64,000 nt of DNA from Clostridium ljungdahlii. GTDB lineage: Bacteria > Bacillota > Clostridia > Clostridiales > Clostridiaceae. The notes under the pieces were generated by a model. That model did not search any database and had not been told where the DNA came from. It saw only the letters and a list, made by a program, of their open reading frames with translations. The stretch is from assembly GCF_001636845.1 (NCBI RefSeq), contig NZ_LITT01000062.1, positions 186,001 through 250,000 on the forward strand, given 5' to 3'. A program made the position numbers and the translations under genes. Shown here in pieces: positions 1-64,000 of this stretch (within the stretch, counting starts at the first letter, position 1; every line of letters starts with the position of its first letter).

Positions 1-39
1 AGTAAACTCATCTCATTGTGAACTAAATGGGGAGGAACT

Positions 40-897
40 ATGAAAAATATAGGAATTAACGTTAATACAACAAAAGATCCAGATAAAAAAATGTTAAATT
101 TCATAAAAAAAACAATATATAGTATAGATAAAAGTGTAAAAGTAAAAGTATATGAAAATTGTGATGGATTAGATAAGGATGAAAGCACTAAGTTAGATGT
201 AATTATAGTATTAGGAGGGGATGGTACTATATTAAACACATCAAAACATATACTTGATTCAAATACACCTATACTGGGAGTAAACATAGGGCATTTAGGC
301 TTCTTGGCACAGGTTGAGGTAAACAGTATAGAGAACGCACTCAAAAAATTATTTAATGGAGATTATGTAATTGAAGAGAGGAATATGATTCAATGTATCT
401 ATGATGATGGAAATGGACCAAAGGCATATGATGGATTAAATGATGTAGTATTATACAAGGGAATTAAGTCAAGAATACAGAGATATGATGTTTATATAAA
501 TGAGAACTTTTACAATACATTTAGTGGTGATGGTATTATTGTATCTACATCTACAGGATCTACAGGATATAACCTTTCTGCAGGGGGACCTATAATATAT
601 CCATCTTTAGATATATTATGCCTTACTCCTATGTATTCGCAGTTTTTAACATCTAGAACTATTGTGCTGGACAATAAATGCCGTATAACTATAGCAGTTA
701 GAAAAAATTTGAAAAATATATTTTTATCAATAGATGGTCAGGAATGGATTGAAGTAAATGGGCTAAATACCATAGAAGTAAGAAGATCTAAAAATAAAAG
801 AAAATTTATAAAATTTGATGATAATAATTATTTTGACACGTTAAAAGATAAAATTAATTTTAAGGCAAAAGAAGGTGAAGTATATGAAGGTAACTAG
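40..897 (+). CDS. nadK: NAD kinase
   Basis: ATP-dependent phosphorylation of NAD to NADP in the cytoplasm. The 285-aa product is of normal bacterial length. It carries the GGDGT nucleotide-binding motif at residues 59-63 and the conserved glycine-rich GDGIIVSTSTGSTGYNLSAG segment near residues 163-182; the usual NE motif reads ND (GLNDVVL). The start is set by a strong GGGGAGG ribosome site just upstream. It overlaps argR by 14 bases, so the two are probably translationally coupled. The nadK-argR-recN order is a classic Firmicutes arrangement, usually preceded by tlyA. The first 39 bases may hold the tail of such a gene, but too little is visible to say. Confidence 0.96.
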   Translation: MKNIGINVNTTKDPDKKMLNFIKKTIYSIDKSVKVKVYENCDGLDKDESTKLDVIIVLGGDGTILNTSKHILDSNTPILGVNIGHLGFLAQVEVNSIENALKKLFNGDYVIEERNMIQCIYDDGNGPKAYDGLNDVVLYKGIKSRIQRYDVYINENFYNTFSGDGIIVSTSTGSTGYNLSAGGPIIYPSLDILCLTPMYSQFLTSRTIVLDNKCRITIAVRKNLKNIFLSIDGQEWIEVNGLNTIEVRRSKNKRKFIKFDDNNYFDTLKDKINFKAKEGEVYEGN

Positions 898-1336
898 ACA
901 TGCCAAGATACTTGAAATTATAAATTCAAATGATATTGAAACTCAGGAAGAATTAGCTGATAGACTTAAAAAAAGCGGTATGAATGTAACACAAGCTACA
1001 GTTTCAAGAGATATAAAAGAATTAAAACTTATAAAAGTATTATCTGATAGTGGAAAATATAAATATGCAACTATTTCACATACGAAAAATTTCTTATCTA
1101 ATAAACTTGTAAATATATTTTCTCAAACTGTAACAAGTGTAGAAAATATAAATAATTTCATAATAGTAAAAACAATTTCAGGGTCTGCTTCTGCAGCAGC
1201 TGAAGCCATAGATTCTTTAAATTTTGGTGGAATAGCTGGAAGTATAGCTGGCGATAACACTATATTTGTAATGACTAGAGACGTGGAAAATGCTCACATA
1301 ATAACTCAAAGAATGAAGAAAATGATTTCTGAGTAG
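884..1336 (+). CDS. argR: Arginine repressor ArgR
   Basis: Arginine-responsive transcription regulator of about 150 aa. The N-terminal winged helix (TRHAKILEIINSNDIETQEEL) is followed by a C-terminal hexamerisation and arginine-binding domain with the typical GSASAAAEAID and GDNTIFV motifs. An in-frame GTG lies at 875, but the ATG at 884 is preferred because GAAGGTG sits six bases before it and family members begin MKVTRHAKI. It lies inside the nadK-recN operon, 12 bases before recN. Its targets cannot be read from this window; no arginine genes are nearby. Confidence 0.95.
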   Translation: MKVTRHAKILEIINSNDIETQEELADRLKKSGMNVTQATVSRDIKELKLIKVLSDSGKYKYATISHTKNFLSNKLVNIFSQTVTSVENINNFIIVKTISGSASAAAEAIDSLNFGGIAGSIAGDNTIFVMTRDVENAHIITQRMKKMISE

Positions 1337-1347
1337 GAGGCTATTTT

Positions 1348-3045
1348 ATGCTGCTTCAATTGAATATAAAAAATTTTGCACTTATAGAAAAGTTGACTAT
1401 ATCCTTTGAATCAGGTTTTAATGTATTTTCTGGTGAAACTGGAGCAGGTAAATCTATATTGATTGATGCAATAAACTATGTACTCGGAGGAAAATTTAAT
1501 AAGAATTTGATAAGAACAGGGGAAAATAAAACTTTTGTAGAAGCAGTTTTTACTATAGAAAATCCAAAAACTTTTGAAATTTTAGAAGAAAAAGATATGA
1601 AATTGGAAGAAGATTTAGTAATAATAAGCAGAGAATCTTTTCAATCGGGAAGAACTGTAGCAAAGATAAATGGTAAATCTATTTTATTGTCTGATTTAAG
1701 AGATATAAGTAGTACACTGCTTGATATACACGGCCAACATGATAATCAAAATTTACTTTCAGAGCAAAACCACATAGATTATTTAGACTATTATGGTGAA
1801 AATTTTATTTCTGATATAATGGAAGAATATAAAAAAAGTTATCAGAATTTAAATAATATAAAAGATAAAATATATGAACTTTCAGGGAAAAGTGAAGACA
1901 GGGAAAAATTAATAGATTTTTTAAAGTATCAGATAAATGAAATAAATTCAGCAGATTTAAAAGAAACGGAAGAAAAAGAACTGGATAAAAAGTTTAATGT
2001 TTTATCTAATGCTGAAAAAATAAACAATGTAATAAACAAATGCTATATAACCCTTTATAGTGGAGAAGAAGAAAAAAATTCTATATATGATAATTTTGGA
2101 ATAGTTTTAAAACAGTTGAATTCCATAAAAGATATTATGCCTCAAATAGGAGATATGTGCACTTCACTTGAAAATATATATTATGCTATAGAAGGTAATA
2201 TAGATGAAATAAGAAATATGAAAGATAGTGTTTATTGTGATAAAAACGAATTGGAATATATAAATAATAGAATATATCAGATAAATGGTTTAAAAAAAAA
2301 ATATGGTAATACTATAAAGGATATATTAGATTATAGAGATAAGATAAAAACTCAATATGAGGAAATGAAAAATGCCTCTGATATAATAAAAAATTTAAAT
2401 TCGGAAAAAATAAAATTAGAGAATTTACTTAAAATTAAAAGTAAAAAGCTTCATGAAATTCGATGTAAAACAGCTCATGTTTTAGAAAAAAATATAAAAG
2501 ATGAGTTGAATTTCATAGGACTTGAACACAGTATATTTAAAATAGAAGTTAATTTTGAAGATAAATTTACTTCAAAAGGAATGGATAAAGTAAAGTTCTG
2601 TATATCTACTAATCCAGGTGAACCTCTAAAACCTTTGGAAAATGTAGTTTCAGGAGGAGAACTTTCAAGAATAATGTTAGCATTAAAAACTGTATTTGTA
2701 GATAAGGATCATATTCCATCTGTTATATTTGATGAAATAGATACAGGAATAAGTGGAAGGATAGCACAGAGTGTAGCTGAAAAAATGTATACTATATCTA
2801 AAAAACATCAGGTTTTTTGTGTTACACACCTACCTCAAATAGCGTGTATGTCTGATACCCATTATTGGGTTTCAAAAAATATTAATAACAATAAAACCTA
2901 TACGAAAGTTAAAAAGATGAAAAAAACAGAAAAAGAATATGAAATAGCTAGAATGATAGGAGGGGAAAAAGTTACAAAGCTTACTTTAGAACATGCAAAA
3001 GAACTTGTTAGGATGGCAGATTCTAAAAAGTGCAAAATTAAATAA
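1348..3045 (+). CDS. recN: DNA repair ATPase RecN
   Basis: SMC-like ATPase acting in double-strand break repair. The 565-aa protein opens MLLQLNIKNFALIEKL and has a Walker A motif GETGAGKS at residues 29-36. A long charged coiled-coil middle follows, then the ABC signature SGGELSRIMLALK and Walker B FDEIDTGISG near residues 435-470. Length and domain order match the family. It follows argR by 12 bases with AGGAGG as ribosome site and closes this three-gene operon. A hairpin lies just downstream. Confidence 0.96.
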   Translation: MLLQLNIKNFALIEKLTISFESGFNVFSGETGAGKSILIDAINYVLGGKFNKNLIRTGENKTFVEAVFTIENPKTFEILEEKDMKLEEDLVIISRESFQSGRTVAKINGKSILLSDLRDISSTLLDIHGQHDNQNLLSEQNHIDYLDYYGENFISDIMEEYKKSYQNLNNIKDKIYELSGKSEDREKLIDFLKYQINEINSADLKETEEKELDKKFNVLSNAEKINNVINKCYITLYSGEEEKNSIYDNFGIVLKQLNSIKDIMPQIGDMCTSLENIYYAIEGNIDEIRNMKDSVYCDKNELEYINNRIYQINGLKKKYGNTIKDILDYRDKIKTQYEEMKNASDIIKNLNSEKIKLENLLKIKSKKLHEIRCKTAHVLEKNIKDELNFIGLEHSIFKIEVNFEDKFTSKGMDKVKFCISTNPGEPLKPLENVVSGGELSRIMLALKTVFVDKDHIPSVIFDEIDTGISGRIAQSVAEKMYTISKKHQVFCVTHLPQIACMSDTHYWVSKNINNNKTYTKVKKMKKTEKEYEIARMIGGEKVTKLTLEHAKELVRMADSKKCKIK

Positions 3046-3068
3046 TAGAAACTAAAGAAGTTATCTCC

Positions 3069-3097
3069 AAAAGTCAGGAGGTGACTTTTAACTTTTT
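3069..3097 (+). terminator. Probable terminator after recN
   Basis: AAAAGTCA pairs with TGACTTTT across a five-base loop and is followed by AACTTTTT. The stem is short (8 bp), so this is a moderate call. It separates the nadK-argR-recN unit from spoIVB. Confidence 0.5.
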
Positions 3098-3217
3098 GAA
3101 TAAAATTTATATTTTTGAAGAATACATTAACTTTAAATGCATCTATATGATAGCATAATAAGATATTTAAAAGGGCAACTTAAATGTAGAAAACAGTGTA
3201 ACACAGGAGGTAAAAGC

Positions 3218-4324
3218 ATGGGTAAAAAAATTAAACACAGATTATGCTGGATGTTCATTCCTATCCTGTTTATGATGTTAGCTGCCTATTATGGATTGTG
3301 TGATGATGGAAAAAGATCCAATTTAGTTCAAGTTTCTCACGCTAAATCAGCATTTAATACAGCTGCAGCCAGTAATGCTAATGTATACTTAGGTGGAGAA
3401 CCTATTGGGGTAAAACTAAATACTAAAGGAGTATTGGTAGTAGCTCTTTCAGATATAGAAACTTCAAAGGGAAAAGTTACAAGTCCTGCTGCACTGGCAG
3501 GAATACAAGTAGGAGATAATATAATTAAAGTAAATGATGTTTATGTAAAAAATGCCGAGCAAACTCAAACTGAAATAAATAAAGCAAAGGAAAAAAATAT
3601 AAAAATATTAGTAGAGAGAAATGGAAAAAATATAGAAAAAACAGTAAAACCTGTAAGTGCATTAGAAGGTAATAATTATAAGATAGGACTCTGGATAAGA
3701 GATTCTACTGCAGGAATAGGTACCTTGACTTTCTATGATGAGAAAAGTGGCATGTTTGCAGCATTAGGGCATCCTATAACCGATATAGATACAGGCACAA
3801 AGCTAAATATAAACTCAGGAGAAATAGTAAATGCCTCTATTGTATCAATTAAGAAAGGCCTTGAGGGAAATCCTGGCGAATTAAAAGGTATATTTGTAAA
3901 TGAAGATGTGAAGTTAGGAGATATAACAAAGAATACAGAATGTGGAGTTTTTGGAAAGGTAAATACAAATTTTAAATGCAAGAGTTCTAAAAGCATAAAA
4001 ATATGCCTAAAAAAAGACATTAAGGAAGGTCCTGCTAAGATTTTTACAACTATATCTGGGGAAAAGCCAGAATATTATGATATACAAATAGAAAAACTAT
4101 TATCACAAAGTTCACCTGGACCCAAGAGCATGGTTATAAAAGTAACGGACCCTAGACTTTTAGCCAAAACTGGTGGAATAGTTCAGGGAATGAGTGGAAG
4201 CCCTATAATACAAAATAACAAATTAGTTGGAGCTGTTACTCATGTGCTTATAAATAAGCCTCAGGTAGGATATGGAATTTATATAGACTGGATGCTCAAA
4301 GATGCAAATATAATGTCAAAATAA
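3218..4324 (+). CDS. spoIVB: SpoIVB signalling serine peptidase
   Basis: Sporulation protease (family S55) secreted by the forespore to trigger sigma-K activation in the sigma-K checkpoint. An N-terminal membrane anchor is followed by a PDZ domain (about residues 70-150) and the peptidase domain. The family's His is in ALGHPITD, the Asp in VTDPRLL and the nucleophile in GMSGSP. An upstream in-frame ATG exists at 3137, but AGGAGG seven bases before the ATG at 3218 and the MGKKIKHRL start followed by a hydrophobic stretch favour 3218 (368 aa). It sits directly before spo0A, the usual Bacillus/Clostridium pairing. Confidence 0.94.
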   Translation: MGKKIKHRLCWMFIPILFMMLAAYYGLCDDGKRSNLVQVSHAKSAFNTAAASNANVYLGGEPIGVKLNTKGVLVVALSDIETSKGKVTSPAALAGIQVGDNIIKVNDVYVKNAEQTQTEINKAKEKNIKILVERNGKNIEKTVKPVSALEGNNYKIGLWIRDSTAGIGTLTFYDEKSGMFAALGHPITDIDTGTKLNINSGEIVNASIVSIKKGLEGNPGELKGIFVNEDVKLGDITKNTECGVFGKVNTNFKCKSSKSIKICLKKDIKEGPAKIFTTISGEKPEYYDIQIEKLLSQSSPGPKSMVIKVTDPRLLAKTGGIVQGMSGSPIIQNNKLVGAVTHVLINKPQVGYGIYIDWMLKDANIMSK

Positions 4325-4392
4325 AGAGTACAAAATGTTTTAAATAATTATAAAAAATATGGTAAAATAAGAATAGTATAGTATATGATACT

Positions 4393-4429
4393 AAAGATAG
4401 CATTTAATATGCTATCTTTTAATTTTTTT
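4393..4429 (+). terminator. Intrinsic terminator after spoIVB
   Basis: Perfect 11-bp stem AAAGATAGCAT / ATGCTATCTTT with a five-base loop, then a T-rich run. It separates spoIVB from the independently controlled spo0A. Confidence 0.8.
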
Positions 4430-4462
4430 CGTAATAAAATTTTCATGTAATTTATATAAAAA

Positions 4463-4491
4463 GAAGGAATTAAAATTCCTTTGTCGAATTT
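4463..4491 (+). promoter_or_regulatory. Sigma-H type promoter with overlapping 0A box for spo0A
   Basis: GAAGGAATT (4463-4471) fits the sigma-H -35 consensus RNAGGAWWW. After an 11-base spacer, GTCGAATTT (4483-4491) fits the -10 consensus RNNGAATWW. A perfect Spo0A-binding 0A box, TGTCGAA (4482-4488), overlaps the -10 element. The layout predicts sigma-H-driven expression with direct Spo0A autoregulation, as is known for spo0A in Bacillus and Clostridium. Consensus matches are by eye. Confidence 0.8.
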
Positions 4492-4541
4492 ATTATTTGC
4501 TAACATATGGCAATTAGCTAAAAAGAGGGGGAGTAAAAAGT

Positions 4542-5357
4542 ATGGAGGAATCAAAAATAAGTGTAATTATCGCAGATGATAATGCTGAATTTTGCAGTAT
4601 TCTCAATGATTATCTTTTAAATCAGAGGGATATAGTAGTTACAGGAGTTGCAAAGGATGGGATAGAGGCTCTTAAATTAATTGAAGAGAAAAAGCCAGAC
4701 CTAGTAGTACTGGATATAATAATGCCTCACCTTGACGGACTTGGTGTTTTAGAGCGATTAAATAATATGAATATGAGTCCAATGCCAAGGGTAATAGTTC
4801 TGTCTGCAGTAGGGCAGGATAAAATAACTCAAAGAGCTATAACATTAGGTGCAGATTATTATGTAGTAAAGCCTTTTAATATGGAAGTATTTACAAAGAG
4901 AATAAGACAGATGTTTAATAATGTTATAAGTAGCGGAGATGAAGTAAAGAAAACCGTATCTATTATGGATAATGAAGAAATAAAATTTTCAAAAGACGAT
5001 CCTACTAATTTGGAGCAGGAAATAACTAATATAATACACGAAATAGGTGTTCCGGCACATATAAAAGGATATATGTACTTAAGAGAGGCAATAACTATGG
5101 TAGTAAACGATATGGAACTATTATCGGCAGTTACAAAAGAGTTATATCCATCTATAGCTAAAAAATATAATACCACTGCAAGTAGAGTAGAAAGGGCTAT
5201 AAGGCATGCTATAGAGGTAGCTTGGTCTAGAGGACAGGTGGAAACTATAAATAAAATTTTTGGTTATACTATACATAACGATAAGGGTAAGCCCACAAAT
5301 TCAGAGTTTATAGCTATGGTTGCTGATAAATTAAGATTAAAAAATAAGGTAAGCTAA
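4542..5357 (+). CDS. spo0A: Sporulation master regulator Spo0A
   Basis: Response regulator that starts sporulation and, in solventogenic and acetogenic clostridia, also affects solvent genes. The 271-aa protein has a receiver domain with acidic pocket D12/D13, phospho-acceptor D58 in VVLDIIMP and the conserved KPF lysine near residue 108. Its C-terminal DNA-binding domain contains [18 protein letters not shown], the recognition region that reads 0A boxes. A strong AGAGGGGGAG ribosome site precedes the ATG. It has its own promoter and downstream terminator, so it is probably monocistronic apart from read-through into the small ORF that follows. Confidence 0.97.
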
Positions 5358-5370
5358 AAAGTTAAAATAT

Positions 5371-5408
5371 CTTCCATTCATTTTAATTTAAAGAATGGAA
5401 GTTTTTTA
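5371..5408 (+). terminator. Intrinsic terminator after spo0A
   Basis: CTTCCATTC / GAATGGAAG stem with a 13-base loop and a T6 tract. The ribosome site of the next small ORF begins immediately after the T run. Confidence 0.8.
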
Positions 5409-5425
5409 AAAGGAGCATATAACCC

Positions 5426-5596
5426 ATGAAAATAGAGTTAGAATTAGAAGATATAAAGAATATACAAAATCTAATTAAAAGTAGAATAAATGAGCTTAGG
5501 GAAAAAATGTCAAACGATTCAGATAAGGAAGAGGAGCTAAGACAAATTATAAGATATTATAAAACATTAGCAAAAAATATAGAAAAACAGCTTTAA
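5426..5596 (+). CDS. Small coiled-coil protein, 56 aa
   Basis: Short ORF with the ribosome site AAAGGAG about ten bases upstream, starting MKIELELEDIKNIQNLIKS. It is rich in Lys and Glu with leucine and isoleucine spaced as in a helical hairpin: two charged amphipathic helices joined by a short MSNDSDKEE linker. I recognise no family. It lies just behind the spo0A terminator, so it either depends on read-through or has an unseen promoter. Good start signals and amino-acid composition support it as a real gene. Confidence 0.6.
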   Translation: MKIELELEDIKNIQNLIKSRINELREKMSNDSDKEEELRQIIRYYKTLAKNIEKQL

Positions 5597-5606
5597 CTTC
5601 ATTTAA

Positions 5607-5635
5607 TTGACAATGAGATTGGTAAAGTATAAAAT
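5607..5635 (+). promoter_or_regulatory. Putative sigma-A promoter for the Nudix gene
   Basis: TTGACA (5607-5612), 17-base spacer, TAAAAT (5630-5635), lying about 70 bases before the Nudix hydrolase start. Consensus-like by eye. Confidence 0.5.
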
Positions 5636-5703
5636 TAATTAAAATAATTAATTTTATGAAGTTTTAAGTAGTAATTCTACAAAATAGATAAAGAGGTGCA
5701 AAT

Positions 5704-6225
5704 ATGGATTTTGCTGAAAAAACTATAAAGCAAGAAAACATATACAAAGGAAAAATTATTGATGTTAATGTCCATACTGTAAAACTTCCTAATGGTAGAG
5801 AAGCTAAAAGGGAAATAGTAAATCACTGTGGTGGAGTTGCAATACTTGCATATAAAGACAGTAATACATTGTTTATGGTTGAACAGTTTAGAAAACCTAT
5901 AGAACAAGTGCTTCTTGAAATACCAGCAGGTAAAATTGAGCAAAATGAAGATATGGAAACCTGTGGAAGAAGAGAACTGGAAGAGGAGATAGGATATAAA
6001 GCTAAAAAATTTGAATATCTGGGGAAAGTAGTTACGAGTCCTGGTTTTTGTGATGAATATATATATTTTTTCAAAGCTGAAGATTTATATAAGGGAAGAA
6101 ATGATATTTGCGATGAAGATGAATTCATAAATGTGCGGGAAGTTAAATTGGATAAAATTAAGGAAATGATAAAAAAGGGAGAAATAATAGATGCAAAGAC
6201 CATTTGTGCGTTTATGATGGTATAA
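5704..6225 (+). CDS. nudF: ADP-ribose pyrophosphatase (Nudix hydrolase)
   Basis: Hydrolyses ADP-ribose to AMP and ribose 5-phosphate. The 173-aa product has the full Nudix box GX5EX7REUXEEXGU, read as GKIEQNEDMETCGRRELEEE followed by IG, near residues 77-98. The N-terminal beta domain has the NGREAKREIV motif usual for this subfamily. AAAGAGGTG is the ribosome site. It heads a run nudix-spoIIM-small ORF-xerD that recurs in clostridia. The specific substrate is inferred from subfamily resemblance, not shown. Confidence 0.88.
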   Translation: MDFAEKTIKQENIYKGKIIDVNVHTVKLPNGREAKREIVNHCGGVAILAYKDSNTLFMVEQFRKPIEQVLLEIPAGKIEQNEDMETCGRRELEEEIGYKAKKFEYLGKVVTSPGFCDEYIYFFKAEDLYKGRNDICDEDEFINVREVKLDKIKEMIKKGEIIDAKTICAFMMV

Positions 6226-6293
6226 CATAGTCATATAACTCTTTTGTAAATCATAAATTATAAAAAGATGATGAACAAAAGGGGGATAAAGTT

Positions 6294-6944
6294 ATGTTGG
6301 AAAATAAACTATCAAGTTTAATAAATGGACACATTAAAAACAATTTTTGGTTATATGTTATAAGTATATTATGTGTATTTACAGGGATAGTACTAGGTAT
6401 ATATAGCGTTAGATACATGGGTGGATTTGAGAAAAGTGATCTTTTGAGCTACCTTAAAAATTTTACGACTACAATAGGATCAGGAAGTGTAAATTATAAA
6501 TCTATTTTTTTAGAAACGTTAAAAAATAATATTCCAATAATTTTAGCTGTTTGGTTTTTGGGTCTTACAATGATAGGAATACCAGTAATACTTATAATAG
6601 ATATAATAAAGGGATTTACCATTGGATTTGCTATGAGCTTTATAATAAGTGGAATGGGAATGAAGGGTATGTGGATTTCACTTTTAGGTATACTTCCACA
6701 AAATATAATATATATACCATGTATAATATTTTCATCAGTGCTTGCTATGGAATTTTCACTTATGATATTTAAAGATAAATCTGGGTTTAAATGGAAATCC
6801 AATGTTTTGGTTAGGTTTACATCCTACTCTGTTTGTTTTTTACTCGTGACTACTGTCATGTTTATAGGCTTTTTTATGGAAGCATATTTAACCCCAAATA
6901 TGATTAAACTTATTGCAGCAAGTTTTGGGATGATGATAGTATGA
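6294..6944 (+). CDS. spoIIM: Stage II sporulation protein M
   Basis: Membrane component of the SpoIID-SpoIIM-SpoIIP peptidoglycan-degrading machine that drives engulfment. The 216-aa product has about five membrane helices and the family's LGLTMIGIPVILIIDIIKGF and GILPQNIIYIP segments. GGGGG ribosome site before the ATG. The stop overlaps the next start as ATGA, implying translational coupling with the 76-aa membrane protein. Confidence 0.93.
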   Translation: MLENKLSSLINGHIKNNFWLYVISILCVFTGIVLGIYSVRYMGGFEKSDLLSYLKNFTTTIGSGSVNYKSIFLETLKNNIPIILAVWFLGLTMIGIPVILIIDIIKGFTIGFAMSFIISGMGMKGMWISLLGILPQNIIYIPCIIFSSVLAMEFSLMIFKDKSGFKWKSNVLVRFTSYSVCFLLVTTVMFIGFFMEAYLTPNMIKLIAASFGMMIV

Positions 6945-7171
6945 TCTTAGATGAGAAAAAATTACAATTTATTATAGTAACATTGAAATGCTTTTTTATA
7001 CTTGTATTTTTTGGCGTATTTCTACCTAGATGTATAGACTTTGTTATATATAACTTTGTTGTTAAGCCTCATTCTTATGACAATAGTATATTTGTCTATG
7101 GTATATGCGGTAAAAATATGAACATAATATATAATTACACTATTGTTTTTAACGAATTTCTTAAGTTTTAG
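6941..7171 (+). CDS. Small membrane protein, 76 aa
   Basis: Unrecognised short protein with one clear N-terminal membrane helix (FIIVTLKCFFILVFFGVFLP, about residues 10-29) and a polar, tyrosine-rich C-terminus. The start overlaps the spoIIM stop by four bases and the gene ends 31 bases before xerD. That tight coupling to spoIIM supports it being real and perhaps sporulation-related; function unknown. Confidence 0.65.
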   Translation: MILDEKKLQFIIVTLKCFFILVFFGVFLPRCIDFVIYNFVVKPHSYDNSIFVYGICGKNMNIIYNYTIVFNEFLKF

Positions 7172-7202
7172 AATTATAACTCTCGAAGAGTAGGTGGTAA
7201 TT

Positions 7203-8081
7203 TTGGATGGACTTTTATTAGGTTATCAAGAAACCTTAGAAAAGAAACACATGAGTAAAAATACAATGGATGCATATGTAAGGGATATAGTCAGATTTTA
7301 TAATTTTATAAAAGATAGGGAAGAGAATTTAGAAAATGTAGAAGTTGTATCTATAATGGCATATGTGCAATATCTTCAAAAAGAAGGGAGAGCTATTTCC
7401 TCGATAGTAAGAAATATAGTATCCTTGAGAAGCTTTTATAAGTATTTGATGCTAAAAGGTGTTCTAAATGAAAATCCGGTTTTGTATTATCAAATTCCAA
7501 AAGTTGAACATAAAGTTCCTAAGATATTGACTATAGAAGAGGTAGACAAGCTTCTAGAAGCACCAAATTTAGATACTAATAAAGGAATAAGAGATAAAGC
7601 TATGCTAGAAGTTATGTATGCTGCAGGAATGAAGGTAATGGAGCTTTTAAGCTTAACCATATATGATATAGATTTAAAACTTTCTTATGTAAGGTGTAGA
7701 AGCTTAAAAGAAGAGGAACGGATAGTGCCTATAGGTTCTGTGGCTGTAAAATATTTGAAATATTATTTAAATATAAGGCCTAAATTAAATATATATAATT
7801 TGGATGTTTTGTTTCTCAATTTAAGGGGAGTGCAAATGAGCCGTCAGGGGTTTTGGAAAATAGTAAAATATTATGCAAAAGAGGCAAATATAGATAAAAA
7901 CATAAATGCTTTTACGCTGAGGCATTCTTTTGCAGTGCATTTACTTCAAAATGGAGCGGATATTAAATCTGTACAGGAACTTTTAGGACATAAGGAGTTA
8001 TCTGCTACTCAGATATACTCTACAGTGATAAAAAGAAACAAAATTGCACAGGTATATAAAAAGTCTCATCCGAGGGCATAG
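7203..8081 (+). CDS. XerD-like tyrosine recombinase with altered active site
   Basis: About 292 aa with the N-terminal SAM-like core-binding domain (residues 1-90) and C-terminal catalytic domain of the XerC/XerD family, ending YKKSHPRA as clostridial XerD proteins do. The expected catalytic Arg in GxRVSEL is Lys ([10 protein letters not shown]). The beta-hairpin Lys of GKGxKER aligns to Leu (RSLKEEER). The His of PHTLRH is Phe (NAFTLRHSF). The second Arg, the LLGH His and the Tyr nucleophile (ATQIYS) remain. The start could be GTG 7194, but AGGTGG at 7192-7197 better serves the TTG at 7203. True XerD resolves chromosome dimers at dif; whether this one is active is doubtful. Confidence 0.85.
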
Positions 8082-8123
8082 GAAATGTTTAAAAGTTAAT
8101 GAAAAGAACAAAGTTCAAATAAC

Positions 8124-8265
8124 AAAGAACAGATAAGGATGATTTTAATATTTTCTGACTTTAGGAAGAAAATTATCCTTATTTGTTCCTTAAATTTTGT
8201 ACTTTGGTCTTAAAAATAAAGGATTTGTTGTTAAAGTCAATTTTAACATCATATCCTTTATTTTT
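8124..8265 (+). other. Two tandem long stem-loops between xerD and dacF
   Basis: The first stem pairs 8124-8140 with 8175-8191 (AGATAAGGAT / ATCCTTATTT core, one wobble) and has an inner AGAAAA / TTTTCT helix. The second pairs AAAAATAAAGGAT (8212-8224) with ATCCTTTATTTTT (8253-8265), with an inner TGTTAAA / TTTAACA helix and a closing T run. The second probably terminates xerD transcription. The first is unexplained and could be an attenuator or a repeat remnant. Confidence 0.55.
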
Positions 8266-8323
8266 ATGTGATAATTTTCTTGACTTAAGGAAAGAATACA
8301 TCTCAAAGGAGGAGAGAAATAAA

Positions 8324-9535
8324 ATGAGGAAAAAGCAAGGAGCTTTTAGAATAGTAAGCAATATATTAATTTTATTTTTTATTACAGTGTTGTGGTTACC
8401 AGTTGTTAATGCAGAGCCTTTAAGCAAATCCGATAAAAAAGAAATAAATAATACAGGGTCAGATTTAAATATAAATGCTAGGTCGGCATTGCTTATGGAG
8501 CCTGCAAGTGGAAAAGTAATTTTTGAGAAAGGTTCTCATGAAAGATTAGAACCTGCTTCAGTTACGAAAATAATGACTATGCTTTTAACTATGGAGGCAG
8601 TGGATTCAGGAAGAATATCATTGTCCGATAAGGTAACCGTAAGTGAAAATGCAAAAAAGATGGGCGGAAGTTCAATGTTATTAGATACTGGAGAAGTTAG
8701 AAGTGTGGAAGATTTAATAAAGGGAATAGGAATAGCTTCAGGCAACGATGCAGCAGTTGCTATGGCAGAATATTTAGGAGGAAGTGAAGATCAATTTGTA
8801 CAGCTTATGAATAAAAGAGCAGCAGAACTTGGAATGAAAGATACAAGTTTTAAAAATTGCACAGGACTTAGTGAAGATGGACATTTAACTACAGCCTATG
8901 ATATAGCATTAATGTCTAGAGAGTTACTTAAGCATACAAGGATACTGAAATATACTGGAACATATATGGAGACAATATCAGAAGGCAGAAAAAGTCCTAT
9001 AGAATTAGTAAACCATAATAAATTAGTAAGGTTTTTTAAAGGGTGTGATGGATTAAAAACGGGATTTACAAGTTCTGCTAAGTACTGTATATCTGCAACT
9101 GCAACTAGAGATGGTGCAAGAATGCTGGCTGTAATAATGGGATCTCCTACATATAAGGTGAGGAATAAAGATGCATCTATGATGATGAATTATGGATTTT
9201 CCAAGTACATTGGAAAGAATATTTTAAAAAAGGGAGCCAATGTAGAAAAAATTCCTCTAAATAAAGCGGGAGATAGATTTTTTATCGCCAAAGCTTCGGA
9301 AGATTTAAAGGTAGTAGTTGAAAAGGGAAAAGAAAGTAAAATTACTTATAAGTGTGTAATAGATAAAAATAAAAAGCAATACAAAAAAGGTGAAAAAGTT
9401 GGGTATTGTGATGTATATGTAAATGGAGAGGCTTTAGGAAAAGTTAATTTATATAGCGACAGGGATGTAAAAAAGTTAGGTATATTTGGAAATTTTAAAG
9501 ATAGTTTAAAAAATATTTTACAGAAAGGGCAATAG
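8324..9535 (+). CDS. dacF: D-alanyl-D-alanine carboxypeptidase (DacF type)
   Basis: Exported low-molecular-weight penicillin-binding protein that removes the terminal D-Ala of peptidoglycan stems. The signal peptide (residues 1-36) ends near VVNAEP. The active-site set is SxxK (SVTK, about residue 77), SGN (about 137) and KTG (about 244), followed by a C-terminal beta domain. AAAGGAGG sits before the ATG at 8324; an in-frame extension back to 8183 lacks a ribosome site and crosses the hairpin region, so it is rejected. Length 403 aa. DacF in Bacillus works in the forespore, which fits the sporulation neighbours. Confidence 0.92.
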   Translation: MRKKQGAFRIVSNILILFFITVLWLPVVNAEPLSKSDKKEINNTGSDLNINARSALLMEPASGKVIFEKGSHERLEPASVTKIMTMLLTMEAVDSGRISLSDKVTVSENAKKMGGSSMLLDTGEVRSVEDLIKGIGIASGNDAAVAMAEYLGGSEDQFVQLMNKRAAELGMKDTSFKNCTGLSEDGHLTTAYDIALMSRELLKHTRILKYTGTYMETISEGRKSPIELVNHNKLVRFFKGCDGLKTGFTSSAKYCISATATRDGARMLAVIMGSPTYKVRNKDASMMMNYGFSKYIGKNILKKGANVEKIPLNKAGDRFFIAKASEDLKVVVEKGKESKITYKCVIDKNKKQYKKGEKVGYCDVYVNGEALGKVNLYSDRDVKKLGIFGNFKDSLKNILQKGQ

Positions 9536-9569
9536 TTTATATATTTTTAATATATAATGTATAATGAAA

Positions 9570-9669
9570 ACAGGAAATTCGATTAGGGTTATTGGATTTT
9601 TAAAACTCGTTGAATTTCCTGTTGATTTGTTTAGGGCATTTGAAGGAAAATAACAAGTCAAAGATGCCT
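9570..9669 (+). other. Paired inverted repeats between dacF and the CCA-adding enzyme
   Basis: ACAGGAAATTC (9570-9580) pairs with GAATTTCCTGT (9612-9622). Immediately after, TTTAGG-GCAT pairs imperfectly with ATGC-CTAAA (about 9630-9640 with 9663-9671). No strong T tract follows either helix. These may be the dacF transcript end plus a leader structure; no known RNA family is recognised. Confidence 0.4.
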
Positions 9670-9694
9670 AAAGCACAGGAAAGGAAAGAAAGAC

Positions 9695-10861
9695 ATGAAT
9701 ATTTTAAGGGCATTTACTATAGAGCAAATACAAATTATAAATTTAATAAAAGCTATATGTAAAAGTAATGGTATAAAGGCTTATATAGTAGGAGGGGCCG
9801 TTAGAGATGCGTTCCTTGGAAATAAAGTAAAAGATATTGATATATGTATAGACAAAAATCCTAATTTTATTATAGGTAAATTGAATGGAATTAAATGCTT
9901 TCAGTATTATGATAAATTCCAAACAGCTTCTTTGTTATTTCAAAATGAGATAAATATAGACTTAATAAGGTGTAGAAAAGAATACTATGCTAGAGATGGT
10001 GAACTTCCTATAATTGATCCGTCGAACATATACGATGACTTGCGAAGAAGAGACTTTACGGTTAATGCATTGGCTTATGATATAGTAACAGGAAGTTTAA
10101 TAGATATTTATGGTGGATTGGAGGATATAAAAAATAAAAGCCTACAAAAGATACATTTAAATAGTTATAGAGAAGATCCTACTAGAATATTCAGAGCAGT
10201 AAAGTATGCAGTAAGGTATGGTTTTGATTTAAAAGATAAGGATGAAATAATTAGTTGTGTGAATGAAGGCGTGTTTAATTTGATAAGCAATGATAGAATG
10301 GTGAAGGAAATATACCTCTTATGTGAGGAAAAAATGTGGATAAAAAATATTTTAATGTGTGGTAATTTGAAGATTTTTAATGTTAACAGAGAAAAATTAG
10401 AAATAGGAAACGAAAACTACAATAATACAGATAAAAGAATTTTAAGATTATTTTATGCGCTTGAAGACAAAAAGTGTGCTCATATATTGGGTGAAAATTC
10501 AGTCTTGGATAGTAAGTTAAAAATTTCAATAAAAAATTTTACAGAAAATTATCAAAAAATAACCGGCGCAATTCTAAATGCTATGGATAATTATGAGTTG
10601 TATAAAATATTAAGGAGCATAAATGACTATGGACTTATACTTTTAAAATGGAATGACAAACTTAAGTATAAGATTTATAATTATGTTCATAATATGTATC
10701 ATTATAAATCATCTTTAAATGGAAAATTCATAAGTTCTATTGGAATACAAAATGGAAAAGCTATAGGAGAAGTTTTAAATTACATGACAAAGATTGAATT
10801 AAATTCTATGATAAAGTATGGAAAAAAATATTTAGTAAAAAATTTAGGAGAGATTATTTAG
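9695..10861 (+). CDS. cca: CCA tRNA nucleotidyltransferase / poly(A) polymerase family
   Basis: Class II nucleotidyltransferase that adds or repairs the CCA end of tRNA. The 388-aa protein has the GGAVRD motif, the DID metal-binding aspartates, RRRDFTVNALAYD and EDPTRIFRAVKYAVRYGF, all in the first 190 residues. The C-terminal half is divergent and has no HD domain. Its stop abuts the scpA start with no gap, implying one transcript with scpAB. Whether it adds CCA or poly(A) cannot be decided from sequence alone. Confidence 0.88.
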   Translation: MNILRAFTIEQIQIINLIKAICKSNGIKAYIVGGAVRDAFLGNKVKDIDICIDKNPNFIIGKLNGIKCFQYYDKFQTASLLFQNEINIDLIRCRKEYYARDGELPIIDPSNIYDDLRRRDFTVNALAYDIVTGSLIDIYGGLEDIKNKSLQKIHLNSYREDPTRIFRAVKYAVRYGFDLKDKDEIISCVNEGVFNLISNDRMVKEIYLLCEEKMWIKNILMCGNLKIFNVNREKLEIGNENYNNTDKRILRLFYALEDKKCAHILGENSVLDSKLKISIKNFTENYQKITGAILNAMDNYELYKILRSINDYGLILLKWNDKLKYKIYNYVHNMYHYKSSLNGKFISSIGIQNGKAIGEVLNYMTKIELNSMIKYGKKYLVKNLGEII

Positions 10862-11617
10862 ATGTCTTTAAATATAAAAATAGAAAATTTTGAGGGTCCT
10901 TTTGATCTGCTTCTTCACCTTATAAAGAAAAATAAAATGAACATATATGATATAAAAATATATGAGATTACAGAACAATATCTTCAGTACGTAAATAATA
11001 TGAGAGACATGGACTTAGATGTGACCTCTGAATTTATAGTTATAGCAGCATCACTTATAGAAATAAAATCAAAAATGCTTTTACCTAAAACTCAGTTAAA
11101 TGAAGATGATAATGAGGATGAAAAAGATCCTAGAAAAGAATTAGTAGACAAGCTTCTCCAATATAAAAAATTTAGAGCAGCATCTGAATTTTTGAAAAAG
11201 AGAGAAATAGGCTTAGAAAAAATGTTTGGAAAAAAACCAGAGATAATTGAACAAGTGAATATGGGTACAAGTCCGGAACAATTTTTAAAGGGAATTACTA
11301 TGTTAGATTTGTATCGGGTTTACAGTCATCTTATGGATAGCTATGTAAATAAACTTAACAATGGAAATGTCATGGGCAGGGAAATATCCTTAGATAAGTT
11401 TAAATTACAGGATAAGATGTTATATATACGAGAAATTATTCAAACTAAGCCTCAAATTAGGTTTTCTGTTGTTTTAAAAAAATGTTCTTTTAAAATAGAG
11501 AAAGTTGTAACTTTTATTGCACTTTTAGAACTTATAAAACTTAAAGTAGTATCCGTAATGCAGTATGAAAATTTTGATGAAATTTACGTGGAAAGGGTAA
11601 TCGAAAATGAGAAATAA
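10862..11617 (+). CDS. scpA: Segregation and condensation protein A
   Basis: Kleisin subunit of the bacterial SMC-ScpAB condensin that organises and segregates the chromosome. The 251-aa protein starts with the family hallmark [22 protein letters not shown] and ends with the winged-helix region that contacts SMC. It overlaps scpB by 11 bases, the usual coupled arrangement, and begins directly after the CCA-adding gene. Confidence 0.95.
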
Positions 11618-12182
11618 TAATGAAAAAAGTACTAGCAGCGAAATTGATCAAGAAAAGGATTTAACAAAAGATGAATATTTTTCTATAATAGAATCATTAT
11701 TGTTTGTATCTGGTGAACCTCTTACTCTTAAGCAAATTGCTTCAATAATAAAACTGAGTGGTAAGCGTACAAAGGATTTACTTAAGGATATGGCAGTTAA
11801 ATACAGACAGAAATCTAGAGGAATAAAAATTTTAAACAGTGATGATAAGTACAGTTTAGTTACTAAAACGGAAAATAGTTATTATGTTGAAGAATTACTT
11901 GGGAATAACTCAAGACAATCTCTATCTCAAGCATCCCTGGAAACCCTGGCTATTATTGCTTACAAACAGCCTATAACTAGAATAGATATAGATGAAATAA
12001 GGGGAGTAAAAAGTGATAGGGCAATATCAACTTTGGTTGAAAGGGAACTGATAAAAGAAAATGGAAGATTGAGTGTACCTGGGAGGCCTATACTATATGG
12101 TACTACAGAAGAGTTCTTGAAATATTTTGGACTTGAAAATATAAATGAAATTCCGAGTATTGAGGAATTTCATCTTGATTAA
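11607..12182 (+). CDS. scpB: Segregation and condensation protein B
   Basis: Winged-helix partner of ScpA in the SMC complex. The 191-aa protein carries [39 protein letters not shown] and [18 protein letters not shown], diagnostic ScpB segments. The N-terminus has a Lys/Glu-rich extension of about 25 residues. It overlaps scpA and ends before a terminator shared with the convergent ytfJ. Confidence 0.95.
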
Positions 12183-12221
12183 TTTAGGTATATTCAAAAA
12201 ATTATAGTGTATTATGTAAGT

Positions 12222-12260
12222 GAAGAAGAAGAAATGACTATTCTTCTTCTTCTTTTTTTT
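12222..12260 (+). terminator. Terminator of scpB overlapping the ytfJ 3' end
   Basis: GAAGAAGAAGAA (12222-12233) pairs with TTCTTCTTCTTC (12241-12252) and is followed by a T8 run on the plus strand. The right arm and T run are also the codons for the Lys/Glu tail and stop of the convergent ytfJ homologue. Confidence 0.75.
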
Positions 12261-12678
12261 CTTCTTCCTTCTTCTTATCAGAGTTATGCTTGGATTTTGG
12301 AGATTTAGAATTCATCATTCCCCTTATTGCATCCATTACCTGTGGAATTGAATCTACTATTTTATCATAGGTATTATTTTGATCTAAAGATAAAAGTCTT
12401 ATAGAGTCACCTTTTATGACTAAAAAAGCCACAGGTTTTACCGTAACTCCAGCTCCTGAACCACCACCAAAAGGATATTCTGGATTAGGTGACTCTTCAT
12501 GGTTTACGTCGAATTCGCTTCCTCCAGATGCAAACCCAAAGGATACCCTTGAAATTGGTATTATAAGAGAACCGTCTTTTGACTCTACAGCATCGCCTAC
12601 TATGGTATTTACATCTATCATATCTTTTAAATTTTCCATAGTGCTTTTTAATAAATTTTCTATAGGATGATTATCCAT
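12238..12678 (-). CDS. ytfJ: Sporulation protein YtfJ / GerW family
   Basis: Spore protein family needed for normal germination in Bacillus. The 146-aa product has the conserved core MDNHPIENLLKSTMENLKDM, VGDAV, IIPISRVSFGFASGGSEF and a GGGSGAGVTVKPVAFLVI segment. The C-terminus is a run of about 20 mostly Lys/Glu residues, encoded by the simple repeat that also forms the scpB terminator. Ribosome site GGAGGAAT before the start. Neighbour of a DUF2953-type gene, as in many clostridia. Confidence 0.9.
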   Translation of the reverse strand: MDNHPIENLLKSTMENLKDMIDVNTIVGDAVESKDGSLIIPISRVSFGFASGGSEFDVNHEESPNPEYPFGGGSGAGVTVKPVAFLVIKGDSIRLLSLDQNNTYDKIVDSIPQVMDAIRGMMNSKSPKSKHNSDKKKEEEKKEEEE

Positions 12679-12705
12679 AAAAATTCCTCCTTTAAAGTTT
12701 AAAAT

Positions 12706-12752
12706 TATAGAGTTTCTAAACGAAAAATCAAGTTATACTCCGGATATTTTTT
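12706..12752 (-). repeat. Solo end of the palindromic repeat family
   Basis: Read on the minus strand, this segment (GGAGTATAACTTGATTTTTC then GTTTAGAAACTC) matches the terminal part of the large palindromic elements at 14663-14999 and 63470-63722. There is no matching second arm nearby. It lies between ytfJ and the DUF2953-type gene. Confidence 0.55.
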
Positions 12753-12758
12753 ACACTT

Positions 12759-13250
12759 TTAGCTGTGCTTAAATAGTTTTATATACATATAAATAATTTT
12801 AGCTAAACTAATGTAAATTATACTTGATATTTCTAAATTAAAATAAAAACTGTTAAAAACAGGTTTTACGTGTAATTCTTTTTTCTTCACTACAAAAATA
12901 TTTTTAATTAGAGCAAATATAAAAGTGCTTAATGTTGGTATAAGCCCATAAGTTATGGCAGTATAGGCTGCATCATCTAACCCATAAATGAGTTTTACCC
13001 TAATTTTTATACGGGGTTTAAATTTTAATTTTTTAAGGGATTTCAAATTTACTTTGAAATTATTTATGAGGAATGAGGACTTTTTCTTTCCTTCAAGAGG
13101 GGGTTTATTATTTTTTAAATTAATTTTGTTTATAACATTTAAATTATAGATTTTTAGCGAGAAGGTTTTATTGATATAGTTTATTTTTATTTTAAGAGGT
13201 ATAGGAATAAATACCAAAACAAATAATATTAAAATAAGTAATTTAATCAA
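12759..13250 (-). CDS. DUF2953-type membrane-associated protein
   Basis: 163-aa protein with an N-terminal membrane helix (LLILILFVLVFIPIPLKI), a positively charged lysine-rich middle, and a conserved KLIYGLDDAAYTAITYGLI-like segment near residues 95-115 that is typical of the DUF2953 family. TTG start with GGGGG upstream. It probably forms one transcript with ytfJ downstream. Function unknown; the pairing with ytfJ suggests a sporulation role. Confidence 0.72.
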   Translation of the reverse strand: MIKLLILILFVLVFIPIPLKIKINYINKTFSLKIYNLNVINKINLKNNKPPLEGKKKSSFLINNFKVNLKSLKKLKFKPRIKIRVKLIYGLDDAAYTAITYGLIPTLSTFIFALIKNIFVVKKKELHVKPVFNSFYFNLEISSIIYISLAKIIYMYIKLFKHS

Positions 13251-13377
13251 TATTTAAATCCCCCTATTTAAAAGGTTTTATTATTAATAATTATTACCTT
13301 AATAGTGAATTATATACTAATTTAGAATGAGTTTTACTAGTAATATATTTGTTTTGGGGAAAAGTATTTAATATAGC

Positions 13378-13510
13378 TAAGAGTTAAGAAGTGAGAGTTG
13401 AGAGTTAATGGATGATTTCCTTAAGCTCTAAATTTAAGATTTTTGTACTGTAGAGGAGAAAAATCCTTATTCACTATCTACTCTCCATTATCCACTTTTC
13501 ACTTAATAAT
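13378..13510. repeat. Small imperfect inverted-repeat element (MITE-like)
   Basis: The left part reads as near-direct copies of AGTTGAGAGTTAATGG and the right part as CTACTCTCCATTATCCAC then TTTTCACTTAA, its rough reverse complement, with about 60 bases between. Similar text recurs at 59361-59430. It occupies the 293-base gap before the next carboxypeptidase gene. No coding potential seen. Confidence 0.45.
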
Positions 13511-13543
13511 CTATTGAGAGGAAGGAGATAAACTATATAAATT

Positions 13544-14647
13544 ATGAAATTTAAAAAGAGTTTATCATATATAGTAATAACATTTATACTTTTTAATATT
13601 TGCAGTTATACTGTATTTGCAGATGATAAAAATTCATCTTTTCGAGAACCTAATATAAATGCACGCTGTGCTATAGCTATGGATAGTAAATCAAAAGTAG
13701 TTATGTATCAAAAAAATGCTTCTGAATTAGTACCAATGGCAAGTACAACTAAAATAATGACAGTACTAGTTGCAATAAAATATGGAAAATTAGATGAAAA
13801 AGTGCAAATATCATCTAGATCAGCAGGGATAAGGGGGTCTGTGGTAGGCTATAAAAAAGGAGAAAGTATAACTTTAAAGGAACTTTTATATGGACTTATG
13901 ATGAGGTCAGGAAATGATGCAGCTATAGCTATTTCAGAAGGTGTAAGTGGAAGTGTAGAAGAGTTTGTAAAACTTATGAATGAGTATGCTAGCGAAATAG
14001 GAGTAATAAATACTCATTTTAAGACACCTCATGGACTCGATAAAGAGGAACATTATTCCACAGCTTATGATCTGGCAGTACTTACATCTATAGCTAAAAA
14101 CAATGCATTATTTAATGAAATCGTTAGTTCGAAAGATGTGGATGGACCACAAAATGGATTTACAAGAAGTTATCACAATATCAATAAAATTCTTTGGAAA
14201 ATTCCAGATGCAAATGGAGTTAAGACAGGTTATACGGGTAAGGCAGGAAAATGTTTAGTTACATCTACAAAAGTTCAAGGAAATGATGTTATAATAGTAG
14301 TTTTGAATTGTCCGGGAAGGTGGGAAGAAACGGAAAAAATATATAAATATGTTGATAAAAATTTTAAGTTTAACAAGTTATTTTCTAAAGGAGATAAAGC
14401 TCTCGAGCTAAGAGTAAATAAAAAAGATCTAAAGTTAGAGTGTGAAGATAATGTTATAGTGCCTATAAAAAATGGATTCAAGTGCAGTGTTAAAATTATA
14501 AAACCTCAAAGAATAAAATATTCAATTAACAAGGGTGATAAAATAGGAATGCTTTGTATATATGAAGGAGATAAAAAGATATATAGTACGCCCCTTAGGG
14601 CTTCCAATAGCATAAAAGTGAAAAAATTTATGAAATGGACTTTTTAA
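13544..14647 (+). CDS. D-alanyl-D-alanine carboxypeptidase (second copy)
   Basis: Second low-molecular-weight penicillin-binding protein, 367 aa. The signal peptide (about residues 1-27) ends at CSYTVFADD. The active site is SxxK (STTK), SGN (MRSGNDAAIA) and KTG (GVKTGYTGKAGKC), followed by a beta-rich C-terminal domain. Sequence differs clearly from the protein at 8324-9535, so this is not a recent duplicate. DacB or DacF type; DacB-like action in spore cortex is possible but not shown. Ribosome site GAAGGAG. Confidence 0.9.
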   Translation: MKFKKSLSYIVITFILFNICSYTVFADDKNSSFREPNINARCAIAMDSKSKVVMYQKNASELVPMASTTKIMTVLVAIKYGKLDEKVQISSRSAGIRGSVVGYKKGESITLKELLYGLMMRSGNDAAIAISEGVSGSVEEFVKLMNEYASEIGVINTHFKTPHGLDKEEHYSTAYDLAVLTSIAKNNALFNEIVSSKDVDGPQNGFTRSYHNINKILWKIPDANGVKTGYTGKAGKCLVTSTKVQGNDVIIVVLNCPGRWEETEKIYKYVDKNFKFNKLFSKGDKALELRVNKKDLKLECEDNVIVPIKNGFKCSVKIIKPQRIKYSINKGDKIGMLCIYEGDKKIYSTPLRASNSIKVKKFMKWTF

Positions 14648-14662
14648 ATTAAAGTACCTATA

Positions 14663-14999
14663 GGGTTTCTAAGTAGAAAGTTTACTTATACCAGCCATAT
14701 ACTAACAAAAATCATCACACTAAAAACTTTTTATAAGTCTAAAGTTCAGTATTTAGAAAATCTAAAGAAGCTTATATAAACTCGTACCTCAGACATATAT
14801 AAGCTTCTAAGATTTTCTAAAATACTTCACTAAGACTTATAAAAAAAGTTTTTAAGTGTGATTTCAATTTTGTTAGTATATCATATATATAAGTCAAAAT
14901 TTCAATTAGAATCACTATGGATATTTATTTTACAATCTATATATAGGCTTTCTAACTTAAAAATATCCGAAGTATAAGTTGATTTTTCGTTTGGAAACC
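14663..14999. repeat. Large palindromic repeat element, copy A
   Basis: Terminal inverted repeats (GGTTTCTAAG...ACTTATAC and its reverse complement near 14969-14999) enclose a long hairpin. Arms of about 80 bases, 14697-14778 and 14795-14881, pair over most of their length around an 18-base core AAACTCGTACCTCAGACA at 14778-14795. The same core recurs in opposite orientation at 63594-63611. No ORF. It fills the gap between the convergent carboxypeptidase gene and the hypothetical gene at 15014. Confidence 0.8.
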
Positions 15000-15013
15000 T
15001 CATTGAAGTACAT

Positions 15014-15493
15014 TTAACGGCAGAAAAAAAGTTCTTCTTTTTTGGAGTCTTCTAGTAAAGTGAATCTTTTTGTAGGATAAGTATTATTTCCTTTTATATT
15101 TTTTAAAGCATTTTCCAGAAACTTATCACTAAACTTAACTTGTAAATCTTTTTTAATTTCATTATATATAGTATATTCTATATGAGGTGGAGTAGTATCT
15201 ACTATATAAACTGGAAAAAGATTTTCTATAGGCTTGTTTACAAGTGCATATTGATATAGTGAAGCATCGACAATAACACCTCGGTATACATTAAAACAAT
15301 GGGCAAAACTCCTACTATAGTTTTCGTTTATGTAGATACGTAATATGCCTTGCATAGCAGGAACATCCATATCTTCATGTTTACAAATTTGGTATATAAG
15401 GGAGGCTATTAAAGGGCCATTATTTGAAATAGTATATTTATTAATGCAATATTTGCATACATTTTCTAAAAAAGTTTTCTCAGAAATGTTCAT
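15014..15493 (-). CDS. Hypothetical protein, about 159 aa
   Basis: Unrecognised cytoplasmic protein. The conserved-looking core FAHCFNVYRGVIVDASLYQY, with His, Cys and Asp in a beta-rich context, loosely recalls transglutaminase or papain-like folds, but I cannot identify a convincing nucleophile. An ATG at 15505 is directly adjacent to the AGGAG ribosome site, so the ATG at 15493 is preferred, though its spacing is long. It is convergent with the upstream carboxypeptidase, with repeat element A between. Confidence 0.6.
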   Translation of the reverse strand: MNISEKTFLENVCKYCINKYTISNNGPLIASLIYQICKHEDMDVPAMQGILRIYINENYSRSFAHCFNVYRGVIVDASLYQYALVNKPIENLFPVYIVDTTPPHIEYTIYNEIKKDLQVKFSDKFLENALKNIKGNNTYPTKRFTLLEDSKKEELFFCR

Positions 15494-15505
15494 ATCTATT
15501 ATCAT

Positions 15506-16084
15506 CTCCTAATTTTGAAATCTAATATCTCTATTAAATCATATTTTGATATGTAAATAAATAAGTTTTTATGCAACTTTAAAAAATATATTTGCCTAAA
15601 ACCGCTTGAAATCAATACTTAACGCAATAGTTATTCTTTTAGCATACATTAAGTCAGCAAAATTAGCATACAATAATTATGCATAAATATAACATATATT
15701 CAATATTATATTAAAAAAAGTACTTTGTTTTAAGTATAAAGTAAAAAATTAAGCATAAATACAACAAAAACTGTTAATTTTTTGTGTCAATAATTTTTGC
15801 TATATTATTTTAATTAAATTTTTCACATGTATAATTAAAAGTAAGATAGATATAGTTTAAAATATTTTAGTGTACTTACTTAGATAGAAAAATATGCATA
15901 CAAAATTAGAAAACTATTATAACACATAATAGTTACATTGAAGGTAATACTGTTCGATATCGATACAGATAAAAAAAATTATAATACAGAAGAAAAAATT
16001 ATAAATTTGTGGTATAATATAAAATATAACAATTTAGGTTTAAACCCCGTGAAAACGCTAACAAATAATAGAGAGGTGTGTTAT
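15506..16084 (+). promoter_or_regulatory. Long AT-rich leader upstream of rseC
   Basis: About 580 bases with no convincing gene. It holds five copies of GCATA(C/A)A (15642, 15666, 15681, 15753, 15896), two of them within palindromes TTATGCATAA and TATGCATA. An extended -10 TGCTATATT lies at 15798-15806, and a stronger extended -10 TGGTATAAT at 16010-16018, about 67 bases before the rseC start. The weak in-frame extension of rseC back to 15938 lacks start signals and overlaps this promoter. Confidence 0.55.
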
Positions 16085-16501
16085 ATGAAAAGAGAATCGG
16101 AGGGTATTGTAATTGAAACAAGTGAAAGTGTTGCAAAAGTAAGAGCTAGTAGGCACGGAGACTGTAAAAGCTGTGGTGCTTGTCCTGGTGATAATGCTAT
16201 AGTTGTAGATGCAAAAAATCCAGTTGGAGCAAAACCTGGTCAACATGTTGTTTTTGAAATAAAGGATGCAAATATGTTATGGGCTGCCTTTATTGTATAT
16301 ATACTACCGATTATTGGAATCTTTATAGGTGCATTAACAGGAACATGGATAGGTGGAAAATTAGGTCATTCTTTAAGAGAGTTCCAAATAGGTGGTGGAG
16401 TAGTATTTTTTATTTTATCATTGATATATATAAAAATATTTGATAGATCTACGAGCAAAAACGAGAATACAAAGCCAGTAATCACAAAGATATTGTATTG
16501 A
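16085..16501 (+). CDS. rseC: RseC/MucC family protein, Rnf-associated
   Basis: 138-aa membrane protein with an N-terminal domain bearing the cysteine motif CKSCGACPGDNAIVV (about residues 23-37) and two membrane helices (about 65-85 and 105-125), the architecture of SoxR-reducing RseC proteins. It lies immediately before rnfC. In acetogenic clostridia an rseC gene precedes rnf and has been reported as a positive regulator of it; that is prior knowledge, not visible here. AGAGGTG ribosome site sets the start at 16085. Confidence 0.9.
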   Translation: MKRESEGIVIETSESVAKVRASRHGDCKSCGACPGDNAIVVDAKNPVGAKPGQHVVFEIKDANMLWAAFIVYILPIIGIFIGALTGTWIGGKLGHSLREFQIGGGVVFFILSLIYIKIFDRSTSKNENTKPVITKILY

Positions 16502-16605
16502 GTAATTTGTGTACAAACTTTAATTAATAAGAGTGGCTTTTAAAGTCAACTGGCATTTAATAGATAAATTGTCATTTTATATTATTTCCTATAGTATATA
16601 ATTTT

Positions 16606-16639
16606 ATAACGGATTATGGAAAATTCTATAATCTGTTAT
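16606..16639 (+). other. Hairpin in the rseC-rnfC gap
   Basis: ATAACGGATTAT (16606-16617) pairs with ATAATCTGTTAT (16628-16639), one wobble, ten-base loop. No T tract follows, so it is not a standard terminator. It lies in a 214-base gap and may separate or process the rseC and rnf transcripts, or sit in the rnf leader. Confidence 0.45.
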
Positions 16640-16715
16640 AAAAATTATGTTTATATTTATTTTGCAGTTTCGTTTATATACATGCTGTAAAAATTATTGA
16701 AAGAGGTGTTTAAGA

Positions 16716-18089
16716 GTGTTAAAAAGTTTTCGAGGTGGAGTACACCCGGATGATAGCAAAAAGTACACAGCTAATAAGCCTATAGAAATAGCACCTATAC
16801 CAGACAAGGTGTTTATTCCCGTTAGACAGCATATAGGTGCTCCTACATCTCCTGTAGTACAAAAAGGAGATGAGGTAAAAAAGGGACAACTTATTGCGAA
16901 GAGTGATGCTTTTGTTTCAGCCAATATATATGCATCTACTTCTGGAAAGGTTGTAGATATAGGAGATTACCCACATCCTGGTTTTGGAAAATGTCAAGCT
17001 ATAGTTATTGAAAAAGATGGAAAGGATGAGTGGGTAGAAGGAATACCAACTTCACGTAATTGGAAAGAACTAAGTGTAAAAGAAATGCTTGGAATAATAA
17101 GAGAGGCAGGCATTGTAGGAATGGGAGGTGCAACTTTTCCTGTTCATGTTAAACTTGCACCACCACCAGATAAAAAAGTAGACGTTTTTATTTTAAATGG
17201 TGCTGAGTGTGAACCTTATTTAACTGCAGATTATAGGTCTATGCTGGAAAATTCAGACAAGATAGTTGCCGGAGTTCAAATAATTATGAAAATCCTCAAT
17301 GTGGAAAAGGCATTTGTAGGTATTGAAGATAATAAACCAGAAGCTATAGAAGCTATGAAAAAAGCTTTTGCAGGTACAAAAGTGCAAGTAGTAGGTCTTC
17401 CTACTAAGTATCCTCAGGGTGCTGAAAAAATGCTTATAAATGTTTTGACAGGTAGAGAAGTTCCATCAGGTGGATTGCCTGCAGATGTAGGTGCGGTTGT
17501 TCAAAATGTAGGTACATGCATAGCAATAAGTGATGCAGTGGAGAGAGGAATTCCACTTATACAGAGGGTTACAACTATAAGTGGAGGTGCTATTAAAGAG
17601 CCTAAAAATATATTAGTTAGAATTGGAACTACGTTTAAAGATGCCATTGATTTTTGTGGAGGATTTAAGGAGGAACCAGTTAAAATAATCTCAGGTGGAC
17701 CTATGATGGGATTTGCCCAATCAAATTTAGATATTCCAATAATGAAAGGTTCATCAGGAATACTTGGTTTAACTAAAAATGATATAAATGAAGGAAAAGA
17801 ATCTTCTTGTATTAGATGTGGTAGATGCTTGAAAGCCTGTCCTATGCACTTGAATCCAAGTATGTTAAGTATTCTTGGACAAAAAGATTTATATCAAGAG
17901 GCTAAGGAAGAATATAATCTTTTGGATTGCGTAGAATGTGGCAGCTGTGTGTATGCATGTCCTGCTAAACGAAGAATTGTACAGTATATTAGATATTTAA
18001 AATCAGAAAATAAAGCTGCAGGGGCGCGGGAAAAAGCTAAAGCAGATAAGGCTAAAGAAAAGAAAGAAAAAGAAGAAGTTTTAAAATAA
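16716..18089 (+). CDS. rnfC: Rnf complex subunit C
   Basis: Peripheral subunit of the ferredoxin:NAD+ oxidoreductase that binds NADH/FMN and carries two [4Fe-4S] clusters. The 457-aa protein has an N-terminal HPDDSK segment, a flavin/NAD-binding domain with GGATFPVHVK and GAECEPYLT, and two CxxCxxCxxxCP motifs near residues 364 (SCIRCGRCLKACP) and 405 (DCVECGSCVYACP). The tail is Lys/Ala/Glu-rich. GTG start with AAGAGGTG seven bases upstream. First of six contiguous rnf genes. Confidence 0.95.
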   Translation: MLKSFRGGVHPDDSKKYTANKPIEIAPIPDKVFIPVRQHIGAPTSPVVQKGDEVKKGQLIAKSDAFVSANIYASTSGKVVDIGDYPHPGFGKCQAIVIEKDGKDEWVEGIPTSRNWKELSVKEMLGIIREAGIVGMGGATFPVHVKLAPPPDKKVDVFILNGAECEPYLTADYRSMLENSDKIVAGVQIIMKILNVEKAFVGIEDNKPEAIEAMKKAFAGTKVQVVGLPTKYPQGAEKMLINVLTGREVPSGGLPADVGAVVQNVGTCIAISDAVERGIPLIQRVTTISGGAIKEPKNILVRIGTTFKDAIDFCGGFKEEPVKIISGGPMMGFAQSNLDIPIMKGSSGILGLTKNDINEGKESSCIRCGRCLKACPMHLNPSMLSILGQKDLYQEAKEEYNLLDCVECGSCVYACPAKRRIVQYIRYLKSENKAAGAREKAKADKAKEKKEKEEVLK

Positions 18090-18106
18090 TAAAGGAGTGA
18101 TAATAA

Positions 18107-19102
18107 ATGGCGGAAGCACAGATAAAGAAAAATATTTTTACTATTTCGTCATCACCTCATGTTCGTTGTGATGAATCTGTTTCTAAGATAATGTGGAGTG
18201 TCTGTTTAGCACTAACTCCAGCTGCGGTTTTTGGTGTATTTAATTTTGGCATTCATGCTTTAGAAGTAATTATAACAGGAATTATAGCTGCTGTAGTTAC
18301 GGAGTACTTTGTAGAAAAAGTTAGAAATAAACCTATAACTATTACAGATGGAAGTGCTTTTTTAACGGGACTTTTACTTTCTATGTGTTTACCTCCTGAT
18401 ATTCCACCTTATATGGTAGCTATAGGATCTTTTATAGCAATAGCAATAGCTAAACATTCAATGGGAGGACTTGGTCAGAACATATTTAATCCAGCTCATA
18501 TTGGAAGAGCTGCGCTAATGGTTTCCTGGCCTGTAGCAATGACAACATGGTCAAAATTAAGTGCCAGTGGTGTAGATGCCGTAACAACGGCAACCCCTCT
18601 TGGAATTTTAAAGCTTCAAGGTTATTCAAAATTAGTTGAAACTTTCGGAGGTCAGGGTGCACTTTACAAGGCAATGTTCTTAGGTACTAGAAATGGAAGT
18701 ATAGGAGAAACTTCTACAATATTACTTGTTTTAGGTGGACTTTATCTCATATATAAAAAATATATTAACTGGCAAATTCCAGTAGTAATGATTGGTACTG
18801 TAGGAATACTTACTTGGGCTTTTGGAGGAACTACGGGACTTTTTACAGGAGATCCTGTATTTCATATGATGGCAGGTGGACTTGTAATAGGTGCTTTCTT
18901 CATGGCTACTGATATGGTAACAATTCCTATGACTATTAAAGGACAGGTTATTTTTGCATTAGGTGCAGGTGCACTAACATCGCTTATAAGATTAAAAGGC
19001 GGTTATCCAGAAGGCGTATGTTATTCAATATTGCTTATGAATGCAGTTACTCCTCTAATAGATAAGTTTACACAGCCAGTTAAATTTGGGACAAGGAGGT
19101 AA
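18107..19102 (+). CDS. rnfD: Rnf complex subunit D
   Basis: Integral membrane subunit with covalently bound FMN. The 331-aa protein has about nine hydrophobic helices, and the family's FMN-attachment region is visible as SGVDAVTTATPL, where the modified Thr belongs. The GGLGQNIFNPAHIGRA segment is diagnostic. It follows rnfC by 17 bases with AAAGGAGTG before the ATG. Confidence 0.95.
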   Translation: MAEAQIKKNIFTISSSPHVRCDESVSKIMWSVCLALTPAAVFGVFNFGIHALEVIITGIIAAVVTEYFVEKVRNKPITITDGSAFLTGLLLSMCLPPDIPPYMVAIGSFIAIAIAKHSMGGLGQNIFNPAHIGRAALMVSWPVAMTTWSKLSASGVDAVTTATPLGILKLQGYSKLVETFGGQGALYKAMFLGTRNGSIGETSTILLVLGGLYLIYKKYINWQIPVVMIGTVGILTWAFGGTTGLFTGDPVFHMMAGGLVIGAFFMATDMVTIPMTIKGQVIFALGAGALTSLIRLKGGYPEGVCYSILLMNAVTPLIDKFTQPVKFGTRR

Positions 19103-19108
19103 GCTTTG

Positions 19109-19666
19109 ATGGCTAAAGATAAAGATCAAAATAGTATTTTTGCAATTACTAAGAACTTAACCATTACATGTTTTATATCTGGAATTATAATAGCTGCGGT
19201 TTATTATATAACATCACCAGTAGCAGCACAAAAACAGGTTCAAATACAAAATGATACCATGAGAGTTTTAGTCAATGATGCTGATAAATTTAGTAAAGTA
19301 AATGGTAAAAAGGATTGGTATGCAGCTCAAAAAGGAAACAAGACAATTGCATATGTTGTACCTGCAGAGAGTAAAGGTTACGGTGGAGCTATAGAGCTAT
19401 TGGTAGCTGTTACTCCAGATGGAAAAGTAATAGATTTCAGTATTGTATCTCATAATGAAACTCCAGGACTTGGAGCAAATGCTTCAAAGGATTCTTTTAG
19501 GGGACAGTTTAAGGATAAAAAGGCAGACGCATTAACAGTTGTAAAAGATAAGTCTAACACTAAAAACATTCAAGCTATGACAGGAGCTACAATTACGTCA
19601 AAAGCTGTAACTAAAGGAGTTAAAGAAGCTGTTGGGCAAGTTACTACGTTTACGGGAGGTAAGTAA
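19109..19666 (+). CDS. rnfG: Rnf complex subunit G
   Basis: Membrane-anchored subunit with a covalently attached FMN on the extracellular side. 185 aa: one N-terminal membrane helix (residues 15-35), an FMN-binding domain with GYGGAIELLV and NETPGLGA, and the attachment motif TGATITS near residue 160, where the second Thr is modified. TTG 19106 is in frame, but ATG 19109 is preferred, nine bases after GGAGG. The upstream rnfD stop lies within the ribosome site. Confidence 0.94.
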   Translation: MAKDKDQNSIFAITKNLTITCFISGIIIAAVYYITSPVAAQKQVQIQNDTMRVLVNDADKFSKVNGKKDWYAAQKGNKTIAYVVPAESKGYGGAIELLVAVTPDGKVIDFSIVSHNETPGLGANASKDSFRGQFKDKKADALTVVKDKSNTKNIQAMTGATITSKAVTKGVKEAVGQVTTFTGGK

Positions 19667-19668
19667 TT

Positions 19669-20310
19669 ATGAAGAATTTGTGGAATATATTTAAAAAAGG
19701 ATTGATTGCAGAAAACCCCATATTCGTACTTGCACTTAGTTTGTGTCCAGCACTGGCAACTACAAGTACAGCTATAAACGGATTTACCATGGGGCTTTGT
19801 GTGTTATTTGTTATAACTTGTAATAATACTGTGGTTTCTATAATTAAGAATGTTGTAAATCCTAAGGTACGTGTACCTGTATATATCACTTGTATAGCAA
19901 CTATAGTTACAGTAGTGGAACTTGTTATGCAGGCTTATGCACCTCTATTATATAAGCAATTGGGAATTTATTTAGCATTGGTAGTTGTATTTGCTATAAT
20001 ACTTGCTCGTGCAGAGACATTTGCATCCAAAAATCCTGTAGTTCCTTCTTTCTTTGATGGACTTGGAATGGGATGTGGATTTACCTTGGCACTTACTATA
20101 ATAGGAATGATACGTGAATTATTTGGATCTGGAACTATATTTGGTGCTAATGTATTTGGTGCTTCATATAATCCAGCTTTGATTATGATACTTCCACCTG
20201 GAGGATTCATACTTATAGGATATTTAGTTGCTATAGTAAAAGTTTATAACCAACATATGGAGAAAATTAAAATGCAAAAATTAGAAAAAGCAAATGGAGG
20301 TGAAGCATAA
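19669..20310 (+). CDS. rnfE: Rnf complex subunit E
   Basis: Polytopic membrane subunit of the RnfA/RnfE pair that forms the transmembrane electron path with an intramembrane iron site. 213 aa, six helices; the conserved ENPIFVLALSLCPALATTS (with the family's Cys) and GMGCGFTLAL motifs are present. It starts two bases after rnfG and its stop overlaps the rnfA start by one base. Confidence 0.95.
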   Translation: MKNLWNIFKKGLIAENPIFVLALSLCPALATTSTAINGFTMGLCVLFVITCNNTVVSIIKNVVNPKVRVPVYITCIATIVTVVELVMQAYAPLLYKQLGIYLALVVVFAIILARAETFASKNPVVPSFFDGLGMGCGFTLALTIIGMIRELFGSGTIFGANVFGASYNPALIMILPPGGFILIGYLVAIVKVYNQHMEKIKMQKLEKANGGEA

Positions 20311-20891
20311 TGGCATCTTACCTTACTCTTTTCATAAGTGCAGTAGTTGTAAATAACTATGTTTTGACAAGGTTTTTGGGACTTTGTATATTCTTTGGAG
20401 TTTCTAAAAATTTAAATGCATCTGTAGGTATGGGTATGGCTGTTACTTCTGTTATTACTATGAGTTCAATATTGGCATGGGTAGTATATCATTTTGTACT
20501 TATACCATTTAATTTGACTTTCTTGAGGACAGTAGTTTTTGTACTTCTTATTGCCAGTTTTGTACAACTTTTGGAGACTATTATTAAAAAGCAGGCACCA
20601 GCCCTATATAATATGTGGGGAATATACCTTCTTTTAATAGCTACAAACTGTATTGTACTTGCTGTACCTATATTAAATGCCGATTCTAACTTTAATTTTT
20701 TACAGAGTGTTGTTAATGCAATAGGATCTGGATTAGGGTTTGCCATGGCTATAATTTTAATGGCAAGTCTTAGAGAAAAATTGAGATTAGCAGATGTGCC
20801 TAAACCATTAGAAGGTCTTGGAGTAGCTTTTATTTTAGCAGGAATGTTAGCTTTATCCTTCCTTGGTTTTTCAGGTATGATTTCTCTATAG
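20310..20891 (+). CDS. rnfA: Rnf complex subunit A
   Basis: Membrane subunit homologous to RnfE, inserted with opposite topology. 193 aa, six helices, with NNYVLTRFLGLCIFFGVSKN and TNCIVLAVP carrying the conserved cysteines that ligate the shared iron centre. Start overlaps the rnfE stop (TAATG), indicating coupled translation. Confidence 0.95.
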   Translation: MASYLTLFISAVVVNNYVLTRFLGLCIFFGVSKNLNASVGMGMAVTSVITMSSILAWVVYHFVLIPFNLTFLRTVVFVLLIASFVQLLETIIKKQAPALYNMWGIYLLLIATNCIVLAVPILNADSNFNFLQSVVNAIGSGLGFAMAIILMASLREKLRLADVPKPLEGLGVAFILAGMLALSFLGFSGMISL

Positions 20892-20906
20892 AAAGGAGCT
20901 AATAAA

Positions 20907-21761
20907 ATGAATACTGCAATTATGGTTTTAGTTGTAATGACTATTATAGGTCTTATATTTGGACTTGTTCTAGCCTATGTAAATAAAAGATTCGCAATGG
21001 AAGTAAATCCACTTGTGGACTTAGTAGAAGATGTACTTCCAAAAGGCCAATGTGGAGGATGTGGATTTGCAGGATGTAAAGCTTATGCAGAAGCTGTTGT
21101 TTTAGATGAGAGTGTGCCACCAAATCTTTGTGTACCAGGAAAGGCAGCAGTTGCAGAACAGGTAGCAAAGCTAACTGGTAAATCTGCTCCACCTATTGAA
21201 CCTAGAGTTGCACATGTAAGATGTGGTGGAGATTGTACAAAGGCAGTTAAAAATTTTGAATATGAAGGTATACATGATTGTGTAGCTGCAAATTTACTTG
21301 AAGGTGGACCTAAAGCCTGCAAATATGGATGTCTAGGATTTGGGACATGTGTAAAGAGTTGTCCTTTTGGAGCTATGGCAATGGGTTCAAATGGACTTCC
21401 AATAATTGATGCAGATATATGTACAGGTTGTGGTACCTGTGTAAGTGCGTGTCCAAAACAGGTACTTGGATTTAGACCTGTAGGTTCTAAAGTAATGGTT
21501 AACTGTAATTCTAGAAACAAAGGTGGAGCTGTACGTAAGGCGTGTAGTGTAGGATGTCTTGGATGCGGATTGTGCGCTAAAAATTGTCCAAATGATGCCA
21601 TTAAAGTAGAGAACAATTTGGCAGTAGTAGACCAAAGTATTTGTGCATCATGCAGTGAAGCTACCTGTCTTGCTAAATGTCCTACAGGAGCTATTAAGGC
21701 TATTGTAAGTGGTATGGACTTACAACAGCAGAGCAAGAATGAAGCTGCTGCAAATTCATAA
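20907..21761 (+). CDS. rnfB: Rnf complex subunit B (ferredoxin entry)
   Basis: Takes electrons from reduced ferredoxin. 284 aa: N-terminal membrane anchor; a cluster motif CGGCGFAGCKAYAEAV (about residues 49-64); then ferredoxin-like cysteine groups CLGFGTCVKSCP, CTGCGTCVSACP, CLGCGLCAKNCP and CASCSEATCLAKCP. The two extra clusters beyond the proteobacterial form are usual for clostridial RnfB. Last gene of the operon, followed by a strong terminator. Confidence 0.95.
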   Translation: MNTAIMVLVVMTIIGLIFGLVLAYVNKRFAMEVNPLVDLVEDVLPKGQCGGCGFAGCKAYAEAVVLDESVPPNLCVPGKAAVAEQVAKLTGKSAPPIEPRVAHVRCGGDCTKAVKNFEYEGIHDCVAANLLEGGPKACKYGCLGFGTCVKSCPFGAMAMGSNGLPIIDADICTGCGTCVSACPKQVLGFRPVGSKVMVNCNSRNKGGAVRKACSVGCLGCGLCAKNCPNDAIKVENNLAVVDQSICASCSEATCLAKCPTGAIKAIVSGMDLQQQSKNEAAANS

Positions 21762-21819
21762 TTGCAGTGGAGCAAAGTTTAAATTTGTTGATATTAATAA
21801 TATAATTAGAGTAATATAA

Positions 21820-21852
21820 AAAATGTGCTGCGATTTTGCAGCACATTTTTTA
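21820..21852 (+). terminator. Intrinsic terminator of the rnf operon
   Basis: ATGTGCTGC pairs with GCAGCACAT around a short loop and is followed by T6. Strong, GC-containing stem at the expected place after rnfB. Confidence 0.88.
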
Positions 21853-21924
21853 TCCGATTGCTACCATTGCTAACACCCCTCATAGCACTTTGTGATAGGG
21901 AGGATAAGCACTGCTGCGCACCTG

Positions 21925-22055
21925 GATAAGTTCTTCCCTTAAAGGATAACGTATTCTAAGTGCTAAAGACACTAAGAATACTGTTAATAAGGTTCAAATG
22001 GAGAAAAGGTATTCCTTATAAGCAAACTCCACCTGAACCTAAGAATCACTTGATA
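21925..22055 (-). ncRNA. Structured repeat element, copy 1 (possible ncRNA)
   Basis: Shares with 23117-23244 the blocks AAAGGATAACG, TTCTAAGTG...CACTAAGAA and CTGTTAATAAG, then a long hairpin. In this copy GTATTCT (21951-21957) pairs with AGAATAC (21975-21981), and 21990-22003 pairs with 22027-22040. The two A/C oppositions of the long hairpin become G-U pairs only on the minus strand, which suggests minus-strand transcription. It lies between the rnfB terminator and the 3' end of the Gx-transporter gene. No known RNA family recognised. Confidence 0.55.
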
Positions 22056-22067
22056 CCTATGGTGGAG

Positions 22068-22586
22068 TTATTTATTTTTTAAATCTTTAAACATAGGAAT
22101 TTTATATAAGTTATTAGTTAGGAATTTCACGCACCAACCTATAAAGTATCCTGTGATTATAGCAGAGATTAAAAGCACTGGTAGATATATGTATATTCTA
22201 AAGTCTTGAATTACTATAGAAGCTACTAAAAGTTGACCTATATTGTGAAATATTGCCCCACATATGCTTATAGTCCATAGACTTAAGGAATCTTTAAAAT
22301 ATTTGTATAGAAAAATCATAACTATGTTACTTAAAATTCCTCCGGCTATGCTGAACATAAAGGTAGACATTGTTCCACCGAACATAGATCCTAGAAGCGT
22401 TCTTAAAAACATAATTAGTAAGGCTTCTTTCCATCCTATAAGTATAAGTGCAGCTAGGGAAATTGTATTTGCAAGTCCTAGCTTTATTCCGGGAAATAAA
22501 ACGGGAACTTGAGCTTCTATTATGTATATGACTAAAGCCATGCTTGTTAGAAAGCTTAAAAAAACCATTTTCCTTGTTTTATTCAT
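22068..22586 (-). CDS. Gx transporter / heptaprenyl diphosphate synthase component I family
   Basis: 172-aa membrane protein with five or six helices, a glycine-rich LFPGIKLGLANTISLAAL region and LRTLLGSMFGGTMSTFMFSI. This matches the family annotated as heptaprenyl diphosphate synthase component I or Gx transporter, which resembles ECF-type S components. It follows the NusG-II gene on the same strand and is often found near rnf genes. The real substrate is unknown. Confidence 0.82.
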   Translation of the reverse strand: MNKTRKMVFLSFLTSMALVIYIIEAQVPVLFPGIKLGLANTISLAALILIGWKEALLIMFLRTLLGSMFGGTMSTFMFSIAGGILSNIVMIFLYKYFKDSLSLWTISICGAIFHNIGQLLVASIVIQDFRIYIYLPVLLISAIITGYFIGWCVKFLTNNLYKIPMFKDLKNK

Positions 22587-22614
22587 TAATCACACCTTGA
22601 TTTTAAATATAATT

Positions 22615-22998
22615 TTAACTGGATATATCATCGTATTTAGAATTATTTCCTTCTAGTTTAATTATTAATTTATGGGGAAGACATATAATACTTTGACCTG
22701 GTTCGGATATCCATCCGGTTTTTACACAAATTTTATCAGGGCAATCTGCGTCTTTTATGCGTATTTTACCATTTTCTATTTCTATCAAATTATAGTGAGA
22801 TTTATTGTACTTTACTGTAAGTTCTTTTGTGTTTTTTACTTTAGTTAAGTCTATTGTATCTATAATTTTACCATCTTGCTTTATTACGGCTATTTTATGT
22901 GACCCCTTTACATATGAACGGTATATAAATACTCCAGCACAACTTGCAATTATTAGTATTAAAATTAATACTGCAGCAATTTTATCTCCTTTTTTCAT
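22615..22998 (-). CDS. NusG domain II-containing membrane-anchored protein
   Basis: 127-aa protein with an N-terminal membrane helix (residues 7-28) and an extracytoplasmic NusG-II domain. The signature CPDKICVKTGWIS then PGQSIICLPHK near residues 88-112 is the family hallmark. AGGAGT lies six bases before the ATG at 22998; the ATG at 23011-23013 lacks a site. Likely co-transcribed with the Gx-transporter gene. In other bacteria this pair accompanies Rnf and flavinylation genes; the role here is inferred from context only. Confidence 0.85.
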   Translation of the reverse strand: MKKGDKIAAVLILILIIASCAGVFIYRSYVKGSHKIAVIKQDGKIIDTIDLTKVKNTKELTVKYNKSHYNLIEIENGKIRIKDADCPDKICVKTGWISEPGQSIICLPHKLIIKLEGNNSKYDDISS

Positions 22999-23116
22999 AT
23001 TAACACTCCTCATATGTTGTATAATTACAGAAAATTAAGTGATGACCTATCTATGATTTTACTATAACAAAAGGTCATTTACAATGTTACTGTAATAAAA
23101 ACTTAAATTTTAGTGT

Positions 23117-23244
23117 GATAAACATCTCTAGATAACGATATTCTCTAAAGGATAACGCCTTCTAAGTGTTGAAGCACTAAGAAGCCTGTTAATAAGTATC
23201 AGATGGAGTTAAAACTCCATCTGATACTTAGAAATCTGTTTATC
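23117..23244 (-). ncRNA. Structured repeat element, copy 2 (possible ncRNA or leader)
   Basis: Closing stem GATAAAC (23117-23123) with GTTTATC (23238-23244); a small hairpin CTTCT (23159-23163) with AGAAG (23180-23184); and an 18-bp hairpin 23193-23210 with 23213-23230. The stems keep pairing with copy 1 although bases change (A-T to C-G in the small hairpin; G-C to T-A and T-A to A-T in the long one). On the minus strand it lies about 120 bases before the NusG-II start, so it could be that operon's 5' leader. Confidence 0.6.
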
Positions 23245-23306
23245 TGTGGTTCTGAAAAATTTTGTAGTTATGAGTAAAAAATTTAATATAAGCTTATATA
23301 TTTTTT

Positions 23307-23963
23307 TTAATGTAAATAACTGTTGCCATCAAGGGGAATTAAAACCTGAAGTTTAGGATTACGTGATACATTACCTACGGCATATACGCTGTAAAATCTG
23401 TTTGGAATAATTCTGATATTTGGAATATGAAGAAGTTTTTTACCGGAATCAGAGGTAAATACCTCAAGGGTGTATTTGCCAGGGCTTACAGGAAGATATC
23501 TGGTAACTCCTTTATAGGATACGTTTGGAAACAATACATTTCCATTAGGCAATTTTACATCTACACTAGGTGCGTCTGGGGAAAGATGAACAAATCTTAT
23601 AAAAGCTTTACCTGATATCTTAGGGCGTCTTACATCTTCTATAGGTAGTAAACCCATATTTGGATAATTGCCTATAGAAGACATAGTAAATATTTTTCCA
23701 GCAGGTATACGCAACCTTTTATCCAAAATAGGGTTTAAATTATTTCCTGATGGAAATATTTTTATGTCGTATACCCCTGAAGGTACACTTACATAATCAG
23801 AGAAAGATTTATAGGTTAAATTTTTGAAGACACGTCTATCGTTTAAATACACATCTATTGCAGGAGAATTAGGACTAGCATTTAAAAACCTTATATAAGA
23901 AATAGGATCTATTTCAGGCATTCTGTAAAAACTTTCATAGCTGTAATAAGGGCAAATAAACAT
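23307..23963 (-). CDS. DUF4397 domain protein
   Basis: 218-aa protein with two tandem repeats of the DUF4397 beta-sandwich unit: YIRFLNASPNSPAIDVYLND (about residues 23-42) and FIRFVHLSPDAPSVDVKLPN (about 115-134), each followed by a V..G.Y.L..F segment. No signal peptide is evident. AAAGGTG six bases before ATG 23963 supports that start over GTG 23972. DUF4397 proteins are mostly surface or spore associated; function unknown. A hydrophobic N-terminus with tyrosines (ICPYYSYESFY) is unusual. Confidence 0.82.
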   Translation of the reverse strand: MFICPYYSYESFYRMPEIDPISYIRFLNASPNSPAIDVYLNDRRVFKNLTYKSFSDYVSVPSGVYDIKIFPSGNNLNPILDKRLRIPAGKIFTMSSIGNYPNMGLLPIEDVRRPKISGKAFIRFVHLSPDAPSVDVKLPNGNVLFPNVSYKGVTRYLPVSPGKYTLEVFTSDSGKKLLHIPNIRIIPNRFYSVYAVGNVSRNPKLQVLIPLDGNSYLH

Positions 23964-24040
23964 TACAGTCACCTTTCATTAAATTGATACACTAATAATA
24001 TATGTGTATTTTAGTATCTGTGATACAATAATAAAGTACT

Positions 24041-24520
24041 TTAATACTCATTGAAAATATATTTTCCCAAATAATATAAATTTAATGAAGCAGGTACTTT
24101 ACTCATATCTATATAATCTACAGGATAATTTCCGTCCCAAGGATATATTGATAGATATTTTTCGTTATATACGTTTATCACCAGTTTTTCTTTATTAAAA
24201 GTAAAATAAATTATGTAGGCAGTTTTTTGTGGAAGGTCTTTTGGCTTATTTATAAAACTAGTCTTATTTAGATACTTTAACATGTTTTTTATATCTGTAA
24301 TATTTTCATCCTTTAGTTCTGTTTCATTGTGAAAGTTATTTTCTTCTATAATGCATTTTAAAGAGGAAGACATAGTAAGATTTTTAGCAAGTAAATTGGT
24401 ATAATAAAAGTTGTTAGGTTTTTTTGTAGAAAACATGTAATTATCTAATTTATAACTGCATCCTGAAAATGCAATAATTATAATTAAAAGTGTACTTAAA
24501 AACATAAAAAATTTTTTCAT
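24041..24520 (-). CDS. Putative lipoprotein, 159 aa
   Basis: The signal peptide MKKFFMFLSTLLIIIIAFSG ends at a lipobox cysteine (FSGCS, residue 21), so the protein is probably anchored outside the membrane. The rest is a small globular domain of alternating beta segments with YIIYFTFNKEKLVINVYNEK. It resembles clostridial lipoproteins of the DUF4883 type, but I cannot confirm that. Ribosome site AGGTGA before the start. Confidence 0.7.
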   Translation of the reverse strand: MKKFFMFLSTLLIIIIAFSGCSYKLDNYMFSTKKPNNFYYTNLLAKNLTMSSSLKCIIEENNFHNETELKDENITDIKNMLKYLNKTSFINKPKDLPQKTAYIIYFTFNKEKLVINVYNEKYLSIYPWDGNYPVDYIDMSKVPASLNLYYLGKYIFNEY

Positions 24521-24647
24521 TTATATCACCTGACAAAAGTATTCTAGATAAAGTTATGTTTGTATTTTGCAGTTTATACCATATAAGATAAAAATTAAAG
24601 AATTATATAAAAAAATTTTGATAGTTAAAAGGAGAGATGGGATACCA

Positions 24648-25469
24648 ATGAATTATAAAATCATTGCAATGGATATGGATGGTACGCTTTTAAATGATGA
24701 TAAATCTATATCCAAATATAATAAAGAAATGATACATAAAGCGATAAAATCAGGTGTTAAGGTGGTTATATCGTCTGGCAGACTTCCTGTAACATTAGGA
24801 TTTTATATAGATACAGTATTTAAAAATCAGCCGGTAATATGCTGTAATGGGGCTATAATATTGGATGAAAATAAAAATATTATAAAATCCAATTTATTAG
24901 ACAAAGAAGCTATTTTAAAAGTTATAGACATTTTAAGAGAAAAGAAGGATACATATTATCATTTTTACAGTGATAATATACTATATAGTGAAAGAGTTAG
25001 CCATGCTACAAGAAGGTTTTATAAATTTAATGAGAATATGGATAAAGATTTTAGACTTGAAATAAAGATTATAAAAGATTCTAAAGAGTTCATACAAAAC
25101 AATGGTTCAGGTATAAATAAAATAGTAGTAATAGATGAGGACATAGATTATTTAAATGAGTTGAGGGAAAAGATAAATAAAGTATCTAAAATTGATACTA
25201 CAAAATCAGATATACATAACATTGAAATAATCAGTAAAGGTGTTTCTAAGGGGAGTGGATTGAAGTTCTTGGCAGATTATTATCACATACCTATAAATGA
25301 ATGTATAGCTGTGGGAAATGATGAAAATGATGAAAGTATGATAAAAGAAGCAGGTCTTGGAATTGCTGTAGCTAATGCCAGGGAATTTTTGAAAAAATCT
25401 GCAGGTTATGTCACAGAAAAGGATAATAATAATGGAGCAATAGGGGAAATTATAAAAAAGTTTATCTGA
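24648..25469 (+). CDS. Cof-type HAD phosphatase
   Basis: HAD-superfamily hydrolase of the Cof/YidA type, acting on small phosphorylated metabolites. The 273-aa protein has motif I DMDGTL (residues 8-13), motif II SSGR, a type IIB cap, and motif III/IV KGSGLKFLADYY with GNDENDESMI. An in-frame extension to 24567 is possible, but homologues start MNYKIIAMDMDGTLL. The AAAGGAGA site is 12 bases upstream, slightly long. Substrate cannot be predicted. Confidence 0.88.
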   Translation: MNYKIIAMDMDGTLLNDDKSISKYNKEMIHKAIKSGVKVVISSGRLPVTLGFYIDTVFKNQPVICCNGAIILDENKNIIKSNLLDKEAILKVIDILREKKDTYYHFYSDNILYSERVSHATRRFYKFNENMDKDFRLEIKIIKDSKEFIQNNGSGINKIVVIDEDIDYLNELREKINKVSKIDTTKSDIHNIEIISKGVSKGSGLKFLADYYHIPINECIAVGNDENDESMIKEAGLGIAVANAREFLKKSAGYVTEKDNNNGAIGEIIKKFI

Positions 25470-25609
25470 AGGTTATAATATGATTGACATTAAACTAAAA
25501 ATGTAATTTTATTTAATATAGGTTTACTCAACTTTCACAGTTTAAAAAAATTTTATATGTGCGAAAGATAAGAGGTTTATTATTCTGAATTGTATTAGGG
25601 GTGATATTT

Positions 25610-25870
25610 TTGGAAGAAAAAAAACAAATTCAAACTAGATTGAAGAAGATAGAGGGACAGATAAAGGGTATTGAAAAAATGATTGAAAATGATATGTGTT
25701 GTAATGATGTTTTAATACAAATTGCAGCAGTTAGAGCTGCAGTTAACAAAGTGGGTGGAATGATTATACGAAATTATGCCAAAACATGTCTTTTTGAAGA
25801 AGGGGACACAAACTGTAAAAATGATAAAATAGAATCTTTAGTATCAACCCTCACTATGTTTTTAAAATAG
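25610..25870 (+). CDS. CsoR/CstR-family transcriptional repressor
   Basis: 86-aa all-helical DNA-binding repressor of the CsoR/RcnR (DUF156) family. The helical core RLKKIEGQIKGIEKMI is followed by Cys in DMCCNDVL and Cys in AKTCL. The copper-sensing His of CsoR (EDHLRHC) aligns here to Tyr (RNYAKTC), so a Cys-Cys thiol or persulfide sensor like CstR is more likely than a copper sensor. TTG start with AGGGGTG six bases upstream; GTG 25601 lies inside that site. No adjacent efflux or sulfur gene is seen. Confidence 0.85.
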   Translation: MEEKKQIQTRLKKIEGQIKGIEKMIENDMCCNDVLIQIAAVRAAVNKVGGMIIRNYAKTCLFEEGDTNCKNDKIESLVSTLTMFLK

Positions 25871-25882
25871 AGATAGCTATAT

Positions 25883-26359
25883 TTAACAATGCGATTTAAA
25901 TTTTCTGTTCTTAAACAATTTCTTCTTAAAAAGTGAAGAAGCTTTAAAGACAGAGGATACAAAAAATACACCTACAGCTATAGTTCCTGCAGTAGCCAGT
26001 GTTTTAAGGCCGGTTGAAAGGGAAGCATTTATATCACCCTGTATAGATTGAAGCATTGTGTTATACATACCTCCTCCAGGTACTAGAGGAATAATTGCTC
26101 CTATGACGAAAGTTGTTACAGGTGTTTTTAACATACGAGCCATTATTTCAGAATAAATAGATGCAAATACTGAAGCTATGAAAAAGCAAGCTGCATTTGA
26201 AGAACTTATGTGAGAGGAGCTAATTAAATATACAAACCAGGTTAATCCACCTCCTAGGGAAGTAAATATTAAGTTTTTACCTCGTACATTCTCTAGTATA
26301 TTAAAACCAAGGGTGGCAATTAAAGTATATACAGAATTTATTATTATACTTGTTATCAT
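25883..26359 (-). CDS. Threonine/serine exporter, C-terminal half (ThrE_2 type)
   Basis: 158-aa membrane protein with four or five helices and the motifs ARMLKTPVTTFVIGAIIPLVPGGGMYNTM that mark the second half of ThrE. It overlaps the N-terminal partner gene by four bases. Split ThrE pairs are common in Firmicutes. Export of Thr/Ser is the family role; the true substrate is untested. It sits beside glyA, which interconverts serine and glycine. Confidence 0.87.
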   Translation of the reverse strand: MITSIIINSVYTLIATLGFNILENVRGKNLIFTSLGGGLTWFVYLISSSHISSSNAACFFIASVFASIYSEIMARMLKTPVTTFVIGAIIPLVPGGGMYNTMLQSIQGDINASLSTGLKTLATAGTIAVGVFFVSSVFKASSLFKKKLFKNRKFKSHC

Positions 26360-27126
26360 AATTTAAATCCTCCCAAAATAATCCACAATCGCAGTATAAC
26401 ACCAGTACCTGCTGCAATTGCTACTGCAACTAAAAAAGCTTCTAGTCCCCTTGAAATTCCCGAGATTAAATCTCCTGATATTGTATCTCTTATAGCATTG
26501 GTTATTGCAAGACCAGGGACTAATAGCATAATAGAACTTATTATTATGGTATTGGTATGGGATGCTATATGAAGTTTAGTACACATAAGTGCTATTAAGG
26601 TAGCAGTAGCTCCACATATTATGTTTATGAAAAATTCATTTGCCTGAAGAGAATTAAGGCCTGTAGAAATTAGGTTTATAAGGCAGCCTATAATAAAAGA
26701 TATTATGAAATCTACTATATTACCTCCATAGGCTAGACAAAGAAAACTTACGGCAACTCCAGAAAATAGAACATTTGATCTAAAAGGATAAGGTTTCACT
26801 GAATCTATTTTAGACAACTTGTTCTCAATTGAATCTAGAGTATAGCATTGATCTTTAATATGTCTGGAAACGTTGTTTACTTGAGATATTTTTTCTAAGT
26901 TTAAAGTTCTTTGTTTTACTCTTTTTACAATGGATATTGTCTGATCATACTCATCTGATGCTGAAACTATAATTACATTCAAAGTTACAAAGGCATCTAC
27001 ATCACATATGCCATAATTTTTACATATTCTAGTTATAGTCTCTTCTACCCTATATATTTCAGCTCCACTTTTTAGCATTATTTTTCCTGCATAAGCAGCT
27101 AAATTTATTATTCTATTTATATCCAT
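26356..27126 (-). CDS. Threonine/serine exporter, N-terminal half (DUF1212/ThrE type)
   Basis: 256-aa protein with a soluble N-terminal domain (AGKIMLKSGAEIYRVEETI, VDAFVTLNVIIVSASD) and five C-terminal helices, including SIMLLVPGLAITNAIRDTISGD. GGGAGATTAAATATG gives the start. Forms a coupled pair with the downstream C-terminal half and probably a single transporter complex in the membrane. Confidence 0.87.
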   Translation of the reverse strand: MDINRIINLAAYAGKIMLKSGAEIYRVEETITRICKNYGICDVDAFVTLNVIIVSASDEYDQTISIVKRVKQRTLNLEKISQVNNVSRHIKDQCYTLDSIENKLSKIDSVKPYPFRSNVLFSGVAVSFLCLAYGGNIVDFIISFIIGCLINLISTGLNSLQANEFFINIICGATATLIALMCTKLHIASHTNTIIISSIMLLVPGLAITNAIRDTISGDLISGISRGLEAFLVAVAIAAGTGVILRLWIILGGFKL

Positions 27127-27281
27127 ATTTAATCTCCCTATACAAAAAATAAACTATGCATTCATGTAGCATAAAAATTCTATCACCTTATAGCAATAAT
27201 GGCAACACTGGAATATTAAAAATTTAACTTTATCACATATAAAATTTTAATTTAATATAAAAGCTTTACAAAGCAATTTAG

Positions 27282-27330
27282 TTGACAGTTGAAAATTGTC
27301 GGTGAAGGTGGATTTTTCCCATACTGTCAA
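27282..27330. repeat. Short imperfect palindrome upstream of glyA
   Basis: TTGACAGT (27282-27289) is answered by ACTGTCAA (27323-27330) across a loop with GTCGGTGAAGGTGG. It resembles degenerate MITE-like inverted repeats elsewhere in the window rather than a known riboswitch. The remaining 331-base gap between the ThrE-type genes and glyA shows no gene. Confidence 0.35.
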
Positions 27331-27457
27331 TTCGAAAACTATACTTGTGTAAAAGCAACTTATAAAGTAATATATTAATAAAGTTAAGCGCTATGCAGTA
27401 TAATTCTTTATTATAGGTAATTATACTGAAAATTTTTAAAAAAAAGGGGAGAATAAA

Positions 27458-28702
27458 ATGGATTTTAGTAGTCTTAAAAGTGGAGACAATGCTGTTTATG
27501 AAATAATTAAAGAAGAGTATAGAAGACAGGAAAATGGTATAGAACTTATTGCATCAGAAAATTTCACTAGTAAAGCTGTAATGGAAGCAATGGGTTCTTT
27601 TCTTACAAATAAATATGCTGAAGGGTATCCTGGAAAAAGATATTATGGAGGGTGCTTTGTAGTTGATAAAGTTGAAAATTTAGCTAAGGAGAGAATGAAA
27701 GAACTATTTGGAGGAGAACACTTTAATGTTCAGCCTCATTCAGGGTCACAGGCTAACATGGCAGTTTACATGTCAGTTTTGAAACCAGGGGATACGGTTA
27801 TGGGAATGAATTTAAGTCATGGAGGCCATTTAACTCATGGAAGTAAAGTTAGTTTTTCAGGAAAATTATATAATTTTGTTTCCTATGGGTTAAGCAAGGA
27901 AACAGAGAGAATTGACTATGATATGATAAGAGAACTAGCACTTAAACATAAACCTAAGATGATTGTTTCTGGAGCAAGTGCTTATTCAAGAGAGATAGAT
28001 TTTAAGGCAATAAAAGATATATGTGATGAAGTTGGAGCTTATATGATGGTAGATATGGCTCATATTGCAGGGCTAGTTGCAGCAGGAAAGCATATGTCAC
28101 CAGTACCTTATGCAGACTTTGTTACTACTACTACACATAAGACACTTAGAGGACCTAGGGGAGGAGCTATAATTTGCAAAGAAAAATATGCTAAAGACCT
28201 TGATAAAACTATATTTCCTGGCATACAAGGGGGACCTTTAATGCATATTATAGCAGCTAAGGCAGTTTGTTTTGGTGAAGCATTAAAAACTGAATATAAA
28301 GAATACATAGATCAGGTTGTTAAAAATGCAAAAATTTTGGGAGAAGAGCTTACAAAGTATGGATTTAGACTTGTAAGCGGTGGAACCGACAATCATCTTC
28401 TTTTAGTAGATCTCACCAATAAAAACATAACAGGAAAGGACACTGAGGAAATCCTAGAAAAAGTAGGCATAACAGTAAATAAAAATGCAGTTCCTTTTGA
28501 TAAATTGGGGGCAAATATTACAAGTGGAATTAGAATAGGCACTCCAGCGGTAACTACAAGAGGCTTTAAAGAAGAGGAAATGAAGAAAATAGCTTATTTT
28601 ATAAATAGTACTGTAGAGAACAGAAATAGAGACCTTTGTAAAATTAAGGAAGAAGTAGTTGAACTATGTCATAGGTTTCCACTATATAATATGAATTTAT
28701 AA
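27458..28702 (+). CDS. glyA: Serine hydroxymethyltransferase
   Basis: PLP enzyme converting serine plus tetrahydrofolate to glycine plus methylene-THF. 414 aa, with [33 protein letters not shown] and the PLP-lysine motif [14 protein letters not shown] (Lys about 227). AAAAGGGGAG ribosome site. It links the folate one-carbon pool to amino acid and purine synthesis, and is followed by a strong terminator, so it is monocistronic. Confidence 0.97.
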
Positions 28703-28749
28703 GCAGAGGCTTTTATATCTTTAGCACAATATAATAACTAATTATAAGT

Positions 28750-28795
28750 CATGTCAGAAACGTATCTTTAAACAGGTATGTTTCTGACATGCTAT
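28750..28795. terminator. Bidirectional terminator between glyA and merR
   Basis: CATGTCAGAAAC (28750-28761) pairs with GTTTCTGACATG (28780-28791); moderate T richness follows on the plus strand. The merR-type gene stop lies directly at its right edge. Confidence 0.7.
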
Positions 28796-29097
28796 TTTAT
28801 GTGGGTGTCCAATATATTTAATCTTTTCTGAATTATATCATGTACATTTAAACCATTTTTAAAATCTTTTATCATACAGCCTTCTTTAATGATTTCCTTG
28901 ATATCATCAAGTGACATGCCTATTTTTTTGAAAAATATCAAACACTCTAGATACTTTATATCTGATTCTGTAAAGATTCTAACTCCATTTTTGTCTCTTT
29001 TTAACAATGGTAAAAATCCTATCTTTTCATAATATCTTATAGTATAAGATGTGAGACCTGTTGCATTTGAAACATCTTTTATCGAATAATATTTCAT
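28792..29097 (-). CDS. MerR-family transcriptional regulator
   Basis: 101-aa regulator. The N-terminal winged helix YYSIKDVSNATGLTSYTIRY followed by YEKIGFLP, a second wing GVRIFTESDIKYLECLIFFKK, and a short dimerisation helix make up the whole protein. There is no evident C-terminal effector domain or metal cysteines. AAAGGTTGG upstream supports this start over the longer frame from 29160. Divergent from the small OrtA-like gene, with a TTGTACATACAA palindrome (29201-29212) between them. Confidence 0.85.
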   Translation of the reverse strand: MKYYSIKDVSNATGLTSYTIRYYEKIGFLPLLKRDKNGVRIFTESDIKYLECLIFFKKIGMSLDDIKEIIKEGCMIKDFKNGLNVHDIIQKRLNILDTHIK

Positions 29098-29260
29098 TAT
29101 AAATACCAACCTTTCTGATATCTCAATTATATAATAGTTTGTTAAATACTCAACTTTCACGCATATAGCATTTTGAAATTAAAATAATATTTTATTATGT
29201 TTGTACATACAATTTATATTAAAGAAAGTATAAAGGAAGTATAGTGGGGAGGATATTATT

Positions 29261-29503
29261 ATGATAAAAAGGGGAAGTTTAATTGAAGTGGAAAATACGA
29301 AATATTATGATAACGGGCAAATAATTAAGGTATTTTCAAGAGGTGCATGTTTAAGAGATTGTGAGATGGGAGAACAGGCAGAAATAATTACTTTTACAGG
29401 ACATGTAATTAAGGGTATAGTATCCCAAAATAGATGCTGCTATAATAGACATTATAACTTAGGCAAAAATGTAAAGGAAGTACTGTCAATTAAGGTTCAT
29501 TAA
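29261..29503 (+). CDS. Small OrtA-like protein, 80 aa
   Basis: Single small beta-barrel-like domain. The pattern KRGSLIEVEN ... GACLRDCEMGEQAEIIT ... GHVIKGIVSQ ... YNLGKNVKEVL resembles the alpha subunit (OrtA) of 2-amino-4-ketopentanoate thiolase from ornithine fermentation. The beta subunit and other ort genes are absent here, and the cysteine content (RDC, RCC) is high. Start supported by GGGGAGG. The functional assignment is tentative. Confidence 0.55.
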   Translation: MIKRGSLIEVENTKYYDNGQIIKVFSRGACLRDCEMGEQAEIITFTGHVIKGIVSQNRCCYNRHYNLGKNVKEVLSIKVH

Positions 29504-29511
29504 AGATAAAT

Positions 29512-29540
29512 AAACTAGCATAACAGCTAGTTATTTTTTA
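29512..29540 (+). terminator. Intrinsic terminator after the OrtA-like gene
   Basis: AACTAGC pairs with GCTAGTT around a six-base loop and is followed by ATTTTTTA. Confidence 0.7.
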
Positions 29541-29579
29541 TATAATTAACGAAAAATATAATAATTTACACCTAGATTG

Positions 29580-29647
29580 TTCACAATGATATGTATGTAT
29601 GGTATAATATTTACGAACTATTATGATGAAAACGCAATAAACGTTCG
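29580..29647 (+). promoter_or_regulatory. purL promoter with PurBox-like inverted pair
   Basis: TTCACA (29580-29585), 17-base spacer, extended TGGTATAAT with TATAAT at 29603-29608. Just downstream lie ATTTACGAACTAT, with CGAAC at 29614-29618, and an inverted ATAAACGTTCGAA, with GTTCG at 29643-29647. The two CGAAC cores face each other 24 bases apart, close to the B. subtilis PurBox pair layout (AWWWCCGAACWWT, inverted, about 16-17 bases between boxes). Operator function is inferred. Confidence 0.6.
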
Positions 29648-29676
29648 AAAAAAATCAGTAGTGAGGAGAGAGTACA

Positions 29677-32600
29677 ATGAGTGTTAAAAGACTATTTGTA
29701 GAGAAGAAAAAGGGATTTGACATAGAAGCTCAAGGTCTTATGAAAGATATTAGAGAAAGCCTTAATATTCATGATTTAGAAAGTATAAGAGTAGTAAATC
29801 GTTATGATATAGAAAATATTGATGATAGTGAATATGAAAGATCAAAGTATATAATATTTTCAGAAAAAACTGTAGATGAAATATATGAAGAAGAATTACA
29901 AGCTGAAACGAATGCTAAAATTTTTGCCGTAGAATATCTTCCAGGTCAGTATGACCAAAGAGCTGACTCTGCATCTCAATGTATTCAAATATTAACCCAA
30001 AGTGAGAAAACTCAGGTTAAATCTTCAAAAGTATACTTGCTTTATGGAAACATATCTAAAGAACAATTTATGAAAATAAAAAATTATTGTATAAATCCAG
30101 TAGATTCCAGAGAAGCTTCTTTGGAGAAAATAGATCATTTAAGTGAAAAATTAGACGCACCTTCTTCTGTAAAAGTTTTGGATGGATTCATAGAAAAAAG
30201 TGATGATGATTTAGAGGACATTTTAAATTCACTTGGTCTTGCTATGAGTTTGGAAGATTTGATTTTTTGCAGAAGTTATTTCAAAGAAGAAAAGAGAAAT
30301 CCTACTATAACTGAAATTAAAGTTATAGACACATATTGGTCAGATCACTGCAGACATACTACTTTTACTACTGAATTAAGTAATGTATCCATAGAAGACG
30401 GAAAGTTTTCCAAACCTATAAAGAAATCCTATGAAAATTACTTGAATTTAAGAGATGAGATATATGGGGAAAACAAAAAAACTGAATGTCTTATGGATCT
30501 AGCTATTATTGGAATGAAAAAGCTCAGAAAAGATGGTAAATTAAATGATCTAGACGAATCAGATGAAATAAATGCCTGTAGTGTAGTTGTAGATGCTGAT
30601 ATAAATGGAAAAACTGAAAAATGGCTCGTAATGTTTAAAAATGAAACTCATAATCATCCTACAGAAATAGAACCTTTTGGAGGAGCGGCAACTTGTCTTG
30701 GAGGAGCAATTCGAGATCCTCTTTCTGGAAGATCCTATGTGTATCAAGCTATGAGAGTTACCGGAAGTGGTGATCCTAGAACCAAAATAGAAGATACTAT
30801 AAAAGGAAGGCTTCCTCAGAAAAAAATAACTTTAGGAGCAGCCTCTGGATACAGTTCTTATGGGAATCAAATAGGCCTTGCAACGGGTATGGTTTCTGAA
30901 ATATATGATGAAGGCTATAGGGCAAAGAGAATGGAAATAGGTGCTGTAATAGGCGCAGCTCCGTTTGAAAATGTAAAAAGGGAAGAACCAAAACCTTCTG
31001 ATGTGGTAATACTGTTAGGAGGAAGAACTGGAAGAGACGGATGTGGAGGCGCAACTGGATCTTCTAAAAAACATACAGAAACATCACTTATTACCTCAGG
31101 AGCTGAAGTTCAAAAAGGTAATCCTGTTACAGAAAGAAAAATTCAAAGACTTTTTAGAAAATCAAAAGTCAGCAAGATGATAAAAAGATGTAATGATTTT
31201 GGTGCAGGTGGAGTTTCTGTAGCTATAGGAGAACTTACAAGCGGGCTTAAAATAAATCTGGATTTAGTTCCTAAAAAATATGAAGGATTGGATGGAACGG
31301 AACTTGCAATATCGGAGTCTCAAGAACGTATGGCTGTAGTTGTATCAAAGGAAGATGAAAAGAAATTTATAGAATATGCATCAGAAGAAAATCTTGAAGC
31401 TACTACAGTAGCAGAAGTTACAGATGACGAGAAGCTTAAAATGTATTGGAAGGGAAAACTTATTTTAGATTTAAGCAGAGAATTTTTAGACACTAATGGA
31501 GTTAGGGCAACTACGGAAGTTGTTATAAAGGCCCCAGAAGAAAATAGTTATTTTGAGAGCAGCAAACAGTACAAGAATATGAATGACGGCGAGATTTTAA
31601 ATAAGTGGATTGAAACACTAAAGGATTTAAATGTATGCAGCCAAAAAGGACTTGTAGAGAGATTTGATAGCACAATAGGTGCTTCTACTGTATTTATGCC
31701 TTTTGGAGGAAAGTATCAAGATACACCAATAGAAGCTATGGCTGCAAAATTGCCAGTATTAGATGGTAAAACAAATACTGCTACTTTAATGAGTTTTGGA
31801 TATAATCCGGATATAGCTAAGTGGAGTCCATTCCATGGAGCTTTGTATGCGGTAGTTGAATCTGTAGCTAAAATTGCAGTTTCAGGTGGAGATGTTAATA
31901 GTATAAAGCTAACTTTTCAGGAGTATTTTGAAAGACTAGGTAAAGAACCTATTAGATGGGGAAAGCCACTTTCTGCCCTTTTAGGAGCATTACATGCTCA
32001 GAGAGGATTTGAAATAGCGGCAATAGGTGGAAAAGACAGTATGTCTGGAAGCTTTAAAGATATGGATGTACCACCTACTTTAGTATCTTTTGCTGCAGCA
32101 CTTGGGGAAGCAGATAAACTTGAGTCTCCTGAATTTAAAGGATACAGAAATAATGTAATACTTTTGAAAGCCTCTAAAGATGAATTTGAGTTGCCATATT
32201 TTGAAGAACTTAAAAAAATGTATAGTGTTGTAAGTTCTATGATAAGAAAAGGCGAAATATTAGCAGCTTCTACTGTTAAAACAGGAGGAATATGTGAGGC
32301 TGTAAGTAAAATGAGTTTTGGAAATAGGATAGGAATGAAATTTACAGAACCTATGAAAGGTGAAGAAATTTTTGCACCAGATTATGGTTCCATAGTTGTA
32401 GAAATGGATCCATCTGTAGACTTTGAAAAGAGCTTTAATGGTCTTTCTTATAAGATTCTTGGTGTTACCCAAAAGGAACAAAATATTAGTGTAAACGGAA
32501 TTAAAATGAATATTTCAGATATGATAGGATATTGGGGAAAAACTTTGGAAAGTGTATTCCCTACACATACTGAAGTTGAAGATAAAAAAATAAAGTTTGA

Positions 32601-33447
32601 GCGTTTTGAAAGCAATCATAAAAGTTTTCCAGTTGTAAAAGCTTCTGTACCTAAAGTTATTATACCTGTATTTCCTGGAACTAATTGTGAGTATGATTTG
32701 GGAAGGGCTTTTAAAAATGCAGGAGCAGAAGTTGATACTGTTGTAATTAAAAACTTAGCTGGAAATCAGATAGAAGAATCAGTAGATCGAATAGTGAGCG
32801 GAATAAATTCGTCTCAGATTATAATGCTTCCAGGTGGATTTAGTGCAGGAGATGAACCAGATGGATCAGGAAAGTTTATTGCTACTTTTTTTAGGAATCC
32901 TAAAATAGCAGAAGCTGTAATGGAGCTTTTAAATAAGAGAGACGGACTTATACTTGGAATATGCAATGGCTTTCAGGCACTTATAAAATTAGGACTGTTA
33001 CCTTTTGGAGAAATAAGGGATATAGATGAGTCATGTCCTACCCTTACGTATAATAAAATAGGAAGACATGTATCCTGTATAGTAAATACTAGAATTGTTT
33101 CAAATTTGTCTCCATGGTTTAGCAATGTATCTGTAGGGGATGTACATTCAATACCTGTTTCCCATGGAGAAGGAAGATTTATAGCAAGTGATTCAGTAAT
33201 TAAAGATTTAAAAGATAAAGGTCAAATAGCTACACAGTATGTAGATTTTCAAGGAAATCCAAGTTATGACATAAAGTTTAATCCAAATGGGTCATGTTTT
33301 GCTGTAGAAGGTATAACAAGTCCTGATGGAAGAATACTTGGGAAAATGGGACATTCAGAAAGAATTGGAGAAAGTGTCATAAAAAATATTCCAGGAGTAA
33401 AAGATCAGAAATTATTTGAAGCAGGTGTAAATTACTTTAAACTATAA
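29677..33447 (+). CDS. purL: Phosphoribosylformylglycinamidine synthase, large single-chain form
   Basis: Fourth step of purine synthesis: FGAR plus glutamine and ATP to FGAM. The 1256-aa chain fuses the N-terminal PurS-like region, two AIRS-like ATPase halves (SDHCRHTTF near residue 225, KNETHNHPTEIEPFGGAATC near 325) and a C-terminal glutamine amidotransferase (FPGTNCEYD; nucleophile Cys about 1095 in LGICNGFQ). This is the proteobacterial/eukaryotic type also found in many clostridia. GAGGAGAG ribosome site. Stands alone here, with its own promoter and terminator, away from other pur genes. Confidence 0.96.
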   Translation: MSVKRLFVEKKKGFDIEAQGLMKDIRESLNIHDLESIRVVNRYDIENIDDSEYERSKYIIFSEKTVDEIYEEELQAETNAKIFAVEYLPGQYDQRADSASQCIQILTQSEKTQVKSSKVYLLYGNISKEQFMKIKNYCINPVDSREASLEKIDHLSEKLDAPSSVKVLDGFIEKSDDDLEDILNSLGLAMSLEDLIFCRSYFKEEKRNPTITEIKVIDTYWSDHCRHTTFTTELSNVSIEDGKFSKPIKKSYENYLNLRDEIYGENKKTECLMDLAIIGMKKLRKDGKLNDLDESDEINACSVVVDADINGKTEKWLVMFKNETHNHPTEIEPFGGAATCLGGAIRDPLSGRSYVYQAMRVTGSGDPRTKIEDTIKGRLPQKKITLGAASGYSSYGNQIGLATGMVSEIYDEGYRAKRMEIGAVIGAAPFENVKREEPKPSDVVILLGGRTGRDGCGGATGSSKKHTETSLITSGAEVQKGNPVTERKIQRLFRKSKVSKMIKRCNDFGAGGVSVAIGELTSGLKINLDLVPKKYEGLDGTELAISESQERMAVVVSKEDEKKFIEYASEENLEATTVAEVTDDEKLKMYWKGKLILDLSREFLDTNGVRATTEVVIKAPEENSYFESSKQYKNMNDGEILNKWIETLKDLNVCSQKGLVERFDSTIGASTVFMPFGGKYQDTPIEAMAAKLPVLDGKTNTATLMSFGYNPDIAKWSPFHGALYAVVESVAKIAVSGGDVNSIKLTFQEYFERLGKEPIRWGKPLSALLGALHAQRGFEIAAIGGKDSMSGSFKDMDVPPTLVSFAAALGEADKLESPEFKGYRNNVILLKASKDEFELPYFEELKKMYSVVSSMIRKGEILAASTVKTGGICEAVSKMSFGNRIGMKFTEPMKGEEIFAPDYGSIVVEMDPSVDFEKSFNGLSYKILGVTQKEQNISVNGIKMNISDMIGYWGKTLESVFPTHTEVEDKKIKFERFESNHKSFPVVKASVPKVIIPVFPGTNCEYDLGRAFKNAGAEVDTVVIKNLAGNQIEESVDRIVSGINSSQIIMLPGGFSAGDEPDGSGKFIATFFRNPKIAEAVMELLNKRDGLILGICNGFQALIKLGLLPFGEIRDIDESCPTLTYNKIGRHVSCIVNTRIVSNLSPWFSNVSVGDVHSIPVSHGEGRFIASDSVIKDLKDKGQIATQYVDFQGNPSYDIKFNPNGSCFAVEGITSPDGRILGKMGHSERIGESVIKNIPGVKDQKLFEAGVNYFKL

Positions 33448-33490
33448 AGTATAGTTATGGACATATAGACTAATTTTAATATAATTAAGA

Positions 33491-33525
33491 AGCCTACGGT
33501 ACTTTTAACAGCAGCCGTAGGCATT
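33491..33525. terminator. Bidirectional terminator between purL and rpiR
   Basis: GCCTACGG (33492-33499) pairs with CCGTAGGC (33515-33522), 15-base loop. It lies between convergent genes; T richness is modest on both sides. Confidence 0.65.
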
Positions 33526-33550
33526 TCTAATTTGTTAATTACTTATAGTT

Positions 33551-34408
33551 TTAATATCTCTTTACCGCTATGCCAGCTCTTATTTTGTCAAGATTATTTA
33601 AGGTTATATCCAGTCTTTTTAAAGCAACACTCACAAATAGACTATTAATTAATACTAATGATGTAATTCTTGATTCCATAGCTTCACTTCTTACCATTGA
33701 TTCTTTGCCATATGATGTTAATAATATATCCGAAATTTTCTGAAGCGGAGATTTTTGGTTGCTTGTTATAGAAATGATTTTAGCACCATTTTTCTTTCCT
33801 ACTTTTATAGAATCGATTAAGTCTTTATTGCTTCCTGAAGTAGAAAATGCAAATATCACATCATTTTTTTCAGCCATAGCAGCATACATAACTTGCCAAT
33901 GAGAATCAGAATTGCAAACACAAGGTATACCTGTTCTTATAAACTCATGATATGCATCCAGAGCAACTATCCAAGAACCTCCCATTCCAAAAAACATTAG
34001 CTTTTTTGCATTTAATATCAAATTTACCGCTTTTTCCATTTCCGTACTTTCATTCATGCTTATGGCTTTTTGAATACTATGTATACTTGAACTCATGACC
34101 TTTTGCATTATTATATACATATCGTCATTTTCTTTAATACCTTCAAAGATATTTTCAACTGGTTTGACTATTGTACTAGCTAGGTTAATTTTAAGATCCT
34201 GATAGCCTGTATAGCCTAATTTGTTGCAAAGCCTGAAGATTGTTGTTTCACTTACCTTACTTACATAAGCAAACTCGGTAATAGAAAAATGGATAATACT
34301 TTCAGGATTTTCCAGAATATAGTGCGCCGCTTTTTTTTCCGCAGTTTTTAAATTACTATAGATTGCTCTAATTCTTGCTAAACAATCACCAGCTTCTATA
34401 TTATCCAT
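33551..34408 (-). CDS. RpiR/MurR-family transcriptional regulator
   Basis: 285-aa regulator with an N-terminal helix-turn-helix (VSETTIFRLCNKLGYTGYQD, about residues 51-71) and a C-terminal SIS domain for sugar-phosphate binding (about 125-260; FFGMGGSWIVALDAYHEF, FAFSTSGSNKDLIDSIK). AAGGAGG upstream. Divergent from the sugar-acid gene cluster that starts at 34717, and the likely local regulator of it, probably sensing a phosphorylated sugar acid. Confidence 0.9.
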   Translation of the reverse strand: MDNIEAGDCLARIRAIYSNLKTAEKKAAHYILENPESIIHFSITEFAYVSKVSETTIFRLCNKLGYTGYQDLKINLASTIVKPVENIFEGIKENDDMYIIMQKVMSSSIHSIQKAISMNESTEMEKAVNLILNAKKLMFFGMGGSWIVALDAYHEFIRTGIPCVCNSDSHWQVMYAAMAEKNDVIFAFSTSGSNKDLIDSIKVGKKNGAKIISITSNQKSPLQKISDILLTSYGKESMVRSEAMESRITSLVLINSLFVSVALKRLDITLNNLDKIRAGIAVKRY

Positions 34409-34581
34409 AATTGCCTCCTTATAATTATTATTTAATTTAGATGTAAAATTTTTAACACATAGCTAATTATAGCACAAACATTAATGTAGTGTTTATAAAA
34501 CGCTAGCGTGAACAGTGTAATAGAATTTTATACTGTGAATCATGATTTCCCAATACTTTTAATAACAAATATTAAGATAAC

Positions 34582-34600
34582 ATGAAAAAAATATTTTTTA
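34582..34600. promoter_or_regulatory. Candidate RpiR operator 1
   Basis: ATGAAAAAAATATTTTTTA, near-perfect AT palindrome ending four bases before the -35 at 34604. The same pattern recurs at 39642-39660 and 39764-39781, upstream of gntP, and a GAAA...TTTC-like form is typical of several RpiR/MurR regulators. Function inferred. Confidence 0.5.
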
Positions 34601-34603
34601 TAC

Positions 34604-34631
34604 TTGATTATTTTATACCGTATGATATACT
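34604..34631 (+). promoter_or_regulatory. Promoter of the sugar-acid cluster
   Basis: TTGATT (34604-34609), 16-base spacer, TATACT (34626-34631) with extended TGA. The ATGATATACTA stretch is identical at the gntP promoter (39697-39707). A direct repeat ATTTTATAC(T/C)GT occurs at 34525-34536 and 34610-34621, a second possible regulatory site. Confidence 0.6.
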
Positions 34632-34716
34632 AAATGTGAAAATAATTTCCGCAATTTATTAAATTATATAATAAAATAAATATCTAGCTAGAAGGCAGCT
34701 AGAAAGAAGGGAATGA

Positions 34717-35817
34717 ATGTATATGAAAGCAGCTATGTATAAAGGAATTGGAAAAATAGAGCTTGAGGAAATAGCAAGACCTAAAGTTGAAAAAGGAACG
34801 GTATTAATTAAAGTTAAGGCATGTGCAATTTGTGGTGGAGATTTGAGAACTTTTAAATTTGGACATAAAGCTATAAAACCACCTATTGTTTTGGGACATG
34901 AAATTGCAGGAGAAATTGTTGAAGTTGCATCTGATATAGAAAAATATAAAGTTGGTGATCGTGTAATCGTTGCACCAGCTATAGGATGTGGATCGTGTTC
35001 GTATTGTTTATCAGGATGGCAGAATATGTGTTATCATCGTACTACTATTGCCCATCATTATAATGGAGGCTTTGAAGAATATATGCTTATACCTGCAGCT
35101 GCAATCAAAGCAGGTAATATTAATTATATTCCAGATGAAGTAACATATTTAGAAGCATCTCTTGCAGAACCACTGGCATGTGTTTTAAATGCACAGGAAG
35201 TTATAAACGTTGGATTAGGAGATACGGTAGCTGTAATAGGTGCTGGCCCAATAGGATGTATGCATGCAGAAGTTGCCAGGGCAAAAGGGGCAGGTAAAGT
35301 TTTCTTAATAAATCGTAGTGAAGGGCGTTTGAAAGCAACAAGAAAATTTGGTTTTGATGAATATATATGTTCAGGAAAAAAAGATGCAGTAAAAGCTGTT
35401 ATGGATTTAACAAATGGACTTGGTGCTAATATAGTAATTGTTACTGCTGGTTCACCTGAAGCTGAAATAATGGGACTTAATATGGCAAGTAAAATGGGTA
35501 AAGTTTGTTTCTTTGCAGGATTGCCTAAGGATCAGCCAACGGTTAATCTAGATTCCAATCTTTTGCATTATAGACAGATTACTGTTTATGGAACATTTTC
35601 TTCGGCACCGCGTCATAATGCACTTGCATTAGAAATGATACGTAGTGGAAAGGTTTCTGCTAAGGATATATTAACCCATGTTGTAACACTTGATAAAATA
35701 ATTGATGGTATGAAATTAGTAAAGAATAGAGAAGCATTACGTGTTAGTGTGGCGCCTTGTATAGATGAAATAAATGATGAATTTAATAAACTTCCAAATG
35801 TAAAGATTGTTAAGTAG
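34717..35817 (+). CDS. Zinc-dependent alcohol/polyol dehydrogenase (MDR family)
   Basis: 366-aa medium-chain dehydrogenase. The catalytic zinc region CAICGGDLR and GHEIAGEI, four structural-zinc cysteines (CGSCSYCLSGWQNMC) and a Rossmann motif GAGPIGCMH are all present. Closest in feel to sorbitol, L-idonate or threonine dehydrogenases. First gene of the cluster, so a role in oxidising a sugar acid or polyol (for example idonate-type) is likely, but the substrate is not determinable. Two ATG starts, 34717 and 34723, are both possible. Confidence 0.87.
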   Translation: MYMKAAMYKGIGKIELEEIARPKVEKGTVLIKVKACAICGGDLRTFKFGHKAIKPPIVLGHEIAGEIVEVASDIEKYKVGDRVIVAPAIGCGSCSYCLSGWQNMCYHRTTIAHHYNGGFEEYMLIPAAAIKAGNINYIPDEVTYLEASLAEPLACVLNAQEVINVGLGDTVAVIGAGPIGCMHAEVARAKGAGKVFLINRSEGRLKATRKFGFDEYICSGKKDAVKAVMDLTNGLGANIVIVTAGSPEAEIMGLNMASKMGKVCFFAGLPKDQPTVNLDSNLLHYRQITVYGTFSSAPRHNALALEMIRSGKVSAKDILTHVVTLDKIIDGMKLVKNREALRVSVAPCIDEINDEFNKLPNVKIVK

Positions 35818-35861
35818 TATGACTTAAAAAAGATTAATGTATTTTCGTGAGGGGAAAACAT

Positions 35862-37400
35862 ATGCCTTGTTTAGTGGGAATAGATGTTGGAACGACAAAT
35901 TGTAAGGCAGTAGCTTATGATATAGATGGGTCTATAAAAGCTATTGCAAAGCATAAAACGATTACTTATTATTTGGAAGATAATTGGACTGAATTTGATC
36001 CTGGACAATTATGGGAGGCAATTCAAACCATATTAAAGGACCTTTCTAATCAATTAAAAGGCGAAAGTATTGATGGAATTGCAATTGCTAGTATGGGAGC
36101 TGCTGGTGTACTTTTAGATGAAAACGATAATTGGATTCATCGTTCAATAACCTGGTTTGATACACGAACTAAACAAATAGCTGATTGGTGGAGAAAAACA
36201 CTTGGGGATGAGAAAGTATATTCTATTACGGGTTTTGTTCCAAATCCTATGGCTGGAATAACTAAAATACAGTGGATTAAGAATAAAATGCCTGAAAAAT
36301 TTAATAAGGTAAAACACTGGCTGTCTATGCAGGATTATATTGCATATCGACTTACAGGAAAAGCTGGAGTGGATTATTCAATAGCTTGTCGTACAATGGC
36401 AATGGATTTAAAAAATAAATGTTGGTCAAAGGAGATTCTTAATCATGCTAACATTCCTGTTGATATATGTTCAAATTTAAAAAGATCTGGGGAGTTAGTT
36501 GGAAGAGTAAGCAATAAATCATCTTTACTAACAGGAATTAAAGAAGGAACTCCTGTATATGCAGGGGGAATGGATTATGTATGTGGTGCATTTGCTTCTG
36601 GATTATGCGAAAGTGGTGAAGTACTGAGTGCAGTTGGAACAAGTGAGCAAATCTTGATGGTAACCGATGAGCCTGCTAATGATATAAAGAATATTAAAAC
36701 AAATTTTACATGTGTCAATTATGTAGTAAATGATAAATACTATATCGGAGGACAAGTTATTTCATCAGGCGTAATTTTAGACTGGTTCTGTAATGAAATA
36801 GCTAAAAAGAACGTTTCAGAGTTAATTTCTGAAGCTGAAAAATCACCTATAGGTGCACATGGAGTTATGATGCTTCCACATTTTCGTGGGAAGTATGTAC
36901 CAGGGGCAGATCCACTTTCTAAAGGTGCATTTCTTGGATTAACCACATCACATACACGCGGTGATGTAGTGAGAGCTATTTTGGAAGGACTTTGTTATGA
37001 ATCTACTCTTATAATAGAAAATTTACAAGAAGTAACTAATAAAGAAATAAGTTGTGTACATGTAGTAGGAGGTGCTGTAAATTCACCTTTCTGGATGCAG
37101 CTAAAAGCTGATATATTAGGTAAAACTATTATTTGTCTAGATGTACCAGAAGAAGTTACACTAGGTGCAGCTATGATTGCTGGTATAGGCAGCGGAGTAT
37201 ACAGTAGTCCATCTGATGCAATACAGAAAACCCGTAAAAATGAGACAATATATAAACCAGATGCAGAATGCCATGAAAAATATCATATGATTATGGATGA
37301 AATTTATAAGCATATTTATCCTGCTTTAAAGGAAACAAATTACAGAATAAATCGTATTTCAGAAATACTTAATAAAAAATACTTAATGAAAGATGATTAA
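35862..37400 (+). CDS. FGGY-family carbohydrate kinase (first)
   Basis: 512-aa kinase with the ATP-binding phosphate motif GIDVGTTNCKAVAYD at the N-terminus, the catalytic-site region GGMDYVCGAFASG (about residue 230) and GGAVNSPFWMQLKADI (about 400). It resembles xylulokinase and gluconokinase relatives. GAGGGG seven bases before the ATG at 35862 favours it over GTG 35847. Distinct from the second FGGY kinase at 41302, so the cluster may handle two substrates. Confidence 0.87.
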   Translation: MPCLVGIDVGTTNCKAVAYDIDGSIKAIAKHKTITYYLEDNWTEFDPGQLWEAIQTILKDLSNQLKGESIDGIAIASMGAAGVLLDENDNWIHRSITWFDTRTKQIADWWRKTLGDEKVYSITGFVPNPMAGITKIQWIKNKMPEKFNKVKHWLSMQDYIAYRLTGKAGVDYSIACRTMAMDLKNKCWSKEILNHANIPVDICSNLKRSGELVGRVSNKSSLLTGIKEGTPVYAGGMDYVCGAFASGLCESGEVLSAVGTSEQILMVTDEPANDIKNIKTNFTCVNYVVNDKYYIGGQVISSGVILDWFCNEIAKKNVSELISEAEKSPIGAHGVMMLPHFRGKYVPGADPLSKGAFLGLTTSHTRGDVVRAILEGLCYESTLIIENLQEVTNKEISCVHVVGGAVNSPFWMQLKADILGKTIICLDVPEEVTLGAAMIAGIGSGVYSSPSDAIQKTRKNETIYKPDAECHEKYHMIMDEIYKHIYPALKETNYRINRISEILNKKYLMKDD

Positions 37401-37436
37401 TCAGTAAAAAATAAAGGAATAGGAGAGGAATAGAAA

Positions 37437-38468
37437 ATGAAATTTTTAGTTGTAGGAGATCCTATGTTATCTTCAAAAACATTGAGTGGTGCTGTACATG
37501 ATATTTTTGGCAGCGATACAGAGGTAAAGGAAGTAGATTGGAAACCAGCAAGCGACGATGAGTTCTGGTATTTGAGAAGTCAAGTAGAAAAACTTGGACC
37601 AAGTGCAGGAAAACCGCCTAAGGAATTAGACGAAGCAGTTAAAGATGTAGATGTAATTATTACTCATCATACACCTATAAGTGAAAAATTGATAAATGCA
37701 AGTAATGCATCTTATATAGGTGTTTGCAGGGGCGGAGTTGAAAACGTAGATGTTAAAGCTGCAAAGGCAAAGGGTATCAAGGTAATGAGAACTATGGGAC
37801 GTAATGCACAAGCTGTTTCTGATTTTACTATAGCTCTTATGCTGGCACAACTTCGTAATGTGGCAAAAGGTCATGAGGCACTTATTAAAGGAGAATGGAG
37901 AAAGAAATATGCTAATTCAAGTTTTATGGGTGATATGGCTGATAAGACAATAGGATTAGTTGGATTTGGTTATATTGGAAAACTAGTTGCCCAAAAATTA
38001 TCAGGATTTGATGTAAATATTGTTGTTTACGATCCTTTTGTAAAAGAAGATGTATTAGAAAAATACAATGTAAAAGCAGTTTCATTGGAAGAGTTATGCA
38101 AGCAATCAGATATAATTAGCGTTCATGCAAGACTTAGCGAGGAAACTAAAGGACTTATTGGTGAAAAGGAACTTTCATTAATGAAACCTACTGCATATTT
38201 AATTAATACAGCTCGAGCAGGTTTAATTAATGAAGCAGCATTAATCGATGCACTGCAGCAGCATAAGATTGGTGGAGTAGCACTTGATGTATTTTGGACT
38301 GAACCATTACAAAAAGACCATCCATTACACAAATTGGATAATGTAACAATTACACCACACCTTGCTGGTGCGACAAATGATACTTTTAACAAGACTCCAT
38401 ACTTGTTGTTAAAAGAATTTAAGAAATATTTAGAAACCCATGAAGAATCAAGCTGGTTGGTTAAATAA
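37437..38468 (+). CDS. D-2-hydroxyacid dehydrogenase (first)
   Basis: 343-aa NAD-dependent dehydrogenase of the D-3-phosphoglycerate dehydrogenase superfamily. Nucleotide-binding GFGYIG, catalytic Arg in NTARAGL, Glu in DVFWTEP and His in TPHLAG are all present. Likely reduces or oxidises a 2-keto sugar acid (for example a ketogluconate). AGGAGAGGAAT ribosome site. Paralogous in function to the gene at 42854, but with a different N-terminal domain. Confidence 0.85.
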   Translation: MKFLVVGDPMLSSKTLSGAVHDIFGSDTEVKEVDWKPASDDEFWYLRSQVEKLGPSAGKPPKELDEAVKDVDVIITHHTPISEKLINASNASYIGVCRGGVENVDVKAAKAKGIKVMRTMGRNAQAVSDFTIALMLAQLRNVAKGHEALIKGEWRKKYANSSFMGDMADKTIGLVGFGYIGKLVAQKLSGFDVNIVVYDPFVKEDVLEKYNVKAVSLEELCKQSDIISVHARLSEETKGLIGEKELSLMKPTAYLINTARAGLINEAALIDALQQHKIGGVALDVFWTEPLQKDHPLHKLDNVTITPHLAGATNDTFNKTPYLLLKEFKKYLETHEESSWLVK

Positions 38469-38540
38469 GAAGCAATTTTTATAACTATGAAATTGGTTTA
38501 GTGGTAATAGATTTTTATACTAGATTTTGGAGGGATCTTA

Positions 38541-39437
38541 ATGAATGTTGGATTGATTGGACTTGGAAAGATGGGATATAATCTTGCATTAAATATGAAG
38601 GAGCATGGGCATGACATTACTGCATATGATTGTGATGCACAAAATGTTAAAGAAGCTGAAAAGGATGGATTGACTGGTGCACATAGTGTTGAAGAATTGG
38701 TTGCCAAACTTAAAGGAAGAAAAGTTGTTTGGCTTATGGTACCCGCAGGAAAACCAGTGGATACTTTAATAGATGATCTTTTGCCTCTTCTTAATAAGCA
38801 TGACATAATAATTGATGGAGGTAACTCTCATTATAAAGATACTTTGAGAAGATATGAAAAGATTAAGTTAAAAGGAATAGATTTTGTAGATGTTGGAACA
38901 AGTGGGGGTATTAAAGGTGCAAGATATGGTGCATGTACAATGATAGGTGCACAAGATGAAGTCTTTGAGTATATTGAACCATTAATCAAAGATATAAGTG
39001 TAGAAAATGGCTATTTGCATACAGGTGAAAATGGATCGGGACATTTTGTAAAAATGGTTCATAATGGTATAGAGTATGGAATGCTTGAAGCAATTGGAGA
39101 GGGATTTGAAGTCCTTGAAAAAAGTCAGTTCAACTTTGATTTTAAAGAGATAGCTCGAGTATGGAATTATGGATCAGTTATTCGTGGTTGGCTTATGCAG
39201 TTAATGGAAGATGCATTCAAAAATGATCCGAAACTCAGTTCAATAAAAGGAATAATTCATTCTAATGGTGAGGGGCTGTGGACAGTGCAGGAGGCATTGG
39301 ATCTCAAGGTTTCTGCACCGGTTATAACTGAGTCTTTATTCACAAGATTTCGTTCAGAAGAAGATGATACATTTACAGGTAAAGTAATAGCTGCACTGAG
39401 AAATGAATTTGGTGGACATAATGTAGAAAAAAAATAG
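38541..39437 (+). CDS. gnd: 6-phosphogluconate dehydrogenase, short NAD-type
   Basis: 298-aa decarboxylating dehydrogenase converting 6-phosphogluconate to ribulose 5-phosphate. N-terminal GLIGLGKMGYNLALNM Rossmann motif, IIDGGNSHYKDT, the active-site GTSGGIKGARYGACTMIGG-like segment, and HFVKMVHNGIEYG with the catalytic Lys and Asn. About 170 residues shorter than the NADP-type enzyme, matching the YqeC/GndA short form. Links gluconate phosphorylation to the pentose phosphates. Confidence 0.92.
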   Translation: MNVGLIGLGKMGYNLALNMKEHGHDITAYDCDAQNVKEAEKDGLTGAHSVEELVAKLKGRKVVWLMVPAGKPVDTLIDDLLPLLNKHDIIIDGGNSHYKDTLRRYEKIKLKGIDFVDVGTSGGIKGARYGACTMIGAQDEVFEYIEPLIKDISVENGYLHTGENGSGHFVKMVHNGIEYGMLEAIGEGFEVLEKSQFNFDFKEIARVWNYGSVIRGWLMQLMEDAFKNDPKLSSIKGIIHSNGEGLWTVQEALDLKVSAPVITESLFTRFRSEEDDTFTGKVIAALRNEFGGHNVEKK

Positions 39438-39455
39438 TTTGAATTTAATTATTAT

Positions 39456-39500
39456 AAATTAAGGGCTATTTATATGATTTTTAAAATAGCCCTTAATTTA
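39456..39500 (+). terminator. Intrinsic terminator after gnd
   Basis: 16-bp stem AAATTAAGGGCTATTT (39456-39471) with AAATAGCCCTTAATTT (39484-39499). It divides the island into two transcription units: dehydrogenases/kinase/gnd, and gntP onward. Confidence 0.8.
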
Positions 39501-39641
39501 TTAGTGCCTATCTTATTGTAGAGTATTTAAAGTTAATATGCTTTAAATCTTTTTAAGAGCATTTCTAATTGTATTTATCATTTTTGGTATATTTAAAAAT
39601 ATGTTATTAAATTTGTTATATAGAGATATAAATTTAGCAAA

Positions 39642-39660
39642 CAAGAAAAAAATTTTTTTA
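39642..39660. promoter_or_regulatory. Candidate RpiR operator 2
   Basis: CAAGAAAAAAATTTTTTTA, matching the site at 34582, located 18 bases before the -35 of the gntP promoter. Confidence 0.45.
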
Positions 39661-39677
39661 CAAAAATGTTTTTTATA

Positions 39678-39705
39678 TTGAAAAAAAATATATGCATGAT
39701 ATACT
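39678..39705 (+). promoter_or_regulatory. Promoter of the gntP unit
   Basis: TTGAAA (39678-39683), 16-base spacer, TATACT (39700-39705) within ATGATATACTA, the same spacing and -10 block as at 34604-34631. This strongly suggests common control of both units. Possible LacI/CcpA-like sites TGTAAACGTATATT (about 39740) and TAAACGGTTTA (about 39876) also lie in this 484-base gap. Confidence 0.6.
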
Positions 39706-39763
39706 ATTTATAAAAGAAATATCTTTCGCATATTTTATATGTAAACGTATATTTGGGTTAATT

Positions 39764-39781
39764 ATGAAAAAAATTTTTTTA
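39764..39781. promoter_or_regulatory. Candidate RpiR operator 3
   Basis: ATGAAAAAAATTTTTTTA, 59 bases downstream of the gntP -10. Together with operator 2 it brackets the promoter, an arrangement suited to repression by looping. Confidence 0.45.
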
Positions 39782-39921
39782 AAGGGGATGATCTATATTG
39801 TGAATCAAGTTATTGAATTAAGTATTAAAGACAATATTATATAGACAAGCAAGCATTATATATTTGGGAATTGCGTAAACGGTTTAAAAGAAAAAATATT
39901 ATAGAAAAGGGGAGTTGAATT

Positions 39922-41247
39922 ATGCCTTTATTAATAGTTGCATTAGGAATATTATTATTGCTAATTCTTATGATGAAATTTAAAGTAAATGCAATGATTT
40001 CATTGATAGTTGTTTCAATTGCTGTTGGTATAATGGAAGGAATGCCTTTACCAACGGTAGCTACTTCAGTTGAGAAAGGAGTTGGATCTACATTAGGTAG
40101 TCTTGCATTATTACTAGGATTTGGTGCTATACTTGGAAAACTCATGACTGATTGTGGTGGAGCACAAAGAATAGCAATGACACTTATAGATAAGTTTGGC
40201 AAGAAAAGAATACAAGCTGCTGTTGTACTAACTGGTTTTATAGTTGGTCTTGCAATGTTTTATGAAGTTGGTTTTGTTTTGCTGATACCATTGGTATTTA
40301 CTGTAGCATTAGAAGCTGATCTTCCTGTTCTTTATGTAGGAATTCCTATGGCCATAGCACTTTCTGTTACTCATGGATTTTTACCGCCGCATCCTGGACC
40401 AACAGCTATAGCTAGTGTTTACAAGGCAGATCTGGGTAAGACTCTTGTATATGGTATTATTGTAGCAATACCAACAGTAATAATTGCTGGTCCTCTTTTT
40501 ACTAAGTTTATAAAATGTGATAAAAAAGTAAGCGATTTGCCAAAAGGTTTGTTTACTGCAAAGATGTTTAAAGAAGAGGACATGCCTGGTTTTGGAATAA
40601 GTGTATTTACAGCTTTAACTCCAGTAATTTTCATGGCATTGAATGCTATTGTAAAGCTTACTTCACTTAAAGATACTGTTTTTGCTAAATTTACTGGTTT
40701 TATTGGAGAACCAACAATTGCACTTTTACTGTCAGTACTAATTGCAATATATACTTTTGGTTTAGCTAGAGGCAGGAAGATAACTGATATTATGAAAACT
40801 TCCGAGGAATCAGTAAAGACTATAGCTGTAATAATGTTTGTAATAGCAGGTGGTGGAGCATTTAAACAGATACTAATAGATAGTGGTGTAGCTGGTTATA
40901 TAAAGGTTTTAATGAGTGGAAGTACTATTTCACCAATACTTATGGCATGGCTCATAGCTGTTGTAATAAGGCTTGCAGTAGGATCAGCTACGGTTGCTGG
41001 AATGACTGCAGCAGGAATGGTATTACCGATTATAACAGCAACACATGCAAGCCCTGAACTTATGGTTCTTGCAACTGGAGCAGGAAGCTTGTTTTGTTCA
41101 CACTTGAATGATGCCGGATTCTGGATGGTTAAGGAATACTTTGGATTAACGGTCCCTGAGACTTTGAAAACGTGGTCAGTAGCGGAAACAATTCTTTCGG
41201 TTTGTGGTTTGATAGGCGTCTTGCTATTAAATATGGTTGTTGGATAA
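39922..41247 (+). CDS. gntP: GntP-family gluconate permease
   Basis: 441-aa secondary transporter with about 12 membrane helices. Family motifs GFGAILGKLMTDCGGAQRIA, FYEVGFVLLIPLVF, HGFLPPHPGPTAIA and LFCSHLNDAGFWMVKEYFG are all present. Imports gluconate or a related aldonate by proton symport. GGGGAG ribosome site. First gene of the second transcription unit. Confidence 0.93.
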   Translation: MPLLIVALGILLLLILMMKFKVNAMISLIVVSIAVGIMEGMPLPTVATSVEKGVGSTLGSLALLLGFGAILGKLMTDCGGAQRIAMTLIDKFGKKRIQAAVVLTGFIVGLAMFYEVGFVLLIPLVFTVALEADLPVLYVGIPMAIALSVTHGFLPPHPGPTAIASVYKADLGKTLVYGIIVAIPTVIIAGPLFTKFIKCDKKVSDLPKGLFTAKMFKEEDMPGFGISVFTALTPVIFMALNAIVKLTSLKDTVFAKFTGFIGEPTIALLLSVLIAIYTFGLARGRKITDIMKTSEESVKTIAVIMFVIAGGGAFKQILIDSGVAGYIKVLMSGSTISPILMAWLIAVVIRLAVGSATVAGMTAAGMVLPIITATHASPELMVLATGAGSLFCSHLNDAGFWMVKEYFGLTVPETLKTWSVAETILSVCGLIGVLLLNMVVG

Positions 41248-41301
41248 AATAGGACAATCCATACGATATAGGATTTTATAAAATTAAGAAGGTGTAGTAA
41301 C

Positions 41302-42822
41302 TTGAGTGAAAAGGTTTATTTGGGAATCGATATTGGAACTAGTGGGATAAGATCAAATGTATTTGATATAAAAGGTAATCAAATTGGCTTTGATTATAAA
41401 GAATATCCGACTATTTGCACTGAAAAAGGAATGTTAGAACTCGATCCTGATGTTGTATTTAAATCACTTGTAGAAGTAGTTAAGAATTCTATTGATAAAT
41501 GCAATTTATCATTTAATGATATAAGATCTATTGGTATGAGTTCTCAGATGCATAGCTTTCTTGCAGTAGATAGAAATGGAAATAATCTTACAAACGTTAT
41601 TACATGGGGTGATACAAGATCTATAGGTGAAGCAAGATTTATAGAAAAAAATTATGATTGCAATAAATTGTACAGAAAAACTGGCTGCAGGGTACAGCAT
41701 CCAATGTATCCTCTGAGCAATATACTGTGGGTTAAAAATAAAATGCCACAAGTTTTTAAAAATACTTATAAATTTGTCACTATCAAAGAATATATTATTT
41801 TTAAACTGAGTGGTAAATTTGTAATTGATGTTACGGATGCTTCAGCAATGGGCTGTCTGAATATAAATAATTTTCAGTGGGATGAAGATATTTTAAAAAA
41901 TATATTGCAAATAGATTCAGATAGATTTGGTGAAGTCAAGGAATGCACCTATGTAGTGCCAGGCATTAAAAGTGAATATGCACGGCAAATGGGAATAAAA
42001 ATTGATACGCCGATAGTAATAGGATCAGGCGATGGAATAATGGCAAATATAGGATGCGGAGGCTTTGACGATACCTCGATGTCATGTACAATTGGCACCA
42101 GCGGAGCTTTGAGAATTGCTGTAAACAAACCACTTTTTGATGAAGAACAGAGGACGTGGTGTTACTGCTTTACTAAGGATACATGGGTAGCCGGTGGAGC
42201 AATAAATAATGGAGGAATAGTTCTCAAGTATTTTAGAAACCAATTTAGACAGCAGTTTGAAAAAGAAGCTTCTGAAGCTAAATATGATAATATTTATCAT
42301 CTTTTTGATTACTATGCTTCACAGATAGATCCTGGGAGCAATGGATTGACCTTTTTACCATTTATAACAGGAGAGAGAGCACCTGGTTGGAATGCAGATG
42401 CAACCGGGTCATTAGTTGGATTAAGGTTTATGCATGATAAAAGGCATATTATAAGGGCATCTATGGAAGGTGTTATTTATAATATGTATTCAATATACAG
42501 GATGATAGAAAAAATTGATGGCAATGTAAAGCAGATAATTGCAAATGGCGGATATGCAAATTCAGATATATGGCTGCAAGTTCAGGCGGATATTTTTAAT
42601 AAAGAAATAGCAGTTGCAGGAATAACAGAAGCTTCTGTTTTTGGGGCAGCATATACCGGAATGGTGGCTGTGGGAGATATAAGAAGTTTGAAGAATCCCA
42701 TACTTAAGATGAAACCTGTTAAAGTGATAAAACCAAATAGTAAAAATGTTGAAGTCTACAAGGATATGTATAAAAGATTTTTAAATTACTATACAACTAT
42801 TTTGGGAAAACAATTATTTTAA
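41302..42822 (+). CDS. gntK: FGGY-family kinase, probable gluconokinase
   Basis: 506-aa kinase with GIDIGTSGIRSNVFD (phosphate 1), a WGDTRS substrate-binding segment, GSGDGIMANIGCGG and TGERAPGWNADATG, which match the B. subtilis-type gluconate kinase. TTG start with AGAAGGTG upstream. Immediately downstream of the permease, which supports gluconate 6-phosphate formation. Only about a quarter of residues look shared with the first kinase by eye. Confidence 0.87.
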   Translation: MSEKVYLGIDIGTSGIRSNVFDIKGNQIGFDYKEYPTICTEKGMLELDPDVVFKSLVEVVKNSIDKCNLSFNDIRSIGMSSQMHSFLAVDRNGNNLTNVITWGDTRSIGEARFIEKNYDCNKLYRKTGCRVQHPMYPLSNILWVKNKMPQVFKNTYKFVTIKEYIIFKLSGKFVIDVTDASAMGCLNINNFQWDEDILKNILQIDSDRFGEVKECTYVVPGIKSEYARQMGIKIDTPIVIGSGDGIMANIGCGGFDDTSMSCTIGTSGALRIAVNKPLFDEEQRTWCYCFTKDTWVAGGAINNGGIVLKYFRNQFRQQFEKEASEAKYDNIYHLFDYYASQIDPGSNGLTFLPFITGERAPGWNADATGSLVGLRFMHDKRHIIRASMEGVIYNMYSIYRMIEKIDGNVKQIIANGGYANSDIWLQVQADIFNKEIAVAGITEASVFGAAYTGMVAVGDIRSLKNPILKMKPVKVIKPNSKNVEVYKDMYKRFLNYYTTILGKQLF

Positions 42823-42853
42823 TTGTGTCAGTATTGGAAAAGAGGTAGTAAAT

Positions 42854-43777
42854 ATGGCAAAGATATTAATTACGCCAAGGTCATTTGGTAAGCATAGTAA
42901 GGAACCTTTTGAATTACTCAAACAAAAAGGATTTGAACTTGTTGTAAATCCATATGGGAGAATTTTGACTCAAGATGAAATGATTAAAGAAGTTTCAGAC
43001 GTAGATGGGATTATTATAGGAGTAGATCCATTAAATGCTGAAGTTTTAAAACATGCAAAAAAATTGAAAGTAATATCAAAATATGGTGTTGGAACTGATA
43101 ATATTGATCTTGATTATGCAAAAAATAACAATATAACTGTTACTATAGCAAAGGGAGCAAATTCAGATGCAGTTGCTGATTATGCATTTGCACTTATGAT
43201 TTCAGTTGCAAGAAAAATTGTTCCGATAGATAGAGGTTGTAGAAAACTTGATTGGAGTAAAGTTACAAGTATTGGCATGCATGGAAAAACACTTGGATTA
43301 ATTGGACTCGGGAATATCGGCAAGGGAGTGGCAAAGAGAGCTAATGGTTTTGGTATGAAAATTTTAGCTTATGACGTATATAAAGATAAGGAATTTGCTT
43401 CTAAAAATAATGTAGAGTATGTAACTATTGAAAAAATATTAAAGGAATCTGATTTTATTAGTATTCATCTTCCGCTAACTAAAGAAACAAAATATATAAT
43501 TGGAGAAAAAGAATTAAATATGATGAAAGAGAATGCGGTAATAGTAAATACTGCGAGAGGTGGATTAATAGATGAAAATGCACTATATGATGCATTGAAA
43601 AATAATAAAATTTGGGGTGCGGGTATAGATGTTTTTGAACAGGAGCCACCTAAAAATAAAGAACTGCTTGATTTGAACAATATAGTTGTAGGTTCACATT
43701 GTGCAGCATCAACGTTTGAGGCAGTTGACAATATGGGAATTATGGCAGCAAACAATATTATTGAAAATATAAAATAG
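42854..43777 (+). CDS. D-2-hydroxyacid dehydrogenase (second)
   Basis: 307-aa enzyme of the phosphoglycerate dehydrogenase type: NAD motif GLGNIGKG, catalytic Arg in NTARGG, Glu in DVFEQEP, His in SHCAAST. Ser/His context suits a 2-ketoacid reductase. Its place between gluconokinase and KDPG aldolase suggests a keto-sugar-acid (for example 2-ketogluconate or its phosphate) as substrate; this is inference. AAAGAGGTAG ribosome site. Confidence 0.85.
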   Translation: MAKILITPRSFGKHSKEPFELLKQKGFELVVNPYGRILTQDEMIKEVSDVDGIIIGVDPLNAEVLKHAKKLKVISKYGVGTDNIDLDYAKNNNITVTIAKGANSDAVADYAFALMISVARKIVPIDRGCRKLDWSKVTSIGMHGKTLGLIGLGNIGKGVAKRANGFGMKILAYDVYKDKEFASKNNVEYVTIEKILKESDFISIHLPLTKETKYIIGEKELNMMKENAVIVNTARGGLIDENALYDALKNNKIWGAGIDVFEQEPPKNKELLDLNNIVVGSHCAASTFEAVDNMGIMAANNIIENIK

Positions 43778-43800
43778 AAATTATAAAGGGGAATCAGACA

Positions 43801-44448
43801 ATGAATAGGGTTAGGGCAATAATGAAACTGGCGCAGGAAGGAATTGTAGCAGTAATAAGAGCAGATTCTAAAGAACAGGGACTAAAAATAGTTGATGCTG
43901 TAAAAAAAGGTGGCATCAAGATGCTTGAAATTACAATGACTGTGCCGGGTGCAATAGATATAATAAAAGAACTTGCCGAGTATTATAAAAATGAAGATGT
44001 AGTGATAGGTGCTGGAACTGTACTTGATACAGAAACTGCAAGAGCTTGTATACTTGCAGGAGCAAAATATATAGTTAGTCCAAGCTTTAATGCAGATGTT
44101 ATTAAGTTATGCAATAGATATCGTATTTTAGTAATGCCTGGTGCCATGACTGTAAAAGAGGCAGTTGAAGGTTTGGAAGCAGGAGCGGAAATAATAAAGA
44201 TCTTTCCGGGAAATGTTTTCGGACCTCAAATAATTAAAGCTTTTAAAGGACCTATTCCACAAGGTAATTTCATGCCTACAGGCGGAGTGAATTTAGGTAA
44301 TGTAAAGGAATGGATAAAATCAGGAGCTATAGCTGTAGGTACAGGTGGAGATTTGACAAAAGGCGCTAAAACAGGTGACTATGAATTGGTAACTGAGACT
44401 GCAAAGAAATTTGTACAAGCAGTAAAAGAAGCAAAGGAAGGTAAATAG
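43801..44448 (+). CDS. eda: KDPG/KHG aldolase
   Basis: 215-aa class I aldolase cleaving 2-keto-3-deoxy-6-phosphogluconate (or KHG, KDPGal) to pyruvate plus an aldehyde. Key residues: Glu in EITMTVPG, the Schiff-base Lys in YIVSPSFNADVIK-type context and FPGNVFG with the phosphate-binding TGGVN. No edd dehydratase or KDG kinase is present in the window, so the source of its substrate is unclear. Confidence 0.9.
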   Translation: MNRVRAIMKLAQEGIVAVIRADSKEQGLKIVDAVKKGGIKMLEITMTVPGAIDIIKELAEYYKNEDVVIGAGTVLDTETARACILAGAKYIVSPSFNADVIKLCNRYRILVMPGAMTVKEAVEGLEAGAEIIKIFPGNVFGPQIIKAFKGPIPQGNFMPTGGVNLGNVKEWIKSGAIAVGTGGDLTKGAKTGDYELVTETAKKFVQAVKEAKEGK

Positions 44449-44484
44449 AACAATAATTTTCTATAATGAATTATATGTATTTAT

Positions 44485-44530
44485 CACCCCTAACATGTTT
44501 ATTTTGTAAATATAGATGTTAGGGGTGTTG
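44485..44530 (+). terminator. Hairpin terminator after eda
   Basis: CACCCCTAACAT pairs with ATGTTAGGGGTG (12 bp) across a 19-base loop; only a weak T tract follows. Confidence 0.6.
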
Positions 44531-44555
44531 CTAACAGTACATATTAAGACATAAA

Positions 44556-44583
44556 TTGACTTTTGATAAATAAAATTTACAAT
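44556..44583 (+). promoter_or_regulatory. Putative promoter of the chemoreceptor gene
   Basis: TTGACT (44556-44561), 16-base spacer, TACAAT (44578-44583). It suggests the chemoreceptor is transcribed separately from the eda unit. Confidence 0.5.
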
Positions 44584-44627
44584 AATAGTTAATAATTACA
44601 TATAAATGATTAGGGGGGTGATGTCTT

Positions 44628-46790
44628 ATGCAAAAAAATTACCTAAAAGTTTTTTCAGAAATATCAGTTGTATTACTAATTGTATTGTTGATTCGCATGC
44701 TTATCTTTGATTTTAATTTGTGTAATATAATTATTGCATTTTTTGTTTTGGCTCTGTACTTTATCTGTTTCATTACATTACATCGTAGTGCTAAATCTCT
44801 AAAAAATGTCTGTAAACAAGTTTCAAATATAAAAGGAGGAGATTTGACGGTTGCGATTGAGTCCAGGTCAAACGATGAACTGGGTATGATAGGAGATTCA
44901 ATTAATATTATGCTCGAAAATTTACGTAACCTGCTGAGTTTGATCAACGATGAGGCAGAAGAAATGTCTAAAAAGAGTGTAGAATTTGCCTCAGTGTCTG
45001 ATGAAACAAACCGAGGCATAAAAGTAATTTCAGCCACAATATCTGAAATTGCTGCAGGGTCTCAAGAAACTGGCGGCATGGCAGTTGAAGCTGCAAATAA
45101 GAATAGTCAAGTTTTTGAACTGGCCGAGAATACTGCAGAAGAGTCAAAAAAAGTACTTGAAAGTACGCGAAATGTTCTTCAATCGGCAAAAGAAGGCCAA
45201 ATGCTGATTGAAAAATCAGTATCGGTAATAAATGATATATCCAATGTTACCGACAATAATACAAAACTTGGTAATGAATTAAAAGATAAATCAACTGAGG
45301 TAAGTGGAATTGTTGATCTAATAAATAGCATTTCAGATCAAACTAATTTGTTGGCGTTAAATGCTGCGATTGAAGCAGCAAGAGCTGGAGAACATGGTAA
45401 GGGTTTCGCAGTTGTTGCTGAGGAAGTTCGTCAATTATCCAATCAATCGCAGCAGGCAGCAAAAAGAATAAGTAAAATAATAGAAGGTATGCTTTTAGAT
45501 ACGTCACAAGTAGTTAAGGCATTTGGAATTATGAGTAAAAGTACTGTCTCGGGTGTAGATACTATAAATAAAGCAAAGTGCAATTTTGAAAGTATTATAA
45601 ACAGCATTGAAAAATCAAGGGAAAAACTACAGCAAGTGGTTACTCATGCGAATAATCAATCAAAAGCTACCAACGATTTGATGTCTACAGTGCATAATGT
45701 AGCTGCTATTGCGGAAGAATCTTCAGCTTCCACGCAAACTGTATCTGAAAATAGTGAACAAATTTCTAAATCAATCGCTTCAATAGCTGGAAATGCAAAG
45801 AAACTTTCAAATATGGCCGGCAATTTGGAGCAGGCACTTTTCAAATTTAAGTTTTCAAATGTGAGAACTCTCAGAGTTGGCTTTGAAATGACGAATAATT
45901 CTATATGCTATGCCGGTATGGAGAGATTTGGACAGGCATTGGAAAAACGTACCGATGGCCGGTATAAACTTAAGATTTACCATAGTGCACAACTTGGAAC
46001 AGGTATGGATATGATAGAGATGTTGGGTAAAGGTACTCTTGAAATGACATATCCGTCGTTTTCAACATTGGCTTGCTTTGACAAGAGATTTATGATATTT
46101 GATTTTCCTTTTATATTCAAAAACGAGCATATAGCAGACAAAGTACTTAATGGTACTTTTGCAAGAAAGTTATTGGATATGCTTGAGGAATATGGATTTT
46201 ATGGACTTGCATTTGCTGAAAATGGTTTCAGGGATACTACCAATTCTGTACGTCCCATAACAAAATTAGAAGATATTAAAGGTTTAAGAATCAGGACAAT
46301 GGAAAATGATTTGCATATTGATACCTGGAAGTATTTAGGCGCAGAACCTGTACCACTTCCTTATGCAAAATTATATAATGCAATGCGTAAAAAGGAAATA
46401 GATGGCCAAGAGAATCCTGTTACGGCAATTTACGGTGATAGATTTGACGAGGTTCAAAAGTATTTGACGTTGACCCATCATGTATATTCACCATTCGTAC
46501 TTATGTATTCAAAAAAATTGTGGGATACGGTTCCGGAAGACGATAAAAAAATCATTATAGAATGTGCCAAAGAAGGAGCACTTTATACTACAGAGGTTAA
46601 TAGAAAGAGAGTTGACAGATGTTTATTGGAATTAAAATCCAGAGGAATGAAAGTTGATTCTATAAGTCCGAATGAAATGGTTAAAATTAAGGATGCTGTC
46701 AAACCTGTTGTTGATAAATACAAAAATGAAATCGGTAAAGAATTAGTAAAAGAGCTATTTGATGAGATTGAAAAAGCTGAAGGAATATAG
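44628..46790 (+). CDS. Chemoreceptor (MCP) with C-terminal DctP-like solute-binding domain
   Basis: 720-aa fusion. Two close membrane helices (about residues 8-26 and 28-48) leave almost no extracytoplasmic loop. HAMP follows (about 50-100), then a full MCP signalling domain with the hairpin tip [20 protein letters not shown] near residue 240. From about residue 411 to the end lies a TRAP-type periplasmic binding-protein fold ([65 protein letters not shown]), as in DctP. By this topology the binding domain would be cytoplasmic. It follows the sugar-acid genes, so an intracellular organic or sugar acid ligand is a reasonable guess. Confidence 0.88.
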
Positions 46791-46900
46791 AAAGCAGCTT
46801 CTATTAATTTTTAAACTAATACTTAAACACTATATTAAAACATAGCCTTAACTTTAAAGAAACCCTATAACTGACAAATTCACATTAATATTCATTGTAG

Positions 46901-46956
46901 AAAGTTTCAAATTTGTTTTTTAAGCAATATAAGCATAACAAATTTGAGACTTTTTG
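46901..46956 (+). terminator. Terminator after the chemoreceptor gene
   Basis: AAAGTTTCAAATTTGTT (46901-46917) pairs with AACAAATTTGAGACTTT (46937-46953), one mismatch, then T run. The rest of the 319-base gap to the collagen-like gene is AT-rich with no gene and no confident promoter. Confidence 0.75.
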
Positions 46957-47079
46957 CATATAATTTTTTACCACTTTTCAAGTGATAATTAAAAATCTTA
47001 TAAACTTAGTGTTTTTTTGTATCCTATTTTAGTGCAAAAACATATATTGTAATAGCATAATTATAGAACAGCATAATGA

Positions 47080-49002
<1,923 letters not shown>

Positions 49003-49017
49003 AGTATAATATAATTC

Positions 49018-49052
49018 ATACTGGCTATTTTTTAAAATGGCCAGTATTTTTT
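49018..49052 (+). terminator. Intrinsic terminator after the collagen-like gene
   Basis: ATACTGGC (49018-49025) pairs with GCCAGTAT (49040-49047) and is followed by T5. Confidence 0.75.
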
Positions 49053-49127
49053 AATGACATAAAGCTTGTATCATCTTTTTTTTGTTTTCATATTATATAG
49101 CGTACTAAATTTTAAGGAAGTGATTAT

Positions 49128-50200
49128 ATGATAACTGTAAGTTTATGTATGATAGTAAAAAATGAGGAAGATACTATAGGAAGATGTCTAGATTCTGTAA
49201 AAGAGGTAGTAGATGAGTTCGTAATAGTAGATACAGGATCTTCTGACAATACTAAAAATGTGATAAAAAAATATACTAATAATATTTATGATTTTAAATG
49301 GATTGATGATTTTTCAGCTGCAAGAAACTTTGCATTTAGTAAAGCAACTAAAGAGTATATTTTCTGGTTAGATGCCGATGATATACTACTTCCTGAAGAT
49401 ATAAAAAAGTTTAAATTTTTAAAGAAAAATTTAGACACCTCCATAGATTCTGTAACAATGAAATACAATATAAGTTTTGATGAATATGGGAATATAACTA
49501 CAAGCTATCGACGTAATAGATTAGTCAAAAGAGAAAAAAATTTAAATGGATTGGATTTGTCCATGAGTATTTAGAAGTGTATGGAAATATAATTAATAGC
49601 GAAATTAGCATAACTCATAAGAAAATAAACTATTCTCCTAACCGTAATCTTGAGATTTTTCGAAATAAATTAAAAGAAGGTGTAGAGTTTACTCCTAGGG
49701 ATATATTATACTATGGAAATGAATTATACGAACATGAAATATTTGAAGAAGCTTTAAAATATTATAATAGTTTTTTAGATTCAAAAAAAGGATGGTATGA
49801 AGATAACATTTATGTTTGCGGAAATATATGTGATTATTATCAATCAATTAATAATGGTGAGGAATCCCGTAAATATGCCTTTAAAAGCTTTGAATATGAT
49901 GCTCCGAGAGCCGAAGCATGTTGTAGACTTGGCTTTTCTTTTTTACAAGAAAACAAGATTAATCAAGCAATATTTTGGTATGAAACAGCTGCAAACCTGA
50001 AAAAACCAAAAGATAGTTTAGGATTTTTTAATGATGCCTGTTGGACATGGCTTCCGCATTTACAATTGTGTGTTTGCTATGACAGATTAGGTAATCATAA
50101 ATTAGCTTATGATCACAATGAAGTGGCTAGTAAGTTTATACCTAATAATAAAAAAATACTTTATAATAGAAAGTATTTTAAAAGTATAGGATTAAAATGA
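49128..50200 (+). pseudogene. Family 2 glycosyltransferase with TPR-like tail, frameshifted
   Basis: Two adjacent frames make one protein. 49128-49574 encodes a GT2 catalytic domain (SLCMIVKNEEDTIGRCLDSV, VDTGSSDNT, ARNFAFSKA, WLDADD) ending at a stop after LNGLDLSMSI. Adding one base in the A7T3 tract at about 49534-49543 restores FKWIGFVHEYLEVYGNIINS and continues into 49577-50200, a TPR-like half. Homologues of this type read straight through that sequence. Either a true pseudogene, a phase-variable gene or a sequencing error. Located between a collagen-like protein and other glycosyltransferases, so it probably glycosylated that protein. Confidence 0.82.
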
Positions 50201-50278
50201 TAATTTAAGTAATTTATGTTTTTCTCTAAATTAGTATATTTTTAAAAATAAAAGCTAGTAAAAAAAGTCTGTAAGTAT

Positions 50279-50322
50279 AGTTTTCTATGATAAATCAAAA
50301 TATCATAGAAAACTGTTTTATT
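50279..50322 (+). terminator. Terminator after the frameshifted glycosyltransferase
   Basis: 14-bp perfect stem AGTTTTCTATGATA (50279-50292) with TATCATAGAAAACT (50301-50314), then GTTTTATT. May also serve the convergent gene. Confidence 0.75.
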
Positions 50323-50390
50323 ATGGGAAAAAGAGCAGTATAGATACTATGCTTAATTACCTAAGTCTTATACAAACAAAACTATAGAAG

Positions 50391-52337
50391 CTATTCCCAC
50401 TTTATCAACCTTGGATTTTCATCTAGGATAGATTTATATTGTTCTAAAATTCCATACTTACCTTGAGGATCTGCTTTTAAATATCTAATATATTTAGATT
50501 GCCTTAGTTCTTTGGTTGACCAACCCAAATGCTTTAATTTTACATAACATATACATCCAGGTAAGCTAAATATATTTTCAGGAATCCTTCCACAATGAAG
50601 AGGTTTTTCCTGCCAATTATAATTAAAATTAGGCTGATATCTTATTAAAAACGGCCTATAATACTTATGTGCTCTCCAATAAAAATCTTCTCTATAATGA
50701 CTCTCATCCCACATATCATATAGTCTAAAAGCATAATAATCAAAATTAGGTTGATTAATTAATTCTCTAATAATTTTACATATTCTATCTTCAAAAATTT
50801 CATCAGCATCTAAAAATAATATCCAGTCTGGATTTGTATTTGCTGTTATTTTCCACAATTGTTTTCTTAAAATGACTTCATTATTAAATCCATGTTTTTC
50901 ATTTTGTACCAATGTTAGTGGTATATTTTCAAATACCTTTTTGCATATTTCAACCGAGTTGTCTTCACTAGCGTCATCCAAAATTACAACATTATCTACA
51001 TATTTAGCTGCATGTGTTAAAACTTTTTCTAAAAATTTCCCACTTTCATTTCTCATAAGCATGGCAAGTGTTATTTTATTTTTTTCATCTTTATTTATTC
51101 TTATCCGTTCCTCTAATAAATCCAAAATATTGTATCCAAAGAGAGGTTTGTTATCGTTATTTATAAGCTTTATATTTTCTATTAGCATAGATTGCTTATT
51201 TAATTGTAAATTACAAATAAAAATTTTTGTAGAATTTTCTGTGATACTTTTATTTTCTAATTGAAATTTACATATTATATTAATTTTGTTTTCGTTAATA
51301 TTCATTTTATCAGTATTAATATCAAGTATATTTATATTACAAATAAGCTTTTTCCCTAATACATACTTTATAATATTATTTTTGTCCTTATTAAATTTAT
51401 CTGCATAGACAGAACATAAATATTTATTTACCTCAAAATTATTAATATTGTTATAATCATAGGAATAAAAATTTTTTAAAAAATTTCTTGCAAAATTATC
51501 TATATACAAAGAATTGTTAATATCATATATACATTTATTTCTAAATTTTTCTACTTCTTTTAAATTATCTTTTCTATATATATGATAGGCTGGGTAAGTG
51601 GTGTCAACATACAATTTCAGACCTAAAGCTGCTGCTCTTATGCAAAAATGTCTATCTTCTCCCCAAAATGATAAATTATAGATTTTGTTAAAGTTAACTC
51701 CCTTCTCAATAGCTCCTTTGCTTATCAAAGTACATGCGCCTAAACCACCTACTTCATATATACCTGGCTTTTTTAGTTTTTCTATAAAGTCTGTATATTT
51801 TTTATTAAATTCATCTTGAGATAATATTTCATTTCTTCCTTTATTAACAAATGAATATTCGTCACACATCCAAACTTGTGGTAATTCACTGGAATCTTTT
51901 TGCCACCTAGTCCAAAATATTTCAGATATTATATCTTTATTACTATTGATTAAACTTAATAATGTTTTGGGATGCAGCATTATATCTGAATCTATTAAAA
52001 ATAAATAATCATAATGATTTTTTTTAGCATGGTCTATAATTCTATTTTTATATTCTGCTATTTTCCAAATTAAACTTTCTTTCCAATAATGCATATCCTC
52101 CGTACGAATATAATTGTCTATTTTATCTCCTTTTTCAATTATAACTTTATCATTTGATTCCAAAGAGAAATTTTTGAGCAAGTTACTTGAATTAACATCA
52201 TCATTATCATCTATAAAAAAATAGTTTATTGAAATGTCTTTCTTTATCATATTTTTCAAAAAGCTTATAAAGTTCTCTAATATATCACATGATTGTCTTA
52301 TAGGGCTTCCAATTAAAATTCTTCTATTTCCATGCAT
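50391..52337 (-). CDS. Two-domain glycosyltransferase
   Basis: About 648 aa. The N-terminal glycosyltransferase domain (residues 1-280) has RILIGSPIRQ, LFLIDSDIMLHP as DxD-like motif and FWGEDRHFCIRAAALG. A linker of about 130 residues follows, then a second GT2 domain (about 420-640) with LAMLMRNESGKFLEKVL, ILDDASEDNS and ILFLDADEIFE. Two catalytic centres suggest it adds two sugars of one glycan. Start at ATG 52337, with GGGAGGG six bases upstream. Convergent with the frameshifted gene and divergent from the next one. Confidence 0.82.
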   Translation of the reverse strand: MHGNRRILIGSPIRQSCDILENFISFLKNMIKKDISINYFFIDDNDDVNSSNLLKNFSLESNDKVIIEKGDKIDNYIRTEDMHYWKESLIWKIAEYKNRIIDHAKKNHYDYLFLIDSDIMLHPKTLLSLINSNKDIISEIFWTRWQKDSSELPQVWMCDEYSFVNKGRNEILSQDEFNKKYTDFIEKLKKPGIYEVGGLGACTLISKGAIEKGVNFNKIYNLSFWGEDRHFCIRAAALGLKLYVDTTYPAYHIYRKDNLKEVEKFRNKCIYDINNSLYIDNFARNFLKNFYSYDYNNINNFEVNKYLCSVYADKFNKDKNNIIKYVLGKKLICNINILDINTDKMNINENKINIICKFQLENKSITENSTKIFICNLQLNKQSMLIENIKLINNDNKPLFGYNILDLLEERIRINKDEKNKITLAMLMRNESGKFLEKVLTHAAKYVDNVVILDDASEDNSVEICKKVFENIPLTLVQNEKHGFNNEVILRKQLWKITANTNPDWILFLDADEIFEDRICKIIRELINQPNFDYYAFRLYDMWDESHYREDFYWRAHKYYRPFLIRYQPNFNYNWQEKPLHCGRIPENIFSLPGCICYVKLKHLGWSTKELRQSKYIRYLKADPQGKYGILEQYKSILDENPRLIKWE

Positions 52338-52583
52338 TAAATTCCCTCCCATATAATTTCACTGTAAATAATAAGTATAGGATCATTACTTACTAAATTA
52401 TTTTCATTTATATATTATTCATAAATTTCAATTTTGCCTATAAATAAAAATCGATATGATTTAATACTATAATTTCATTGTGAAATAATTTATGCTTAAA
52501 AATTAATTGTATAATAGTTAACTAAAATTATTACAACTTCATATAATGTATTTAGAATTTATATAAATAAGGGGTCGATTGTA

Positions 52584-54113
52584 ATGAATATTTATATGAT
52601 ACCGTTTTTTGTAAATAAAGAAAATTATGGTGAAGAAATGAATATGGCATCCCAATGTTTGAAAAGTTTATCTTATTCTAAAGATGTTAATATATTGATT
52701 TTCAATCAGGGATGCTTGTCTAATAAAGAGCTGGATGAAATTTTGCAAAAATTCAATTTTAACTATGAAATAATTGGTATTGGTGAAAATGTAGGAATTA
52801 CACTATCCAGATATATAGGACTTAGATATATTATAGAAAATTATTCTAATATTAATTATGTTATAGAAGCTCATATTGATATGATTTTCCCTCCTAATTG
52901 GCAAGAACCATTAATACAATACTTGGATTCATCTGAAGAACCAATGATATCTCCTGCAATAATAACTAATTTTTCAGATGATGCTTTTCCCAATAAAAAT
53001 ACTACTCTAGAAGATAAAATTAAATATTTGTCCACAATGGGAGAAAATAAATTTACTAATGGATTTGTGCATCCTGTTATTCATAAATTAAGTATATTAA
53101 AAGAAATATGTCCATATGATGTTGGATTTTTAACAGGTACTCAAGGTTATGAAGATGATAGTATTTTATTAGGATATAATTATTATATGGGTACCAATAA
53201 AAAATGGTTGCCTAAAATTTATCATAAATCCTATGTTTATCATAAGACATTATTTCAAAGATTTAAACTTCAAAATGTGTCTGAATCTTTTAATAAAAAT
53301 TATCTAGGATTAAAATCACAGTATGGAGCATATGGATTAAAAGAATTAAGTAGAATTTATCCAAACAATGATTTTTTCATAGGTGAATATCGTAAATCTA
53401 TAGTAAATCCCAATATATACAAAAAGTATAATATGTATATTGAAAAAAACAGTTCTAAAACAAAATCTCCTATAGACAAAAAATCTTCAAGATTTATAGT
53501 TACTACAGATGAGAAAAAAACAAACTGCTTATTAAAAATTCCTAATGATTGGTGGAGCAGATGTTACGAATATGCCTGGGCATCAAACTTTTTAGAAAAA
53601 AATGATACCTGTTTAGATGCAGCTTGCGGTGTTCCTCACCCTTTCAAATTTTATTTAGCCAGCATATGCAAAAATGTATATGCATGTGATATTGATACTG
53701 ATATTTTAGATGAAAATAAAATTTTATCAAGAGTTAGCCAATATTTTGATGAAGAAGATATTAAAGAGGCTGCAAAATATATAAATAGAATAAACTTTTC
53801 AAATAGCAGTTTGACAAATCTTCCCTATGAGGATAATAAATTTGACAAAGTTTATTGTATTTCGGTACTTGAGCATCTCTCAAATGGTGATAAAGGAGAA
53901 TCTATTAATGAGTTTTACAGAGTTTTAAAAAAAGATGGCTTACTTGTATTAACCGTTGATTATCCAACTGCAGATATAAATTTATTAGTTAACAATTTAA
54001 AAAATGCAGGATTTAAATTTGTAGATTTATTTGATTGTAAAATATATCCTAATGCTATATATTCTAAATTATTAGGCGGATTATATTGTTTCAGATTATT
54101 ATTAAAAAAATAA
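52584..54113 (+). CDS. Glycosyltransferase-methyltransferase fusion
   Basis: 509 aa. The N-terminal half (about 1-265) looks like a GT-A glycosyltransferase (IGENVGITLSRYIGLRYII, IEAHIDMIFPPNW, TGTQGYEDDSILLG). The C-terminal part (about 310-509) is a class I SAM methyltransferase (CLDAACGVPHPF, ACDIDTDIL, FDKVYCISVLEHLSNGDKG, FYRVLKKDGLLVLTVD). It would transfer and O-methylate a sugar, reminiscent of methylated sugars on spore-surface collagen-like proteins; that function is inferred. AAGGGGTCG ribosome site. Confidence 0.78.
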   Translation: MNIYMIPFFVNKENYGEEMNMASQCLKSLSYSKDVNILIFNQGCLSNKELDEILQKFNFNYEIIGIGENVGITLSRYIGLRYIIENYSNINYVIEAHIDMIFPPNWQEPLIQYLDSSEEPMISPAIITNFSDDAFPNKNTTLEDKIKYLSTMGENKFTNGFVHPVIHKLSILKEICPYDVGFLTGTQGYEDDSILLGYNYYMGTNKKWLPKIYHKSYVYHKTLFQRFKLQNVSESFNKNYLGLKSQYGAYGLKELSRIYPNNDFFIGEYRKSIVNPNIYKKYNMYIEKNSSKTKSPIDKKSSRFIVTTDEKKTNCLLKIPNDWWSRCYEYAWASNFLEKNDTCLDAACGVPHPFKFYLASICKNVYACDIDTDILDENKILSRVSQYFDEEDIKEAAKYINRINFSNSSLTNLPYEDNKFDKVYCISVLEHLSNGDKGESINEFYRVLKKDGLLVLTVDYPTADINLLVNNLKNAGFKFVDLFDCKIYPNAIYSKLLGGLYCFRLLLKK

Positions 54114-54157
54114 TGTAATAACTTTAATCGGGATGAAAATATAGCTAATATTATAAT

Positions 54158-54331
54158 TTGGATACAATAGCAGTAGAAGCAGCAATTCACCCTATATATA
54201 AATGCAAATATCATGGATGTACTGTACAAACTGGTTCTAATGGTGCACAAGGAATTCAAGGGGTTGTTGAACTTATTGGCAATAGCTCCATTGTTCCATT
54301 TGCATCAGAAAATGAAAAACCCATCTTTTAA
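54158..54331 (+). pseudogene. Possible gene remnant, 57 codons
   Basis: An open stretch beginning LDTIAVEAAIHPIYKCKY and ending SENEKPIF has protein-like composition, but no ribosome site and a stop just upstream. It contains GSNGAQGIQG, a short glycine-rich piece. No family recognised. It lies in a 424-base gap between the methyltransferase fusion and degV; the rest of the gap is AT-rich and featureless. Confidence 0.35.
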
Positions 54332-54537
54332 ATAAATATACTGCTTTTATTATTTTATAAAGCCTTTAACACATAAAAGTTATTAACCTTATACTTTTAA
54401 ATCTCGATTGGGAAAGTTTGTTTTAAATTTGCATATGTTAGTATAGCTAATACAATAGGTTTTTGATATAATATTATATGGAAACATATGTAAGGGAACT
54501 ATGGCATAGATAATATATTATATTGGGGGAGATATTG

Positions 54538-55407
54538 GTGACAGTACCTATAATTATGACAGATGCATCCTGTGATTTGCCAGGAAGTTTTATGAAAAAA
54601 AATAATATACAATTTTTGGGGTTGATGTGTCACTTTAAAAACAAAGATTATGAGGACGATTTTGGTAAATCATTAAGCTATGAGGAATTTTATAAAGGTC
54701 TTGAAAATGGAGAAATGCCATATACATCACAGATAAATGAATACAGGTTTACTGAAAAATTTAAAGAATTGCTGAAACAGAAAAGACCTATCATATACAT
54801 AGGAATGTCATCTGGAATAAGTGGAACTTTTAATAGCTCGAAACTAGCAAAGAATGCGATTTTAAGCGAATTTGAAGACGCAGATATAACCTTGATAGAC
54901 AGCAAAAGTTCTTCTATTGGGCTCGGAATTTTAGTATACTACGCTTGTAAAATGGCACAGGAAGGTTTAAGCAAAGATGAGATTGTAAATTGGGTGAACA
55001 ATAATAGGCTAAAGATGAATCATTGGTTTGTGGTAGAAGATTTAAAGCATTTAAAGAGAGGCGGCAGAATATCTTCATCTAAAGCTATTGTAGGTACTCT
55101 TTTGGATGTAAAGCCTATTATATACATTGAAAATCAAGGAGAACTTAAAAATGTAACAAATGTTAGAGGAAGAAAAAAAGCTATAAAATATCTGGTAGAA
55201 AGATTTAGAGAAAGAGCCTTAGATAATGAAAATCAGGTTATAGGTATATCTCATGGAAATTGTATAGAAGATGCTAAGCTTTTAAAAAATATAATAGAGA
55301 GAGAATTTCCAAACAATAGATTTATCATAAACATGTTGGGTGTGGGTATGGCTGCTCACTGCGGCAGTGGGATGCTTTCACTCTGTTTTTTGGGAAATAA
55401 AAGATGA
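54538..55407 (+). CDS. DegV-family fatty-acid-binding protein
   Basis: 289-aa DegV/FakB-type protein that binds a fatty acid for the FakA kinase in phospholipid synthesis. Motifs: IIMTDASCDLPGSF, TSQINEYRF, IGMSSGISGTFNSSKLA, RGGRISSSKAIVGTLLDVKPI and the C-terminal GVGMAAHCGSGM. Start chosen at GTG 54538, seven bases after GGGGGA; TTG 54523 and TTG 54535 are alternatives. Separate transcription unit with a strong terminator. Confidence 0.88.
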   Translation: MTVPIIMTDASCDLPGSFMKKNNIQFLGLMCHFKNKDYEDDFGKSLSYEEFYKGLENGEMPYTSQINEYRFTEKFKELLKQKRPIIYIGMSSGISGTFNSSKLAKNAILSEFEDADITLIDSKSSSIGLGILVYYACKMAQEGLSKDEIVNWVNNNRLKMNHWFVVEDLKHLKRGGRISSSKAIVGTLLDVKPIIYIENQGELKNVTNVRGRKKAIKYLVERFRERALDNENQVIGISHGNCIEDAKLLKNIIEREFPNNRFIINMLGVGMAAHCGSGMLSLCFLGNKR

Positions 55408-55424
55408 TTATATTGATTAAATTA

Positions 55425-55462
55425 AAAATTACTACTGCATTTAAATTCAGTAGTAATTTTTT
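55425..55462 (+). terminator. Intrinsic terminator after degV
   Basis: AAATTACTACTG pairs with CAGTAGTAATTTT across a ten-base loop and continues into T8. Confidence 0.85.
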
Positions 55463-55474
55463 TTACAAAACATA

Positions 55475-55503
55475 TTGAAATTTTATAAATTAACTGGTAT
55501 TAT
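55475..55503 (+). promoter_or_regulatory. Promoter of the his operon
   Basis: TTGAAA (55475-55480), 17-base spacer, TATTAT (55498-55503) with extended TGG. The leader to hisZ is about 65 bases, too short for a T-box, and no such structure is seen. Confidence 0.65.
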
Positions 55504-55573
55504 ATCAATAACGTTTAATTTATCACTACATTGAATTAAAGTGATACTGTAATGAAATAAGGAAGTGATACTC

Positions 55574-56752
55574 ATGACTAATTGGAAAAAGTATATACCT
55601 GAGGGAACAAAGGATATTTTGTTTAATGAATGCGCGGAAAAAGTGAAGATAGAAAACATATTAAAAAAAATCTATATACAAAGTGGATTTATGGAAGTAA
55701 AGTCACCAACATTAGAATTCTATGATGTGTTTAATGGAGAAAATGCAACTTTACCGCAGGAAAAAATATATAAATTGATTGATAATCAGGGAAGAATTTT
55801 AGCTTTAAGGGCAGATATGACTACCCCTATTGCTAGAATTGCAGGTACAAAATTGAAGGAGGTAGTTCATCCTCTAAGACTTTGTTACACTTCCAATGTG
55901 TATAGAGTCAGTGAAAGTTTAAATGGAAAAAATAGTGAGATAACTCAATCTGGTATTGAAATAATAGGCATAGAAGGTATCGGAGGAGACGCTGAAGTTA
56001 TAGTAACAGGAATAAAGGCACTTTTAAGTTGTGGACTTGAGAATTTTAAAATAGAACTTGGACATGCAGAATTATTTAAAGCACTAGTAGATGGAGTAAA
56101 TTTGGATTATGAAGAAAGAGAGAAACTTAGAAAGAGTATAAATAATAAAAATTTTACTGCTTTAAATAATATACTTCTTGAAAACAAAGATAAATTTGAA
56201 GAAAGCTCTTTAAAGTCTTTGAAAGAACTTCCTAAGTTATTTGGAGGAATGGAGGTAATTGAAAGAGCCTCTCATCTTATGAAAGATAACAAGAGAGCGT
56301 TAAGGGCTTTAGAAAGTATAAAAAAGGTGTATGAGATTGTAAGGAGCATTGGTTTTGAAAAATATCTAGCTCTTGATTTAGGAATGGTACACAACATAGA
56401 TTATTATACTGGCATAATATTTAGAGGTTACACTCATGGATTTGGAGGAAATATATTAAGTGGAGGAAGGTATGACAATTTGATAGCCCAATTTGGAGAT
56501 AGTCAGCCTGCTACAGGATTTGCTATGGATGTAGATGGAATAATCACTTCACTTGAAGAGAATGGACAGTTGTGCTGTGAAAAAAATACTAAGGTTCTTG
56601 TATATTATGGGGAAGAAAGTTTTGGAAAAGCTTATGAAAAGGCTGAAAGCTTAAGAAATCAGGGTATAGTTACAGAGTTAAGCCCTTTTAGTGATGAAAG
56701 TAAAGCAAGAAAATATGCAGAGAAAAAAAATATGGAATTCATAAAAATATAG
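55574..56752 (+). CDS. hisZ: ATP phosphoribosyltransferase regulatory subunit
   Basis: HisRS-like protein without tRNA charging activity, needed by the short form of HisG. 392 aa with class II synthetase-like motifs (ALRADMTTPIAR, YTSNVYR, GLDLGMVHNIDYYTGIIF-type motif, GGRYDNLIAQFG). ATG 55574 follows AAGGAAGTG; the GTG at 55565 lies within that site. First gene of ten contiguous his genes. Confidence 0.93.
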   Translation: MTNWKKYIPEGTKDILFNECAEKVKIENILKKIYIQSGFMEVKSPTLEFYDVFNGENATLPQEKIYKLIDNQGRILALRADMTTPIARIAGTKLKEVVHPLRLCYTSNVYRVSESLNGKNSEITQSGIEIIGIEGIGGDAEVIVTGIKALLSCGLENFKIELGHAELFKALVDGVNLDYEEREKLRKSINNKNFTALNNILLENKDKFEESSLKSLKELPKLFGGMEVIERASHLMKDNKRALRALESIKKVYEIVRSIGFEKYLALDLGMVHNIDYYTGIIFRGYTHGFGGNILSGGRYDNLIAQFGDSQPATGFAMDVDGIITSLEENGQLCCEKNTKVLVYYGEESFGKAYEKAESLRNQGIVTELSPFSDESKARKYAEKKNMEFIKI

Positions 56753-56767
56753 GAGCGTAGAATTGAT

Positions 56768-57427
56768 ATGTCAAATATGAAGAGGGTAAAAATAGCTTTA
56801 ACTAAGGGCAGAATTGAAAAAGAAGCTGTAAACATATTTCAAAGGGCAGGTATAGATTGTAGTGAAGTTATAAATAAAGGAAGAAAGCTTATATTTCACA
56901 ATGAAGGAGACAATATAGATTTTGTACTTGTGAAAGCTCCCGATGTACTTACCTATGTAGAACATGGAGTAGTTGATGTGGGGATAGTTGGAAAAGATAC
57001 TTTACTGGAACAAAATAAAGATTTTTATGAGGTGCTGGATTTGGGTTTTGGAAAGTGTAAATTTTCTGTAGCAGGACCTAAAAATTCTAATTTTTATTCC
57101 GGGTACAATAGAAAAAAAATTGCTACAAAATATCCCAATGTAGCTAGAAATTATTTTAGAAAATTAGGACAGGATGTGGAAATTATAAAAATAGAAGGTT
57201 CTGTGGAATTGGCTCCTATATTGGGACTAGCAGATGCCATAGTTGATATAGTAGAAACCGGAACTACTTTAAAAGAAAACGGACTTGTAGTTTATGAAAA
57301 TATATGTGACATAAGTGCCAGAATGGTAGTAAATGTAGCTAGTATGAAGATGAAGAAAAATGAAATAGAGGACATAATAAATAGAATTCAAATGCAGATA
57401 AAGGCAGGAGATATATTGACAAATTAG
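56768..57427 (+). CDS. hisG: ATP phosphoribosyltransferase catalytic subunit, short form
   Basis: First step of histidine synthesis: ATP plus PRPP to phosphoribosyl-ATP. 219 aa, the short type lacking the C-terminal regulatory domain, consistent with hisZ beside it. Motifs [27 protein letters not shown] and the PRPP loop [16 protein letters not shown] second possible ATG at 56777 gives [11 protein letters not shown]. Confidence 0.94.
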
Positions 57428-57438
57428 GAGGAAAATTC

Positions 57439-58743
57439 ATGGAAGATAAAATTGTAAAGACAGTATATTTAGATACAGAAGAAGGAAGCAAGTATTTAAA
57501 AAATTTTAGAAATATAGAAGAGAGTATACAGGAAGATGTAACTTTAAAAGTTTCTAAAATACTTGAAGATATAAAGAAAAATGGAGACGAGGCCCTTTTA
57601 AAATATACAAATTTATTTGATAGTAAAGAAGTTACTAAAAGTAATATAAAAGTAACGCAAGAGGAAATAAAAAAAGCCTATGAGTTTGTAGAAGATGAGT
57701 TTATAGATGCATTAAAAATGGCAGCGGAAAACATAAAATTTTTCCATGAAAAGCAGAAGAAAACTTCCTGGATAATTACAAAAGAGGAAGGAGTAGTACT
57801 TGGGCAGCAGATTAGAGCACTGGAGAATGTAGGAATATATGTGCCGGGGGGAACAGCTGCATATCCATCCTCAGTTTTAATGAATGCAATTCCTGCAAAA
57901 GTAGCAGGGGTTAAAAATTTGCAAATGGTAACTCCACCTTCAGAAGATGGAAGTATAAATCCTAATATTTTAGTAGCTGCTGATATAGCTGGAGTAGATG
58001 AAATATATAAGTCAGGAGGAGCACAAGCTGTAGGAGCACTTGCTTTTGGAACAGAAAGTATTTCTAAAGTGGATAAAATAGTGGGACCTGGGAATATATT
58101 TGTAGCTATGGCAAAAAAGAGCGTATATGGACAGGTAGATATAGATATGATCGCAGGGCCAAGTGAAATACTTATAATTGCAGATGAAAGGGCAAAAGCA
58201 AAATATGTAGCAGCAGACTTGATGTCACAAGCAGAACATGATGTACTTGCATCTGCAGTACTTGTTACAACTTCTAAAGAATTGGCAGGAGAAGTAAAAC
58301 TGGAGCTTGAAAGACAAGTACAATCTTTGGAAAGAAAGGATATAATACTAAAATCTCTGAAAGATCGCGGAGCCATAATTATAGTAGACAGCATAGAAGA
58401 AGGCATAGATGTGGCAAATGAAATAGCTCCAGAACATCTGGAATTATGTGTTGAGGATCCTTTTTCCATACTTGGAGATATAAAAAATGCAGGTTCCATA
58501 TTTATGGGGGATTTTGCACCGGAACCTCTTGGAGATTATATGGCAGGACCAAATCATATACTTCCGACAAGCGGAACAGCTAGGTTTTTTTCTCCCCTTT
58601 CTGTAGATGACTTTATAAAAAAATCAAGTTTTACTCGCTATTCCAGGGAGGCTCTTTCAAAAATAGGAGATAAAATTATAAAGCTGGCAGAAACAGAAGG
58701 ACTCACAGCTCATGCAAATTCAATAAAAGTTAGAACCAAATAG
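57439..58743 (+). CDS. hisD: Histidinol dehydrogenase
   Basis: Last two oxidations, histidinol to histidine, zinc dependent. 434 aa with [55 protein letters not shown] and APEHLEL zinc/catalytic motifs. AGGAGG upstream, 11 bases after hisG. Confidence 0.96.
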
Positions 58744-58773
58744 TAAATATTTCATTAAAAGAAGGTGTTTTGT

Positions 58774-59358
58774 TTGAGGATAGGAGAACTCTCCAGAAAA
58801 ACCTATGAAACTGATGTGAATGTAAAAATAAATTTGGATGGCAGTGGAAAGTACAATATAGATACGGGAATAGGCTTTTTTAATCATATGTTGTGCATGA
58901 TAGCAAAACATGGGATGACAGATCTTGATATAGCTGCTAAAGGTGATCTTGATGTGGATTTTCATCATACCATGGAGGACATAGGAATTGTCATGGGCAA
59001 ATGCATAAAAGATTCCCTAGGAGATAAAAAAAATATAAAAAGATATGGAACATTTTTTATACCAATGGATGAGAGTCTTTCAATGGTATCTATAGATTTA
59101 AGCGGTAGACCATATCTAGTATTTGATGCTGATTTTAAAACTGAAAAAGTAGGAGAAATGGATACGGAATTGGTAGAAGAATTTTTTAGGGCAGTTGCTT
59201 TTAATGCAGAAATGACACTTCATATAAAAGTGATTTACGGAAAAAATACACACCATATGATAGAAGGAATATTTAAGGCATTTGGTCATGCACTTAAAGA
59301 AGCAGTATGTATAGACAGCAGTATAAATGGAATAATGTCTACGAAAGGCACTATATAA
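58774..59358 (+). CDS. hisB: Imidazoleglycerol-phosphate dehydratase
   Basis: Dehydrates IGP to imidazole acetol phosphate. 194 aa, monofunctional, with TGIGFFNHML, DVDFHHTMEDIGI and HHMIEGIFKAFGHAL manganese-binding histidines. TTG start at 58774 (MRIGELSRKT) with GAAGGTG upstream, preferred to GTG 58765. There is no fused histidinol-phosphatase domain, so that step is encoded elsewhere. Confidence 0.94.
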   Translation: MRIGELSRKTYETDVNVKINLDGSGKYNIDTGIGFFNHMLCMIAKHGMTDLDIAAKGDLDVDFHHTMEDIGIVMGKCIKDSLGDKKNIKRYGTFFIPMDESLSMVSIDLSGRPYLVFDADFKTEKVGEMDTELVEEFFRAVAFNAEMTLHIKVIYGKNTHHMIEGIFKAFGHALKEAVCIDSSINGIMSTKGTI

Positions 59359-59360
59359 GT

Positions 59361-59430
59361 AGTTAAGAATTAAGAATTAATAGTTAATAGTGAGTGGAAA
59401 GTTGATGGAGATTGTGAACTGTGAATTGAA
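59361..59430. repeat. Short degenerate repeat between hisB and hisH
   Basis: Near-direct copies of AGTTAAGAATTAAGAATTAA and AGTTAATAGTGAGTGG, then GAACTGTGAATTGAAG. The text resembles the element at 13378-13510. It lies in the only sizeable gap (90 bases) within the his operon. Confidence 0.4.
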
Positions 59431-59448
59431 GAAAAGGGGTGTGTAAAA

Positions 59449-60057
59449 TTGATTTCTATTGTAGATTATGGTATGGGAAATTTAAAGAGTGTTCAAAAAG
59501 CACTTAAATATATAGGAACAGATAGTAAAATAACTTCAGATCAGTGTGAAATAGAAAAAAGTGAGGCAATTATACTTCCTGGGGTAGGTGCCTTTCCCGA
59601 GGCTATGAAGAATTTGAAAAAGAGAAATTTAGATAAAGTGTTAAAAAAGGAAGCAGGAAGTGGAAAGCCTTTTATGGGAATATGTCTTGGAATGCAGCTC
59701 TTATTTGACGTAGGAGAAGAAATAGAAGAGTGTGAAGGATTAGGCCTGATACCAGGAAAAATAACAAAATTATATGGAGATATAAAAATACCACATATGG
59801 GATGGAATAATTTAATAATAGATAAACAGTGTAAAATTTTAGAAGATGTATCTGAAAATAGCTATGTATACTTTGTGCATTCATTTTATGGAAAATTAAA
59901 ATTTAAAGAAAATTTAAATGCCTATAGCACTTATGGAGAAATAAATATACCAGCTGTTGTAAGTAAAGATAATGTTTATGGAGCTCAGTTCCATCCAGAA
60001 AAAAGTGGTGACGTAGGTATTGAAATGCTCAAGAATTTTGTAAAGATAACAGCTTAA
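59449..60057 (+). CDS. hisH: Imidazole glycerol phosphate synthase, glutaminase subunit
   Basis: Glutamine amidotransferase subunit feeding ammonia to HisF. 202 aa with [22 protein letters not shown], the nucleophile in [11 protein letters not shown] and the His-Glu pair in [13 protein letters not shown] start with AAAAGGGGTG upstream. Confidence 0.95.
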
Positions 60058-60082
60058 TTGGATGATATAAGGGGGCTTTTGT

Positions 60083-60796
60083 ATGTTGATACTTCCAGCT
60101 ATAGATTTAAGAAATGGAAAATGTGTTAGATTGTATCAAGGAAAATTTGAAAAATCAGAGATAGTAGGAGAAGATCCAGTAAAGGTAGCACTGAGTTTTA
60201 AAAAAAGCAGTGCAGAGTATATTCATATGGTGGATTTAGATGGGGCACTTGATGGAAAAATAAAAAATATAGAAGTCATATCAAAAGTAATAGACGCAAG
60301 TAAGATTCCAGTAGAACTTGGTGGAGGTATAAGAGATATAAAAACCATAGATATGCTTATAGAAATAGGAATATCAAGAGTAATACTTGGAACTGCAGCT
60401 TTAAAAAATCCTGATTTTGTGAAAAAAGCACTAAAAAAATACGGAGAAAAAATAGCAGTGGGAATAGATGCAAAAAATGAGAAAGTTGCAGTGAACGGAT
60501 GGCTTAATGTAAGCAGTGTCCATTACATAGATTTTGCAAAACAAATGGAGGATATAGGAGTTAAAACTATCATTTTTACAGACATAAGTAAAGACGGAAC
60601 GCTAAAGGGACCTAATTTAGATCAACTCTTTAAAATTCAAAACAGTGTAAGCTGCAGGATAATAGCTTCTGGCGGAATAAAAAACATAGACGATTTGAAA
60701 GATATAAGTAAAATGGGTATTTACGGTGCTATTACAGGCAAGGCTATATATTCTGGAAACATAGATTTAAAAGAAGCCATAGAAATTTGTAAATAA
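60083..60796 (+). CDS. hisA: ProFAR isomerase
   Basis: Phosphoribosylformimino-5-aminoimidazole carboxamide ribotide isomerase, a TIM barrel. 237 aa with [39 protein letters not shown] and [11 protein letters not shown]. Homologous to HisF four genes downstream-in-pathway but distinct. Confidence 0.95.
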
Positions 60797-60823
60797 AAAT
60801 TACGGTAGAAGGTGGAATGAATC

Positions 60824-61897
60824 ATGAGTAAGTATTGGAGTGAAATCACGAAAAGTGTAGAACCTTATGTGTGTGGTGAGCAACCTAAGGATAAAAAATA
60901 TGTTAAATTGAATACAAATGAAAGCCCTTATCCACCATCACCTAAGGTAATTGAGGCAATAAAAAATGCGGCAGATGAAGATTTGAGGTTGTACCCAGAC
61001 CCAGATTGCGATAAGTTAAGGAACGTTATTTCCAAATACTATGGCTTAAATAAAAATCAAATTTTTATAGGAAATGGGTCTGATGAAGTTCTGGCTATGT
61101 CTTTTCTAACTTTTTTTAATAAGGATGAGACTATAATTTTTCCGGATATAAGTTACAGTTTTTATCCTGTATATGCTAATTTATATAATCTAAATTATAA
61201 GCTTGCAAAATTAAATGAAGATTTTTCAATTTCATTTCAGGAATTTCTAACTGAAAACGGAGGAATAGTAATTCCCAATCCAAATGCACCTACAGGAAGA
61301 TGTCTTGAAACCAAAAAAATTGAAGAAGTTTTAGAATATAACCAGAACAAAGTAGTTATAATTGATGAGGCTTATGTGGATTTTGGAGGAAACTCTGTAG
61401 TAGGTCTTATAAAAAACTATCCTAATCTTTTGGTAGTACAGACATTATCTAAATCACGTTCTTTAGCTGGAATTCGTGTGGGATTTGCACTTGGACAAGA
61501 AGAGCTCATAAATGGACTGAATAGAATAAAGAATTCTTTTAATTCCTATACTGTAGACAGAGTTTCAAATGCAGCAGCAATAGCAGCCTTTGAAGACCAG
61601 GATTATTTTAAAGAATGTGTTAGTAAAGTAATAAATACGAGAGAGACAACTGTAAATAAATTAGAAAAGATGGGCTTTAATATCATACCTTCAAAATCTA
61701 ATTTTATTTTTATAAGCCATGCCAAATATGCTGCAAAAGAACTTTTTACAAAGTTAAGGGAAAAAGGAGTTCTTGTAAGATATTTTAACAAGGATAGAAT
61801 AGACAATTACTTAAGGGTAAGTATAGGATCAGATGAAGATATGAAATTTTTTATAGATAAAATTAAAGAAATAATAGATGAGATAGAGAGGAGCTAA
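60824..61897 (+). CDS. hisC: Histidinol-phosphate aminotransferase
   Basis: PLP enzyme transferring an amino group to imidazole acetol phosphate. 357 aa, fold-type [19 protein letters not shown] at the N-terminus, [19 protein letters not shown] lysine in [14 protein letters not shown] and the final Arg in YLRVSIGS. Its position between hisA and hisF is less common than next to hisD. Confidence 0.95.
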
Positions 61898-61901
61898 GAT
61901 T

Positions 61902-62663
61902 TTGCTTACAAAAAGAATAGTTCCATGTTTAGATGTGAATATGGGAAAGGTTGTTAAAGGAATAAACTTTGTTGACCTACAAGATGTAGGAGATCCTGTT
62001 GAAATAGCTGAACACTATAATAGACAGGGAGCAGATGAAATAGTATTTTTGGACATTACAGCTACTCATGAAAAGAGAAAAACCATAATTGATTTAGTAG
62101 AAAGAACTGCAGAAAAGGTATTTATACCCCTTACAGTAGGTGGCGGAATATCTCAAATAGATGATTTTAAAAACATACTTAGAGCAGGTGCAGATAAAAT
62201 ATCAATAAATTCTTCTGCTATAAGGAATCCTAACTTAATATATGAGGCAGCAGACAAATTTGGATCACAGTGTGTAGTAGTTGCAGTGGATGCTAAAAAA
62301 AGGGATTCAGGAGATGGTTGGGATGTATTTATAGAAGGCGGAAGAAAAAATACAGGAATAGATGCATTAAAGTGGATTAAAAAGGCAGAAAACTTAGGTG
62401 CAGGCGAAATACTTTTAACTAGTATGGATGCAGATGGTACTAAAAATGGATATGATATAGAACTTACAAGAACTGTAACTAATCTGGTAAATATTCCAGT
62501 AATAGCTTCAGGAGGATGTGGATCTTTAAATGACTTTTATGATGTATTTAATGATGCAGGAGCAGATGCTGCCCTTGCAGCTTCACTTTTCCATTATGGA
62601 GAGCTTACTGTAGGTGAAGTTAAACAATATTTAAAAACTAAGAATATACCAGTGAGGGTATGA
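61902..62663 (+). CDS. hisF: Imidazole glycerol phosphate synthase, cyclase subunit
   Basis: Cyclase partner of HisH, TIM barrel. 253 aa with [44 protein letters not shown] and [14 protein letters not shown] start with GAGGAGC upstream, four bases after hisC. Confidence 0.95.
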
Positions 62664-62686
62664 AAATATAAACAAAGGTGAAAAAT

Positions 62687-63016
62687 ATGGAAGAGAAAAT
62701 TTTAAACAATATAGATTTTAAAAAGGGGAAGGGGCTTGTGCCTACAATTGTGCAGGATTTTCAAAATGGAGAAGTACTTATGATGGCGTATATGAATGAG
62801 GAATCGTTAAAAAGAACTATCGAAACAGGAAAGACCTGGTTCTTTAGTAGATCCCGAAATGAGCTTTGGAACAAGGGAGCTACATCAGGTCATTATCAAA
62901 ATGTAAAAAGTATAAGTGTGGACTGCGATTATGACACAATTTTAATAAAAGTTGAGCAAATAGGAGCAGCTTGTCACACAGGAAACAGGAGCTGTTTTTA
63001 TAGAAAATTATATTAA
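62687..63016 (+). CDS. hisI: Phosphoribosyl-AMP cyclohydrolase
   Basis: Third step of the pathway, zinc enzyme. 109 aa with [39 protein letters not shown] and the metal/catalytic [22 protein letters not shown] then SCF. Separate from hisE, not the fused HisIE. ATG 62687 follows AAAGGTG, preferred to GTG 62678. Confidence 0.94.
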
Positions 63017-63036
63017 ATTGAAGGGGGAATATTTTT

Positions 63037-63372
63037 ATGGAATTTCAAAGTATATTAGAGGAATTAAGTAAAGTTATAGAGGAGAGAAAAGTAGATCCTA
63101 TAGAAGGTTCTTATACCAGTTACTTATTTAAGGAAGGATTAGATAAGATATTAAAAAAAGTAGGGGAAGAAAGTGCAGAAGTTATAATTGCAAGCAAAAA
63201 CAATGATAAAAAAGAGGAAGTTTATGAAATATGTGATTTGATATACCACCTTTTAGTTTTAATGTCAAATCAAAATATAACTTTAGATGACTTATCAGAA
63301 GAGCTTGGTAAAAGAAGACAGAAAATATGTAATAAAAAACCTGAAAGAAATATCATAGAAGGAATACACTAG
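63037..63372 (+). CDS. hisE: Phosphoribosyl-ATP pyrophosphatase
   Basis: Second step, removes pyrophosphate from phosphoribosyl-ATP. 111-aa MazG-like helical protein with [31 protein letters not shown] and [14 protein letters not shown] carrying the metal-binding Glu/Asp residues. Last gene of the his operon; AAGGGGGAA ribosome site. Confidence 0.94.
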
Positions 63373-63388
63373 TGTGAGTTTGCAGCTT

Positions 63389-63462
63389 GAAAGTTAACTT
63401 ATACAAAGCATGTAATGACAAATTTCATCACGTTAAAAACTTTAATGAGTCTAAAACACAGC
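63389..63462 (+). repeat. Fragment of the palindromic repeat family (left arm of copy A type)
   Basis: GAAAGTTAACTTATAC ... CATCACGTTAAAAACTTTAA then TGAGTCTAAAACACAG aligns with 14676-14751 of element A over the whole stretch with scattered changes, but its right arm is missing. It directly precedes copy B. Confidence 0.65.
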
Positions 63463-63469
63463 TTACTTT

Positions 63470-63722
63470 TATAACTTTTCTAACTTAAAAATTAACTTAT
63501 GCGTAGAAATATTTTACAATAAGCAAGTACATTTAAATATTTTGTATATACGTCTTAGTAGAAAATTCATAAAAAAACTTAGGGCTTTTGAATTGTCTGA
63601 GGTACGAGTTTTCAAAAGTCCTTAGGTTTTTGTGAATTTTCTGTTTAGACGTATCAAAATATTTAACGTACTTGTGATTGTAAAAATATTCGCAGCATAA
63701 GTTGATTTTTTGTTTATAAACT
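63470..63722. repeat. Large palindromic repeat element, copy B
   Basis: Outer arms TTTCTAACTTAAAAATTAAC...TTATGC (63478 onward) and GCATAAGTTGATTTTTTGTT...AAAC (to about 63722) pair. The inner arm 63545-63593 pairs with 63612-63660 around the core TGTCTGAGGTACGAGTTT (63594-63611), the exact reverse complement of the core in copy A. No ORF. It may also end the his transcript. Confidence 0.8.
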
Positions 63723-63740
63723 TTATGAGTAATCTTATAA

Positions 63741-63795
63741 TTTAAGAAAATTTTAAGAATTTAATTAACAAATTTTAAGAAATTTTTTCTATAAT
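63741..63795 (+). promoter_or_regulatory. Pho-box-like 11-bp repeats and promoter
   Basis: TTTAAGA at 63741, 63752 and 63774, with a weaker AATTAAC at 63763: four tandem units with exact 11-base spacing. TATAAT (63790-63795) follows ten bases after the last core, where a PhoP/PhoB-type activator would replace a -35. It lies upstream of a PAP2-type gene. Identity of the regulator is inferred. Confidence 0.45.
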
Positions 63796-63863
63796 AATAA
63801 GTATAGAATGTTATATAATAATTTTAGAAAGTTAGGTACTTAAATTTGAGAGTTGGTGTTGCA

Positions 63864-64000
63864 TTGAAGCGTTTAAAATTGAATTTACTACCATTGAGTT
63901 TGCTACTAATTATACCTACAATAAATGTGTCCTATGGTTTGCTAAATAATACAATTAGAGGGTGTCATAGTTTAGTTACTAATTTAGATACGGCCATTCC
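63864..64000 (+). CDS. PAP2-type membrane phosphatase, 5' part only
   Basis: Open frame from TTG 63864 to the window end, giving MKRLKLNLLPLSLLLIIPTI then NVSYGLLNNTIRGCHSLVTN and LDTAIP. An N-terminal membrane helix followed by NNTIRG.HSL.T..D..IPF-like sequence resembles PAP2-family (phosphatidic acid phosphatase or inositol-phosphoryl ceramide synthase-like) proteins. Only 45 residues are visible, so the call is provisional. Confidence 0.5.
   Translation, partial: MKRLKLNLLPLSLLLIIPTINVSYGLLNNTIRGCHSLVTNLDTAI

Follow-up and report, generated by a model that had tools for sequence, protein, structure and literature searches.

A repeated hairpin element of Clostridium ljungdahlii and related clostridia is a short protein-free mobile DNA

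What are the two related, structured sequences that flank the NusG-II/Gx-transporter gene pair beside the rnf operon of Clostridium ljungdahlii? A preliminary description of the window (the whole 64-kb stretch of DNA analysed here, to which all coordinates refer unless a locus is named) had placed them at 21925-22055 and 23117-23244. It read them as a two-copy element, probably made as minus-strand RNA, with copy 2 serving as the leader of the NusG-II operon. The two copies do lie at these places, and they share three blocks in the same order and orientation, with direct repeats of 34 nt and 29 nt that are 85-86% identical and about 1205 nt apart. The compensatory changes are also there: an A-T pair beside the small hairpin becomes C-G, and in the long hairpin G-C becomes T-A and T-A becomes A-T. 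The limits had been drawn only in part, since the element of copy 1 spans 21854-22054 and copy 2 about 23123-23243. We conclude that this repeated hairpin element is a short protein-free mobile DNA and not a gene-control RNA.

Copy 1 is a complete type B element of 201 nt (CCGATTG...CACTTGAT, 21854-22054, plus strand), with ends taken from empty sites and alignment. It directly follows the host target TTTAT (21849-21853, plus strand), with which the T tract of the rnf terminator ends. The left-end hairpin (21859-21923, plus strand; approximate limits, from covariation on alignment A2) is followed by the guide GGATAAGT (21924-21931, plus strand), which is complementary to TTATCC at the left end and, with one base unpaired, to ACTTGAT at the right end. 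Then come the optional middle module (21944-21991, plus strand), made up of GGATAACG, the small hairpin TTCTAAGTG/CACTAAGAA and CTGTTAATAAG, the right-end hairpin (21991-22039, plus strand), and the right end ACTTGAT (22048-22054, plus strand), which is placed by the empty-site junction and by its complementarity to the guide. Copy 2 (about 23123-23243, plus strand) is a truncated type A element without a left hairpin, and its nhmmer match covers only positions 67-189 of the model. It retains, all on the plus strand, a guide (AGATAACG, 23130-23137), a middle module (23150-23196), a right-end hairpin (23196-23227) and the type A right end CTGTTTAT (23236-23243), read from the sequence and found in other copies as well. 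Copy 2 is absent from a second genome that we take to be C. ljungdahlii (G003), and its ortholog in C. ragsdalei P11 (G005) is decayed and likewise has no left hairpin. Copy 2 is an old, decayed insertion that lost its left hairpin.

The element is not confined to two copies but belongs to a dispersed, high-copy family. The small-hairpin pattern TTCTAAGTG-N4..10-CACTAAGAA occurs at 41 places in the C. ljungdahlii genome (reversed control, 0), and a BLAST search of copy 1 against that genome gave 49 matches, some fragmentary, with up to 97% identity apart from the self match. A pattern for the left end is found at about 137 places there (G000; control, 0), at 211 places in C. ragsdalei P11, at 168 in G003, and at 86, 50, 38, 26, 17, 13, 5 and 1 places in G025, G004, G009, G010, G008, G011, G006 and G012, respectively. 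It has 0 places in G001, G002 and G007, and controls gave at most 2 per genome. A type A copy was matched in 19 of 59 genomes, the source genome included, with only some of the candidates per genome scored. Among the matches listed, C. carboxidivorans, C. sulfidigenes, C. simiarum, C. tetanomorphum, C. muellerianum, C. liquoris and others have the exact type A stretch, as do contigs from two MAGs, one of Anaerocolumna and one of Peptococcaceae, for which the contig assignment may be uncertain. The family-wide search used sequence patterns and nhmmer. No element was found in plasmid and phage collections or with two IMG/VR patterns, searches in which close records were possibly left out. Rfam gave no match at curated thresholds anywhere in the window, and at E up to 10 there were only chance-level matches with scores below the curated ones; the view that this is not a known riboswitch or ncRNA therefore stands. 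Literature searches and Rfam yielded no description of the family, and we call it undescribed on the strength of these alone.

The family is built to one plan, which reads on the plus strand of the window as left hairpin, guide GGATAAx, right hairpin and right end x'TT.AT. Their lengths, roughly 110-280 nt, are too short for a transposase gene. Forty-four copies (copy 1 and 43 others) can be aligned over their full length, the matches spanning 128-281 nt, and more compact forms of about 112-117 nt also occur. Polarity is fixed, and nearly all copies begin with CCGAT directly after TTTAT or a close variant of it. The right ends are CTGTTTAT (type A), CACTTGAT (type B) and, in further copies, CATTGAT (type C); an additional form, CTCTTTAT, is found in another genus. 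We examined 84 matches in 80 loci (of at least 88). A standard right end lies no more than 110 nt away in 74 of these, and the other 10 are decayed, are cut by the locus end or by N, have a longer right hairpin, or end in GTTGAT or GTTAAT. None of the 84 matches has a gene inside the element.

Two modules account for much of the variation in the interior. The optional middle module sits between the guide and the right hairpin, corresponds to the blocks in the preliminary description, and is absent as a unit from the short forms. In long copies (21944-21991 in the window) it consists of GGATAACG, a hairpin and CTGTTAAT. It resembles a guide, a hairpin and a right end of type A, giving the impression that the element took up a right end in its interior. 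The other module, of about 50 nt, contains a GCGAAAGC hairpin and lies behind the left arm, where it is either absent or present in up to three tandem copies. Up to three such apical modules stand in tandem in loci L106, L095 and L103, indicating that insertions in the loop are tolerated, and the module may be able to spread independently. Whole elements also occur in tandem, the right end TTTAT or TTTAC of one copy being the target of the next.

A candidate for a longer parent element was considered and rejected. In C. liquoris (G017), a gene that looks TnpB-like by eye directly follows the left part of a copy (locus L135, 2960-4600). No matching right end was seen behind this open reading frame, and it is therefore taken as what is probably a nested insertion. 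The family also differs from classical MITEs: its ends (CCGAT at the left, TTTAT or TTGAT at the right) are not inverted repeats, and type B insertions have no target duplication. A separate intergenic repeat of about 210 bp in the window (14696-14908), with long terminal inverted repeats CACACTTAAAAACTTTTT.../...AAAAAGTTTTTAGTGTGA, does look like a classical MITE. Stretches similar to it are present in loci L188, L197, L202, L232, L235, L241 and L298, and in both G003 and C. ragsdalei a hairpin element is inserted inside it.

Movement of the element is recorded in sites that are occupied in one genome and empty in another. Nine distinct insertions have an empty counterpart in a different genome at 95% identity or more: two at the rnf terminator, one at 24607, and L050, L062, L063, L111, L241 and L269, which are C. 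ljungdahlii or C. ragsdalei copies (L241 lies in repeated sequence, and a paralogue may have been taken for its empty partner). In a tenth event, at window site 14776, the flanks are 90-97% identical. In all ten events the empty site is TTTAT followed directly by the right flank, and the ends of the insertions are exact. The rnf terminator was hit in both of its mirror-image T tracts. In the source genome copy 1 lies after the plus-strand TTTTTTAT, where G003 and C. ragsdalei have an uninterrupted TTTTTTAT followed by ACCTATGG; in these two genomes a different copy follows the minus-strand TTTTTTAT, its mirror image (21816-21823), where the source genome is uninterrupted. The sites at 24607-24615 and 14776-14780 (TTTAT), both on the minus strand, are also empty in the window and occupied in G003 and C. 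ragsdalei. Across the 64-kb block there are 2 element sites in the source genome, 3 in G003 and 6 in C. ragsdalei; 1 site is specific to the source genome, none to G003, and 2 to C. ragsdalei, neither of these with a clean empty site.

The type B insertions are particularly informative because their left TTTAT and right TTGAT differ, and a target-site duplication would be visible. There is none in the four type B events (the two at rnf, 24607 and L050). The L050 empty site has one extra T, a one-base difference beside the junction, and the other three are without any difference. At 24607 the right end is TTGAT in C. ragsdalei and TTTAT in G003. In type A insertions, a duplication of TTTAT and an element that itself ends in TTTAT are indistinguishable. 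Flanks were usable in 148 of 171 copies, and self, paralogue and low-identity alignments were excluded from the count of empty sites. Among the excluded alignments, those of L239 and L237, of low identity, agree with insertion 3' of TTTAT, and those of L117 and L110 have TTCAT and TTTAG in the unoccupied sequence instead of TTTAT.

The target is TTTAT. This word is immediately 5' of the element in 135 of the 171 copies, with TTTGT in 8, GTTAT in 5, TTTAC in 3 and other words in the remainder. Only 7 of the 144 copies with assessable genes lie inside an open reading frame. Strand placement does not follow a simple rule. In G003, 36 of 46 long copies are opposite to the leading strand and not on the lagging-strand template, and by a hand count 33 of the 49 exact left ends listed below 2.3 Mb agree with this bias. 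Across the examined loci, the GC skew of the flanks indicates no overall bias, being negative for 61 of 116 copies of type A and 18 of 33 copies of type B. Intergenic TTTAT falls on the lagging strand in 160 of 301 and 204 of 383 cases in two sampled halves, and a slight T-richness of that strand explains at most part of the bias.

The folding of the element is conserved. An unguided RNAalifold consensus of 22 diverse compact copies contains 31 pairs, 17 of which have changes on both sides. In this set 95.9% of paired cells can pair (83.4% after shuffling, at most 46.8% after sliding), and the covariation score is 0.359 (0.125 shuffled, at most 0.083 slid). The outermost helix, recovered both by the unguided consensus and by folding copy 1 as DNA, joins the target and first bases of the element, TTATCC, to the guide GGATAA. 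Within this helix, three sequences have U-A in place of one C-G pair, and the remaining pairs hardly vary. At the other end of the element, the base that follows GATAA and the one that precedes TT.AT are complementary in 133 of 142 copies, with 95 as the best of 2000 shuffles; the 9 misses include parsing errors, since some right ends are misread by the pattern (type C as GATTCAT). Covariation thus supports the left hairpin, the helix between left end and guide, and the match between guide and right end. The copies in which these changes occur are not independent, because subfamilies share ancestry. Still, there are at least four independent guide-right end forms (types A, B and C and the CTCTTTAT forms). 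In the guide survey no copy mixes type A with type B, even though left-hairpin types have recombined with both (L069, L058). Exceptions to the pairing rule are the type D guides GGATTCGT (L126, L133) and L188. Most rows of that survey in which no guide is present look like chance matches of a loose pattern.

Could the conserved fold be that of an RNA? As RNA, three compact copies fold far better than shuffled sequences on both strands (z -4.2 to -12.5), and copy 1 folded as DNA also does better than its shuffles (z -4.3). The preliminary description had favored minus-strand RNA based on two A/C mismatches in copy 1, which would be G-U pairs on the other strand. The mismatches are present in the sequence, but they lose their meaning in the larger family. 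The left stem has 14 G-T and 26 A-C pairs (85 of 92 copies scored) and the right stem 55 G-T and 46 A-C (84 of 92 copies scored). Non-standard pairs favor neither strand, and the stems therefore do not reveal an RNA strand. The position that gave the cue is Watson-Crick in only 16 of 84 copies, with G-T in 28 and A-C in 24. At one right-stem position 68 of 84 copies have a mismatch, which would fit a requirement for an irregular stem.

In the view that we favor, with a probability of roughly 0.6, the element is a small piece of mobile DNA that is non-autonomous and behaves as IS200/IS605 insertion sequence ends do. Single-stranded DNA of the element would fold, and the guide would pair with the left junction TTTATCC, which includes the host target TTTAT. 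The ATAAx part of the same guide also matches the right end x'TT.AT, and the two ends may share the guide during cutting. A DNA-nicking enzyme acting in trans would then cut 3' of both sequences and release the element, which would be joined 3' of a new TTTAT picked by pairing with the same guide. Since the element has no transposase, its left guide lies in a different place and its guide is apparently shared, we do not file it as a proven member of IS200/IS605.

Searches for a helper enzyme covered three families, and no helper was found. Y1 transposases (PF01797, E up to 0.001) are present in 46 of 59 genomes, including those of C. ljungdahlii and C. ragsdalei, and none was detected at that threshold in G003, G004 or G025, which have 168, 50 and 86 left ends. 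Element ends are absent from the 32 Y1 loci examined, a part of all Y1 matches. Reverse transcriptase (PF00078) has 0 matches in G003, and IS110 transposase (PF01548) has 0 matches in C. ragsdalei or G025, with 211 and 86 left ends. Each of the three families thus has no match in at least one high-copy genome. The RAYT-like Y1 gene of the source genome (L042 1000-2200, contig C12:310451) is flanked by a different palindrome, GGTGACAGGCACC, and the IS200-like element on its contig C42 has different ends. In G006, a type B copy appears by eye to lie directly after the 3' end of a RAYT gene (L123/L138, C25 about 10650-10835).

These enzyme searches, together with the distribution of copies, bear on several other explanations. 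The element could have been moved by an ordinary resident IS200-like Y1 TnpA, such as that on C42 or on C55 of C. ragsdalei, and be stranded where the TnpA was lost. Y1 genes are indeed present in C. ljungdahlii and C. ragsdalei and undetected in G003. Copies in the two former genomes (L046, L050, L062, L063, L111, L241, L269) have empty counterparts, either in G003 or in the other of the two, leaving room for a Y1 helper lost from some genomes. No G003 copy was found with an empty site in C. ragsdalei, among the few G003 loci examined. We nevertheless consider a resident TnpA unlikely: the C42 element has different ends, G004 and G025 also have no detected Y1, and the two sites specific to C. 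ragsdalei in the 64-kb block have no clean empty counterpart. We are also doubtful, though a little less so, of a bolder proposal. In this, the family would be a novel class of mobile DNA without proteins, its single internal guide would recognise the host target as well as the right end of the element, and it would be moved by an enzyme widespread in clostridia that is not a Y1 transposase, an IS110 recombinase or a reverse transcriptase.

Two explanations involve RNA in transposition. Group IIC introns insert by pairing-guided recognition, often next to terminators, and are much longer than the hairpin element. A retrotransposed structured RNA of this kind would read TTTAT with its guide, insert after terminator T tracts and use a reverse transcriptase in trans. 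The strong RNA folding (z -9.2 for a compact copy), the likeness of guide-target pairing to EBS-IBS pairing and the rnf insertions at terminator T tracts fit this idea, and strong upstream hairpins are found at 17% of 167 copies and 9% of 600 control TTTAT sites. However, the overall shift in upstream hairpins is not significant (p 0.17), reverse transcriptase has no match in G003, G-T and A-C pairs favor neither strand, and Rfam has no match; we regard this origin as quite improbable. We give even less credence to a derivative of IS110 elements resembling a bridge RNA. Such a derivative would also be short, structured and noncoding with two pairing regions, but C. ragsdalei and G025 have no IS110 match, and type B ends share no duplicated core beyond TT and AT. 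Equally hard to credit is the idea that the family consists of regulatory RNAs or riboswitches and that copy 2 is the leader of the NusG-II/Gx-transporter operon. Covariation and the location of copy 2 upstream of the operon speak for that proposal. The family, however, occupies more than 100 dispersed places, is polymorphic between close species, and shows no preferred gene orientation (the four gene arrangements hold 46, 37, 29 and 25 copies). Copy 2 itself is a decayed insertion missing from G003, and nothing that we found supports a conserved leader function for it.

If the IS200/IS605-like view is correct, then relatives of C. ljungdahlii, an industrial acetogen, carry about 140 to 210 copies of an element that apparently chooses its target by base pairing. 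Variants in which guide and right end have changed together would be a natural series for studies of DNA-guided insertion. As matches to known helper families are lacking from several of the high-copy genomes, what moves the element is a direct and testable question. There is also a caution here, in that structured repeats with covariation can resemble new regulatory RNAs.

Several families of small repeats and insertion sequences have features in common with the element. Clop-1 of C. perfringens and Clot-1 of C. tetani are also dispersed stem-loop families of Clostridium (PMC2267715), and differ in their lengths of 93 and 74 nt. REP and BIME sequences are likewise intergenic, structured and present in many copies, and are thought to be moved by Y1 enzymes (RAYTs), according to PMC6006769 and PMC3733652. 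A REP has 21-65 nt, compared with roughly 110-280 nt here, and the RAYT-like gene of C. ljungdahlii is flanked by a different palindrome. PATEs, derivatives of IS605 that consist of ends only, resemble the element in being short with little more than hairpin ends, and are often moved in trans (PMC7290912). They differ in that no full-length parent with the same ends was found for the element, which also has modular loops, and in copy number, with a single copy described in that paper and many more here.

The closest likeness is to IS200/IS605 elements such as IS608 and ISDra2. The element differs from these in having neither tnpA nor tnpB, in the lack of a detected Y1 gene in three high-copy genomes, and possibly in orientation: placement on the lagging-strand template is expected of IS200/IS605, whereas the G003 copies are mostly opposite and the examined loci have no overall bias. 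The guides of IS608, which pair with its cleavage sites (PMC5934647), each lie 5' of their own hairpin, whereas here the left target matches a guide located 3' of the left hairpin, apparently shared with the right end. Other features are alike. As outlined in PMC5934647 and PMC7290912, IS200/IS605 elements have no terminal inverted repeats and make no target duplication, and they have subterminal imperfect hairpins at both ends. They insert 3' of a fixed tetra- or pentanucleotide that is kept at the left, as IS608 does with TTAC (PMC5934647) and our element with TTTAT. Finally, at their right end the cleavage site is paired to a guide that precedes the hairpin on its 5' side, and the corresponding match is found in 133 of 142 copies here.
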